Assembly (NCBI GenBank): GCA_902597385.1
Contig: CACJXQ010000001.1
Location: 95,910 to 137,370, forward strand
Source: an uncultured Pseudomonadota bacterium
GTDB taxonomy: Bacteria > Pseudomonadota > Gammaproteobacteria > Ga0077536
DNA length: 41,461 nt
Direction: 5' to 3'
Below are positions 1-41,461 of the stretch, piece after piece. Position numbers and translations under genes: made by a program. Every line of letters begins with the position of its first letter. The first letter of the stretch is position 1. The notes beneath the pieces were generated by a model. The model saw nothing but the letters and a program-made list of their open reading frames with translations, ran no database searches and was not told where the DNA came from.

Positions 1-140
1 AATGCGGTACTAAACCTAAAGTTTTGGGAATTTGCTAAAAATACTTGAATAATTCCTAGAAGCATAAAGCTACTTAAGCCCACAACAACCATTAACTCGA
101 TTAAGGTAAATCCGGTTTCTTTTTGTGAAATGGGTTTCAT
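1..140 (-). CDS. PilW-like minor pilin, N-terminal part (runs off left edge)
   Basis: This is the N-terminal part (about 46 residues) of a type IV minor pilin, truncated by the window edge. It begins MKPISQKETG followed by FTLIELMVVVGLSSFML, the classic class III (prepilin peptidase) signal: Gly at -1, Phe at +1, Glu at +5, then a hydrophobic helix. The ATG at 140-138 lies 3 nt after the pilV stop, so it is the third gene of a fimT-pilV-pilW minor-pilin operon. The assignment to PilW rests on order and on the MVVVGLSSFML segment, not on the missing C-terminal domain. Minor pilins of this type prime assembly of the type IV pilus at the inner membrane. Confidence 0.75.
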   Translation of the reverse strand, partial: MKPISQKETGFTLIELMVVVGLSSFMLLGIIQVFLANSQNFRFSTA

Positions 141-143
141 CGT

Positions 144-590
144 TTAGATGTTCCCGCTTAGTGTTGTGGTCGGAGTCGGCACGTTGGGATCTCCTTGGGC
201 GTCGCTCCAAGAAATTGTAATAGTACAATTTCCCGAAGTAGTACAGTTTATTACGACATCTGCATTAGGTAATAAACTCAGCTCATTCGCATTCCAATCA
301 GCTAAATCATCATCCGCTAAAGGAGGGTTGCCATCGCCTACAGAGATAGCGGCTGCATTTGGTATATTGTAAGAGCCAGCGATTGCCGCAGACCTATTAC
401 TTCTCAGTCTGTCCATCATAGAGTACGCAATTTGCACTGCCTGTGCCTGATGGTGGGCGCTGATATCACTCCTTAAAACAAAGATTTGTAGTGAGGTTAA
501 AGCTAGGATCCCTACAGCAAAGACTAACAAGGCAACCAGAAATTCGATTAGCGTAAAACCTTCAGATTTATCTTTTGGTCTCAGGGGCAT
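144..590 (-). CDS. pilV: Type IV pilus minor pilin PilV
   Basis: A 148-aa prepilin. Residues 1-10 are a short charged leader ending in Gly; cleavage before FTLIEFLVALLVFAVGIL gives the methylated Phe and Glu+5 of type IV pilins. The following GILALTSLQ and QAVQIAYSMMDRLRSN segment is typical of PilV, and the C-terminal half has the two Cys (NCTTSGNC) seen in many PilV proteins. It overlaps the end of fimT by 10 bp and is followed after 3 nt by a pilW-like gene. In known systems PilV is part of the minor pilin priming complex with FimU/FimT, PilW, PilX and PilE. Confidence 0.88.
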   Translation of the reverse strand: MPLRPKDKSEGFTLIEFLVALLVFAVGILALTSLQIFVLRSDISAHHQAQAVQIAYSMMDRLRSNRSAAIAGSYNIPNAAAISVGDGNPPLADDDLADWNANELSLLPNADVVINCTTSGNCTITISWSDAQGDPNVPTPTTTLSGNI

Positions 591-1090
591 GGTGGTCCAG
601 CATTACAGTTACAGTTTATAATATCAATATGTCCAACAAGCGCGATATTAATGTCTCTTCGAGGATTTCGTGTATTGTGACAAGCGAGTGGGGTTATCGA
701 AATTTGTACCGGATTTATTCGTCCTCCGTCTGTAAAAATCATGTCGGGACTTGAGGCGAATTGTAACTGTTCAGCATCAAGAGATACCCTCATCACGGTA
801 TCAATTGCGCCATTACTATCTGTATCGAGACCCATTTGCCAGCCATTGCTATAATCTCCGGCAGTCGGGATGATCAATGTTTGAGTATTCAAAGTAACAG
901 CGGTGGCCTTCGCCTCTTTGATAGTGTTTATTAGTTCGTTTACCTGCGTGTTAGTTTTCTGGGCCGCTAGGAACTGATTAAGGTTTGGTAGTCCTATTCC
1001 AATTAGCACCCCACCAATAGCAAGACCTATCATTAGCTCGTAAAGCGTAAAACCGTTGGTATTAGACGCTTTAAAGTATTTAGCTAGCAT
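581..1090 (-). CDS. fimT: GspH/FimT family pseudopilin
   Basis: A 169-aa prepilin-like protein with a 13-residue leader ending NG, then FTLYELMIGLAIGGVLIGIGLPNL: Phe+1, Glu+5 and a long hydrophobic helix. The next segment (FLAAQKTNTQVNELINTIKEAKATAVTLN) matches the GspH/FimT pattern, where a helix leads into a beta-rich globular domain. The C terminus is Cys-rich (HIDIINCNCNAGPPC). It is the first gene of the minus-strand minor-pilin operon. The 75 bp upstream (1091-1164) should carry the promoter, but no clear -35/-10 or sigma-54 site stands out. FimT and FimU cannot be told apart here; some FimT proteins bind DNA during competence. Confidence 0.85.
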   Translation of the reverse strand: MLAKYFKASNTNGFTLYELMIGLAIGGVLIGIGLPNLNQFLAAQKTNTQVNELINTIKEAKATAVTLNTQTLIIPTAGDYSNGWQMGLDTDSNGAIDTVMRVSLDAEQLQFASSPDMIFTDGGRINPVQISITPLACHNTRNPRRDINIALVGHIDIINCNCNAGPPCP

Positions 1091-1164
1091 AGGAATTCAT
1101 CCATTAGGTTATATATCGGCTCACGAGCAGAGTTACTTTACCTTTATTTAAATACAATGCCTTA

Positions 1165-2505
1165 CTAAGAGACTTTTTGGTCATGTCTATGTTTTACCTT
1201 GACGCAAGGGTCGATCAACAAGCGAAGGATTTTGTCTATCCCTCGAATGTCTATTTCATCTATCGGATTAACAGTAACATCTAATGTTTTAATTTTCGGG
1301 GCTTCCCATAAATTGAGGACATGTAGTCTGTTTTTAGAACAGTTCAGAAAGGTTATTTCTGGAGCACATAATAAGTTGATTTCTGTTATTCTGTTCTCTT
1401 TACAATCAACATGACTCAGCACTGGATTGCTAGACATGTTCAAACTTGTGAGCTTATTTTGTGAACAGATAAGCTCATTTAATAGTTGGGCATTTTCTAG
1501 ATCCAAATGTTCCAGCTCATTTTGAGAGCACAATAATTCCCGAAGCTTAGAGTCTTTAGGTATTAAAATATTTTTTATGCTATTCCCTTGGCACTGTACC
1601 CACGTAAGCTCTTTTTGTCGCGTAAGATTTAGCATTTCAAGTTGGTTTTCTCCGCAGTCGAGCCAAGTCAGATTCGAGGTGTATTCCAAACCTAAGGTAG
1701 TCAGTTCATTCCCTTTGCAGTCAAGACCGGCTAGGTTTGGAGCTTTTTCCAGGGTGAGTTCGGTGATTCGATTGTGTTTGCAGTCTAACCAGGTGAGGTT
1801 TGGTGTTTCAGATAGATCAATCTCTTTAAGTTTGTTGTTATGACAATCGAGATAACTAAGGTTTATTAAACCTGATATATCTAATTCGGTGAGATCCAAG
1901 GAGCTACACCCGAGATGGCTTAGATTTGGAATGGCATCCAAAATCGGCTGTTTAATCTCAGGGTTGTTACTAAAATTCAGTTCGGTTAAGTTTTTAAGTG
2001 ACGGCACGGGCAACGTTTTCAATTTATTTCCGTTACATCGAAGGATCTCTAATTTTTGATTACTGCTTAAGGACAAAGAGGTGAGTGCATTTTCACTGCA
2101 ATCCAGAAGCCGAAGCTCTGGAGTATTTGTTAATTCTAATTGTTTAAGTCTATTTTCTGGGCAATATAGCCTCCGCAAGGCCGGTAAATTAAGAAACAGG
2201 TCCTCATCTCCTGATCCGTTCTTGAACACGATGTTGGTAATAGAAAGATCATCTATCCATTGAAAGTGGTTCAAGGGTAGCTCGTTAAAATCCCAGACAA
2301 GGGTGACTATCGCAGATCCTTTTATCTCTAATTTGAGAGTATCACCTTCGAAAGCTTGATACTCTGCGTCTTCGAGTTTTTCGAAAATATACTCCGGATC
2401 TCTATTTAGTTCTTTCGCCCAAACTAGGATTTGCTGGTAGTCCTGAACCTTTAAGTCGTAGTCACATAGTTTAAATGTTGCTCTTTCGTGAATTTCTGTG
2501 CTCAT
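1165..2505 (-). CDS. Cys-ladder leucine-rich-repeat protein
   Basis: A 446-aa protein without signal peptide or membrane segment, so probably cytoplasmic. Residues 1-108 are a non-repeat cap. From about residue 110 to 425 there are about 15 tandem 21-residue repeats of the form LxxLDCxxNxLxxLxLxxxxN. One repeat has 22 residues (the one containing NFSNNPEIKQ), and the Cys is replaced in a few. This is the bacterial LRR type with Cys at the position after the first beta strand, expected to fold as a right-handed solenoid for protein binding. No catalytic domain (such as an E3 ligase or kinase) is attached. It stands alone, 118 bp downstream of the cNMP-domain gene on the same strand. The partner is unknown. 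Confidence 0.8.
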   Translation of the reverse strand: MSTEIHERATFKLCDYDLKVQDYQQILVWAKELNRDPEYIFEKLEDAEYQAFEGDTLKLEIKGSAIVTLVWDFNELPLNHFQWIDDLSITNIVFKNGSGDEDLFLNLPALRRLYCPENRLKQLELTNTPELRLLDCSENALTSLSLSSNQKLEILRCNGNKLKTLPVPSLKNLTELNFSNNPEIKQPILDAIPNLSHLGCSSLDLTELDISGLINLSYLDCHNNKLKEIDLSETPNLTWLDCKHNRITELTLEKAPNLAGLDCKGNELTTLGLEYTSNLTWLDCGENQLEMLNLTRQKELTWVQCQGNSIKNILIPKDSKLRELLCSQNELEHLDLENAQLLNELICSQNKLTSLNMSSNPVLSHVDCKENRITEINLLCAPEITFLNCSKNRLHVLNLWEAPKIKTLDVTVNPIDEIDIRGIDKILRLLIDPCVKVKHRHDQKVS

Positions 2506-2623
2506 AATAGTTCAGTCTTAATCGTTAAGTATGTTATTTCTGATTATAAGGGAAAGTCTTTAGAGCAAACAGCTCAAGTAATGATATCTTTGATTCAGCT
2601 TGCTTTAAAGTGGCGCCGTGAGC

Positions 2624-3271
2624 TTAATCTGCTAGCTTTTTTAAAAGGTCCGAGTTTAGAGCGGTCATCATAGCTACTTTCGTCATGGGATTTCGGGATA
2701 AGTGGGTTCTAAGTTTTTTGTGAGGCCAGGAAAAAAATATAGTCTCCTTGGTTGTTTTCGTTGTAGCTGACGCTGTTTTTTGTCTAAGGAAAGATATTTC
2801 ACCGACTAATGAACCGGCGCTGAGTCGCGCGATCTCTTGGCCATTCTTAGTCACCTGGACCTCGCCACTGAATATGAAAAATAACTTTTTTACAGATTCC
2901 CCTTCTCTAGTCAAGATAGTGCCTTCTTGTTCGCTTTCCCACTCACCAAGATCTAAGATTTTTCTAAATTCAAAAGCTGAAAAAGAACCGAAGCTGTTGC
3001 CATGCATTGTTCTCTCTTTTTCATCTAACTTTATCGTTTTTTGGCCAATCACAATTTTACCAATTTGATAGATATTGATACACAAAAAAAGTGATAACCA
3101 GAAAATTACCAGCCACAAGGGGTTTGAAACAACATGGTAATTATATGCTATCCCCAGTCCACAAGAGACGATTGCTAAAGAGCGGAGTAAAATCATGTCC
3201 TTCATTAAAAAAGAGATGCTGGTCATAAAAAAAGATAGATGACCAAGTAGGTTTAACGTAGATTGCTCCAT
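2624..3271 (-). CDS. Membrane protein with C-terminal cyclic-nucleotide-binding-like domain (Popeye-like layout)
   Basis: A 215-aa protein. Residues about 8-75 hold three hydrophobic stretches (LLGHLSFFMTSISFLM; LAIVSCGLGIAYNY; LWLVIFWLSLFLCINIYQIG). Residues about 105-205 resemble a cNMP-binding beta-roll: GTILTREGESVKKLFFIFSG, then LSAGSLVGEISFL, the phosphate-binding-cassette pattern GxxxGE. The Arg that normally contacts the phosphate (RxA) is not at its usual place; the sequence there reads QKTASAT. Three helices followed by such a domain is the layout of Popeye-domain proteins, so a membrane-anchored sensor is a fair guess. Whether it binds a nucleotide is open. Confidence 0.65.
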   Translation of the reverse strand: MEQSTLNLLGHLSFFMTSISFLMKDMILLRSLAIVSCGLGIAYNYHVVSNPLWLVIFWLSLFLCINIYQIGKIVIGQKTIKLDEKERTMHGNSFGSFSAFEFRKILDLGEWESEQEGTILTREGESVKKLFFIFSGEVQVTKNGQEIARLSAGSLVGEISFLRQKTASATTKTTKETIFFSWPHKKLRTHLSRNPMTKVAMMTALNSDLLKKLAD

Positions 3272-3384
3272 TTTTAGTTTTCCCCCGTTGAATCTGTTAC
3301 AAATGCTACATTTACAGTGTATCTTTTACCTAAGTATTTTCGTATAAAAATTGAGTTGATATTCTTGTATTCTGGAAAAGAACC

Positions 3385-4332
3385 ATGACACTAGTGGCAT
3401 TTGCCGATATGAAGCAAGTAGGAAAAAAATTTATTGATTCTCGGCTTTTGATCTTTTTAGGGCTATTGTTTTTGTATTCAGGATGCACCTCGAAAGCCGG
3501 TTCTCTGGTTGGTGAGGGAGGGGGTCCCTACAACATGACCCTCTCAACTGGAGGTGCAGAGTGGGTGGCCGGCTCTCCAATTGATATGACTTTTAAATTG
3601 GTTGATTCTAGAACTGGTGAGTCTATCAATACCCTCCAAACTGCCCATGAGCGACTTATGCATATTTTTATCACCGACGAGAGCTTAGAGTATTTTGCTC
3701 ATGTTCACATTCTAGGAGAAGCAAGAGACGAGGAAATTGTGGGAGGTGAATATCTCGCCAGGCACACTTTTAATAGATCAGGATTGTATCGTCTGGTAGT
3801 TGAATTTGTGCATTTTAATAGGATTTGGCATAAATCATTTTCCTTGTCCGTTGCTACTCTTTCTAGTGATTCCAAGGCTACTGATATAGAGATTCTTAAG
3901 AACTCAGAATATCAATTAAAGTTAGAAAGCCCAGATAAAATCTATGCTGGAGAAGAAGTTGAGTTAAGCCTTTCGATAGAGCGAGAAGGTTTGCCTGTTT
4001 CGAATTTACAGATTTTTTTGGGTTCTGAGCTGCATGGTGCGGTTTGGCGCGATGATTTGCAGGACTTTGGACACCTGCACAGTTTTACTCCTAAAATGGA
4101 AAACCTCTTAAATCAAATTAGTAGTAGGGAGGAAAATAGCAGAATATCTCCCAGTCAGTTGCAGGCAGCTTTAGTCGAGCTCATGTGCGGAAAGAGCGAA
4201 TTAGTTTTTCCTGGACCCATAGTCCCTCTAAGATATACTTTCCCTAATGAGGGGATTTACCATTTATTTCTTCAAGTTGCGCCTCTTGGTGTACCAATTA
4301 CGGAAAAATTTATCTTGAAGGTAGGTCGATAA
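3385..4332 (+). CDS. Lipoprotein with two Ig-like domains and AHVH/GHLH motifs
   Basis: A protein of up to 315 aa. A lipoprotein signal is visible (LLIFLGLLFLYSGC, Cys at about residue 34), so it should be anchored to a membrane on the periplasmic side. The ATG at 3385 is preceded by GGAAAAG; an in-frame ATG at 3409 gives a tighter signal peptide and is equally possible. The mature part has two similar halves, each with a His motif: HIFITDESLEYFAHVHI near residue 100 and LHGAVWRDDLQDFGHLHSF near 215. Each half ends in a YRLVV or YHLFL strand. This His-rich pattern recurs in uncharacterised proteins near metal-resistance genes; a metal role here is inference. Confidence 0.6.
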   Translation: MTLVAFADMKQVGKKFIDSRLLIFLGLLFLYSGCTSKAGSLVGEGGGPYNMTLSTGGAEWVAGSPIDMTFKLVDSRTGESINTLQTAHERLMHIFITDESLEYFAHVHILGEARDEEIVGGEYLARHTFNRSGLYRLVVEFVHFNRIWHKSFSLSVATLSSDSKATDIEILKNSEYQLKLESPDKIYAGEEVELSLSIEREGLPVSNLQIFLGSELHGAVWRDDLQDFGHLHSFTPKMENLLNQISSREENSRISPSQLQAALVELMCGKSELVFPGPIVPLRYTFPNEGIYHLFLQVAPLGVPITEKFILKVGR

Positions 4333-4357
4333 GTAGATGTGGGTCACCTCGCGCCTT

Positions 4358-4837
4358 TTAAATTTTCAAGCGAGATTTCTCGATGTCTAACTTTTGCTCT
4401 ACGTATTGCCAAAATTCACCCGGATTCCTAATTTCACAGAAGTAGGTATACTGAATCTCATTTTCGGGTTTTAGTCTTAAATTTTGCCGGTTGATATAGA
4501 TTTCTTGCTCGGGATGCAATCGAGAAGAGAACTTAAATGTGTCTTTTGTGGCCAGTGTTAAGACTCCTGTTTCTTCAAGCTGATTTTTATCAGAAGATAA
4601 ACTAAACTCTTTAGACGACCAAGGCCCATCGAAAATTCCCGAGGGAATTTCATTTTTCCGTTTCCTTTTTAATAAAAACCATCGAATGACTTCAGGATAT
4701 TCGATGTGAGAACATTTTAAACTGTATATTGGAATCTCTTGTTCTAAATAATGTTTCTCGTACCAAAACCAAAACACCCCAAGGAGCAGTGCCATTACTA
4801 ATATTATCTTTTTTGGTGATCGCATACTATATTTCAT
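4358..4837 (-). CDS. Membrane-anchored protein of unknown function
   Basis: A 159-aa protein when started at the ATG at 4837; the frame is open to a TTG at 4843, but neither has a clear ribosome site. Residues about 11-27 (IILVMALLLGVFWFWYE) form one N-terminal membrane anchor. The rest is polar, with two Cys (LKCSHIEY and TYFCEIRNPGEFW) that could pair in the periplasm. No family was recognised. It converges on the lipoprotein gene to its left (26 bp between the stops) and is divergent from the Sel1-like gene to its right. Confidence 0.5.
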   Translation of the reverse strand: MKYSMRSPKKIILVMALLLGVFWFWYEKHYLEQEIPIYSLKCSHIEYPEVIRWFLLKRKRKNEIPSGIFDGPWSSKEFSLSSDKNQLEETGVLTLATKDTFKFSSRLHPEQEIYINRQNLRLKPENEIQYTYFCEIRNPGEFWQYVEQKLDIEKSRLKI

Positions 4838-4864
4838 TGGCAAATTGGTTATTTAATATTGAAG

Positions 4865-4877
4865 CAGTAAATTACTG
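4865..4877. promoter_or_regulatory. 13-bp palindrome in a divergent intergenic region
   Basis: The sequence CAGTAAATTACTG is a perfect 6+1+6 palindrome. It lies between the divergent genes at 4837 (minus) and 4932 (plus), about 55 bp before the plus-strand start. Placement and symmetry fit a dimeric regulator's operator, but no regulator is encoded beside it. Confidence 0.3.
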
Positions 4878-4931
4878 TGATAAACAAGATACACTTCGAT
4901 AGTGTTTTTTCAAAATATTCGGTTTATTAGT

Positions 4932-5402
4932 ATGGGAAAGATCATCCTGCAATTGTTTCTGGTAAGTTCCCTTTTTGTCGTCATAAAATCTGCACCAGCA
5001 GAGTATTATGAACGGACTTGGGCCCTATATTCAGAAGGTTTCTATGAGGAGGCGTATAAAGAAATCCAGCGTTCGACAGGCCCCTTGAGTCAGTCGTCTT
5101 TATGGCTGTTGGGAGAGATGTACTTTTTGGGCCACGGTACAAAAGCAGATCTCAGTCTAGGTCGGAAATTTATACTACAGGCCTCTTCGAAAAGTCTCCC
5201 ATCTAAACATACTAATCTGCCTAGCGGCCTAAAACCAATCTGCTCCTCTATTAATACATTGTGCTCTGATATTCTGAAATCAAAAGCCTTTGTCGCCCCG
5301 TTCACTCAATTCTTGGGCAAAAAAAAGGAGATGTTTGGGCCAGACGTATGTGAGCGATCTTCCTTATTCCCCCTCGCTCTTTTTTATTATCGGTATGACT
5401 GA
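4932..5402 (+). CDS. Secreted Sel1-like repeat protein
   Basis: A 156-aa protein from the ATG at 4932; the frame opens at 4902, but the later ATG puts the signal peptide (MGKIILQLFLVSSLFVVIKSAPA) at the very N terminus. The mature part contains a helix pair ending in SSLWLLGEMYFLGHGTKADLSLGRKFILQAS, which matches the Sel1/TPR-like consensus (LGxxYxxGxGVxxDxxxAxxWxxxAA). The rest has several Cys (ICSSINTLCSD) and is not recognised. Sel1 repeats mediate protein contacts; a periplasmic scaffold role is plausible. A second small Sel1 protein is at 32273-32644. Confidence 0.55.
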   Translation: MGKIILQLFLVSSLFVVIKSAPAEYYERTWALYSEGFYEEAYKEIQRSTGPLSQSSLWLLGEMYFLGHGTKADLSLGRKFILQASSKSLPSKHTNLPSGLKPICSSINTLCSDILKSKAFVAPFTQFLGKKKEMFGPDVCERSSLFPLALFYYRYD

Positions 5403-5419
5403 CTTCTTCCCTCCACCCG

Positions 5420-6370
5420 CTATATTTCCTCTCTGAAGTGGGGTGAACAAAGGTCTAGATGAGGCCCTTTTGGCACTATCCCATTGGGATTAACGCTAAG
5501 GAAATAACCTCGTTTAATCCCATCAAGATCTACTGTTTCAGCAACTCCCGAAATTTGGTATAAATCCTTAGTATATGAAGAGAGACAGGGGTAATCTAAT
5601 ATCCGCTTCTTGTTACAATTATAGAGAGAATAATAGACAAGATCGAATCTAATTAAGAAAGAAAAAAACCGCCAATCAGGTTCTGTAGGAAGTTGCCCAG
5701 CCAAATATCGTTTAGAGGTAAGCCTTTCCTCGAGATAATCTAGAGTTTGAAAAATAGAGTCGTAAGCTTCCTCGTAAAGTTGCTGATTTCTAGCTAGGAG
5801 GCAGCGATAGACTCCATCATTTAAATTATCAGCTACTAAACTATTAAGGTGATCTATTTCATCCCTACTTGTCAAAGGATAAAAATCAATTTCGGGATGC
5901 TCGGCAATTTCATTGAATTCAAAGTTAAACATGCGAGCAATCTGCGCTGAATCGTTGTTTACAATTTTCTTTGTCTTCTTGTCCCAGAGTACGGGAATAC
6001 TTACTCTTCCAGTAAAATTTGGATCTGTTGCGGAATATAATTCATGTAGGTGTGTCGCATGGATGGCCGGATCTTGATACTGTTTTGAGTCGCCGAACCA
6101 CCATGACTCTTTACCCATAACTGGTTCTAAAAAAACTATCTCGACCACATTTGATAAGCCCTTTAGCTTTCGAGTTAAGGTTGTCCGATGGGACCAAGGG
6201 CAGGTAACGTTGACGTAGAGAAGATATCTGTCCGCCTGCGGGAGATAAGCTGTGGTACGATTTCGCTTTACTTTATCATGGAAGCCGTTCCTGAATCTGA
6301 CTTGCTTGTCATTTCTTTGAAACGTTTCGAGGTCTGAGTCTTGCCATATTCCGTTTACTAACATTCCCAT
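5420..6370 (-). CDS. Glutathionyl-hydroquinone reductase (xi-class GST, YqjG/PcpF/Ecm4 family)
   Basis: A 316-aa cytosolic enzyme that reduces glutathionyl-hydroquinones with glutathione. The start MGMLVNGIW at 6370 fits the family N terminus and has AAAGGTG seven bases upstream; the frame extends ten codons further to 6400 without support. The catalytic motif is NVTCPWSHRT with Cys57 in the family's CPW(A/S)HR form. An all-alpha GST C-terminal domain follows from about residue 150 (DNLNDGVYRCLLARNQQLYEEAYDSIFQ), and the ending RGYFLSVNPNGIVPKGP is typical. The family handles quinones from aromatic catabolism or respiration. It stands in tandem with the MATE gene 54 bp upstream. Confidence 0.9.
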   Translation of the reverse strand: MGMLVNGIWQDSDLETFQRNDKQVRFRNGFHDKVKRNRTTAYLPQADRYLLYVNVTCPWSHRTTLTRKLKGLSNVVEIVFLEPVMGKESWWFGDSKQYQDPAIHATHLHELYSATDPNFTGRVSIPVLWDKKTKKIVNNDSAQIARMFNFEFNEIAEHPEIDFYPLTSRDEIDHLNSLVADNLNDGVYRCLLARNQQLYEEAYDSIFQTLDYLEERLTSKRYLAGQLPTEPDWRFFSFLIRFDLVYYSLYNCNKKRILDYPCLSSYTKDLYQISGVAETVDLDGIKRGYFLSVNPNGIVPKGPHLDLCSPHFREEI

Positions 6371-6424
6371 TGTGAACACCTTTGCAGTTCTTTGGAACAA
6401 CTAGTAAAACTGCGATTGATAGAT

Positions 6425-7765
6425 CTATATTGCTACGTTTGACCACTTTCTATTGCGCCATAATAAGAAGAAAATCCCAGTTTGCCAAATTCGGTATATG
6501 CTCTGTAATAGCCAAACTCCAGTGAGTCCATATCCAAGAACAGGACCAACCAAATAAGCTGCGGGCAGGAAGAGTATCCATTGATTAAAGATGCTTATGG
6601 TCATTACTCTTTTTGTGTCTCCCGCCCCTAAAAGAGCGCTCTGTAATACCATCCCAAGTGCCTCGAACCCCATGAAAATGCCCACTATTCGGAGTGGCCA
6701 AACAGTTAGTTCTGCAGTCTCCGGAGTTAGAGAGTATATCGATGTTACTATTGCCTCAGGGAAAAGAGCTGTAATTAGCCCTAAGATTCCTAAGACCGCG
6801 GTAGTAATTTTTGAGACATCCCAACCCCATAGCGCTGCGTCGTCGATGTCCCGTTTCCCCATTGCTTGGCCGACAAGAGTGGCTGCAGATAAACCCATTG
6901 CCATGCTGGGTAGCATAGCTGCTAGCATTAGGTTGATGAGCACATTTGCAGCCGCCACTTCTGGAGTACCAATTCTACCTATTATCCAAAAGGTGGCTAA
7001 GAATCCTGTAGAGAAAAAAAGCTGCTGGAGGCCGTTTGGTAGAGAGAGCTTGACTAAAGTTAAGACATCTGGGGTTTTTGGTAATCTACTGAGGAACCCT
7101 AGCTCTCCCGCCAGCTTTTTTGCGCTGTAAAAATAAAGGCTACTGCCAAAGGCCAGTGACAAAATAGAAGCATAGGCTGCACCGGCTACTCCGAGCTCTG
7201 GTGCTCCCAATTTTCCGAAAATAAGGAGATAATTTAAGAAAATATTGAGCAAGTGCATTGAGACCATTGTCTTAAGGTAAACTTTGGTCATGTCAACCGC
7301 ATTCCAAAAACCTCTAAAAGCAAAATTCATACATACAAAAATAATGCCTAGAGAACGAATTTGTAGGTAGGGAATTCCTTCCGCTAGGACATCGGGATCT
7401 TGGTGGATGAATGGATAAAAAGCCGGGCTCGAAAAGAACACGATTCCAGTTACTATCGGTGCTGTGCAAAGAATAATAATTAGAGCCGCATTAAGGAAGT
7501 GAGCTGTTTCTTTCTCTCTTTCTTCTCCCAGCCGCCTTGAAGCGCATGCCTGCACTCCGGTGGACAGACCTAGGATTAGGGCCTGGGAGGTAAACAAAAT
7601 AAAACCACCAAAACCCACAGCAGCTAAAGCAGCATCGCTATTGGTGAGTCGAGAAACCATAGCGGTGTCAACTAAATTAAGAATAGTTTGAGATAGCATG
7701 CCGCCAATTAGTGGAATGGCAAGCGTGAATATCCTATCCGTTCTTTTTTTATTGGGAAAATTCAC
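6425..7765 (-). CDS. MATE family efflux transporter
   Basis: A 446-aa inner-membrane protein with about 12 hydrophobic segments. It opens with RIFTLAIPLIGGMLSQTILNLVDTAMVSRL, the MatE pattern (P-GG-S/L followed by VDTAMV), and has the second MatE repeat from about residue 225 (LVKLSLPNGLQQLFFSTGFLATFWIIGRIG and LSAATLVGQAMGKRD). MATE proteins export cationic drugs or metabolites using a Na+ or H+ gradient; the substrate cannot be told here. The start is GTG (7765), because no ATG precedes the first helix. It lies directly upstream of the hydroquinone reductase gene, which makes a quinone or xenobiotic defence pair possible. Confidence 0.88.
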   Translation of the reverse strand: MNFPNKKRTDRIFTLAIPLIGGMLSQTILNLVDTAMVSRLTNSDAALAAVGFGGFILFTSQALILGLSTGVQACASRRLGEEREKETAHFLNAALIIILCTAPIVTGIVFFSSPAFYPFIHQDPDVLAEGIPYLQIRSLGIIFVCMNFAFRGFWNAVDMTKVYLKTMVSMHLLNIFLNYLLIFGKLGAPELGVAGAAYASILSLAFGSSLYFYSAKKLAGELGFLSRLPKTPDVLTLVKLSLPNGLQQLFFSTGFLATFWIIGRIGTPEVAAANVLINLMLAAMLPSMAMGLSAATLVGQAMGKRDIDDAALWGWDVSKITTAVLGILGLITALFPEAIVTSIYSLTPETAELTVWPLRIVGIFMGFEALGMVLQSALLGAGDTKRVMTISIFNQWILFLPAAYLVGPVLGYGLTGVWLLQSIYRIWQTGIFFLLWRNRKWSNVAI

Positions 7766-7832
7766 AGTATCAACTTACTAAAAGCATGACTCTAGTTGTG
7801 TGGGGACGGATTTTCTTTGCACACCAAATTGG

Positions 7833-8360
7833 TCAGTGATTATGAGGTTTTTTATGTCGATGTATCTTTACTGGAAAGCTTTGCTGCATACCGGAGCTCA
7901 ATTTAAAGACTAGATCGATTTCAGATTTTGTCTCTATTTGCTTTGAAGGCTGGTACAACATAAGGTGCTTGCCCCCTCTCTTTAGCACAACCTTGCTCAG
8001 GGCTGGAATAACCGGGGTTTTTTTCATCCTCATCTTAGCTATTCCATCTGTAGAAATGACTGTTTCGTGCCATTCTACTTTTTCGAAGTGATCACTTGAA
8101 AGCGCTTGAATAGATATTTCGTTCTGAGATTTGTTCTGGATGGTCAAATATCCAGCACTGGGAATCTTGGACATTGGGCCTAGGTGAATAGACGCCTCAG
8201 TAACTACTAATTCAGCCTGGGAGATAGTGGACAGCCCGACCAGCATCAGTAGCGTCAAAATCTTTGGAGGAGTAAAAAAGGCGTATTTATGCAGTTTTAG
8301 TACTTCTAAGTCGGAGTAGGTGATTTTCCTGTGCAACGGTTTTTGCTCTTTGTGTTTCAT
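7833..8360 (-). CDS. PCu(A)C-type periplasmic copper chaperone
   Basis: A 175-aa protein from the ATG at 8360. The frame stays open to 8561, but that part overlaps the divergent methyltransferase and is discounted. A hydrophobic signal (ILTLLMLVGLSTISQA) ends near residue 49 after an unusually long N region of about 30 residues, so the true start may be later. The mature domain has the family's Cu(I) ligands: WHET (His98), KMRM (Met110, Met112) and HLML (His132, Met134), with the expected M-x21-H-x-M spacing. PCu(A)C proteins deliver copper to the CuA site of cytochrome oxidase. The His-rich tail HRHKKPHNH may also bind metal. The intergenic gap to the plus-strand methyltransferase is 59 bp. 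Confidence 0.85.
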   Translation of the reverse strand: MKHKEQKPLHRKITYSDLEVLKLHKYAFFTPPKILTLLMLVGLSTISQAELVVTEASIHLGPMSKIPSAGYLTIQNKSQNEISIQALSSDHFEKVEWHETVISTDGIAKMRMKKTPVIPALSKVVLKRGGKHLMLYQPSKQIETKSEIDLVFKLSSGMQQSFPVKIHRHKKPHNH

Positions 8361-8419
8361 TCGGTTTCGGTGTAGCGTTAACTTACTCAAAGTAGAACAA
8401 GGCAAAGGGAGGATATCAT

Positions 8420-9481
8420 ATGGCGGCTTTTGATCAAGCGAAGTTCGAAGCTCTGCAAGGGAGAGTGATGGGTAATGTTGGGGGTGCTGTCGGATTACTT
8501 TTAGCCTATATGGGAGATCAGGTTGGACTCTATAAGGCTTTAGAAGAAAGTGAGGGAGCAACTAGCGAAAAACTGGCAAGACAAACCGGTTTAGACGAAC
8601 GTTATCTACGAGAATGGTTATCAGCGAATGCTGCCCTAGGTTATGTGGATTACTCAGAGCAGAGTAACGAGTTTACTTTGAGCCCGGAGCAGGCGGCTTT
8701 GTTTTCTCATGAGTCTGAACCCACTTGTATGCAGGGTTTTTTCCAAGCCGTCGTTGGGCAATTTGCTACCCATGATAAGGTGGTCGACACCTTTAAATCT
8801 GGGGAGGGGAGACCTTGGGGAGACCACCATCCTTGCTGTTTTTGTGGTACGGATCGTTTTTTTAGGACAGCGTATGATTCTAATTTGGTTGGGAATTGGA
8901 TTCCTGCTTTGAATGGTATTGAAGAGAAACTGAAAAGTGGGGGTCGGGTTGCAGACGTAGGTTGTGGACACGGTTCGTCAAGCTTGCTTATGGCTAAGGC
9001 CTTTCCAAATAGTACTGTTGTTGGGTTTGATTTTCATGGACCATCGATCGACGCAGCCAGAAAAAAAGCAGGTGAGGAAAAGTTAAACAATGTGGAGTTT
9101 GAGGTCAGTGCTGCAAAAGAAATAGAAGCGGGTAATTTTGATTTAGTCTGTATTTTCGATGCTTTACACGATATGGGAGATCCCGTGGGAGCAGCTCAGC
9201 AGGTCGCTAAGATGCTTAATCCCGAGGGTACGTTTATGGTGGTAGAACCTATGGCTGCGGATTCGCTAGGAGAGAACCTGAATCTTCTATCAGGTATCTT
9301 TTACGGATTTTCTACCACAGTTTGCCTTCCAACTTCTCGGGCTCAAGAGGTAGGTTTGTGCTTAGGTGCTCAGGCTGGAGAAAATCGCTTGACCGAGGTT
9401 TTAAAAGAAGCGGGTTTCAAAAATGTAAGACGTGCTACAGAAACGCCCACTAATATGATTCTTGAGGCAAGGTTAAAGTAG
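8420..9481 (+). CDS. SAM-dependent methyltransferase with N-terminal winged helix
   Basis: A 353-aa protein. Residues about 20-95 form a winged-helix, dimerisation-type N domain (LLLAYMGDQVGLYKALEE, LARQTGLDERYLREWLSANAALGYV), and residues about 165-350 a class I Rossmann methyltransferase. Motif I is VADVGCGHGSSSLLMA; the acidic SAM-ribose position follows in VVGFDF, and motif IV is FDLVCIFDALHDM. This two-domain type is common among small-molecule O/N-methyltransferases and related uncharacterised proteins. A Cys-rich patch HHPCCFCGTDRFF near residue 140 is notable. The start has a strong GGGAGG ribosome site. The flavin monooxygenase gene follows after 13 bp, so they are probably cotranscribed. 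Confidence 0.85.
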   Translation: MAAFDQAKFEALQGRVMGNVGGAVGLLLAYMGDQVGLYKALEESEGATSEKLARQTGLDERYLREWLSANAALGYVDYSEQSNEFTLSPEQAALFSHESEPTCMQGFFQAVVGQFATHDKVVDTFKSGEGRPWGDHHPCCFCGTDRFFRTAYDSNLVGNWIPALNGIEEKLKSGGRVADVGCGHGSSSLLMAKAFPNSTVVGFDFHGPSIDAARKKAGEEKLNNVEFEVSAAKEIEAGNFDLVCIFDALHDMGDPVGAAQQVAKMLNPEGTFMVVEPMAADSLGENLNLLSGIFYGFSTTVCLPTSRAQEVGLCLGAQAGENRLTEVLKEAGFKNVRRATETPTNMILEARLK

Positions 9482-9494
9482 GTTTAGGATAGTA

Positions 9495-10589
9495 ATGAAG
9501 TTAGGAGCTTTTTTAATGCCTAATCACCCCCCAGAGCGCGATTACGCTGAGGGGCATTATCACAATCTAGAGTATCTGTCGTTTCTGGATTCTTCAGGAT
9601 TCCATGAAGCTTGGATTGGTGAGCATTATACGGTACCAAGAGAACCGTTACCTTCACCTGACCTGCTTATTGCCCAGGCTTTGTTGAAAACTGAAAAAAT
9701 AAAGTTGGCACCCGGTGCATTCCTGCTTCCCTATCATCATCCGGTGGAATTAGCCCATCGAATATGTTGGTTGGATCATATTTCTGGGGGTCGGTGTTAT
9801 TTCGGTATCGGCTCGAGTGGTGTTTCCACAGACTTAGCAATGTTTGGTATCGATGGAGATAGTGGTGAAAATCGTAAAATGACGGAGGAATCACTTGAAA
9901 TCATGCAACGTTTTTGGGAAAGCGATTGTTCTTTTGATTTTAAGGGTAAATATTGGAATGTGCGGAGACCCGATTCGGAAGTCGGAGGGAATTTTTCTTT
10001 TCACCTCAAGCCATTCACTAAGCCTTATCCAGAGCTTGGTATTGCTGGCCTATCTCCTAATTCACCAACGCTAAGATTAGCAGGTAAGCATGGGATGATA
10101 CCGTTAAGCTTGTGTTTAAGTAATGCTTATTTAGCCAGTCATTGGGAGTCGATTGAAAGTGGCGGAGAGGAGGCAGGTAGAACTCCTGATCGGGCTAGAT
10201 GGAGGGTTGGTAGAGACATTTTTGTTGCTGATACAGATGATGAGGCAAAGCGTTTGGCAATAAATAGTCTGATGGGTGATAACTATCGTTCTTATTTTTT
10301 GCCATTATTTAAACACTACAAACTTCTTAGTGCTTTGAAACACGATGCAGAAATCGCGGACTCAGACGTAACCCTAGATTATTTGGCCGAAAATTGTTGG
10401 TTAGTTGGCAGTCCTTCAACCGTTGCGGCTAAGGTGGAAGATATGCTTGAACAGTCCGGAGGTTTTGGTTGCTTATTAGCAACTTCCTATGATCATTTGG
10501 AAAACTACAACGCGTGGAGAGAATCAAAGTTGGCACTGGTAAATGAGGTAATGCCAAGATTTGAAAACGTCCACGCATTTGTAGGTTGA
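9495..10589 (+). CDS. Luciferase-like (LLM) flavin-dependent monooxygenase
   Basis: A 364-aa protein with the TIM-barrel bacterial-luciferase fold. Family signatures include MKLGAFLMPNHPP at the start, EYLSFLDSSGFHEAWIGEHYT, IKLAPGAFLLPYHHPVELAHRICWLDHISGGRCYFGIGSS, and a C-terminal VGSPSTVAAKVEDML. It resembles the limonene-monooxygenase-like (LimB) branch. Such enzymes use reduced FMN and O2 for hydroxylation, epoxidation or Baeyer-Villiger oxidation, with the flavin supplied by a separate reductase that is not seen nearby. It follows the methyltransferase by 13 bp in the same direction and converges on the beta-barrel gene, with stops only 1 bp apart. The substrate is unknown. Confidence 0.87.
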   Translation: MKLGAFLMPNHPPERDYAEGHYHNLEYLSFLDSSGFHEAWIGEHYTVPREPLPSPDLLIAQALLKTEKIKLAPGAFLLPYHHPVELAHRICWLDHISGGRCYFGIGSSGVSTDLAMFGIDGDSGENRKMTEESLEIMQRFWESDCSFDFKGKYWNVRRPDSEVGGNFSFHLKPFTKPYPELGIAGLSPNSPTLRLAGKHGMIPLSLCLSNAYLASHWESIESGGEEAGRTPDRARWRVGRDIFVADTDDEAKRLAINSLMGDNYRSYFLPLFKHYKLLSALKHDAEIADSDVTLDYLAENCWLVGSPSTVAAKVEDMLEQSGGFGCLLATSYDHLENYNAWRESKLALVNEVMPRFENVHAFVG

Positions 10590-10590
10590 T

Positions 10591-11664
10591 TCAAAACGCA
10601 TATTGGATGCCTGTACTAATAACGAAATCCTCCTCCATTTGTGGCCCATTTAGCCGTTGATGTATAGGAATTCCTCCTTCTAAGGAAAGCCTAAGCCCTT
10701 TGTATGAAGGTGTTGGTATCCAATTCAATCCGAACAGTATATTTACCTTATCGCCTCCGTAATTGTCTGGATCTGCTGTTTGCACAGGGAGGGTGATATT
10801 TTCATCCCTACCTTTTATTTTTTGAGAAGATTGGTATTTCAGTCTGATTGAGCTACTTAAATGATTTAACCACCTGTACGAAAGCCATCCACTGATTTCA
10901 TGTCGATCCCCAAGGTTCCATCCGTTATCTTTTTGAGTTCGAATTGTTCCATTCCATTGTATCCCCCAACCTAAATTAGAAGAATTTGATGAATAAGTAA
11001 GGCTAGGTAAGAAATCAATTGTGCCGCTTCCATTTTGCATGCCATAGGGTAGCCTTGCTATTGGTGTGGCGCCAGTAGGAGTTAAAATAGTGTCTCTTTC
11101 GGATGTCGAGCCGGTGGGAAGGTTAAAACCTAATCCTAATATTGTTCTTGATGAAGAATCCTTGTAAAGACTAAATAGGCTACTTAATTTTAGGTCTCCT
11201 ATCCCATTCGATTGGGTTTTGAAGGTTCCGCGCAAAGTAGTTCCAAGACCACCTGAAAAAGTTATATGGTCCATCTCCTTTTCTTGATAGCTGCTCATAG
11301 CCATTAAGGTGAGGCTGTCAGATGGGGCGTACATGACCCCAATCATGTGCATATCCATAGTCATTTTGGTAGGAACAACCCGCAGAGTTGGCGGCTGTCC
11401 TGGAAGTCCAAGGAATCTATTAGGCTCAGTAGTAGCGATATCTTCTGGATTTATAGATCTTGAATTCACCCGATTTCCGGCCATTTCCATTCGCATATAT
11501 CTGTAGGAAAACATCCATTCTCCTTTTGCATGGGTGTGATCCCCCATAACCAGATTGGGAGCGTGCCCGTCAGCCAAGGGTGTTACTTTCTGGTGGTCCC
11601 CTGCATTTGAATCAGCTGAGGAGAGGATTGGTAAAAAGAAAACGAAAATCACAAAATAGGGCAT
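10591..11664 (-). CDS. Outer-membrane beta-barrel protein with Met/His-rich N-terminal region
   Basis: A 357-aa protein with a Sec signal (VIFVFFLPILSSADS) and alternating amphipathic strands ending in IQYAF, an aromatic C terminus as expected for BamA-dependent barrels. It resembles the MetA-pathway phenol-degradation/transporter-like barrel family. Residues 30-45 are His-rich (ADGHAPNLVMGDHTHAKGEW). Residues 51-61, 100-111 and 121-134 are Met-rich (YMRMEM, TKMTMDMHMIGVMY, MAMSSYQEKEMDH). Such Met/His clusters suit Cu(I) or another soft metal. It is the last gene of the SDR - hydroxylase - DUF2946-like - barrel operon. It could export or import either a metal or the hydrophobic substrate; the sequence does not decide. 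Confidence 0.7.
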   Translation of the reverse strand: MPYFVIFVFFLPILSSADSNAGDHQKVTPLADGHAPNLVMGDHTHAKGEWMFSYRYMRMEMAGNRVNSRSINPEDIATTEPNRFLGLPGQPPTLRVVPTKMTMDMHMIGVMYAPSDSLTLMAMSSYQEKEMDHITFSGGLGTTLRGTFKTQSNGIGDLKLSSLFSLYKDSSSRTILGLGFNLPTGSTSERDTILTPTGATPIARLPYGMQNGSGTIDFLPSLTYSSNSSNLGWGIQWNGTIRTQKDNGWNLGDRHEISGWLSYRWLNHLSSSIRLKYQSSQKIKGRDENITLPVQTADPDNYGGDKVNILFGLNWIPTPSYKGLRLSLEGGIPIHQRLNGPQMEEDFVISTGIQYAF

Positions 11665-11722
11665 TATTAGTCTCCAAAAAAAGAGGATGCTACCTAAGGT
11701 AGCGTTAAGAAAATGTTCTTCT

Positions 11723-12103
11723 CTAGATTATTTTCGGAGGAGCTTGGCTATTAAAAGTAAAGGTTGCAATGTGATAGGGCTGAATCGATACAGTAGCAGT
11801 GAGGTCGGAAGTGAGGTGAGAGCTCACAAAAAAAATGTTGTGCGGAGCGGTGATGGATAAATCAATTTTTTTATTTAGTAAACAAAGTGAACAATGCGGG
11901 ATTCCAGAGTCTGTGTCAGTCTGGTCGTCATCATTCAAATTAGAGGTAGCGCAGAGGGTGCTTTTTTGGATGTCGTTTCCGTTGGCCCAAGTCGATATAG
12001 TATGAGGCCCTGAGACACTGCTAAGGACGATTAGGGTTGTTAGTGCAATAGAAATAAGACGTTTTGCTTGTGATGAAAAAGTAAAAAAATACACTTGTAT
12101 CAA
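11723..12103 (-). CDS. DUF2946-like small exported protein with CxxC
   Basis: A 126-aa protein with an N-terminal hydrophobic signal or anchor (LISIALTTLIVLSSVSG) and a PHCSLCLLNK motif (Cys71-x2-Cys74), ending in a QAPP tail. This layout, signal then CxxC then a Pro-containing tail, is that of DUF2946 proteins, which often sit next to copper-related outer-membrane receptors. The frame begins at a TTG (12103) that overlaps the hydroxylase stop as TTGA; a GTG at 12094 with AAGG upstream is an alternative start. Translational coupling to the hydroxylase is therefore likely. Its biochemical role is unknown; metal handling is inferred from family context only. Confidence 0.6.
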   Translation of the reverse strand: MIQVYFFTFSSQAKRLISIALTTLIVLSSVSGPHTISTWANGNDIQKSTLCATSNLNDDDQTDTDSGIPHCSLCLLNKKIDLSITAPHNIFFVSSHLTSDLTATVSIQPYHIATFTFNSQAPPKII

Positions 12104-13269
12104 CCTTTATTTTCCCATTTTTCAATTAGACGTCTTTGGGCGGGTTGATAGATGTTTATTTTCTCCATGTCATTTCCGGCCCAGTCCATCACGCGCTTGT
12201 CCATAAGACGATAAAAAATCGGAGGAAACATTGCCGCAATGAACATTATGGAGTAGCAATATGGTAGTCTTGGCGCGGTTTCCATATCACGTAATGCTTG
12301 ATACCAGCGAACAGAGCTAAGATGGTGTGGAGAATGTCGAACAAAGTTAAGCAAAAGGTTATTGGACATGATCATATTCGTATTCCACGAATGCTGCATC
12401 GTAGCCTTTTTATAGCTTCCGTCGGATTGAAGCTCTCTTTTGAGACCGTAGTGTTGGCAGTACTCAATGAGAGTTAAATACCACCAGCAAACATAGGCTT
12501 GGAAGAGCAATAGGAGCAGGACCGGCCATCCGAATACCCAAGTTAGCACACCGAATAAAACAATCGTTATTAGGTGTTGCTGCAACGTTTCATTTTCGAG
12601 GTTCCATACACTCTTACCGCTTCTGTCTGCTTTTGCTTTTTCAGCCTTCCAGGATTCTCTGTAAAAGCCTGGTTGCTGCCTCATGAATCCAAAATGATAT
12701 AAGCTTTCGCCCATTTTGGAGCTGGAGCTGTCATCTGGTGTTGCTACCAGCCGGTGATGACCATTTAGGTGGCCAACTATAAAGTGAGGGACACCGCTGA
12801 TCCCAAGCAGAAATTTTCCTGCTCTTCGGAAGAAGTAAGAAGTTTTGTGTCCTAACTCATGTCCTACGGCAAGCCCAAGTCCTGATACGATCCCTAGCGA
12901 GACACCTATTCCTACATAGTCGACAAGTGGTAAGTCATGATTACCTACAAACCAGCACACATAAGTAATATTTATGAGATATGAAGGAGTTGAAGCAAAC
13001 AATACCTTGTAATAGTAATTGTCTGCTTCGATTTCGCTGAGAAGATCTTCAGGAGGGTTATTGTTATCGGCTGGAAGAGTTTCGTCTAATATCGCTATTA
13101 AAACGAACCAAAACAGTACTGTTAACCAGTATACAATGGGAACGTTGTAGGTGTATCCGAACCAACAACTTAGGCTGGGTAGCAGCGGCAGGAACGGTTG
13201 TGACAGCCAGAAAAACCGTCTCTTATCTTTGTAAAACTCCTCTTTTGCTTCCGAATTTACACTCAACAT
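12100..13269 (-). CDS. alkB: AlkB-type membrane diiron hydroxylase (alkane 1-monooxygenase family)
   Basis: A 389-aa integral membrane protein. All histidine boxes of the alkane-hydroxylase family are present: HELGHK (His137, His141), HLNGHHRLVATPDD (His167, 171, 172), IEYCQHYGLKR (His273) and RHSPHH (His312, 315, 316). Around them lie about six hydrophobic segments. Box 2 reads GHLNGHH where most AlkB proteins have EHNRGHH, so this is a divergent branch. The family inserts oxygen into a terminal C-H bond using two irons and electrons from rubredoxin; no rubredoxin gene is visible in this window. It lies 31 bp after an SDR gene and overlaps the DUF2946-like gene by 4 bp. The substrate may be an alkane, a terpenoid or another aliphatic. 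Confidence 0.85.
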   Translation of the reverse strand: MLSVNSEAKEEFYKDKRRFFWLSQPFLPLLPSLSCWFGYTYNVPIVYWLTVLFWFVLIAILDETLPADNNNPPEDLLSEIEADNYYYKVLFASTPSYLINITYVCWFVGNHDLPLVDYVGIGVSLGIVSGLGLAVGHELGHKTSYFFRRAGKFLLGISGVPHFIVGHLNGHHRLVATPDDSSSSKMGESLYHFGFMRQQPGFYRESWKAEKAKADRSGKSVWNLENETLQQHLITIVLFGVLTWVFGWPVLLLLLFQAYVCWWYLTLIEYCQHYGLKRELQSDGSYKKATMQHSWNTNMIMSNNLLLNFVRHSPHHLSSVRWYQALRDMETAPRLPYCYSIMFIAAMFPPIFYRLMDKRVMDWAGNDMEKINIYQPAQRRLIEKWENKG

Positions 13270-13300
13270 GCGCGCTCTTCCCTCTCACTAATTCATCATT

Positions 13301-14050
13301 TTAATTACAAGTGTATCCGCCGTCTACAATCATCTCTGTGCCTACTACGAAAGAGGATTCATCAGAGGCTAAGTATAAGGCAGCTCCCGCAATTTCTTCG
13401 GCTGTGCCCGCTCTTCCTAGAAGAGTCGGCCCAAGTACTGCCGTTTTAATGTCATTATCTTGCAGCAAATGTTCAGCCATCGGAGTGTTAATAACACCTG
13501 GATGAAGTGAATTAACGCGGATTCCATGGGCGGCATATTCAGTAGCTGCTCCCTTTGTGAAAAGTCGAATCGCCCCTTTGCTTGCTTCGTAGGCTGCTGC
13601 GGTTGGAGCTCCTACTAGTCCATAGATTGAAGACAGATTAACAATAGATCCGCCCTTTCTTACTCTCATCGGTTCAAAAGCTAGCTTCGTGCCAAGAAAA
13701 ATACTAGTTACATTAACTCTAAAAATTTCGTTCCACTCTTCCAGAGAAGTCTCCTGTAGTGATTTCATTAGCAGTATTCCAGCGTTATTGACCAAAACAT
13801 CAAGGCCCCCAAACCGATCGAGACAATTATCTAGGGTTCTTTTCCATTGTTTTTCATCAGTAACGTCTTGGCGTTGGAATACTGCGTCACCTCCCATATC
13901 TAATATCTCTTCTACCACCTTTTCGCCCTCCGGATTAATGTCGGTGGCAACGACTTTGCCGCCTTCAGCGGCAAGTCTTTGAGCTGTAGCCATGCCAATG
14001 CCATTGGCAGCGCCAGTAACCAAGCAAACTTTTCCTTTTACTCTATCCAA
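13301..14050 (-). CDS. SDR family NAD(P)-dependent alcohol dehydrogenase
   Basis: A 249-aa classical short-chain dehydrogenase: nucleotide-binding TGAANGIG (residues 12-19), NNAG at 88-91, and the catalytic triad Ser141 (NLSSIYG), Tyr154 and Lys158 (YEASK). The Asp in VVATDINP suggests NAD rather than NADP preference. It ends in VDGGYTCN. The start is TTG at 14050, because no ATG or GTG precedes the Rossmann motif; a good ribosome site (AGGAGAGGG) lies just upstream. It is the first gene of the operon with the AlkB-type hydroxylase, so oxidation of the hydroxylation product to an aldehyde or ketone is the natural proposal. It resembles cyclopentanol- and hydroxysteroid-dehydrogenase relatives. 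Confidence 0.88.
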   Translation of the reverse strand: MDRVKGKVCLVTGAANGIGMATAQRLAAEGGKVVATDINPEGEKVVEEILDMGGDAVFQRQDVTDEKQWKRTLDNCLDRFGGLDVLVNNAGILLMKSLQETSLEEWNEIFRVNVTSIFLGTKLAFEPMRVRKGGSIVNLSSIYGLVGAPTAAAYEASKGAIRLFTKGAATEYAAHGIRVNSLHPGVINTPMAEHLLQDNDIKTAVLGPTLLGRAGTAEEIAGAALYLASDESSFVVGTEMIVDGGYTCN

Positions 14051-14192
14051 ATCCCTCTCCTGAGAAGCACGTTAGAGGCCTTCTAACATATACAAAAAAG
14101 ACAGAAATTAACAACCTGACCCTTATGAGCATATGTGACTATTGTTTTTAAACATTAAAGTTATATTGCTACGAATATTTTTTATGATAACA

Positions 14193-14234
14193 TTACTGAC
14201 GAGTAAGTAAATAAATCAGTAATAGATACTCGTC
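14193..14234. promoter_or_regulatory. Interlocked inverted repeats, candidate TetR-family operator
   Basis: In the divergent region between the SDR-hydroxylase operon and the DUF1329 gene, TTACTGA (14193-14199) pairs with TCAGTAA (14216-14222), and GACGAGTA (14198-14205) pairs with TACTCGTC (14227-14234). The first arm is itself nearly symmetric (TTACT-GACG-AGTAA). A TATGAT hexamer lies at 14183-14188 just before the repeats. A TetR regulator is encoded 1.7 kb away at 15897. Repressor control of the divergent catabolic genes is the simplest reading, but binding is not shown. Confidence 0.45.
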
Positions 14235-14310
14235 GTGCTCAGGGGAGAGCCAGCGGGCATTGTATTTATCCATATTGGCTCGTGCCGTAGTTTGTCAAAA
14301 AAGGGGGGGA

Positions 14311-15735
14311 ATGATGCATATTAGAAAATACGACTTTGATTACAGTCGTCGTTACTTTATGGAAAAAACGTCTAAAGGCGTAGGTTCAGCAGGGATATTG
14401 GCGGCGCTATTTCCGTTAATGGCTAATGGCGAAGGTAGTTACAAAGCGTATCCAGAAGAACTAACAGATATCGAAGCCTACACTAAGGGGCAAATAAAAG
14501 TTGGAGATGAGATCAATGCTGATAATGTCGAACTGGTACAAGATTTAATAGATCCTGGTGTCTATCAGGAGGTCTCACAAGACGGAAGAACTTTTTTCAT
14601 TCTGCCTACTCAAACTAAAATTGAGGAGCAATTCCCTCCTTTTTATTTGGATAAAACGTTACAGAACTGGGGACAAGCAGAGTTTGGTTCCGATGGTAAT
14701 GTGTACACGAAGGATGGAAAACCTTGGATAGGCGGTCACCCTTTCCCAGACCCGCAGACGCCAGAGGAGGCAATCGCCGATATCACCTTGAGTTGGGGAA
14801 GGCACGATCAGGATATATTTGCTATTCCAACCACAGCACTTGATCCAAATGGTAACGTCCAATATGACTATGATTTCGTTTGGGCGCAACAGCAAACGCA
14901 ATGCCTCACTCACCCCGATTCTGCTGGAGGAGCTACAGCTTTACCGGGGAAAGAGCATATGCTGAGGCATCAGTCCGTTTGGTTCACCTATCCAAGTGAT
15001 ATCAAAGGTACTGCGTTCATGAACGAGTGGTATTATGACCAATCGAAATTTCCAGAGTTGTATGGATACTTGCCAGCCTTTAAACGTGTTCGACGTTTCC
15101 CGACTAATCAAAGGTTTGAGCCTTTAGTAGCGGGGATCAATTTATTCTTATCGGATGCTTGGGCTGCCGGCGATCCCATGCTGACCTGGGGGAATTGGAA
15201 AATCGTTCATCGAGGACCTTACCTCGGGGCGATGCACCACAATTGGCTTCCTAATAATGAAAATTGGGACCACCCGAAGGTGGGGGGACCTCAAGGAGGT
15301 AGTTATTACCGGGTAGGTAAAAGTTTGCTTCCAGAGGTTATAGTAATAGAGGGAGAACCTACCGGATTCCCAAGGGCACCATTGAGTAAGCGCAGGATTT
15401 ATTTTGATGCTCGGAATCTGATGTTCCCGCAAGCAATATCCTATGACCGAAGAGGAGAGATATGGAAAACCTTCGAACCTGGTTTTTCTTACAGAAAAAT
15501 CGATGACCAAGTGCTTCCGGAACATGCAGGCAATACTATTAATGCTTCTGACGGAAGGCCCGACTGGAGTTGGAATTGGGTAATTAGTAATGATCTGCAA
15601 AGTGGTCGAATAACTTACTTTCATCAGGCAAAAGAGATTAGAGGAGGGTGGAAATCCGAATATGATTACATGTCTGCTGAGGACTTTATCGGTAAATATA
15701 TGACCAAAACTGCCATGCGTCGACTGGGTACGTAG
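14311..15735 (+). CDS. DUF1329 family protein with Tat signal
   Basis: A 474-aa protein. Start chosen at the ATG-ATG pair 14311/14314 directly after an AGGGGGGG ribosome site; the frame opens at 14260 but that adds 17 residues of no signal character. The N terminus has a twin-arginine motif, SRRYFMEKT (residues 12-20), then GVGSAGILAALFPLMANG, so Tat export is likely. The rest matches DUF1329: repeated PHFP/WNW-type segments such as IGGHPFPDPQTPEEAI, VWFTYPSDIKGTAFM and KRRIYFDARNLMFPQ. The family has a LolA/LolB-like fold and clusters with hydrophobic-substrate degradation genes, usually with DUF1302 and an RND transporter, neither of which is present here. Function is unproven; lipid-like substrate binding in the periplasm is inferred. 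Confidence 0.8.
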   Translation: MMHIRKYDFDYSRRYFMEKTSKGVGSAGILAALFPLMANGEGSYKAYPEELTDIEAYTKGQIKVGDEINADNVELVQDLIDPGVYQEVSQDGRTFFILPTQTKIEEQFPPFYLDKTLQNWGQAEFGSDGNVYTKDGKPWIGGHPFPDPQTPEEAIADITLSWGRHDQDIFAIPTTALDPNGNVQYDYDFVWAQQQTQCLTHPDSAGGATALPGKEHMLRHQSVWFTYPSDIKGTAFMNEWYYDQSKFPELYGYLPAFKRVRRFPTNQRFEPLVAGINLFLSDAWAAGDPMLTWGNWKIVHRGPYLGAMHHNWLPNNENWDHPKVGGPQGGSYYRVGKSLLPEVIVIEGEPTGFPRAPLSKRRIYFDARNLMFPQAISYDRRGEIWKTFEPGFSYRKIDDQVLPEHAGNTINASDGRPDWSWNWVISNDLQSGRITYFHQAKEIRGGWKSEYDYMSAEDFIGKYMTKTAMRRLGT

Positions 15736-15758
15736 TCAATCTGTCGTCGCTTACCAAG

Positions 15759-15797
15759 CCCGCTGGAGTGATTTGCTCTCCAGCGGGTTTTCTTTTT
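15759..15797 (+). terminator. Rho-independent terminator after the DUF1329 gene
   Basis: A perfect 10-bp stem CCCGCTGGAG / CTCCAGCGGG with a 9-nt loop is followed by TTTTCTTTTT. It begins 23 bp after the DUF1329 stop and separates that gene from the TetR gene. Confidence 0.93.
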
Positions 15798-15896
15798 AAG
15801 TACTTTGTGAAGATTCAGTTAATATAAAGGCATATAGAATTGGGAAAGATGGCCAAAAAGTTCGACTAGATAAACTGGCAACTGTATCATTTTTGA

Positions 15897-16517
15897 ATGA
15901 TGTTAAAAAACAATGATGCCAGGACACCTGGCAGACCTCCCAAAGAAGCTGACCAGAAAAACCGGATACTCCTAGAGGCTGCGAAGGCTATTACCTCCGT
16001 TGGGTATGAGCAGTGTAATTTACAAGATATCGCGAGTGCTATAAATCTTAGTCGCCCTGCACTTTACCATTACTTTTCCACGAAACAGGAAATTTTTACA
16101 GCGATTGCTTTGAGGAGTATGAAAGGAATCTATCAATTTGTCTTATCGGAGGTGAAACAAGAAAAGTATGCGTTAAAAAGGTTAGAGCGATTTTTTCTTT
16201 CCCACGCTCAGTACTTCGACGAAAATTTCTGGATGGTTAGTGCCACTATTGTGGGGTACGGAGGTGTTGCCCGAAGGGACATGAGCGAGCGAGAGGCATT
16301 CGAGATGTTTAGAATGAAGTATCTAGGTATGTTGAAGAAGATACTAGAGGACGGTGTAAGTGAAGGTTGCTTTGAGATTAAAGACATCGCTTTGGTTTCT
16401 CGATCGGTATTTCAATTATTGAATATTTCATATTGGTACAAGCCTGATGGAAAAGAAGGCGCTGTCACTATAGCAAAAGAGAATTTTGAACTGCTGATGA
16501 GAGGAATTGTCAAATAG
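15897..16517 (+). CDS. TetR family transcriptional regulator
   Basis: A 206-aa repressor-type protein. Residues about 22-70 form the TetR DNA-binding domain: RILLEAAKAITSVGYEQC, then the helix-turn-helix LQDIASAINLSRPALYHYFSTKQEIFTAI. The C-terminal part (residues 75-206) is a variable all-helical ligand domain. The N terminus ARTPGRPPKEAD is a common flexible basic lead. It lies between the terminator of the DUF1329 gene and a Baeyer-Villiger-type monooxygenase gene 78 bp downstream, so control of these catabolic genes is likely. Its operator may be the inverted repeats at 14193-14234. A hydrophobic catabolic ligand as inducer is inference. Confidence 0.88.
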   Translation: MMLKNNDARTPGRPPKEADQKNRILLEAAKAITSVGYEQCNLQDIASAINLSRPALYHYFSTKQEIFTAIALRSMKGIYQFVLSEVKQEKYALKRLERFFLSHAQYFDENFWMVSATIVGYGGVARRDMSEREAFEMFRMKYLGMLKKILEDGVSEGCFEIKDIALVSRSVFQLLNISYWYKPDGKEGAVTIAKENFELLMRGIVK

Positions 16518-16595
16518 CTGCGCTTCTACGTGAGCAGCGCGCATTTAAATTTATAATTTAAAAATTGAATAGCTAAAAATGGAGAATTAGAGAGT

Positions 16596-18203
16596 ATGGC
16601 AAATTCGGGTATGAAGTACGATGCTGTAATAATAGGTGCTGGGATATCTGGTATGTATCAACTGTACCGATTAAAAAATCTAGGATTATCAGTCAAAGTG
16701 TTTGAGGCGGGAAGCGACGTAGGAGGCACCTGGTATTGGAATAGATATCCGGGATGTCGTTTTGATTCAGAGAGCTATAGTTACTGTTATTCCTTTTCGG
16801 AGGAAGTTTTGGATGAATGGAGTTGGTCGGAACATTTTTCTGCTCAACCGGAGACATTGAAGTATCTACAGTATGTGGCCGAAAAGTTTGATTTAAAAAA
16901 AGATATTCAATTTAATACTAGAATAGCCTCTGCGTCTTTTGATGTAAATAGTTGCAAGTGGACCACTATTTCTGTTGATGGGACAGCGGTGACATCCGAT
17001 TTTCTGATAACAGCTATTGGAGCCCTCTCCTCGCCTTATATTCCAGATTTTTGTGGTAGAGAGAGTTTTAAAGGTGACTCATGGCATACGTCTCAGTGGC
17101 CTAAGAGAGATATTGATCTGAGTGATAAGAAAGTTGGCGTAATTGGAACCGGAGCTACCGCGGTGCAGCTTATTACTGAGATCGCTAAAGACATCGGAAA
17201 TTTAACGGTCTTCCAATTGAAGCCAGAATATTGCGTCCCATTAGGGAACAGGCCAATAGATGAGAATACTCAGCGTGATATTAAGAAAAATTATGCCAGT
17301 TATTTTGAAAAGTGTAAAAACACCTGGGGTTCCTTCCTTCATGGTTTTGATGAAAGGTCTGCTCTAGAGGTGAGCCCGGAAGAAAGAGAAGAACTCTTTG
17401 AAAAGTTGTGGGCGGAGCCAGGCTTCGCGTTGTGGCTTGCGAACTTCCATGACATTTTTTCGAATCGCGAAGCCAATGATTTGGTGTCTGATTTCGTGAG
17501 GAAAAAAATTAAAGAGCAAATTGATGATCCTGTACTGGCAGAAAAGTTGTGTCCGACGGATCACGGATTTGGCTTAAGAAGAGTGCCGATGGAGAGCGGG
17601 TATTATAAAGTGTACGGTCAAGACAATGTGACTTTGGTTGATCTCAATGAAACACCGATCGAAAAAATAACGGAAACAGGAATAAAAACTAGAGCCGAAA
17701 GTTTTGATTTTGACCTAATAATTTATGCTACTGGATTTGACGCAGTTACTGGAGCATTTAAGCATATAGATATAAGTGGAGAGGGAGGCCAAAAATTAAA
17801 AGACAAATGGGTTGATGGCCCCTCTACTTATTTGGGCCTGACTTCTACCGGATTCCCTAATTTATTTACTCTCGTTGGTCCTCACAATGCGGCGACTTTT
17901 TGTAATATTCCAAGGTGTATTGAACAAAATGTGGAGTGGGTCACTGACTGTATAAAATATCTTAAGGACAATAAGTTTATTAAAATATCGGCTAAGTTAT
18001 CTTCAGAGAAAAGTTGGACGGAGCATGTCTATGATAGCGTTGCTGACTCTCTTATCCTAGAGACTGATTCTTGGTTTGTAGGGGCGAATATTCCTGGAAA
18101 GAAAAGAACTTTCCTGCAATATGCAGGGGGCAACCCACTCTATCGGGAGAAGTGTGACGAGGAAGCATCAGGTGGTTATAAGGGCTTCTTGTTAGAGAGA
18201 TGA
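16596..18203 (+). CDS. Baeyer-Villiger-type flavin monooxygenase (cyclohexanone monooxygenase-like)
   Basis: A 535-aa class B flavoprotein monooxygenase. It has an N-terminal FAD motif GAGISG (residues 14-19), the GGTWYWNRYPG segment (43-53), the Baeyer-Villiger fingerprint FKGDSWHTSQWP (158-169, consensus FxGxxxHTxxWP) and a second Rossmann motif for NADPH, GTGATA (184-189). A later YATGFD motif is also typical. These enzymes insert oxygen next to a ketone, giving an ester or lactone. It follows the TetR gene by 78 bp. With the SDR and membrane hydroxylase nearby it could act after hydroxylation and oxidation of a cyclic or long-chain substrate. No esterase or lactonase gene for the product is seen in the window. 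Confidence 0.9.
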   Translation: MANSGMKYDAVIIGAGISGMYQLYRLKNLGLSVKVFEAGSDVGGTWYWNRYPGCRFDSESYSYCYSFSEEVLDEWSWSEHFSAQPETLKYLQYVAEKFDLKKDIQFNTRIASASFDVNSCKWTTISVDGTAVTSDFLITAIGALSSPYIPDFCGRESFKGDSWHTSQWPKRDIDLSDKKVGVIGTGATAVQLITEIAKDIGNLTVFQLKPEYCVPLGNRPIDENTQRDIKKNYASYFEKCKNTWGSFLHGFDERSALEVSPEEREELFEKLWAEPGFALWLANFHDIFSNREANDLVSDFVRKKIKEQIDDPVLAEKLCPTDHGFGLRRVPMESGYYKVYGQDNVTLVDLNETPIEKITETGIKTRAESFDFDLIIYATGFDAVTGAFKHIDISGEGGQKLKDKWVDGPSTYLGLTSTGFPNLFTLVGPHNAATFCNIPRCIEQNVEWVTDCIKYLKDNKFIKISAKLSSEKSWTEHVYDSVADSLILETDSWFVGANIPGKKRTFLQYAGGNPLYREKCDEEASGGYKGFLLER

Positions 18204-18373
18204 TCTTTTGTAAGATATTGTGCCCAGTTTCTTTCTGACTAGCTATATTTTTGGCTGTTTTCAGCCGATCACAATGTTCTCAGGCACAAAGGATTAGAAT
18301 TTCTTTTGTTTTAATGGAATTCTTTTCCGAATAAGTTTATTTTTCTCTGCCATGATTCAGAACAACTACGAGT

Positions 18374-20419
18374 GTGAAACCAGTGCCAAATAAAAAAATC
18401 TTACTTTTTTTCTTTTTCTTCTATTTTACTTTAGGATCCTCGCTTTTTGCCGCTGAAGAGGTATATGTGAATGCTACACGAGTACAGAGTAGCCTGAAAG
18501 GCGTGCCTTTAGCCGTCAGTGTTGTGCGGTCTGAAGAAATAAAAAATAGACAGTTGCTCGGTTTGGATGAATCCATGGCTAGAATACCAGGATTGTTTTT
18601 TTCTAATCGTTATAATTATTCAAGAGATCTTAGACTATCGATCAGGGGATTTGGTGCGCGCTCTAATTTTGGAATCCGAGGAATAAAGGTTTTTATTGAC
18701 GACATACCATCAACTGCACCGGATGGGCAAACGGCTTTAGATGATCTAGATCTCAGTAACATAGAAAAAATAGAAGTAATTAGAGGGCCGGCATCTGCTT
18801 TGTATGGAGCTTCAGCGGGAGGTGTTATCAATATCTATACTGAAGATGGGGGGGACAACGAATTTTTTGAAATCGGCTCAATGCTAGGAGAGTATTCGTT
18901 TCTTCGAGAGCAAATAAAGGTGGGAGGCAAAAAAGATAAGTTAAGTTATTTACTGAATGGCTCTTATCTGAACTATGGGGGATATAGACAGCACTCGGAT
19001 GTGAAGCAAGGTAACTTGAGTGGGAAATTTAAGTACGAATTCGGAGACGGCTCTGTAGGTCGGTTGATACTGCGGGCGGTGGATTCTCCTGAGGCTGAAG
19101 ACTCCGGCGGTTTAAATCAGACTGAAAGGGCGCTAAGCAGACGGTCTGCTCGTCAACGAAATTTGGATTTAGATGCTGGAGAGGAAGTGGCTGATAAGAA
19201 AGTTGGAGCAATTTGGGAAAAAACGATTGGAAACCATTCGTTGCGTCTGAAAAATTATTATAACTGGAGAAACTTTGACGCAAAATTACCTATAACGCCT
19301 TTTATTGGCGCAGGAATCGTTAAACTCGATCGTTTCTTTTTTGGGGGAGGTTTTCAATATTCAAATTCAGCTGCCTTTCTTGGAAAAGCTAATCGGTTAA
19401 CGGTGGGAGTAGATGTGGATTCGATGGAAGATGATCGACGTCGGTTCAATAACTTGTCAGGAACCCAAGGCCCCTTGCAATTTGATCAAGATGAAAAAGC
19501 GAATACGGTTGGTATTTTTCTGCAAGAGGAACTCTCTCTATCTGAGAAAATGCTTCTTACATTCGGGCTGCGCTATGACCATGTAAAGTTCGAAATAGAG
19601 GATAAGTTTCTCGCAAATGGCGACCAGTCGGAGACTCTGAAGTTTAATGAACTTAATTATTCGATTGGCGCCTCCTATGAGCTTCTGCCGTCACTTAATA
19701 TTTATGCAAATCGTTCAACAGCTTTTGAAACTCCAACCTTCACTGAATTTGCTAACCCAAGTAACAATGGGAGTTTGGGCGGCTTTGCAAATGTTGCCGC
19801 TCAGCGAACTGAAGGCTATGAAGTTGGAATTAAGGGAGCCTTCTTTGATCGAGTGAGCTATGAGATGGCTTTTTACCATCTGGATGTAGAAGACGAAGTC
19901 ACAACAGTAACTAATATCGGAGGTCGGGCTTTTTTCAATAATGCTGATACGGAGCGAAGGGGGGTAGAGCTAGGCTTTGATGCGAGTGTTTTCTCAGGTT
20001 TGGATCTCTTAGGGACATATACTTACTCTGATTTGGAGTTTGATAGATTTGTCAACGTGCCAAATGCTGTTGGTTCTCAGTTGCCTGGTGTACCAGAGCA
20101 CCATGCTTATGTGGAGCTAGATTATAGACACCCATCAGGAGTTTTTTTCAAATGGGATTGGTCCTACATTGGTTCGATGTATGCTGACAACTTAAATAAT
20201 GTAGAGGTCGATAACTATAACTTATCGAATATTGTTCTGGGTTATACAAAGAAACTAAAACGGATCTCGATTTCGCCTCGTATTGGTGTTAATAATCTAT
20301 TTAAGCAAGATTATAATCAAGAGATTAGAATTCAAGACGCCACAAATAGGTTTTTTGAGCCCGGGCCAGGCAGAAACTTCTACGGTTCTATCAATTTACG
20401 ATATGAATTTTCCGACTAA
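18374..20419 (+). CDS. TonB-dependent outer-membrane receptor
   Basis: A 681-aa protein with a signal peptide (ILLFFFFFYFTLGSSLFA) and a TonB-box-like start EEVYVNATRV. A plug domain spans about residues 40-150, with LSIRGFGARSNFGIRGIKVFIDDIP, APDGQTALDDLDLSNIEKIEVIRGP and ALYGASAGGVINI. A 22-strand-type barrel follows, ending LRYEFSD. The plug resembles the YncD/PqqU-like and FecA-like receptors. The start is GTG at 18374; a second GTG at 18383 is also possible. The gene follows the Baeyer-Villiger gene after 170 bp, with no terminator seen, only a short hairpin at 18253-18266. Substrate unknown: a siderophore, a cofactor or the catabolic substrate of the neighbouring enzymes. Confidence 0.88.
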   Translation: MKPVPNKKILLFFFFFYFTLGSSLFAAEEVYVNATRVQSSLKGVPLAVSVVRSEEIKNRQLLGLDESMARIPGLFFSNRYNYSRDLRLSIRGFGARSNFGIRGIKVFIDDIPSTAPDGQTALDDLDLSNIEKIEVIRGPASALYGASAGGVINIYTEDGGDNEFFEIGSMLGEYSFLREQIKVGGKKDKLSYLLNGSYLNYGGYRQHSDVKQGNLSGKFKYEFGDGSVGRLILRAVDSPEAEDSGGLNQTERALSRRSARQRNLDLDAGEEVADKKVGAIWEKTIGNHSLRLKNYYNWRNFDAKLPITPFIGAGIVKLDRFFFGGGFQYSNSAAFLGKANRLTVGVDVDSMEDDRRRFNNLSGTQGPLQFDQDEKANTVGIFLQEELSLSEKMLLTFGLRYDHVKFEIEDKFLANGDQSETLKFNELNYSIGASYELLPSLNIYANRSTAFETPTFTEFANPSNNGSLGGFANVAAQRTEGYEVGIKGAFFDRVSYEMAFYHLDVEDEVTTVTNIGGRAFFNNADTERRGVELGFDASVFSGLDLLGTYTYSDLEFDRFVNVPNAVGSQLPGVPEHHAYVELDYRHPSGVFFKWDWSYIGSMYADNLNNVEVDNYNLSNIVLGYTKKLKRISISPRIGVNNLFKQDYNQEIRIQDATNRFFEPGPGRNFYGSINLRYEFSD

Positions 20420-20427
20420 AAGAGTGC

Positions 20428-20691
20428 TTATTTTATTTTTATTGGGACTGAGATTTTCGCATCCAGTTTAATGATTGTTCCGTCAGCGATCCTTTTGTAG
20501 AGCTCGCCAGAGCTTAGATTGAGCAGGGTGCCATCACCTAGCTCTTTATAGATTATGCCATCGGTAAGATTGATTATATTGCCCGTGTCATCTTTAAAAA
20601 AGTTGCTCCCAGAAAGATCGGGGGCTTGCGCACCAAGCTGATGGAAGAAAACCGTAGCAACTAGAAAAATAAAAATATTAAGGGATTTCAT
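20428..20691 (-). CDS. Small exported protein with DG-rich internal repeats, unknown function
   Basis: An 87-aa protein with a Sec signal (MKSLNIFIFLVATVFFHQLGAQA). The mature part is built of about three 17-residue repeats of the form DG(T/N)xxxLxxGxxYKxxx: GNIINLTDGIIYKELG, DGTLLNLSSGELYKRIA and DGTIIKLDAKIS. This suggests a small beta-hairpin repeat. The family was not recognised. AAGGAAAA gives a good ribosome site before the ATG. The gene lies 15 bp after the 162-aa unknown gene in the same direction, so the two form a likely operon, and it converges on the TonB-dependent receptor, with stops 8 bp apart. Confidence 0.6.
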   Translation of the reverse strand: MKSLNIFIFLVATVFFHQLGAQAPDLSGSNFFKDDTGNIINLTDGIIYKELGDGTLLNLSSGELYKRIADGTIIKLDAKISVPIKIK

Positions 20692-20706
20692 TAGTTTTTC
20701 CTTTTT

Positions 20707-21195
20707 TTATAGAAAGTAATTTCGTCTAGAGCCTGTTTCGGCTACGAGCTTTATGTTAATGATTCTACGGGAAATCGCCTCTAATATATTTTCCGAACCG
20801 ATGTCCTTGCTCGATTCTAAGTCATCAATACTTTCAAGTTCCATAAAAAATTTTACTTTTTCTTTACGATTGAGCGTTTCTTTCATTAGTGATGTGAGTC
20901 TTCCTCTTTCTTCTGTGCTTACTTCCAGGAAGGCATTGATATCTTCTTGGGAAAGGTCGTCACAAAAAACACATGTGCCATTCGTTGAATCGGCTGGACC
21001 TTCTTCAAAGAGGTCCAAACGCACCGAACACGATATTTTTTTTGTCAAAAGAATATCTGGTAGAAAGAAGTCAGGATCAAGCGTGCCAAAAATTCGAACA
21101 TCATAGTTGTACATTTCAACAGTCTCAACAAGACTTTCAACGATAATCTGAAATTTGTTTGATGAACTCAATAATTTTAAATCTTCGGATTCCAT
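20707..21195 (-). CDS. Protein of unknown function with CVFC motif
   Basis: A 162-aa soluble acidic protein without signal or membrane segment. One CxxC (CVFCDD) lies near residue 75. The remainder is mixed helix and strand with no motif I recognise. The gene has a clear ribosome site (AGAGGA six bases before the ATG) and is followed after 15 bp by the small exported repeat protein, with which it is probably cotranscribed. The 240 bp upstream (21196-21435) hold no gene. Likely a real gene, function unknown. Confidence 0.55.
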   Translation of the reverse strand: MESEDLKLLSSSNKFQIIVESLVETVEMYNYDVRIFGTLDPDFFLPDILLTKKISCSVRLDLFEEGPADSTNGTCVFCDDLSQEDINAFLEVSTEERGRLTSLMKETLNRKEKVKFFMELESIDDLESSKDIGSENILEAISRRIINIKLVAETGSRRNYFL

Positions 21196-21435
21196 TAATA
21201 TTCCTCTTTTTGGAAATTCACTACCTAGAGAAAAGTCTTCCTGACTAATAGCCCAGGTAATATTATCTTAGTTACTTAATAAAACAACTAATAGGATTGG
21301 CAGTCATATCGGGTGGTACTTATCTTAAAATAATAGATATCGGTGTTGATCATGATCCATGCGGCCTGCTGACGGATAGTAGGAGTATTTCCTTTAAGCT
21401 CAGGTCATTCTAGGTAAATAAATTCCAAAGCTTTT

Positions 21436-22656
21436 CTACTTCTTGGAGTCTGAAAAAATAACACCGGCGGTTTCTAGAGCCTCTATTTCTTCGTCGTCAT
21501 ATCCTAGTTCATTTAAGATTGCGTTAGTATGCTCACCTAAAGTTGGGGGTAATGTGGGATTTACCTTATCATATCCACTGATATCAAACGGACTGTTGAC
21601 TACCTTCTTTCCTGGCTTATCACTAAATTCTAAAAAAGCATTATTAGCGTGCATTTGCTGATCGTTTGCCACCTCTTCGACGCTGTTTATATGCCCATAG
21701 GTAATTCTATTTCTATCGAATTTATTTTTCCAAAAAGATAAAGGGCTTTGTTTGAAGTGATCATTAAGAATCGAGACGAGGTCGATAGAGTTTTCTCTTC
21801 GAGCGGCAATCGCCATAAAACGTCTATCGTTCTTTAGCTCCGGGAGGCCAATAGCGTCACAAAAAAGCGGGAATTCAAACTCCTCCTTAACGAGTGCAAG
21901 ATAAAATGATTTCCCATCAGAACATTTATAATGATTCACCATAGCATTCGACGTAGTGGCTTGAGTTGTTTTAAAAAATTTTGAATTTCTTGATAAAGCT
22001 GCTTGAACTAATATGCTATTAGCCCAAATGCCGTTTGCCATCAACGAGCTTGATACTTTATATCCTTCTTTCGTTTTATTTCTGGCGTACAATGCCATCA
22101 TTATTCCGCTTACTAAAGAGAGACTGCTGGGATGGTCTCCCATTCCTGGTGCTGCCAAAGCTAGTTCGGCTTCCTCTGGTCGTACCGAGTCCATCATCCC
22201 AGAGCGTGCCCACCAAGCTGTGGCGTCATAACCAGGTTTTTCTTTCTCTTCACCTTGTTCCCCGTAGCCAGTCGCATGGGCATACACTAGTCGCGAATTG
22301 ATTGTTTTGACTTCTTCGTAGGTTAGTTTTAAATCCTCTAGTACTGAGGGATGATAATTTGTGATTAATACATCAGTTGTTTTTAATAGCCTTTTTGCAA
22401 TGTCATAGCCTTGTTGTTTCTTTAGATCCAACACCAAGCTCTTCTTGTTTCTGCTATCCAAATCCCAGCAATAGTTTTCTTCTGATTCAGGTAGAGGCCT
22501 CAGCTGGCTCAATTTTCTATGGGGGTCCCCAATACCCGGGGGCTCTACATGAATTACGTCTGCTCCGAAATCTGACAAAATAGTGCCAGCTCCAGGGGCA
22601 AAAACAAAAGTGGCTATTTCTAAAACCTTTAAATTAGAGAGTATGTAGGTATGCAT
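21436..22656 (-). CDS. CaiB/BaiF family (class III) CoA-transferase
   Basis: A 406-aa enzyme that moves CoA between carboxylic acids. The ATG at 22656 is chosen because of the strong ribosome site GGAGGAAG five bases upstream; the frame continues to 22770, but that part has no family similarity. The N terminus VLEIATFVFAPGAGTILSDFGADVIHVEPP is the family signature (usually GP...LADLGA-VIKVE-P). The catalytic Asp lies in KPGYDATAWWARSGMM (Asp144). The C-terminal part has PTLPPTLGEHTNAIL, the usual closing PxLGEHT motif. Substrate not evident. It is divergent from an N-formylglutamate-amidohydrolase-like gene. Confidence 0.9.
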   Translation of the reverse strand: MHTYILSNLKVLEIATFVFAPGAGTILSDFGADVIHVEPPGIGDPHRKLSQLRPLPESEENYCWDLDSRNKKSLVLDLKKQQGYDIAKRLLKTTDVLITNYHPSVLEDLKLTYEEVKTINSRLVYAHATGYGEQGEEKEKPGYDATAWWARSGMMDSVRPEEAELALAAPGMGDHPSSLSLVSGIMMALYARNKTKEGYKVSSSLMANGIWANSILVQAALSRNSKFFKTTQATTSNAMVNHYKCSDGKSFYLALVKEEFEFPLFCDAIGLPELKNDRRFMAIAARRENSIDLVSILNDHFKQSPLSFWKNKFDRNRITYGHINSVEEVANDQQMHANNAFLEFSDKPGKKVVNSPFDISGYDKVNPTLPPTLGEHTNAILNELGYDDEEIEALETAGVIFSDSKK

Positions 22657-22727
22657 TTTCTTCCTCCTATTCAGAATTTGAATCAGAATCGGGTACATTG
22701 CAATCTGTTTTTGGAAAAATAATTTGC

Positions 22728-22753
22728 AAAGACTTGTACTATTGCTAGTCTTT
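22728..22753. promoter_or_regulatory. Inverted repeat in divergent CoA-transferase/amidohydrolase promoter region
   Basis: AAAGACT (22728-22734) and AGTCTTT (22747-22753) form a perfect 7-bp inverted repeat with a 12-bp spacer, midway between the divergent starts at 22656 and 22791. TTGCAA (22725-22730) overlaps one arm and could serve as a plus-strand -35. A dimeric regulator controlling both genes is plausible; none is encoded next to it. Confidence 0.4.
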
Positions 22754-22790
22754 AATTTTACAATGACCATTGATGGGTTAACACTAAATT

Positions 22791-23555
22791 ATGCTGAAGC
22801 TAGAATACCGACCCTTTGGGATATTGAATTCTGAATCTGATTCCGATTTTTTCTTCGTTTGTGACCATGCAACAAATTTTGTTCCTCGAACAATGCTTGG
22901 TCTAGGTGTGGGAAAATCTGATCTTTTTTCCCATATTGCCTATGACATTGGAGCATTGCCTGTTGCTATAGCTCTAGCTCTCAAATTTGAGGCGTCGCTT
23001 ATATGGCAAAACTATTCCAGACTTATGATTGACTGTAATAGGCAGTTAAATCATGAGGGGTTGATACCAGAAGTAAGCGATCATATTACAATAGATGGTA
23101 ACCACTCATTAAGTGAGCAAAGTCGTAATGATAGGATAAAGTTGATTTTTAGACCTTACCATCTTGAAATCGAAAAAAGACTAAATGAAAGGGAAGAAAG
23201 ATGTGGACAGACTTTTTTTGTGTCTGTTCATAGTTTCACTCCAACCATGAATGGAATTCGACGTCCTTGGAAAATTGGCGTTCTTTCGGGTGGTAATGAA
23301 AAGTTCTCTCTCATAGTTCTTGAGTTATTAAGGTCTCGTTATGACTTTTGTGTCGGTTTTAACGAACCCTACCGAGTCGATTCCAAAGATTTCACTATTC
23401 CAGAACATGCGACAAAAAGAAGTTTGCCATCGGTTTTGATTGAAATTAGGCAAGATTTAATCGCTACTGAGAAAAGCCAGAAGTTTTGGATAGAAACAAT
23501 AGCAACCGTTTTGAGGAATGCTCGCGAAGACTATCTAGCGGAGAGTCGAAATTAA
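22791..23555 (+). CDS. N-formylglutamate amidohydrolase family protein
   Basis: A 254-aa hydrolase-like protein. Family motifs are visible in order: FFVCDHATNFVP (residue 24 onward), AYDIGA near 64, SRLMIDCNRQ near 82-91, VHSFTPTMNG near 144-153, IGVLSGGN, and a late PSVLIEIRQDLI (usual IEIRqdLI). Members hydrolyse N-formylglutamate in histidine breakdown (HutG) or act on other N-acyl amino acids. No other hut gene is in the window, so another amide substrate is more likely. It is transcribed divergently from the CaiB-type CoA-transferase and may share its control. Confidence 0.85.
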   Translation: MLKLEYRPFGILNSESDSDFFFVCDHATNFVPRTMLGLGVGKSDLFSHIAYDIGALPVAIALALKFEASLIWQNYSRLMIDCNRQLNHEGLIPEVSDHITIDGNHSLSEQSRNDRIKLIFRPYHLEIEKRLNEREERCGQTFFVSVHSFTPTMNGIRRPWKIGVLSGGNEKFSLIVLELLRSRYDFCVGFNEPYRVDSKDFTIPEHATKRSLPSVLIEIRQDLIATEKSQKFWIETIATVLRNAREDYLAESRN

Positions 23556-23573
23556 TGAAAAAGACTCTCTAAT
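23541..23573. terminator. Possible bidirectional terminator between convergent genes
   Basis: GAGAGTC (23541-23547) and GACTCTC (23563-23569) form a 7-bp stem with a 15-nt loop across the two stop codons of the convergent genes. The flanks are only moderately T-rich, so strength is uncertain. Confidence 0.35.
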
Positions 23574-25905
23574 TTGTTTCTTCCATTTTTGGAGGTAGGA
23601 ACGCACGGACCGGAGGTGGGGAGGTTAAGTATTTTTCAACTTCTACAAGACAACTGTGTGCTGTTGTCCCTTGGGCCAGCTCAGATGTTCCTTTATCACG
23701 GGTGAGAACGTTTGGGTTTCCATGTGACTCTAGAGCTTTCCCATTCGCGTCATGTGAGGGGTCAAACCATGCCCCAGTGGGTAGTTGAATAACTCCTTGT
23801 CGGATATCCTTGGAAAGTTTAGCAGCGCTTAGACAAGCGCCTCGATGGTTGAAAATTCTAATCAGGTCACCGTTTTTAATGCCCCTATCAGCAGCGTCCT
23901 TTTGGTTCATCGTAGTCACTTCTCTTTCGGAAATTTTGTTCCTTTTGCTTACAGCACTGAAGTCTAGCTGGCTATGCAGTCTATTTGCGGGTTGATTAGA
24001 TATTAGATGTAGGGGGAACTCTTTTGATAAGGGGGATCCCAAACTTTCCGTCTTATCAAACCAAGTGGGTATGCCTTTGCACTCTGAATAACCGAAATCG
24101 CTTATTGTCTTAGAAAATATTTCAATTTTCCCCGAGGGTGTCTTTAAGGGATTTTTCCCAGGATCTTCTCGAAATAGCTCAGGGATTAACTTCACTTCTT
24201 TTATCTGTTCTTTGATTGAAAAATGCTCGCCAGCCCAAAACGTTTCAAAGTCAGGTAGCTCAATGTCATGCTTTAATGCTCTGGAAACAGAAAAATCATA
24301 GATAGAACGAATCCAATCCATTTCGTTTCTTTTCTCTGTAAAGGAGTCCTGAAATCCTAACTTTTCCGCGAGTTTACTGAAAACTTCGTAATCACTTTTA
24401 GAGTCTCCTAAAGGTTGTAGTGCTTGCCTCATTGGTGTGACATAGTGATCGAAGGTACTAAAGTGCAAATCGTTTCTTTCGAGGGAAGTATTAATCGGAA
24501 AAACTATATCTGCATGCTTGGCAGTAGCAGTCCACACCTGTTCATTAATGATTATGCATCGTGGCTTTTTCCAGGCTTTTTGTAACCGATTGAGGTCTTG
24601 ATGATGATGAAAAATATTGCCCCCTGCCCAGTAGATTAACTCAATGTGGGGGTAGGATATTTGCCTTCCATTATACTGGATATTTTTACCTGGGTGTTTT
24701 AGCGCATCACAGATCCGTGCTACGGGAATTACCGAGTCGATCGGATTTTCACCCTGAGGTAGACGACCCCAAGAGAAGGGTAATATTTTTCTCCCAGAAA
24801 AACCGATACTACTGATAGAACCTATTCCATGACCTATGCCACCTCCAGGTAGCCCGAATTGACCTAGCATAGCAACTAAAGCGGTTGACGCCCAAAAGGG
24901 TTGTTCTCCATGTTCTGCCCTTTGGAGTGACCATCCCATTGTGAGAAAGCACCTGGAACCTGCCATTCTTCTGGCAAGAGCCACTATTGTGGTTTTAGGT
25001 ATGCCAGTTATTTCTTCAGCCCAGTTAGCGGTTTTTGGTGTGCCGTCTGAAGCGCCCATAAGCGATTCCTCAAAATCCGCGAATCCAACCGTATATTTAT
25101 TTAGAAAATCTCCATCATACATTTTTTCCTCAATCAAGATTTTGCATATTGCTAGAATTAGGGCGGTGTCAGTTCCAGGCTTTATCGGAATCCAATCTGC
25201 TTCAAGATATTCTGGCATGTCACTTTTAAGAGGACTGATATTTATGAATTGAACATTCCTTTTTTTGCACTGTATAAGTTGTTCCCTATTGTTATGGTTT
25301 CCCGTTCCACCCATAACGACCTGAAGATTTTTTTCTGGAATTCCGCCGAAAGAAACTACTAACTCCCCAAATTCCGCCACATCGCTCCAAGGCGTTGTGT
25401 GTTGGAACAAAGTATACAAGTCGTAACCTAAAATGTGAGGAAGGATCACCTCTCCTGCCCCGACAGAGTAGGAGTGCTCCGAGCGGGTGTATCCTCCTAA
25501 GCAATTAAGAAAACGGTGTATTTGACTCTGGGCATGATGAAATCGACCAGAGCTGGCCCACCCGTAAGAACCACCAAAGATAGCAGAGTTGCCGTGTCCA
25601 TTCTTAGTTGCCGTTACTGCCTCCGCTGCAATATCTGTAGCCTCGTCCCAAGAGACCGGGACGAATGCCTCTTTGCCCCTTAGCTCGCCGGTGTGCTCGT
25701 TTTGTTTATCTAGGAAACTTTTTCGAATCATGGGTTTAGTGATTCTGCAATCACGGTTTCTATTATCTAGCAGAGCCTGACCAATTGCTGATGGGTCAGA
25801 CGCATCGGTATAATCATTTACCTTGATAAGTTCATTTTCATCGGTTTCCACTAGATATTGGCCCCAATGAGTGGCAGTTGGATACAGGTTATTTTTAGTA
25901 GCCAT
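23569..25905 (-). CDS. Molybdopterin oxidoreductase, biotin/DMSO/TMAO-reductase type
   Basis: A 778-aa molybdoenzyme from the ATG at 25905; the frame opens at 25974 without a matching family N terminus. It lacks an N-terminal 4Fe-4S motif and a clear signal peptide, which fits the cytoplasmic BisC-like branch. GGSYGWASSGRFHHAQ (residues 111-126) holds the Ser that ligates molybdenum (probably Ser118). The molybdopterin-dinucleotide-binding C-terminal domain is visible in GDLIRIFNHRGACLSAAKLSKDIRQG and NVLTRDKGTSELAQG. BisC-type enzymes reduce biotin or methionine sulfoxide; others reduce DMSO or TMAO. The yeiH-like gene lies 164 bp upstream, so it may be transcribed separately from the sulfur genes. 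Confidence 0.87.
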   Translation of the reverse strand: MATKNNLYPTATHWGQYLVETDENELIKVNDYTDASDPSAIGQALLDNRNRDCRITKPMIRKSFLDKQNEHTGELRGKEAFVPVSWDEATDIAAEAVTATKNGHGNSAIFGGSYGWASSGRFHHAQSQIHRFLNCLGGYTRSEHSYSVGAGEVILPHILGYDLYTLFQHTTPWSDVAEFGELVVSFGGIPEKNLQVVMGGTGNHNNREQLIQCKKRNVQFINISPLKSDMPEYLEADWIPIKPGTDTALILAICKILIEEKMYDGDFLNKYTVGFADFEESLMGASDGTPKTANWAEEITGIPKTTIVALARRMAGSRCFLTMGWSLQRAEHGEQPFWASTALVAMLGQFGLPGGGIGHGIGSISSIGFSGRKILPFSWGRLPQGENPIDSVIPVARICDALKHPGKNIQYNGRQISYPHIELIYWAGGNIFHHHQDLNRLQKAWKKPRCIIINEQVWTATAKHADIVFPINTSLERNDLHFSTFDHYVTPMRQALQPLGDSKSDYEVFSKLAEKLGFQDSFTEKRNEMDWIRSIYDFSVSRALKHDIELPDFETFWAGEHFSIKEQIKEVKLIPELFREDPGKNPLKTPSGKIEIFSKTISDFGYSECKGIPTWFDKTESLGSPLSKEFPLHLISNQPANRLHSQLDFSAVSKRNKISEREVTTMNQKDAADRGIKNGDLIRIFNHRGACLSAAKLSKDIRQGVIQLPTGAWFDPSHDANGKALESHGNPNVLTRDKGTSELAQGTTAHSCLVEVEKYLTSPPPVRAFLPPKMEETN

Positions 25906-26069
25906 GAGCTTACAATCCTTAAAGTTCGATTTTTCCCTTAATCTCTCGAGCCACCTTAAAAAAAGTATAGACAAAAGGTTTTTCGAGAGACTTATATCGA
26001 AAGCTTATCAAGTAATTTGGTAGGTGTATAAGGGTATCTTTATCTTACCTTTAGAGAGTTTTGTATTCC

Positions 26070-27179
26070 TCAATTAAGTATCTTATCTACTAATAAATCC
26101 CCGAGAACGTATATCGCTAGTAGAGTAACACCGCCTACTACTGATGCGGCAAAAAGACCCAGTAAAAAAGGACGGAAACCAATTTTCTTAATATTAGAAA
26201 AGGCTGCCGTAGTCCCTATTGCGGACATTGCTATTAAGAGGAATAATTCTGCAGTTTGTTTTATAAGCCCTATCATACTTTCCCAGTCTTCTGGAGCAAA
26301 TACTCCAAAAGGACGCGCTCCGAGATCTCCGATGGTGCGGATTGCTGACATAATGATGAATCCGATAATAAACCAAGGTATTAAAGATGTGAGGTTCGGT
26401 CGTTTCTCGCTATCTTCTTGAGGTCTGTATAAAAGAGCTACCACCGGGATAACAAAAATCATAAAAAGATTGCGAACAAGCTTGGTAATAGTGGCAGTAT
26501 CGAACGCCTCAGGAGCATTGTATTGGCTTTGATACATAAGGCCTGCCCCTGCTACCTGTGCTGTTTCATGAATCGCGGTTCCGAGAAAAATCCCGGCAAA
26601 AATGGGTTTCTCAGAGAAAAGAAAGTGAGCTATGAACGGATATATGAACATCGCAATAACCCCAAATAACGTAATGCATGCTATGGAGTAGCTGACCTCG
26701 GCCTCATTTGCTTTTAGTATTGGTGCAGTAGCTACGATTGCAGTAACTCCGCAGATGCTGGTTCCAACGGCAACTAAACCGCAAAGAGGGTTTGACAGGC
26801 CCAGAGAACGTCCAAACAGTTTAACGGTCAAAAGGCCTGCGGCAATCGCAGATAAAACAAAGGGAATCGCTAATATTGTATTTAGACCCGCGCTAGTTAA
26901 ACTTAGTCTGATTCCAAGAAACATTATTCCAATCCGAAGTAGAGTAGAGGCGCAAAACTTAAGTCCCGCAGAGCATGTGTGGGAAATAGTAGATGTGTTT
27001 CCAATAATAGCGCCGATAATAATTGCCATCATAATTGCGCTGATTGGACTTTTTGAGAACCCAAGTAGTTTTACACCTATGAATTGGGATGAAAGATGTG
27101 CAGCTAATGCTATTAGAGTGGAGAGCAATACTCCAGAAATCCATGCTGGCTTGATTCGCATGTCTTGAATTATTTTCAT
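26070..27179 (-). CDS. yeiH: YeiH/UPF0324 family putative sulfate exporter
   Basis: A 369-aa membrane protein with about ten hydrophobic helices. Family signatures include SPISAIMMAIIIGAIIGN, LRIGIMFLGIRLSLTSAG, CGLVAVGTSICGVTAIVATAPIL, and FLGTAIHETAQVAGAGLMY. Relatives are the PSE/TauZ-type proteins proposed to export sulfate formed from sulfonate or sulfur-compound breakdown. This one lies 50 bp after the DUF1641 gene and shares the strand with the SQR-like, TusA and DsrE2 genes, which fits removal of an oxidised sulfur product. No transport substrate can be read from the sequence. Confidence 0.88.
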   Translation of the reverse strand: MKIIQDMRIKPAWISGVLLSTLIALAAHLSSQFIGVKLLGFSKSPISAIMMAIIIGAIIGNTSTISHTCSAGLKFCASTLLRIGIMFLGIRLSLTSAGLNTILAIPFVLSAIAAGLLTVKLFGRSLGLSNPLCGLVAVGTSICGVTAIVATAPILKANEAEVSYSIACITLFGVIAMFIYPFIAHFLFSEKPIFAGIFLGTAIHETAQVAGAGLMYQSQYNAPEAFDTATITKLVRNLFMIFVIPVVALLYRPQEDSEKRPNLTSLIPWFIIGFIIMSAIRTIGDLGARPFGVFAPEDWESMIGLIKQTAELFLLIAMSAIGTTAAFSNIKKIGFRPFLLGLFAASVVGGVTLLAIYVLGDLLVDKILN

Positions 27180-27229
27180 TTGCCAAGTTTGTACTGTTGT
27201 GGTGTCAAAAGAACAACGATATTTTAGGT

Positions 27230-27661
27230 TTATCGCCTCGCGTTAGTACGTTTTTCTAGCTCACAGGCGAAGCGAATCAAGAAAGAGATAGTTTGGCGGG
27301 CCTCAGGTTTTGCCAAGAGCTTCAATGAGGATAAAAATCCAAGAGGGCTTCCTCCTTTGCTCATTGATGCGAAGCGTATAGAGTCCCTCACGTCTTCGAT
27401 GAGAGACAATGTTTTTTCATCCGTCAAGACGTCGGTGGTCCGACCTGCTGCTTGTAGGGTTCGCTCTACTAGTTTGTCTGAAGCTGCCGACCTCATTGCA
27501 TGAAGAAGTGAGATTAATTCGAAGAGAGTTTCCATTCCACCGGTCTTGTGGAGTTCATTGATTTTGTTAATCAGATCAGTTAGCCCTTCAGAGTCTCCTT
27601 TCTCACCGAGTATGTCCTTAGAATTTTTCACAATTTCTTCTTCATCGGTTTTGCTTGTCAT
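27230..27661 (-). CDS. DUF1641 protein
   Basis: A 143-aa soluble helical protein. The middle holds the DUF1641-like stretch GGMETLFELISLLHAMRSAASDKLVERTLQAAG followed by a SPLGFLSSLKLLAKPEARQTISFLIRFACEL segment. DUF1641 proteins are recurrent neighbours of SQR-like flavoproteins and may aid their membrane association or assembly; the biochemical role is unknown. It lies 31 bp after the SQR-like gene and 50 bp before the exporter, in the middle of the sulfur operon. Confidence 0.8.
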   Translation of the reverse strand: MTSKTDEEEIVKNSKDILGEKGDSEGLTDLINKINELHKTGGMETLFELISLLHAMRSAASDKLVERTLQAAGRTTDVLTDEKTLSLIEDVRDSIRFASMSKGGSPLGFLSSLKLLAKPEARQTISFLIRFACELEKRTNARR

Positions 27662-27692
27662 TATCGTTCGCCACTCATTCTTATTAGCATTT

Positions 27693-28832
27693 TTAGAGCA
27701 GTCCCTTAATAGAGAGCCAATATAGTCGATTGTATCCTATTTTCGCCCAGTGAATCATTTGGTTGGGAGCTCCGACTCTTGGAGGATTTTCGTAATTGAA
27801 CGAAATATAAGTGGCCTTTTCATCGGTAGTTTCTATGAAACAAAAAACCTTTCCATCATAGTTTTTTGCCCATCTGCCCTCAGTTATTAAGGCACTAAGA
27901 TTTTCAATGATGACATCAGCTTCAAAGTGCGCTGTCGAACCTGCTTTCGAAATCGGTATATTAGTGGTATCTCCCAACACAAAAACATTATTTGAGCCTT
28001 CTAGAAGTAATGTTTGAGGGTCAGTTGGTACCCAACCTCCAACTCCTAGGTTCGAGTCTTCGATAAGTTGCGCACCACTATGAGGGGGGATGGCTATCAG
28101 CAGTTCATACGGTAGGGATGCCCCTTCTTCTGTTTCTATGCTTCTTTTACTTGGGACTATCTCCTTGGTGTTAAAGAAAGTTTCAGAACGTATTCCCAAA
28201 CTTTCGAATTCTGGCTCTAGCCAATTTGAAACTGGTTCGATCCCATGTAAACGTCCTATCGGGTAGGTATAGGTTATTTCAGAATTCTCTAGTAGCCCTC
28301 TCTCTTTTAGGTAGCTATGCATCATAAAAGTAACTTCGACAGGCGCTACAGGGCATTTGTGGGGTGCGTTTACATTGATGACCACGCGTCCTCCCTTAAA
28401 GTCTTCAAGAGCCTCTCTTAGTCGGCGAGCTCCGTCTAGGTCATAAAACCAATGAGCACTCTGTTTCATCCCGGGAATCAAATCGGGTCTAATTCTTGAG
28501 CCTGTTGCAATTACCAGATAGTCATACTCGTGTATATTGTCGGATTCAGTCGTGATCGTATTGTCTTGAATATCAATTTTTGTGACGGGATCCACTTTGA
28601 AGTGAATCCTGTCGTCTAGTACTTCTTTTTGATTTTTATAAAGGTCTGACTCTCTAAATTTTCCAAAAGGTAGATAGAAAAGGCCTGGTTGGTAAAAATG
28701 CTTATCGGTAGCGCTTAGCATGGATACACTAATTTCTCTTCTCGCTATCTCGGATCCTAAAATATTGCACAGCCCGTTGGCAACAATGGTGCCGCCTATT
28801 CCGCTCCCAACAATTATAATTCTTTTGCTCAT
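27693..28832 (-). CDS. Sulfide:quinone oxidoreductase-like flavoprotein
   Basis: A 379-aa two-dinucleotide-domain flavoprotein. It has an N-terminal FAD motif GSGIGG (residues 9-14), a YLVIATGS segment (105-112), and a C-terminal FAD contact VFVLGDTTNIPISKAG (283-298). Two Cys sit where sulfide-oxidising relatives have redox cysteines: Cys160 in NAPHKCPVAPVEVTF and Cys331 in GKVFCFIETTDEKATYISFNY. The third N-terminal Cys of some SQRs is absent (the only other is Cys22), so it belongs to a two-Cys type. The function is most likely oxidation of sulfide or a persulfide with quinone as acceptor. Neighbours TusA, DsrE2 and DUF1641 support this. Confidence 0.82.
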   Translation of the reverse strand: MSKRIIIVGSGIGGTIVANGLCNILGSEIARREISVSMLSATDKHFYQPGLFYLPFGKFRESDLYKNQKEVLDDRIHFKVDPVTKIDIQDNTITTESDNIHEYDYLVIATGSRIRPDLIPGMKQSAHWFYDLDGARRLREALEDFKGGRVVINVNAPHKCPVAPVEVTFMMHSYLKERGLLENSEITYTYPIGRLHGIEPVSNWLEPEFESLGIRSETFFNTKEIVPSKRSIETEEGASLPYELLIAIPPHSGAQLIEDSNLGVGGWVPTDPQTLLLEGSNNVFVLGDTTNIPISKAGSTAHFEADVIIENLSALITEGRWAKNYDGKVFCFIETTDEKATYISFNYENPPRVGAPNQMIHWAKIGYNRLYWLSIKGLL

Positions 28833-28855
28833 TAATGTGATCTATATTTGTTCTT

Positions 28856-29089
28856 TTATGTTTTTACTTTCTCAACCACAATACTATAGTATTCCTGTAA
28901 TTCTTCGATACTCCCTAAAGCGTGACCTGCTTTTTGTACCCATATGGGGATATCTTTTAGGGAGCCTTTATCGTTCGAAAGGATTTCGATTTCATCGCCT
29001 TTTTCCACGAGCCTGAGGCCGGCGATCAATTCCATCAAAGGGCCAGGGCAGTGAGCTCCTCGGGCATCTATTTTGGTTCTTTTCGTCAA
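28856..29089 (-). CDS. TusA family sulfur carrier (second copy)
   Basis: A 77-aa TusA-fold protein. Its active motif is DARGAHCPGPLMEL with the persulfide-forming Cys14 in the CPxP form. The start is TTG at 29089, with GGAGAGG about nine bases upstream; no ATG exists before the motif. It lies 16 bp after the DsrE2-like gene and 23 bp before the SQR-like gene. In known systems this pairing passes sulfane sulfur between carrier proteins. The copy at 29604-29831 has a different motif (NCPLPIL), so the two are unlikely to be redundant. Confidence 0.85.
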   Translation of the reverse strand: MTKRTKIDARGAHCPGPLMELIAGLRLVEKGDEIEILSNDKGSLKDIPIWVQKAGHALGSIEELQEYYSIVVEKVKT

Positions 29090-29105
29090 GATATTAGCCT
29101 CTCCA

Positions 29106-29501
29106 TCAGAACACGGTTAACTGGCTGTCTTCAGAATCTGCCAAAAATTTGGTGAGTCCGATAACTTCATCGAAAAGATTTGGAATAAGCGCGGCTTCAT
29201 CGATTCCGGTAATGTCTAATGCCATAGAGCATACGTACAGTGACAGTTTTCCAAATTCTCTACCCTGTTTAAGTAAGTCCAAGGCATCCGGCGCATTCTT
29301 CTCTAACATGAGTTTAGAGAAAGTGCCTCCACTGAATCTATGGCCATTCGGTGATTCGATGCAAAACGAAAAAATTGCCCCCATACTTACAAAAACTGAT
29401 ACCTCTCTTTCGGACACAGCGGCTATGGTAGCCGTCATGGCAGCCATTTGGATTTTTTCATGCTCTTCAGAGCATAAAATGATGGAGAGTGGTTTGGTCA
29501 T
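29106..29501 (-). CDS. DsrE2-like (DsrE family) persulfide carrier protein
   Basis: A 131-aa protein of the DsrE/DrsE_2 type. The central Cys is Cys91 in SLYVCSMALDITGI, matching the CSMxxDxxGI signature of DsrE2 proteins, which bind sulfane sulfur. Residues 15-48 are hydrophobic (MAAMTATIAAVS, VSVFVSMGAIFSFC), as in other members that associate with the membrane. It lies directly before the second tusA and forms the familiar tusA-dsrE2 pair. A rhodanese, usual in such sets, is missing from the window. Confidence 0.8.
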   Translation of the reverse strand: MTKPLSIILCSEEHEKIQMAAMTATIAAVSEREVSVFVSMGAIFSFCIESPNGHRFSGGTFSKLMLEKNAPDALDLLKQGREFGKLSLYVCSMALDITGIDEAALIPNLFDEVIGLTKFLADSEDSQLTVF

Positions 29502-29603
29502 TTTCTACTTAATCTAATTTCTTACTAAACTGTACGGCGAAAGTCCCTTACGGTCTAGAAGAAATATCAAAGTTGAGTTCATTAACTGCCTAGGGGTCGG
29601 TGT

Positions 29604-29831
29604 TTATTTTGAACGTCTTATTACAATACGGTAAATACCATCATTTTGTTCATTTTCTATAAGCTCGTGACCGGTGTTTGCGCAAAATGCGATGAAATCT
29701 TTCCCTGCTCCAGGATCAGTCGCGAGAACTTCCAAGAGCGCATCTACTGGAACTTCTCTCAGAGCCTTCTTGGCTTTCAAAATGGGTAGAGGGCAATTTA
29801 AATTTTTTACGTCAAGGGTTGAGTGTATCAA
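29604..29831 (-). CDS. tusA: TusA family sulfur carrier (first copy)
   Basis: A 75-aa protein with the canonical TusA motif LNCPLPILKAKKAL (Cys13) and the usual ATDPGAGKDFIAFCANTGHELI segment, closest in form to classic TusA. The start is TTG at 29831; CGGAGAG lies seven bases before it. It overlaps the end of the 82-aa unknown gene by 20 bp, so translation is probably coupled. The 102 bp to the DsrE2-like gene hold no further gene. TusA proteins carry a persulfide for tRNA thiolation or for sulfur oxidation; the neighbourhood favours the latter. Confidence 0.88.
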   Translation of the reverse strand: MIHSTLDVKNLNCPLPILKAKKALREVPVDALLEVLATDPGAGKDFIAFCANTGHELIENEQNDGIYRIVIRRSK

Positions 29832-30060
29832 AATAGCTCTCCGACACTGTGGATTCTCTAAATTTCAGTAAGTCAAAATATAACCATACCAGTCTCTTTC
29901 CTTTGTGGCTATTGTTGCTCTCTTGGATGAACTTTGAGGCTTTTGAAAGGTAATATTCAAAAATGATCGAAATAAAAATGTGACTTTCAGCCCTCGGTTT
30001 ATTGAAATTTTCTAGTATTGGTTGCTTAATTTGATCAGACAATGCTACTTGCTTTGGCAT
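29812..30060 (-). CDS. Small unknown protein coupled to TusA
   Basis: An 82-aa basic protein without signal peptide. A good ribosome site (TGGAGA five bases before the ATG) and a 20-bp overlap with the tusA start support a real gene. The middle (IFISIIFEYYLSKASKFIQES) is likely helical; no family is recognised. It is the first gene after the terminator at 30098-30125, so it may mark the start of the sulfur operon. A regulator or adaptor role is possible but not shown. Confidence 0.5.
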   Translation of the reverse strand: MPKQVALSDQIKQPILENFNKPRAESHIFISIIFEYYLSKASKFIQESNNSHKGKRLVWLYFDLLKFRESTVSESYFDTLNP

Positions 30061-30097
30061 GGTTCTCCATTAATCTTTATAGCACTACAATAGGAAT

Positions 30098-30125
30098 AAA
30101 AAAGGCGGCCCGAGTTGGGGCCGCC
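30098..30125 (-). terminator. Strong rho-independent terminator, minus strand
   Basis: Reading the minus strand, GGCGGCCC and GGGCCGCC form a perfect 8-bp GC-rich stem around a 6-nt loop, followed at once by TTTTTT. It closes a minus-strand transcript coming from the right, either the 3' end of the SLT-domain gene message or a separate small RNA at about 30126-30300. It shields the sulfur operon from read-through. Confidence 0.9.
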
Positions 30126-30300
30126 TAAAATCCAAAGGACCATGCCATTAGCTCAAGTATCGTTTGACAGTGCGAAATTAAGCCTCATTGTTTCCAAAGC
30201 CCGATGGTGTCAGGAGAAGAAGATTTCAAAGCAGTTCTGTGGTACATGCTTTTCAATCCGCTTTCTTACTGTCAAAAGCAATATCTATGCCACTTTAAGT
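30104..30300 (-). ncRNA. Candidate structured small RNA or 3' UTR
   Basis: A 314-bp stretch (30061-30374) has no convincing gene. On the minus strand, ACTGTCAAA and TTTGACAGT arms (plus-strand 30163-30171 and 30268-30276) form a perfect 9-bp closing stem. Inside it, AAAGCA/TGCTTT (30228-30233, 30247-30252) and a CCTGA/TCGGG hairpin follow, and the transcript ends in the strong terminator at 30098. The 5' end is unclear; a weak TTGCCG/TATTAA promoter-like pair lies near 30320-30350. It matches no RNA family I recognise (not 6S, tmRNA or RNase P by eye). It may also be the 3' UTR of the SLT gene. Confidence 0.3.
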
Positions 30301-30343
30301 TATTAAGCCTCTATGGGAAATTTAATATTTAGTCGGCCAAATC

Positions 30344-30359
30344 CGGCAAGATTTTGCCG
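30344..30359. other. Short hairpin after the SLT-domain gene
   Basis: CGGCAA and TTGCCG form a perfect 6-bp stem with a 4-nt loop 16 bp after the stop at 30375. No T run follows on the minus strand, so it is at best a weak terminator or an RNA-processing site. Confidence 0.3.
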
Positions 30360-30374
30360 AATTATTAAGTTGGC

Positions 30375-30998
30375 TTAGGAACAAAATGGCCACATTTGAT
30401 ACCACTTTCGGCATTTAAAACGGTTTTCGCAGTCTTTCAGTTGATTGTCGTAACTATCAGCAATGCTAGCGACCTTTGTCGCTACCCTTAATAATTTCGG
30501 CTTTTTGTTGAACGTTTTCCTACGATAACCACCCCGACCCTCGTGATAGACTAGGTACAGTTGTCTAGCGTTTGTTTTTTCGATACCAAGTCTAGTGTGA
30601 CTCTTGTGATTGTACCAACCAATGAAATCTAAGGCGTCTTCCATGTCGCTCCGGCTTTTAAAAAGACCGCCTCTTTCATATTTATACTCGCCCCACACTG
30701 CATCTTGGGCTTGTGCATATCCTTTTGCCGATGATTGCCTTCCTAACGGAATGAACCATAGCCACTTATAGGGAGGTTTTGCTTTACTTCTGAAACTAGA
30801 TTCCTGTTGCACAAACGCCATTAATATCGGTACTGGGGTGCCCCACTTCTTTTCCGATGCTTTTGCGTAGTCGTACCACTCCGGGTACTGTTCAAAAATT
30901 TCACAGAGGTTTTGCTGTTTGGTAGGGGGAGTGTTAGCACATCCAACCAAAGAGAAGAAGAGAATAAAAGTTGTAAGTTGGAAGAAAAATTTCCTCAT
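30375..30998 (-). CDS. Lipoprotein with lytic transglycosylase (SLT-like) domain
   Basis: A 207-aa protein with a lipoprotein signal (FILFFSLVGC, Cys20). The domain begins near residue 40; the likely catalytic Glu is Glu66 in AFVQQESSF, the ES motif of SLT enzymes. SAKGYAQAQDAVWGEYK follows, the GxxQ region, then YLVYHEGRGGYRR, the usual AYxxG-type end. It should cleave peptidoglycan glycan strands from the outer-membrane side. It overlaps the DNA-repair AlkB homologue by 4 bp (ATGA), so the two are translationally coupled although functionally unrelated. Confidence 0.8.
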   Translation of the reverse strand: MRKFFFQLTTFILFFSLVGCANTPPTKQQNLCEIFEQYPEWYDYAKASEKKWGTPVPILMAFVQQESSFRSKAKPPYKWLWFIPLGRQSSAKGYAQAQDAVWGEYKYERGGLFKSRSDMEDALDFIGWYNHKSHTRLGIEKTNARQLYLVYHEGRGGYRRKTFNKKPKLLRVATKVASIADSYDNQLKDCENRFKCRKWYQMWPFCS

Positions 30999-31618
30999 GT
31001 CGAATCCTGAGCGGTCACGATAGTTCTGAAGGTTAGACTTATCCTTTCATCGTTTTGATGTTTACGAGGTGGTATGCAATGTAACCACTTGTACTGAAAG
31101 GGATGTTTCATAATTAATAAGCTTCCATGTTCTAGTTCTAATTCTACAGACTTTTTATCTCCAGGTCTTTTGGTCAATAAATGACGCTCTCCGCCTAGGC
31201 TGATGGTTGCTATGTTGATAATTTCACCTAAGCACTTTTCGTTGTCTGAATGCCACCCTATCTTGTCAGAACCGTTTCTATATCGGTTGAGGAGGACACT
31301 ATTGAACTGCTGGCCGGAGAATTTAGTTACTTGATTTGAAATTTTATTTATAACTGGAGGATAGGGTTTCGCAGCCATGGTTATCCCGGAATAGGTATAA
31401 GGTTCCCCACTCATGCTGTACCAAAGAGTGAGTCTCGGGATTTTGTTCCGTCTTCCAAATAGAAAAATCTGCCTTTGTTGCCAATTATCTAATCTCGCGC
31501 ATTGGTCATAGTACGAATCTGTTAATTGACCTAAAAAATTAGGTATGTAATATAGAAGCTGGCCACATTTGGTGACTATGTTTTTATCACTGTGAAATTT
31601 CGACCCTAATACTTTCAT
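30995..31618 (-). CDS. 2OG-Fe(II) dioxygenase, DNA-repair AlkB homologue (ALKBH2-like)
   Basis: A 207-aa alpha-ketoglutarate-dependent oxygenase that reverses alkyl damage on nucleic acid bases. Fe ligands are His123 and Asp125 in NRYRNGSDKIGWHSDNE and His180 in YKWLHCIPP; Arg192 and Arg198 in ERISLTFRTIV bind 2-oxoglutarate. The order and the HSD form match the ALKBH2/3-like bacterial group. It is unrelated to the membrane alkane hydroxylase AlkB at 12100-13269 despite the shared name. It is the first gene of a two-gene unit with the SLT lipoprotein, and is divergent from the gene at 31679. Confidence 0.88.
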   Translation of the reverse strand: MKVLGSKFHSDKNIVTKCGQLLYYIPNFLGQLTDSYYDQCARLDNWQQRQIFLFGRRNKIPRLTLWYSMSGEPYTYSGITMAAKPYPPVINKISNQVTKFSGQQFNSVLLNRYRNGSDKIGWHSDNEKCLGEIINIATISLGGERHLLTKRPGDKKSVELELEHGSLLIMKHPFQYKWLHCIPPRKHQNDERISLTFRTIVTAQDST

Positions 31619-31678
31619 TATGCATCCAATTCGTATGAGCTTTTGTCAAACAGTGTTCGCAGATTAAACGAGGAAAAA

Positions 31679-32260
31679 ATGAATGACAAATATTCCTGTT
31701 TTGAAGAACTAGCGAGATCAGAAATAGAGGGTGAGCACTACCAAATAAGCTCCCTTGATCTATGTGTTTCCTCATGTGTTATCGTGGCCCCTCATGGCGG
31801 CACCATAGAACCTGGCTCAGCAGAGATTGCGCGTGCAGTGGCAGCTGATAAATTTTCATGGTACCTGTTTGAAAGTAAGAGAATTTACGATGACAATTAC
31901 GTGTCACTTCATATAACCAGTCATCGGTTCAATGAGCCTGTTTGTATGAAACTGATAGAACGCAACGATTGGGTGGTCACCATACATGGGTGTAGTGATT
32001 CTGTGGAAATAATTTATCTTGGTGGTTTAGAGAAAAATCTTATTGCAGAAGTTAGCAGCGCCCTAAGTAGCCTGGGAATACCGAACTCCCGAAATTGCGA
32101 TAGATTTCCAGGGATTAAACCCAATAACTTATGTAATCGGGGTGTTCAGCGCAAGGGACTGCAGGTGGAGATTTCAGTTCCTCTTAGAGAACCTAAAAAA
32201 TGTGATCTGATCGCTGACGGTATACGCACTGGAATTATTAATTTTATAAATACTACGTGA
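31679..32260 (+). CDS. Poly-gamma-glutamate hydrolase family protein
   Basis: A 193-aa protein from the ATG at 31679, which has GAGGAAAA just upstream; the frame opens at 31643. Motifs fit the family of Zn peptidase-like poly-gamma-glutamate hydrolases: VIVAPHGGTIEPGSAEIARAVA (His39, Glu45), LHITSHRFNEP, WVVTIHGC, and NLCNRGVQRKGLQVEISVPLR. The family was first described in phages of Bacillus and occurs in many bacteria as host genes; the native substrate here is unknown. The Sel1 gene follows after 12 bp and MsrA after that, so they are probably cotranscribed. Confidence 0.82.
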   Translation: MNDKYSCFEELARSEIEGEHYQISSLDLCVSSCVIVAPHGGTIEPGSAEIARAVAADKFSWYLFESKRIYDDNYVSLHITSHRFNEPVCMKLIERNDWVVTIHGCSDSVEIIYLGGLEKNLIAEVSSALSSLGIPNSRNCDRFPGIKPNNLCNRGVQRKGLQVEISVPLREPKKCDLIADGIRTGIINFINTT

Positions 32261-32272
32261 TATTGATGGGCT

Positions 32273-32644
32273 ATGTTAGTTAGTGTAGATACTCAATGTT
32301 CGGCCTGGAGAAGCACACTGGAAAAATTCGTGTTAATGTTATTTGTGTTGGTAGCTTCTTATGCCGCCGCCGATTCGGGGGAGGTTAAGGTTTCTCTCAA
32401 AACATTGGAGACATTGGCCGAGCGAGGGCATGCCGAATCTGCTTTTCTGTTGGGCTCTATTTATTACAATGGTGATGGTGTAGTTGTAAATTTCCCATTG
32501 GCCCTAAAATGGTTAAGAAAAGCAGCGGATGCAAATCATGCGGGCGCGCAATTTTTGTTAGGCCTCATGTATGCGGAAGGCCATGGGGTTCGAAGAAATC
32601 TCGATACCACAGTCAAATGGTTTGACAAGGCAACTAGGAAGTAA
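32273..32644 (+). CDS. Small secreted Sel1-repeat protein
   Basis: A 123-aa protein with a hydrophobic signal (LEKFVLMLFVLVASYAAA) and two Sel1 repeats: ERGHAESAFLLGSIYYNGDGVVVNFPLALKWLRKAAD and ANHAGAQFLLGLMYAEGHGVRRNLDTTVKWFDKA. Sel1 repeats are helix pairs that bind other proteins. It lies between the hydrolase-like gene and msrA, with short gaps of 12 and 28 bp. The exact start is uncertain because the ribosome site before 32273 is weak. A periplasmic adaptor is plausible. Confidence 0.75.
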   Translation: MLVSVDTQCSAWRSTLEKFVLMLFVLVASYAAADSGEVKVSLKTLETLAERGHAESAFLLGSIYYNGDGVVVNFPLALKWLRKAADANHAGAQFLLGLMYAEGHGVRRNLDTTVKWFDKATRK

Positions 32645-32672
32645 GTACGTCACAATTAGGAACTTTTACTCA

Positions 32673-33278
32673 GTGAAAAAATTTTTTAGCCAAATTTTTG
32701 TAGTTTTTGCAGTGATTAGTTCAAGTGCCCAAAGCAGTGAGTCACTAGAAACTGCAATTTTTGCGGGTGGATGCTTCTGGTGTATGGAAGAAGCCTTCGA
32801 GCAAATAGAGGGTGTCGTAAAAGTCGAGTCCGGATATACCGGCGGAATAATCGAAAACCCGAGCTACGATATGGTCAGTCAAGGAAAGACGAAGCATCTA
32901 GAAGCCATACGCGTCACATATAACCCAACGATGACACAGTATGAAAAGCTTTTAGGGGGTTTTTGGGAGAACGTTGATCCGTTCGATGGCGAAGGTCAGT
33001 TTTGTGACCAGGGTGAGCATTATCGGAGTGCAGTTTTCTACGGCGATGGAAAAGAGCGAACGGCTGCAGTTAAAACGAAAGAAGCCTTAGAGAAAAAATT
33101 GGCTTCTAGAATCCAAATTCACACCATGATTTTGCCTAGAAAAAAGTTTTATCCTGCTGAGGAGTATCATCAAGATTATTACAAGAAGAATCCGTATCGC
33201 TACAATTATTATAAATTCCGCTGCGGTAGAAATCAGAGACTTAAAGAGATAGAAATATCCAGTTTCACAAGGGACTAA
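32673..33278 (+). CDS. msrA: Periplasmic peptide methionine sulfoxide reductase MsrA
   Basis: A 201-aa enzyme that reduces methionine-S-sulfoxide. A GTG at 32673 starts a good signal peptide (KKFFSQIFVVFAVISSSAQS). The longer frame back to 32571 would overlap the Sel1 gene and bury the signal, so GTG is preferred. Catalytic motif: FAGGCFWCMEEAFE with Cys34; GYTGG, and YHQDYY near the end are also present. A resolving Cys is likely near residue 184 (KFRCGRNQRL). It suits repair of oxidised periplasmic proteins. The 3' end overlaps that of the MFS gene by 14 bp. Confidence 0.92.
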   Translation: MKKFFSQIFVVFAVISSSAQSSESLETAIFAGGCFWCMEEAFEQIEGVVKVESGYTGGIIENPSYDMVSQGKTKHLEAIRVTYNPTMTQYEKLLGGFWENVDPFDGEGQFCDQGEHYRSAVFYGDGKERTAAVKTKEALEKKLASRIQIHTMILPRKKFYPAEEYHQDYYKKNPYRYNYYKFRCGRNQRLKEIEISSFTRD

Positions 33279-34482
33279 TATTTTCCTTTGTCATTTTAGC
33301 GGAGAATTGCTCCTTAATGGGCAAATGGAGAAGCGCAGCCAAGATACTCAAAAGAACTGCCACTACCCAGACCTCCCGATAGCTGCCAGTAGTTTCATGA
33401 ACCACTCCCCCCATTAAAACGCCGCAGAAGGCACCCAATTGATGAGAGAGAAACACAAAGCCGTAAAGGCTGCCTAAAAACCTAGTGCCGAACATGACAC
33501 TCACGAGTCCTGAAGTGAGGGGTACAGTAGATAACCAAAGAAGCCCCATCACACAGGAAAAAATTCCAATAGTGAGACTTGATATAGGCAAAAGTAAAAA
33601 CAAGCTTATGAGAATTGCTCTCAGAGAATATAAATAAAACAATAAATTCCTCTTACTATATTTACCGCCTAGCAGTCCAGAAAGATAGGCTCCGAAGATA
33701 TTGAAAAGCCCAATGAGACTTATTGCCCAGGCAGCGTGTTTGGAGTCAATTCCTGAATCTGTCAGATAAGCTGGAAAATGATTAGTAATGAAAGCGACGT
33801 GAAAGCCGCAAACAAAAAATCCTGTTACCAATAGAAGATAGCTTCTCTCGCCGAATGCGATTTTGATCACCTTTTCCATTTCGCTTTTCTGAGGCGGAGC
33901 CGCGATAGCTCGTTTAGATGAGCCAAATCCTGCTGCAAAAAAAACGACAAGTAGTATGAGGCCGGCCAGGAAAAGAGAGCCTATCTGCCAACCATACTCA
34001 AGCATTATTGATTGACAGGCTGGTACAACAGAGAATTGCCCCAAGCTTCCCGCCGCTGTTATTAAGCCGAGTGATACAGAGCGTTTCTCCTCAGGTACTC
34101 TCTGAGCAACCGCAGCAATAACAATGGTGATCGAAGCACCTGAAAGTCCCAAACCAGCTAGCAAGCCCACAGAAAGATACAAAGCTACAGAGGTGTCTGC
34201 TACAGACATCATGGCAACACCTAGTGAGTAGAGGATGGTGCCTAAGGTGATTACTTTAGTGGGACCAAATCTATCTGCTAGGGCCCCGAAAAATGGTTGT
34301 GTAAAACCCCACATCAAATTCTGTATTGCTATAGCCAAGGCGAAAATTTCTCTACTCCACTGATTGGAAGAAGAAACTGGCTCCATGAATAGACCTAGTG
34401 CACTTCTGGGACCAAAGGTCAATAGCATTACCCCACACCCGGCAATTAGAGTGAGAAAAATAGTTTTTCTGCTCGAAATCAT
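33265..34482 (-). CDS. MFS transporter
   Basis: A 405-aa membrane protein with about 12 hydrophobic helices. The loop 2-3 motif appears as GALADRFGPTKV, and the fourth helix GLLAGLGLSGASITIVIAAVAQRVPEEKRS, as in the major facilitator superfamily. N-terminal FGPRSALGLFMEPV points to the monocarboxylate/oxalate-type (OFA/MCT-like) branch. The substrate cannot be read from the sequence. It overlaps the exported unknown gene upstream by 4 bp (ATGA), so the two are translationally coupled. Confidence 0.87.
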   Translation of the reverse strand: MISSRKTIFLTLIAGCGVMLLTFGPRSALGLFMEPVSSSNQWSREIFALAIAIQNLMWGFTQPFFGALADRFGPTKVITLGTILYSLGVAMMSVADTSVALYLSVGLLAGLGLSGASITIVIAAVAQRVPEEKRSVSLGLITAAGSLGQFSVVPACQSIMLEYGWQIGSLFLAGLILLVVFFAAGFGSSKRAIAAPPQKSEMEKVIKIAFGERSYLLLVTGFFVCGFHVAFITNHFPAYLTDSGIDSKHAAWAISLIGLFNIFGAYLSGLLGGKYSKRNLLFYLYSLRAILISLFLLLPISSLTIGIFSCVMGLLWLSTVPLTSGLVSVMFGTRFLGSLYGFVFLSHQLGAFCGVLMGGVVHETTGSYREVWVVAVLLSILAALLHLPIKEQFSAKMTKENISPL

Positions 34483-35111
34483 CGTGAAATATTTTCTGGA
34501 CAGTTGTTTAGTTTTGGGCTACAGATTCCTAAATAAGCAATATATCCCAACCAAAACTTTCTTTGCTCCAAATTGACGGGCACCTCTTCCTCGTTTCTGA
34601 AAGGCTTGGTCCTCCAAATTTTTTGTAATAGGTAAAAGCTTTCCTTGCCAGCGATCCCGCGCACTATTCCGACTTCCCCCTTATCGCGATCTTTTTTACG
34701 CTCGCAAAAGGTTTGCATTGTCACACTAGGGTATGTGTTACTGATGCCCGTAACCTGTATCGGTTTAATGCTGAGGTTAGAGCACTCTTTTTTTAGGTGG
34801 TTAGCCACCTTGGTCAACATTAAGTCAGGATCACTATTTCCAGCCTCTAGAAGGATCTGGACCGATATCATTTCTGACCAATCCTCTTCTGTCTGTCCGT
34901 TAGGAATGTATTCTGAAGTGGAGAGGTCTTCAGTTCTGTCGGTATAAATTTCAACCCAGTTGTCTGGCAATACAAATAAGAGCTGTTCGTCTTCCGCGGC
35001 ATCAACAGGCATTACGTAGAGTCCTAAAGTTAAAAAGAGTAGCAAAAATACAGAATCCCATAGATTCTGAGAAAAAAAATAGATGAAATTTTGACGAGAA
35101 TTCGCCCTCAT
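34479..35111 (-). CDS. Exported protein of unknown function
   Basis: A 210-aa protein from the ATG at 35111 (the frame opens at a TTG at 35123). A signal peptide is visible after a long N region (SVFLLLFLTLGLYVMPVDA). The mature part has a WVEIYTDRTEDLSTSEYIPNG segment, and four Cys (KKECSN, QTFCERK, LGICSPKLNNC) that could form two disulfides. No family was recognised with certainty. Coupled translation with the MFS transporter (4-bp overlap) suggests a related job, perhaps a periplasmic partner. Confidence 0.6.
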   Translation of the reverse strand: MRANSRQNFIYFFSQNLWDSVFLLLFLTLGLYVMPVDAAEDEQLLFVLPDNWVEIYTDRTEDLSTSEYIPNGQTEEDWSEMISVQILLEAGNSDPDLMLTKVANHLKKECSNLSIKPIQVTGISNTYPSVTMQTFCERKKDRDKGEVGIVRGIAGKESFYLLQKIWRTKPFRNEEEVPVNLEQRKFWLGYIAYLGICSPKLNNCPENISR

Positions 35112-35204
35112 TTGGATTTTCAAACCGTTAATTATTTTTCTTCTCCCTGTTCGGTCAAACTATTTTATAAGACCTTGATTGGGTTAATCTTAAGTTTTCT
35201 CTGT

Positions 35205-36650
35205 TTAGTTTGAAAACGTAAGAAAGCCATCCTCTAGTTTCCCATTTCTTATTAATTTTTTATCGAGGCTATAGTTTTGGTTAAATCGCCATGGGTCTTT
35301 GGTACTCTGTTTAGCCATTAGGTGGGCACTTCTGGTGATATAGCCAGGGTTAAAATCCCCTATGAACGCGCTGTCTTCTGACGAAATATCGTCAGGATTA
35401 AAATTTGCAACGACTCTCCCAGTATTAAGTGTTTTCATGTGGTTAAGCACACGACAAACGAATTCAGCGGTTATCTCTGATCGCAGAGTCCAAGACGCGT
35501 TGATATAGCCGAGTGAGTAGACTAGATTCGGGATTCCAGAAAACATTAGTCCTTTGTAGGAATAACATTCCGGAATGGAGATGGGTTTTCCATCCAGTCC
35601 GAGCGAAATTCCTCCTAACAATTTCAGATTAAGCCCAGTGGCAGTTACGATAATGTCACTCTCCAAGACTTTGCCAGATTTTAGCGTTATTCCACTCTTA
35701 CAGAATTGCTCTATTTCATCGGTTACTACTTCGGCCTTTCCATTCCGTAAAGCCTTGTATAGGTCTCCATCAGGTATAAGACACAAGCGCTGGTCCCATG
35801 GGTTATATTCTGGTGTGAAGTGTTTGTCTACGTCGCAGTATCCTTCTAAGTTTTTTCTAACTAGGCTTAAAAGCTTGCTTTTTACCTTTTCAGGATTGAC
35901 CCTTGTTTGGTTGTAGATATATCTCTGTAATGTGATATACCGCCACCGATTAAAAGCATAGGCGAGCTTTATGGGGAGGAGAAAATTCACCAGCTTGACG
36001 AGCGGATCGCGAGAGGGTAGTGAAACCACATAGGTCGGTGAGCGCTGAAGCATGGTAACTTTTTTTGCTCTTTTCGCGAGGTTAGGTGTTAGAGTCATAG
36101 CAGTAGCGCCACTGCCGATCACGGTTATTCTTTTATCTTTGTACTCTAATTCCGAAGGCCAAAACTGGGGATGTATGATTTTACCTTGATACATTTCCTC
36201 ATTCTTGAAGCGAGGTCTGTATCCGGATTCATAATCATAATATCCGCTGCAGATAAAAAGGAAACTCGTAGTTAGCGAAGCCGTTCCTTCGGGTGTTTGA
36301 GTGGAAATCTCCCACAAATTATTTTTAGAGTCCCAAGAAGCAGATTCTACTTTATGTCTGTACTTGATAATGTCGTCAATTTTCTTCTCTGATGCCGCCT
36401 CTTTTATATAGCTGAGTATAGATGGACCATCGGCTATCGTTTTCGGTTCTGGCCACGGCTTGGAGTTATAACCCATAGTATACATGTCACTGTCTGACCG
36501 TATTCCTGGGTATCTGAACAAATCCCAAGTACCACCGATACAGTCTCTCCCCTCTAGGATGCAGAGCTTGATAGCAGGACATTTCTCTAGAATTTGGCGA
36601 GCTGCACCAATGCCAGACAATCCTGCACCAACTATAACGACATCAAACAT
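35205..36650 (-). CDS. EthA-like flavin monooxygenase (Baeyer-Villiger type)
   Basis: A 481-aa class B flavoprotein. FAD motif GAGLSG (residues 8-13), GGTWDLFRYPGIRSDSDM (39-56), the fingerprint YQGKIIHPQFWP (154-165, with Tyr for the usual Phe and HP for HT), and the NADPH motif GSGATA (179-184). YVVSLPSRDP and a WTLRSE segment near the C terminus resemble the EthA/Mycobacterium-type group. These enzymes oxidise ketones or sulfides, and EthA can activate thioamides. It is the second Baeyer-Villiger-type gene in the window, about 17 kb from the first. A divergent SDR gene begins 181 bp away, a pairing that suits ketone formation and oxidation. Confidence 0.88.
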   Translation of the reverse strand: MFDVVIVGAGLSGIGAARQILEKCPAIKLCILEGRDCIGGTWDLFRYPGIRSDSDMYTMGYNSKPWPEPKTIADGPSILSYIKEAASEKKIDDIIKYRHKVESASWDSKNNLWEISTQTPEGTASLTTSFLFICSGYYDYESGYRPRFKNEEMYQGKIIHPQFWPSELEYKDKRITVIGSGATAMTLTPNLAKRAKKVTMLQRSPTYVVSLPSRDPLVKLVNFLLPIKLAYAFNRWRYITLQRYIYNQTRVNPEKVKSKLLSLVRKNLEGYCDVDKHFTPEYNPWDQRLCLIPDGDLYKALRNGKAEVVTDEIEQFCKSGITLKSGKVLESDIIVTATGLNLKLLGGISLGLDGKPISIPECYSYKGLMFSGIPNLVYSLGYINASWTLRSEITAEFVCRVLNHMKTLNTGRVVANFNPDDISSEDSAFIGDFNPGYITRSAHLMAKQSTKDPWRFNQNYSLDKKLIRNGKLEDGFLTFSN

Positions 36651-36831
36651 GTTTAAATTTTACTCCTATATGCCCTAAGGTTTTATATAAATTTGTAGGC
36701 AGCCTTTATGTTACGCTTTTTCACGAATATACTGTAGTCCGCTTTTGAGAGAATAGCTATTGTATTTAGTTTCGGTAGGATTCTGGTCATTTGTTTGTTC
36801 TTCATAATAAAAGATAAAAAGGGGATCGCAT

Positions 36832-37695
36832 ATGCGTTTGGCGAAAAAAGTTGCAGTCATTACGGGAGGCGGAAGTGGTATTGGAAGGGCTACCGTTCTA
36901 AGATTTTTACGTGAAGGCGCCAAAGTTGTTTTAGCTGATTATAACCAAGAGACTGGTGAATCTGTTGTAAATCAAGCTGTGGAAGAGGGCTATGACGAAC
37001 AGATAAAATTTGTGAAAACTGACGTAGCACATGAACCAGATGTCGTAGCTATGATCGACTGTGCAGTAGATTCTTTTGGTTCTTTAGATATCCTTTTCAA
37101 TAATGCTGGAGTCGGTGGTGCAATTGGGCCGGTCTGGGAACTAGAAGCAGATGATTGGGACTATACTTTTGATGTGCTAGTCAAAGGGGTTTTTTTGGGT
37201 ATAAAACATGGTGCTAGGGTCTTACGTTCACAAGGACGCGGTGGGGCCATAATTAACACAGCGTCTATTGCCGGTATTAGTGGCGGTTGCGGACCTTTAT
37301 CTTACTCTGCCGCAAAGGCTTCAGTAATAAATCTCACCCGCTCCGCCTCGGTTCAGTTAGCTCCTGACAGAATAAGAGTGAATGCAATATGTCCCGGATT
37401 CATCTTAACTGGATTGACCGCTTCTAAGAATAGACCGATCGAGGAGTCTGCTGCCGCTTTGGACACCAAACAACCTTTCCCGGATCATGGCAAAGGAGAG
37501 GACATTGCTGGTACGGCTCTTTTCTTGGCAAGTGATGATTCTAGATTCGTGAATGGTGAGGCTATTGTAGTAGACGGAGCCTTAACTGCTTTGGGTCCTG
37601 ACCTATGGCAGCGCTGGGATATTCCTTACGAGAGAGATATGACTGGTAATATTCTTAATCGCGGCACCACCGGAGAGAGAAATATCAAACGCTAA
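36832..37695 (+). CDS. SDR family oxidoreductase
   Basis: A 287-aa classical short-chain dehydrogenase. TGGGSGIG (residues 11-18), NNAG (90-93), and catalytic Ser145 (NTASIAG), Tyr158 and Lys162 (YSAAK). The Asp in VVLADYNQ suggests NAD preference. The ATG has an AGGGGATC ribosome site. It carries about 25 residues beyond the usual VDGALTA end (WQRWDIPYERDMTGNILNRG...), a lengthened C terminus of unknown use. It is divergent from the EthA-like monooxygenase and followed after 74 bp by a DMT transporter gene. Confidence 0.88.
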   Translation: MRLAKKVAVITGGGSGIGRATVLRFLREGAKVVLADYNQETGESVVNQAVEEGYDEQIKFVKTDVAHEPDVVAMIDCAVDSFGSLDILFNNAGVGGAIGPVWELEADDWDYTFDVLVKGVFLGIKHGARVLRSQGRGGAIINTASIAGISGGCGPLSYSAAKASVINLTRSASVQLAPDRIRVNAICPGFILTGLTASKNRPIEESAAALDTKQPFPDHGKGEDIAGTALFLASDDSRFVNGEAIVVDGALTALGPDLWQRWDIPYERDMTGNILNRGTTGERNIKR

Positions 37696-37727
37696 TTGGT
37701 CCCTTTGATACAATTTTATATTGGGTT

Positions 37728-37747
37728 ATTGATTGGGCATAATCAAT
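37728..37747. promoter_or_regulatory. Perfect 7-bp inverted repeat before the DMT transporter
   Basis: ATTGATT and AATCAAT flank a 6-bp centre (GGGCAT), ending 22 bp before the ATG at 37770. No T run follows, so an operator or an mRNA hairpin near the ribosome site is more likely than a terminator. Confidence 0.3.
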
Positions 37748-37769
37748 TAAGAAAGGTCTGTCTTATAAA

Positions 37770-38714
37770 ATGAATTCATTTGTCTTCGGTCTAGTGTCGG
37801 TTGCGGCCGCAACGATTGTTTGGGGCCTTCAGTTTCCTGTCGCTGCGGATGTTTTTGTCACAGTAGACCCATTTTTTATTACTAGTATTAGATATTTGCT
37901 TGCCTCTTCTCTTTTATTCTTGTGTCTGGCTCTTTTTAAAAGTAAACACTTTCTTTTCCGAAATTTCTTTGCATCTCGAGTTTGGAGCATCGGAATTATA
38001 GGAATGGGTCTGTCTCCTATCTTGGTTTTTTGGGGTATATCTATGTCTACCGCTGAGCAAGCAGCGATTATAGTAGCTACTCAGCCTTCTATTGCTATTT
38101 TGATTCATTGGTGTGTCCTGAAAAAAAGACCGGCTACCTTTGTGCTTATCTGTACTGTAATGGCTTTCGTAGGTGTTTTGTTAGTGATCACCAAGGGAAC
38201 AGTTACTTTTATGGATCAAGAACATAGCGTGTTCGGTAATTTTGTCACCTTTGCTGGTGCCTCGATGTGGGTTATTTACTCGATCGAAACTTCTAAATGG
38301 AGCGACTTACGGAGTTGGGATTTGACACTCCTTACTATGTTGCCTGGAACTTTTTTAATCGTATCATTGACGGCCTTACTTGGAATGACAGGATTAGCCG
38401 AGGTGCCCCATATTGCAGATTTGACTAATGTGGGTTGGGAGATTTTTTATCTCAGTGTTGTAGGAGTTTTATTTGGAATGGTGGCTTGGAATCATGGTAA
38501 TCAAAGGATCGGCGCCCTTAATTCAACTTTATTCATAAACTTGATTCCGGTCGCAGCTTTTGGAATGAGGTCCTTTCAAGGGCACACCTATCTTTTTATA
38601 GAAATATTTGGTGCTTTTTTGGTGATCTTAGCTCTGGTTCTAAGCAACTTTTACAACCGGGGAGTTGTTGAGGGGGCGTTAAATTTTTTCAAGCAAAAAA
38701 CTTCGGGAGGGTAG
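37770..38714 (+). CDS. EamA/DMT superfamily transporter
   Basis: A 314-aa membrane protein with about ten hydrophobic helices in two EamA repeats. The first repeat begins VAAATIVWGLQFPVAADVFVTVDPFFITSIRYLLASSLL, matching the family's WG(x)xFP and DP-R pattern. The second begins FGNFVTFAGASMWVIYS. Such transporters export amino acids or other metabolites; the substrate here is unknown. The 3' end overlaps the F420-type oxidoreductase gene on the opposite strand by 26 bp. Transcription is likely from the SDR upstream or from a promoter at the inverted repeat. Confidence 0.88.
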   Translation: MNSFVFGLVSVAAATIVWGLQFPVAADVFVTVDPFFITSIRYLLASSLLFLCLALFKSKHFLFRNFFASRVWSIGIIGMGLSPILVFWGISMSTAEQAAIIVATQPSIAILIHWCVLKKRPATFVLICTVMAFVGVLLVITKGTVTFMDQEHSVFGNFVTFAGASMWVIYSIETSKWSDLRSWDLTLLTMLPGTFLIVSLTALLGMTGLAEVPHIADLTNVGWEIFYLSVVGVLFGMVAWNHGNQRIGALNSTLFINLIPVAAFGMRSFQGHTYLFIEIFGAFLVILALVLSNFYNRGVVEGALNFFKQKTSGG

Positions 38715-39588
38715 AGATAAACTTCATTGCCCTGTTGCGGTCTTGGGAAGGGGAAATTTGGATACCACAGTCTGTTACTCCTGCCGCTTTATACTGGCTC
38801 AGCTGTTCTATTATGGCATCTTCTGATCCAACTAAAACATAATCCTCAGGCTTTTTGGTGCCCTCCTTGTCTAGCATTTTACGGTACGATGGCATCTGAG
38901 AATAAAGAGCATAGGTTTTCGCTGCACTCCTTCTGCCCGTCTTGATGTCATCTGTGACGAAAACTGGAAGCATGGCTGCGACTCTAAGATTCTTTTCAGG
39001 TGCGGCCCGCTGTAATGTTGGTATGATTTCTTTTTTAATAGTATTGGGCCCTGTCATCCATAAGATTGTTCCACTCGTTTTTTTTGCGCAAAGTTCCAAC
39101 ATCTTCGGACCAAGTGCTGCGAGCATTACACCACATCCTTCTGCTTCGGGAATATCAAGGGTGCCTTCATAGGAGAACGTTTTTCCTTCAATATTGGTAG
39201 TTTTTTGGTCTAACAGTGGGAGAAGTATATCTAAATACTCTTGCATGTGACTGTGGGGTTTTTCAAATTTCATCTTAAAATTATTTTCGATAACCGGCTT
39301 ATGCATTACACCGATTCCTAAGGTGAAGTGTCCTTTCGTAAGAAGATTGGTGGTTAGGGCCTGTGATGCCAGCGTCATGGGATGCCTTAGATAGGTAGCA
39401 ACCACTGCGCTTGCAAATTCTGCTGCCGGTGCAAGCTCGTGCAGTTTAGGAATAAGGGTTAATGCATCGTATCTCCAGATTTGCGGAATCCAGTAGGTGG
39501 ATCCATTACAGTCATTCAGAAGTGAGACTTCGGTTTGCATCTGAGAAAGTGATGTAGAGAACAGATCAGGCATGATTCCAATTTTCAT
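38689..39588 (-). CDS. LLM class oxidoreductase, F420-dependent-like
   Basis: A 299-aa TIM-barrel protein of the luciferase-like superfamily. The start MKIGIMPDLF at 39588 is the family N terminus; the frame runs on to 39741 but that part is antisense to the VOC gene. Signatures: ATYLRHPMTLASQALTTNLLTKGHFTLGIGVMHKPVIE, MLAALGPKMLELCAKKTSGTILWMTGP, and VGSEDAIIEQLSQYKAAGVTD. It resembles F420-using members known mostly from actinobacteria, but FMN or F420 use cannot be decided by eye, and no F420-synthesis gene is in the window. It is divergent from the VOC protein, with 70 bp between starts. Confidence 0.82.
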   Translation of the reverse strand: MKIGIMPDLFSTSLSQMQTEVSLLNDCNGSTYWIPQIWRYDALTLIPKLHELAPAAEFASAVVATYLRHPMTLASQALTTNLLTKGHFTLGIGVMHKPVIENNFKMKFEKPHSHMQEYLDILLPLLDQKTTNIEGKTFSYEGTLDIPEAEGCGVMLAALGPKMLELCAKKTSGTILWMTGPNTIKKEIIPTLQRAAPEKNLRVAAMLPVFVTDDIKTGRRSAAKTYALYSQMPSYRKMLDKEGTKKPEDYVLVGSEDAIIEQLSQYKAAGVTDCGIQISPSQDRNRAMKFISTLPKFFA

Positions 39589-39658
39589 TTTTACAACCTT
39601 AGACAATAATGTGTTTAAAAGGTTACCATTTGTGTCGGTAATATTAAAAGAGTCTCGG

Positions 39659-40414
39659 ATGCTAATCGTTAGACAAATTGCACTCGTAGCGAAAAATTTA
39701 AATGCTGCAGAGAAATTTTTCTCTCGCTGTTTAGGTCTCAAAGTGTGTTACAGAGACCCTGAATTAGCTGTGCTCGGCTTGAAGAACATTCTATTTCCGA
39801 TGGGTAGTCAATTTTTGGAAGTTGTCAGTCCAATGAGAATAAATACCGGCGCCGGACGGTTTCTTGATAAAGCTGGAGACGGTGGGTATATGGTGATTCT
39901 TCAATGTAATGATCATCATATTTACAAACAGCGGGTGGAAAATTCGAGAATTAGAATAGCCCATCAGTTTAGCATTAGGGATTTTATTAATATGCAGCTA
40001 CATCCGAAAGATACAGGTGGCTCATTTCTTGAAATAGATCAACAGTTGGGATTCAGGGGAGATGAGCCAAATGGCCCTTGGGCTCCATCGGGAGGCATCG
40101 AATTGAGGACCTCAAAGTCTGAGTTATCTGTAAAATTTATTAAAATTCTATCCCGCTATCCTCGAATTACCGCCGAAAAATGGTCTTATGTTTTAGGAAG
40201 AGAGCTGGTTGAGCGACGCAACTCCTTTGAAATACTGACAGATAACTCGGTAATTATATTTCCAAAAATCAATGACCAGAAGCAGGATAAGCTTGTCGCC
40301 ATCGGCTTATCGGTAGATGATGGTTACGAAGTTATCAATTCTGCTAAGGAATTGGGGGCAAGCTGCTCTGCTAACAGTTTTTTTGCGTTTGGTATTGATT
40401 GGATTTTGTGTTGA
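39659..40414 (+). CDS. VOC/glyoxalase-like superfamily protein
   Basis: A 251-aa protein from the ATG at 39659; the frame is open from 39572, but that part overlaps the antisense LLM start. The N-terminal half is a VOC-type module: IVRQIALVAKNLNAAEKFFSRCLGLKV, then LGLKNILFPMGSQFLEVVSP (a likely metal Glu in EVVSP), and SFLEIDQQ. A second weaker module lies in the C-terminal half, ending SFFAFGIDWILC. It is close to the glyoxalase-like proteins found near catabolic genes. It could act as a dioxygenase, isomerase or binding protein. Confidence 0.72.
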   Translation: MLIVRQIALVAKNLNAAEKFFSRCLGLKVCYRDPELAVLGLKNILFPMGSQFLEVVSPMRINTGAGRFLDKAGDGGYMVILQCNDHHIYKQRVENSRIRIAHQFSIRDFINMQLHPKDTGGSFLEIDQQLGFRGDEPNGPWAPSGGIELRTSKSELSVKFIKILSRYPRITAEKWSYVLGRELVERRNSFEILTDNSVIIFPKINDQKQDKLVAIGLSVDDGYEVINSAKELGASCSANSFFAFGIDWILC

Positions 40415-40464
40415 GGGCGTCGCCATAATTCTGTGGACGATCGTGTTTTACGAAATGTCGAGTA

Positions 40465-40493
40465 TTGAGAAATTACTGTTGTCACGTAATAAT
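40465..40493 (+). promoter_or_regulatory. Sigma-70-like promoter of the Fe(III)-binding protein gene
   Basis: TTGAGA (40465-40470) and AATAAT (40488-40493) are separated by 17 bp and match 5 of 6 consensus bases each. It lies about 54 bp before the ATG at 40547, and the -10 hexamer overlaps the start of the Fur-box-like site. Confidence 0.55.
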
Positions 40494-40509
40494 AACGATT
40501 ATCATTAGC
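40491..40509 (+). promoter_or_regulatory. Fur box (iron-responsive operator)
   Basis: AATAACGATTATCATTAGC matches the 19-bp Fur consensus GATAATGATAATCATTATC at 15 of 19 positions. It overlaps the -10 of the promoter at 40465-40493 and precedes a ferric-iron-binding protein gene. Repression by Fe-Fur under iron-replete conditions is expected. Confidence 0.65.
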
Positions 40510-40546
40510 TCTTCTGCTCAAAATATTAGTTAAAGGATTGTCAATT

Positions 40547-41461
40547 ATGCTTGTAACTAGAGTCATAGTTTTACTATTGTGTTTTATATTCAGTAATCCA
40601 TCTATTGGTAGCGAGACTGTTAATGTTTACTCCTACAGAAAACCGCAATTAATCAAACCACTTTTTAATGCCTTTACAAACAATACGGGGATTAAAGTAA
40701 ATAGTGTTTTCGCAAAGAAAGGGATGCTTGAAAAAATAGTGAGCGAGGGAAGAAATAGTCTGGCTGACCTTATCCTTACTGTGGACATAGGGCGCCTAAC
40801 CGATCTAAAAAAGGCCGGAGTGACTCAGCCCATTAATTCGGTGCTTGTCCAGGAAAATATACCCAGTAATTTTCGTGATCCTGATGGGCATTGGTTTGGG
40901 TTAACCTCACGAGCTCGAATTATAGTTTCTTCTAAAACGAGGGTGAAAATTGGTGCCATTAAGAGTTATGAAGATTTAATCTCAAACGAATGGAAGGGAA
41001 GGATTTGTACTAGATCTGGAAAACACCCTTACATGACTGCCTTAATAGCCAGTGTTATAGCAGCCTCTGGAGAGAGCGAAGCGCAGACTTGGCTATCTAG
41101 TTTGAAAAAAAATCTGGCGAGAAAGCCTCAAGGCAATGATAGAGCCCAGGTGAGAGCGATTTATGAGGGACAGTGTGATGTTGCTATTATAAATCACTAC
41201 TATATGGCAATGATGCTGGCAGATCCCGTGCAAAAGAAATGGGCTAGTGCCATAAATATTATTTTCCCTAACCAGAATGATAGAGGAACCCATATGAATG
41301 TAAGTGGTGCGGCAATCGCTAAGTTTGCGCCTAATAAAAAAAATGCTGAAAAATTGCTCGAATTTTTGGCGAGTTCGGAAGGACAACGAATTTACGGAAC
41401 TAAAAATGGTGAATACCCTGTCTCAAGAGAAGTCCCTCGCTCCGATCTGTTAGTTTCATGG
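40547..41461 (+). CDS. Fe(III) ABC transporter substrate-binding protein (runs off right edge)
   Basis: The first 305 codons of a periplasmic ferric-iron-binding protein of the FbpA/FutA type; the 3' end lies beyond the window. A signal peptide (VIVLLLCFIFSNPSIGS) precedes VNVYSYRKPQLIKPLFNAFTNNTGIKVNSVFAKKG. DLILTVDIGRL and FRDPDGHWFGLTSRARIIV follow, all typical of this family. The Fe-contacting Tyr pair is likely in INHYYMAM. Start ATG 40547, with AAAGGA nine bases before. A Fur-box-like site is in front. A permease and ATPase gene are expected downstream of the window. It should deliver Fe3+ to the inner-membrane permease. Confidence 0.9.
   Translation, partial: MLVTRVIVLLLCFIFSNPSIGSETVNVYSYRKPQLIKPLFNAFTNNTGIKVNSVFAKKGMLEKIVSEGRNSLADLILTVDIGRLTDLKKAGVTQPINSVLVQENIPSNFRDPDGHWFGLTSRARIIVSSKTRVKIGAIKSYEDLISNEWKGRICTRSGKHPYMTALIASVIAASGESEAQTWLSSLKKNLARKPQGNDRAQVRAIYEGQCDVAIINHYYMAMMLADPVQKKWASAINIIFPNQNDRGTHMNVSGAAIAKFAPNKKNAEKLLEFLASSEGQRIYGTKNGEYPVSREVPRSDLLVSW

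Follow-up and report, generated by a model that had tools for sequence, protein, structure and literature searches.

The window, by which we mean the whole 41,461-nt stretch of DNA analyzed here, carries a gene for an AlkB-type alkane monooxygenase immediately ahead of genes for a small CxxC protein and a barrel with Met and His clusters, which raises the question of what a hydroxylase has to do with genes of this kind. The predicted order on the minus strand was confirmed as four ORFs: an SDR dehydrogenase with a TTG start (13301–14050), AlkB (12100–13269), the small protein (11723–12094 from a GTG codon, or to 12103 from a TTG codon), and the barrel (10591–11664). A gene for a PCu(A)C periplasmic copper chaperone was likewise verified to the left of the barrel (7833–8561, minus strand; PF04314, E 4.2e-21) and probably belongs, as a distant member, to the same module. 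The original prediction had regarded the DUF2946-like protein, the Met-rich barrel, and PCu(A)C as copper-type genes unfit for a diiron hydroxylase, and this view was borne out. Our preferred answer, to which we assign a probability of roughly 0.7, is that the ORF at 11723–12094 is a leader of the CruR/CutF type that responds to copper and regulates a candidate copper channel of the outer membrane, and that AlkB happens to lie ahead of it. The small gene would thus probably be a leader ORF for the barrel and not encode a working metal-handling protein.

AlkB and its surroundings

The SDR (PF13561, E 5.8e-70) is the first gene of the same-strand run and belongs to a catabolic neighborhood outside the copper unit. 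AlkB matched PDB 8sbb with an E value of 2.7e-91 over residues 12–385, and its HELGHK, HLNGHH, QHYG, and RHSPHH motifs align with the His boxes of that structure. A search for rubredoxin with PF00301 gave no match in the window's own genome (72.7% complete). A BVMO-containing catabolic cluster adjoins the leader–barrel unit together with AlkB.

The AlkB stop had been described as overlapping the start of the small gene. The two do overlap by 4 bases if the TTG start is used, but this TTG is missing in G002, an independent congeneric single-cell genome (AG-365-F14) in which the AlkB–small protein–barrel junction was confirmed. The aligned leader start in G002 is TTC, and the T-run next to it is one T shorter. 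The window also offers a GTG start that is preceded by AAAGG and located 5 nt past the AlkB stop. Judged from sequence, the leader start codon is uncertain, and the conserved feature is the close abutment of AlkB and the leader. The G002 contig stops within AlkB, and the order there is seen from AlkB to the barrel, with the SDR beyond the contig end.

The order AlkB–small protein–barrel was found in the window genome (G000) and G002 only. No AlkB was present within 6 kb of the barrel at any of 79 other barrel loci, and the best AlkB relatives of a sister genus are on contigs other than the barrel's. A general functional link between hydroxylase and barrel was rejected on these grounds, and with a link limited to one genus neither option of the original proposal (a barrel that supplies the hydroxylase with substrate, or a hydroxylase in need of a metal-handling module) was upheld. 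That proposal had treated occurrence in a single genome as a sign of chance; two congeners come close to this, and the pair of small protein and barrel is widespread without AlkB. AlkB therefore appears to be a mere neighbor of the leader–barrel unit, positioned upstream of it in one genus.

A small ORF with the layout of a copper-sensing leader

CruR and CutF (DUF2946) are copper-sensing nascent-chain regulators that act in cis and whose mature proteins were not detected (PMC9426467, PMC9973294). In CruR, 45 residues separate the CxxC from an RAPP motif that ends three residues before the C-terminus (PMC9426467). The window protein has a hydrophobic, signal-peptide-like N-terminus, a CSLC motif that is a putative Cu(I) site (codons 11882–11893, minus strand), 45 intervening residues, a QAPP counterpart of the RAPP arrest motif (codons 11735–11746, minus strand), and three final residues; the layout in G002 is identical. 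Its description as DUF2946-like was sustained by this motif architecture and by the proteins encoded at the same position elsewhere (PF11162 matches at E ≤ 1 in 30 of 36, mostly weak; best 4.5e-7), but not by a direct Pfam match: PF11162 found nothing in the window protein (E 0.1), in its G002 ortholog (E 1), or across the window's own genome. The small protein is accordingly filed as CruR/CutF-like on its sequence features rather than as a Pfam DUF2946 member. Leader proteins are scarcely conserved (mean column identity 18%), except for the Cys residues, the spacing, and the C-terminal motif. In the window and G002, APP and its distance to the C-terminus are conserved and the Arg is replaced by Gln. 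Since the Arg is irreplaceable in the arrest peptides ApcA, ApdA, ApdP, and SecM (PMC12992588), pausing may be lost or weaker in these two leaders.

Within the 700 nt upstream, 54 of 80 barrel relatives have a small ORF that ends in R[AG]PP, compared with 10 of 2232 background windows (0.4%), and most of these leaders have C-x-x-C or C-x-x-W/F 42–48 residues ahead of the motif. The remaining 26 loci are without an R[AG]PP leader, some of them with RDPP or RGSP variants. Among 38 more distant barrels a leader was recognizable in only 4, and leader control is therefore a feature of the closer barrel subfamily. By sequence, the small protein and the barrel are a widespread unit, seen in dozens of marine bacteria, and the leader–barrel–PCu(A)C unit occurs in both alpha- and gammaproteobacteria.

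The gap between leader and barrel is 58 nt. The APP-to-stop region of the leader is predicted to pair with the barrel Shine-Dalgarno (SD) sequence: the anti-SD segment CUCCGAAAA (11731–11739, minus strand), within the P-P-K codons, would sequester UUUUUGGAG (11672–11680, minus strand) ahead of the barrel ATG. The window fold has a z score of −2.9. Across 25 non-redundant loci the pairing is locus-specific, with −14.7 kcal/mol for a leader and its own SD versus −10.1 kcal/mol for swapped partners (permutation p 5e-5), and the best partner of the SD fell in the motif/stop zone at 17 of the 25 loci (4.8 expected). The loop of this helix contains a hairpin, GCTACC-TTA-GGTAGC (11689–11703, minus strand), followed by a T-rich run and also found in G002 with a G-U change. 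Promoter and terminator scans gave hits no more frequently than in shuffles, and for this reason the hairpin is not claimed as a terminator. Judged from gene layout, the leader does not head its operon: AlkB is read in the same direction and ends right beside the leader start, and no promoter stood out inside AlkB in the promoter scan.

The outer-membrane barrel

The barrel was modeled with 12 strands (pLDDT 91), a predicted COG4313/Phenol_MetA_deg-like fold. Foldseek retrieved the COG4313 channel 4rl8 (E 4.5e-14, TM 0.78 by target) and FapF (2.5e-14), with FadL/TodX as weaker neighbors. In profile searches against the phenol-degradation-type family, the window protein itself did not match PF13557, but 35 of 57 members of its own barrel family did at E ≤ 1 (best 2.3e-8). 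A barrel profile gave no credible match among PDB sequences, and a viral fold library yielded only generic barrels. About 12 Met residues on one face of strands 1–3 are near-invariant in the family and form a Met ladder, to which M40, H43, and H45 are added by an N-terminal segment that reads MGDHxH in the window and MxxHxH in the family.

The leader lies directly upstream of this Met-ladder barrel, and we infer a metal role for the latter, as a candidate copper channel whose periplasmic partner would be PCu(A)C. In 11 related loci (six of them checked by Pfam) the next gene after the barrel encodes PCu(A)C, and in G074 a fusion protein downstream of an RAPP leader joins PCu(A)C to a relative of the barrel. 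CusF precedes one distant barrel relative. Where the role of a COG4313 protein is known, its cargo is hydrophobic (PMC4493636). In the CruR and CutF papers, term searches of the main text found no mention of the barrel.

Plasmid-borne relatives of the barrel are 28–38% identical and annotated as "transporter" or "alpha-amylase". Those on Ruegeria plasmids adjoin cytochrome c maturation genes, and one on a Methylosinus plasmid adjoins feoB/PepSY genes. These relatives did not settle the function of the barrel.

Proposed control, alternatives, and known systems

By analogy with CruR and CutF, the leader would control the barrel in cis and in a copper-dependent manner. Its product would be made for sensing as a nascent chain, and copper bound at CSLC, 45 residues before the arrest-like QAPP, would alter ribosome pausing on the last codons. 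These codons and the stop region would double as the anti-SD of the barrel gene, such that a paused ribosome covers the anti-SD and frees the barrel SD, turning the barrel on, whereas a ribosome that finishes the leader allows the helix to form and the barrel to be turned off. The gene under control would encode an outer-membrane channel of 12 strands, with a Met ladder and an MxxHxH segment suited to Cu(I). AlkB and the SDR would belong to the adjacent catabolic cluster and have been placed upstream by genus-level rearrangement; leader translation is perhaps reached from AlkB by readthrough or reinitiation. Within this model, computation supports the anatomy of the genes, the linkage of leader and barrel across the family, the spacing of the motifs, the locus-specific SD pairing, and the conservation of the Met ladder; copper as the ligand, the sense of the response, pausing at QAPP, and copper passage through the barrel are inferred.

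The leader dN/dS is ~1.1 between the two congeners, and the barrel and PCu(A)C genes of G002 each contain one in-frame stop; the module may therefore be decaying. Taken further, the arrest Arg would be lost and barrel translation driven solely by AlkB/SDR transcription and translation coupling, consistent with QAPP in both congeners at a position essential in related peptides and with the T-run indel at the leader start. However, the exact 45-residue spacing, the C-terminal ATFTFNSQAPPKI, and the SD:anti-SD helix are kept in both genomes, the barrel dN/dS is 0.20, leaders of this kind show little conservation as a group, and the stops in G002 could have arisen as errors of single-cell amplification. 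We consider this account unlikely, if a serious contender.

It is considerably less probable that the barrel serves AlkB as a COG4313 channel for hydrophobic substrates, the small protein being incidental to an operon for alkane or terpenoid uptake and oxidation. The resemblance to 4rl8 and, more weakly, FadL/TodX, the link of COG4313 channels to uptake of hydrophobics, and the adjoining AlkB and BVMO-containing cluster fit this idea, but the 79 loci without AlkB, the separate contigs in the sister genus, and a family with a near-invariant Met ladder, MxxHxH, and PCu(A)C neighbors all argue against it. Least probable of all is that the small protein binds copper in the periplasm and works in trans on the barrel or PCu(A)C; the signal-peptide-like N-terminus and CxxC would suit such a role, but the described homologs act in cis and went undetected in mature form, and the sequence is nearly unconserved outside the Cys, spacing, and C-terminal motif.

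TonB-independent copper passage across the outer membrane is poorly known. The conserved leader–barrel–PCu(A)C unit singles out one specific family of candidate channels and offers a readable regulatory switch for testing it, and the two related genomes that have QAPP but otherwise keep the spacing are a natural experiment on the replaceability of the arrest arginine. A broader proposal, which we make tentatively at slightly under even odds, is that the large family of Met-ladder outer-membrane barrels with the COG4313 fold passes copper without TonB and is regulated by copper sensors that act as nascent chains, the codons of their arrest motif and stop serving as the anti-SD of the channel gene; in this marine genus the unit would have come to lie behind an alkane hydroxylase and would use the QAPP variant of the arrest motif.

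Among known systems, AlkB alkane monooxygenases (PDB 8sbb, 8f6t) match the window AlkB over its full length, including the diiron-site histidine motifs, but the window AlkB sits beside a copper unit of which it is no part. COG4313 channels and FapF (PDB 4rl8, 5o65) share the 12-stranded outer-membrane barrel and an N-terminal segment before strand 1 at ~10–13% identity; the known members have been linked to uptake of hydrophobics or to export of amyloid and not to copper, and the window family adds the Met ladder and MxxHxH segment. CutF of Rhodobacter capsulatus, the leader of cutO, resembles the window leader in its Cys motif, proline-rich C-terminus, and anti-SD:SD stem-loop controlling the next gene, but has CxxxC and a multicopper oxidase target, and copper promotes rather than relieves the pause (PMC9973294). 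CruR of Bordetella pertussis, the DUF2946 leader of bfrG, is likewise a small ORF of exported type that immediately precedes an outer-membrane protein gene in a copper homeostasis context, with the same succession of CxxC, 45 residues, x-A-P-P, and 3 residues. It differs in heading its own operon rather than following AlkB, in having RAPP instead of QAPP, in using Rho-dependent termination across a 162-bp gap instead of SD sequestration across 58 nt, and in controlling a TonB-dependent transporter where the window leader precedes a non-TonB 12-stranded barrel (PMC9426467).

Gene order and the reach of the AlkB link

The ORFs of the window bore out the predicted minus-strand order of SDR (13301-14050), AlkB-type hydroxylase (12100-13269), small CxxC protein (11723-12103) and Met-rich outer-membrane barrel (10591-11664). 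The hydroxylase is a genuine alkane monooxygenase that matches PDB 8sbb (E 2.7e-91) with its His motifs aligned. No rubredoxin (PF00301) was found in its genome, which is only 72.7% complete. The 4-base overlap between AlkB and the small ORF exists on paper but depends on TTG as the start codon, and the congeneric single-cell genome AG-365-F14 has TTC at the aligned position and a T-run just downstream that is one base shorter. The start codon is therefore not conserved; the conserved feature is a small ORF abutting the end of AlkB. The congener's contig terminates within AlkB, so that the comparison covers the AlkB-small ORF-barrel junction, and because this genome is independent, the junction is no assembly error. 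Adjoining SDR and AlkB, a plus-strand run at 14260-20419 encodes a DUF1329 protein, a TetR regulator, a BVMO-like flavin monooxygenase and a TonB receptor, which suggests a route in which a hydrophobic compound is hydroxylated, turned into a ketone and oxidised in a Baeyer-Villiger reaction.

The original prediction tied the hydroxylase either to a barrel that moves its hydrophobic substrate or to a metal-handling module. Barrel relatives are present in 24 of 96 related genomes, with neighbours that vary and lack AlkB in relatives within the same family and beyond. We searched for AlkB within 6 kb of the barrel in the 80 named loci whose barrels are most closely related and found it in the congener only; in the sister genus, AlkB (about 62% identical) and the barrel are located on different contigs. 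The tie to AlkB thus reflects an event at the level of the genus, and the proposed hydroxylase coupling is not the story. In sister genus g3 (L024-L029) the barrel lies amid luciferase-like oxidoreductases and CoA-transferase-type genes, which again places the copper unit in catabolic surroundings.

A probable leader peptide and its junction with the barrel

As a leader we counted a small ORF directly before the barrel with RAPP or RGPP no more than 10 residues from its end. Of the 80 barrel loci, 54 have such an ORF, whereas of 2232 background windows drawn from the same DNA only 10 do; further loci carry diverged end motifs such as RDPP. In most of these ORFs, CxxC, CxxW or CxxF sits 42 to 48 residues ahead of the motif. 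CxxW replaces CxxC, 42-43 residues from RAPP, in a gammaproteobacterial subgroup (L071, L072, L080, L090, L094, L112, L137 and similar loci), and Roseovarius leaders have the variant CPFF. The suggested resemblance to DUF2946 (PF11162) is seen in ORFs at this position, 30/36 of which matched the profile at E<=1, mostly weakly, but the window protein has no Pfam match of its own.

At the window junction, CUCCGAAAA, within the A-P-P-K codons, pairs with UUUUUGGAG, the barrel Shine-Dalgarno (SD); the fold has a z of -2.9 and was equalled in 2 of 200 shuffles. The congener forms the same helix. Relatives pair in the same place with other letters, CCCCCGCUUU with AAAGCGAGGGG in one and UCUCAGC with GCUGAGGA in another. 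Across 25 non-redundant loci, SDs paired with their own leader at a mean of -14.7 kcal/mol versus -10.1 when swapped (permutation p 5e-5), although barrel start codons were picked by script, which may have misplaced a few of the pairings. The swap control removes trivial pairing of CCN CCN codons with any SD. When the gap and the final 150 nt of the leader were searched for the best partner of the SD, it lay inside the motif-to-stop zone in 17/25 loci (4.8 expected). Ribosome pausing on the motif would cover this anti-SD segment.

The barrel and its copper neighbours

The barrel's AlphaFold model (pLDDT 91) resembles FapF and the COG4313 channel 4rl8, and 35 of 57 family members touch PF13557. 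The COG4313 channels whose role is known serve in the uptake of hydrophobics (PMC4493636). Unlike them, the family carries about 12 near-invariant Met per protein (57 sequences) on one shared face of strands 1 to 3, versus about 0.1 on the opposite face, accompanied by M40, H43 and H45 in the N-terminal segment. The Met face is probably the lumen, since it is the more polar side on strands 1 and 3; strand 2 is ambiguous.

The PCu(A)C chaperone anticipated 2.2 kb from the window barrel is there, on the same strand, beyond two opposite-strand genes. PCu(A)C lies directly downstream of the barrel in 11 loci, six confirmed by Pfam. In a 1.1 Mb genome (G074; L034, 5711-7535), PCu(A)C and a barrel relative form a single fusion gene behind a RAPP leader. 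This link suggests copper acquisition, whereas the Cus-type link of distant relatives, one of which has CusF upstream, suggests efflux.

Comparison with CruR and CutF

The small ORFs resemble CruR of Bordetella pertussis, a copper-sensing arrest peptide with CxxC, 45 residues and RAPP 3 residues from its end (PMC9426467), and also CutF of Rhodobacter (PMC9973294). Arrest by CruR has been demonstrated in vitro (PMC12992588). The window leader reads CSLC, 45 residues, QAPP, 3 residues, a layout identical in the congener. Because the arrest-motif Arg is irreplaceable in ApcA, ApdA, ApdP and SecM (PMC12992588), QAPP may by analogy be silent or weak. Between the two genomes, dN/dS is about 1.1 for the leader and 0.20 for the barrel; the former is no proof of decay, since CruR/CutF-type leaders are hardly conserved beyond their motifs. 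The congener's barrel (L070, 1135-2211) and PCu(A)C (G002:C4:4336-4992) each contain one in-frame stop; these stops may be genuine or may reflect noise in single-cell data.

The unit is probably a leader of the known CruR/CutF type with a Met-ladder barrel as its target, a target that the papers on these leaders apparently do not mention in their main text. Its anti-SD stem corresponds to the way of acting reported for CutF (PMC9973294). CruR activates its target under copper scarcity (PMC9426467), and CutF does so under copper abundance (PMC9973294).
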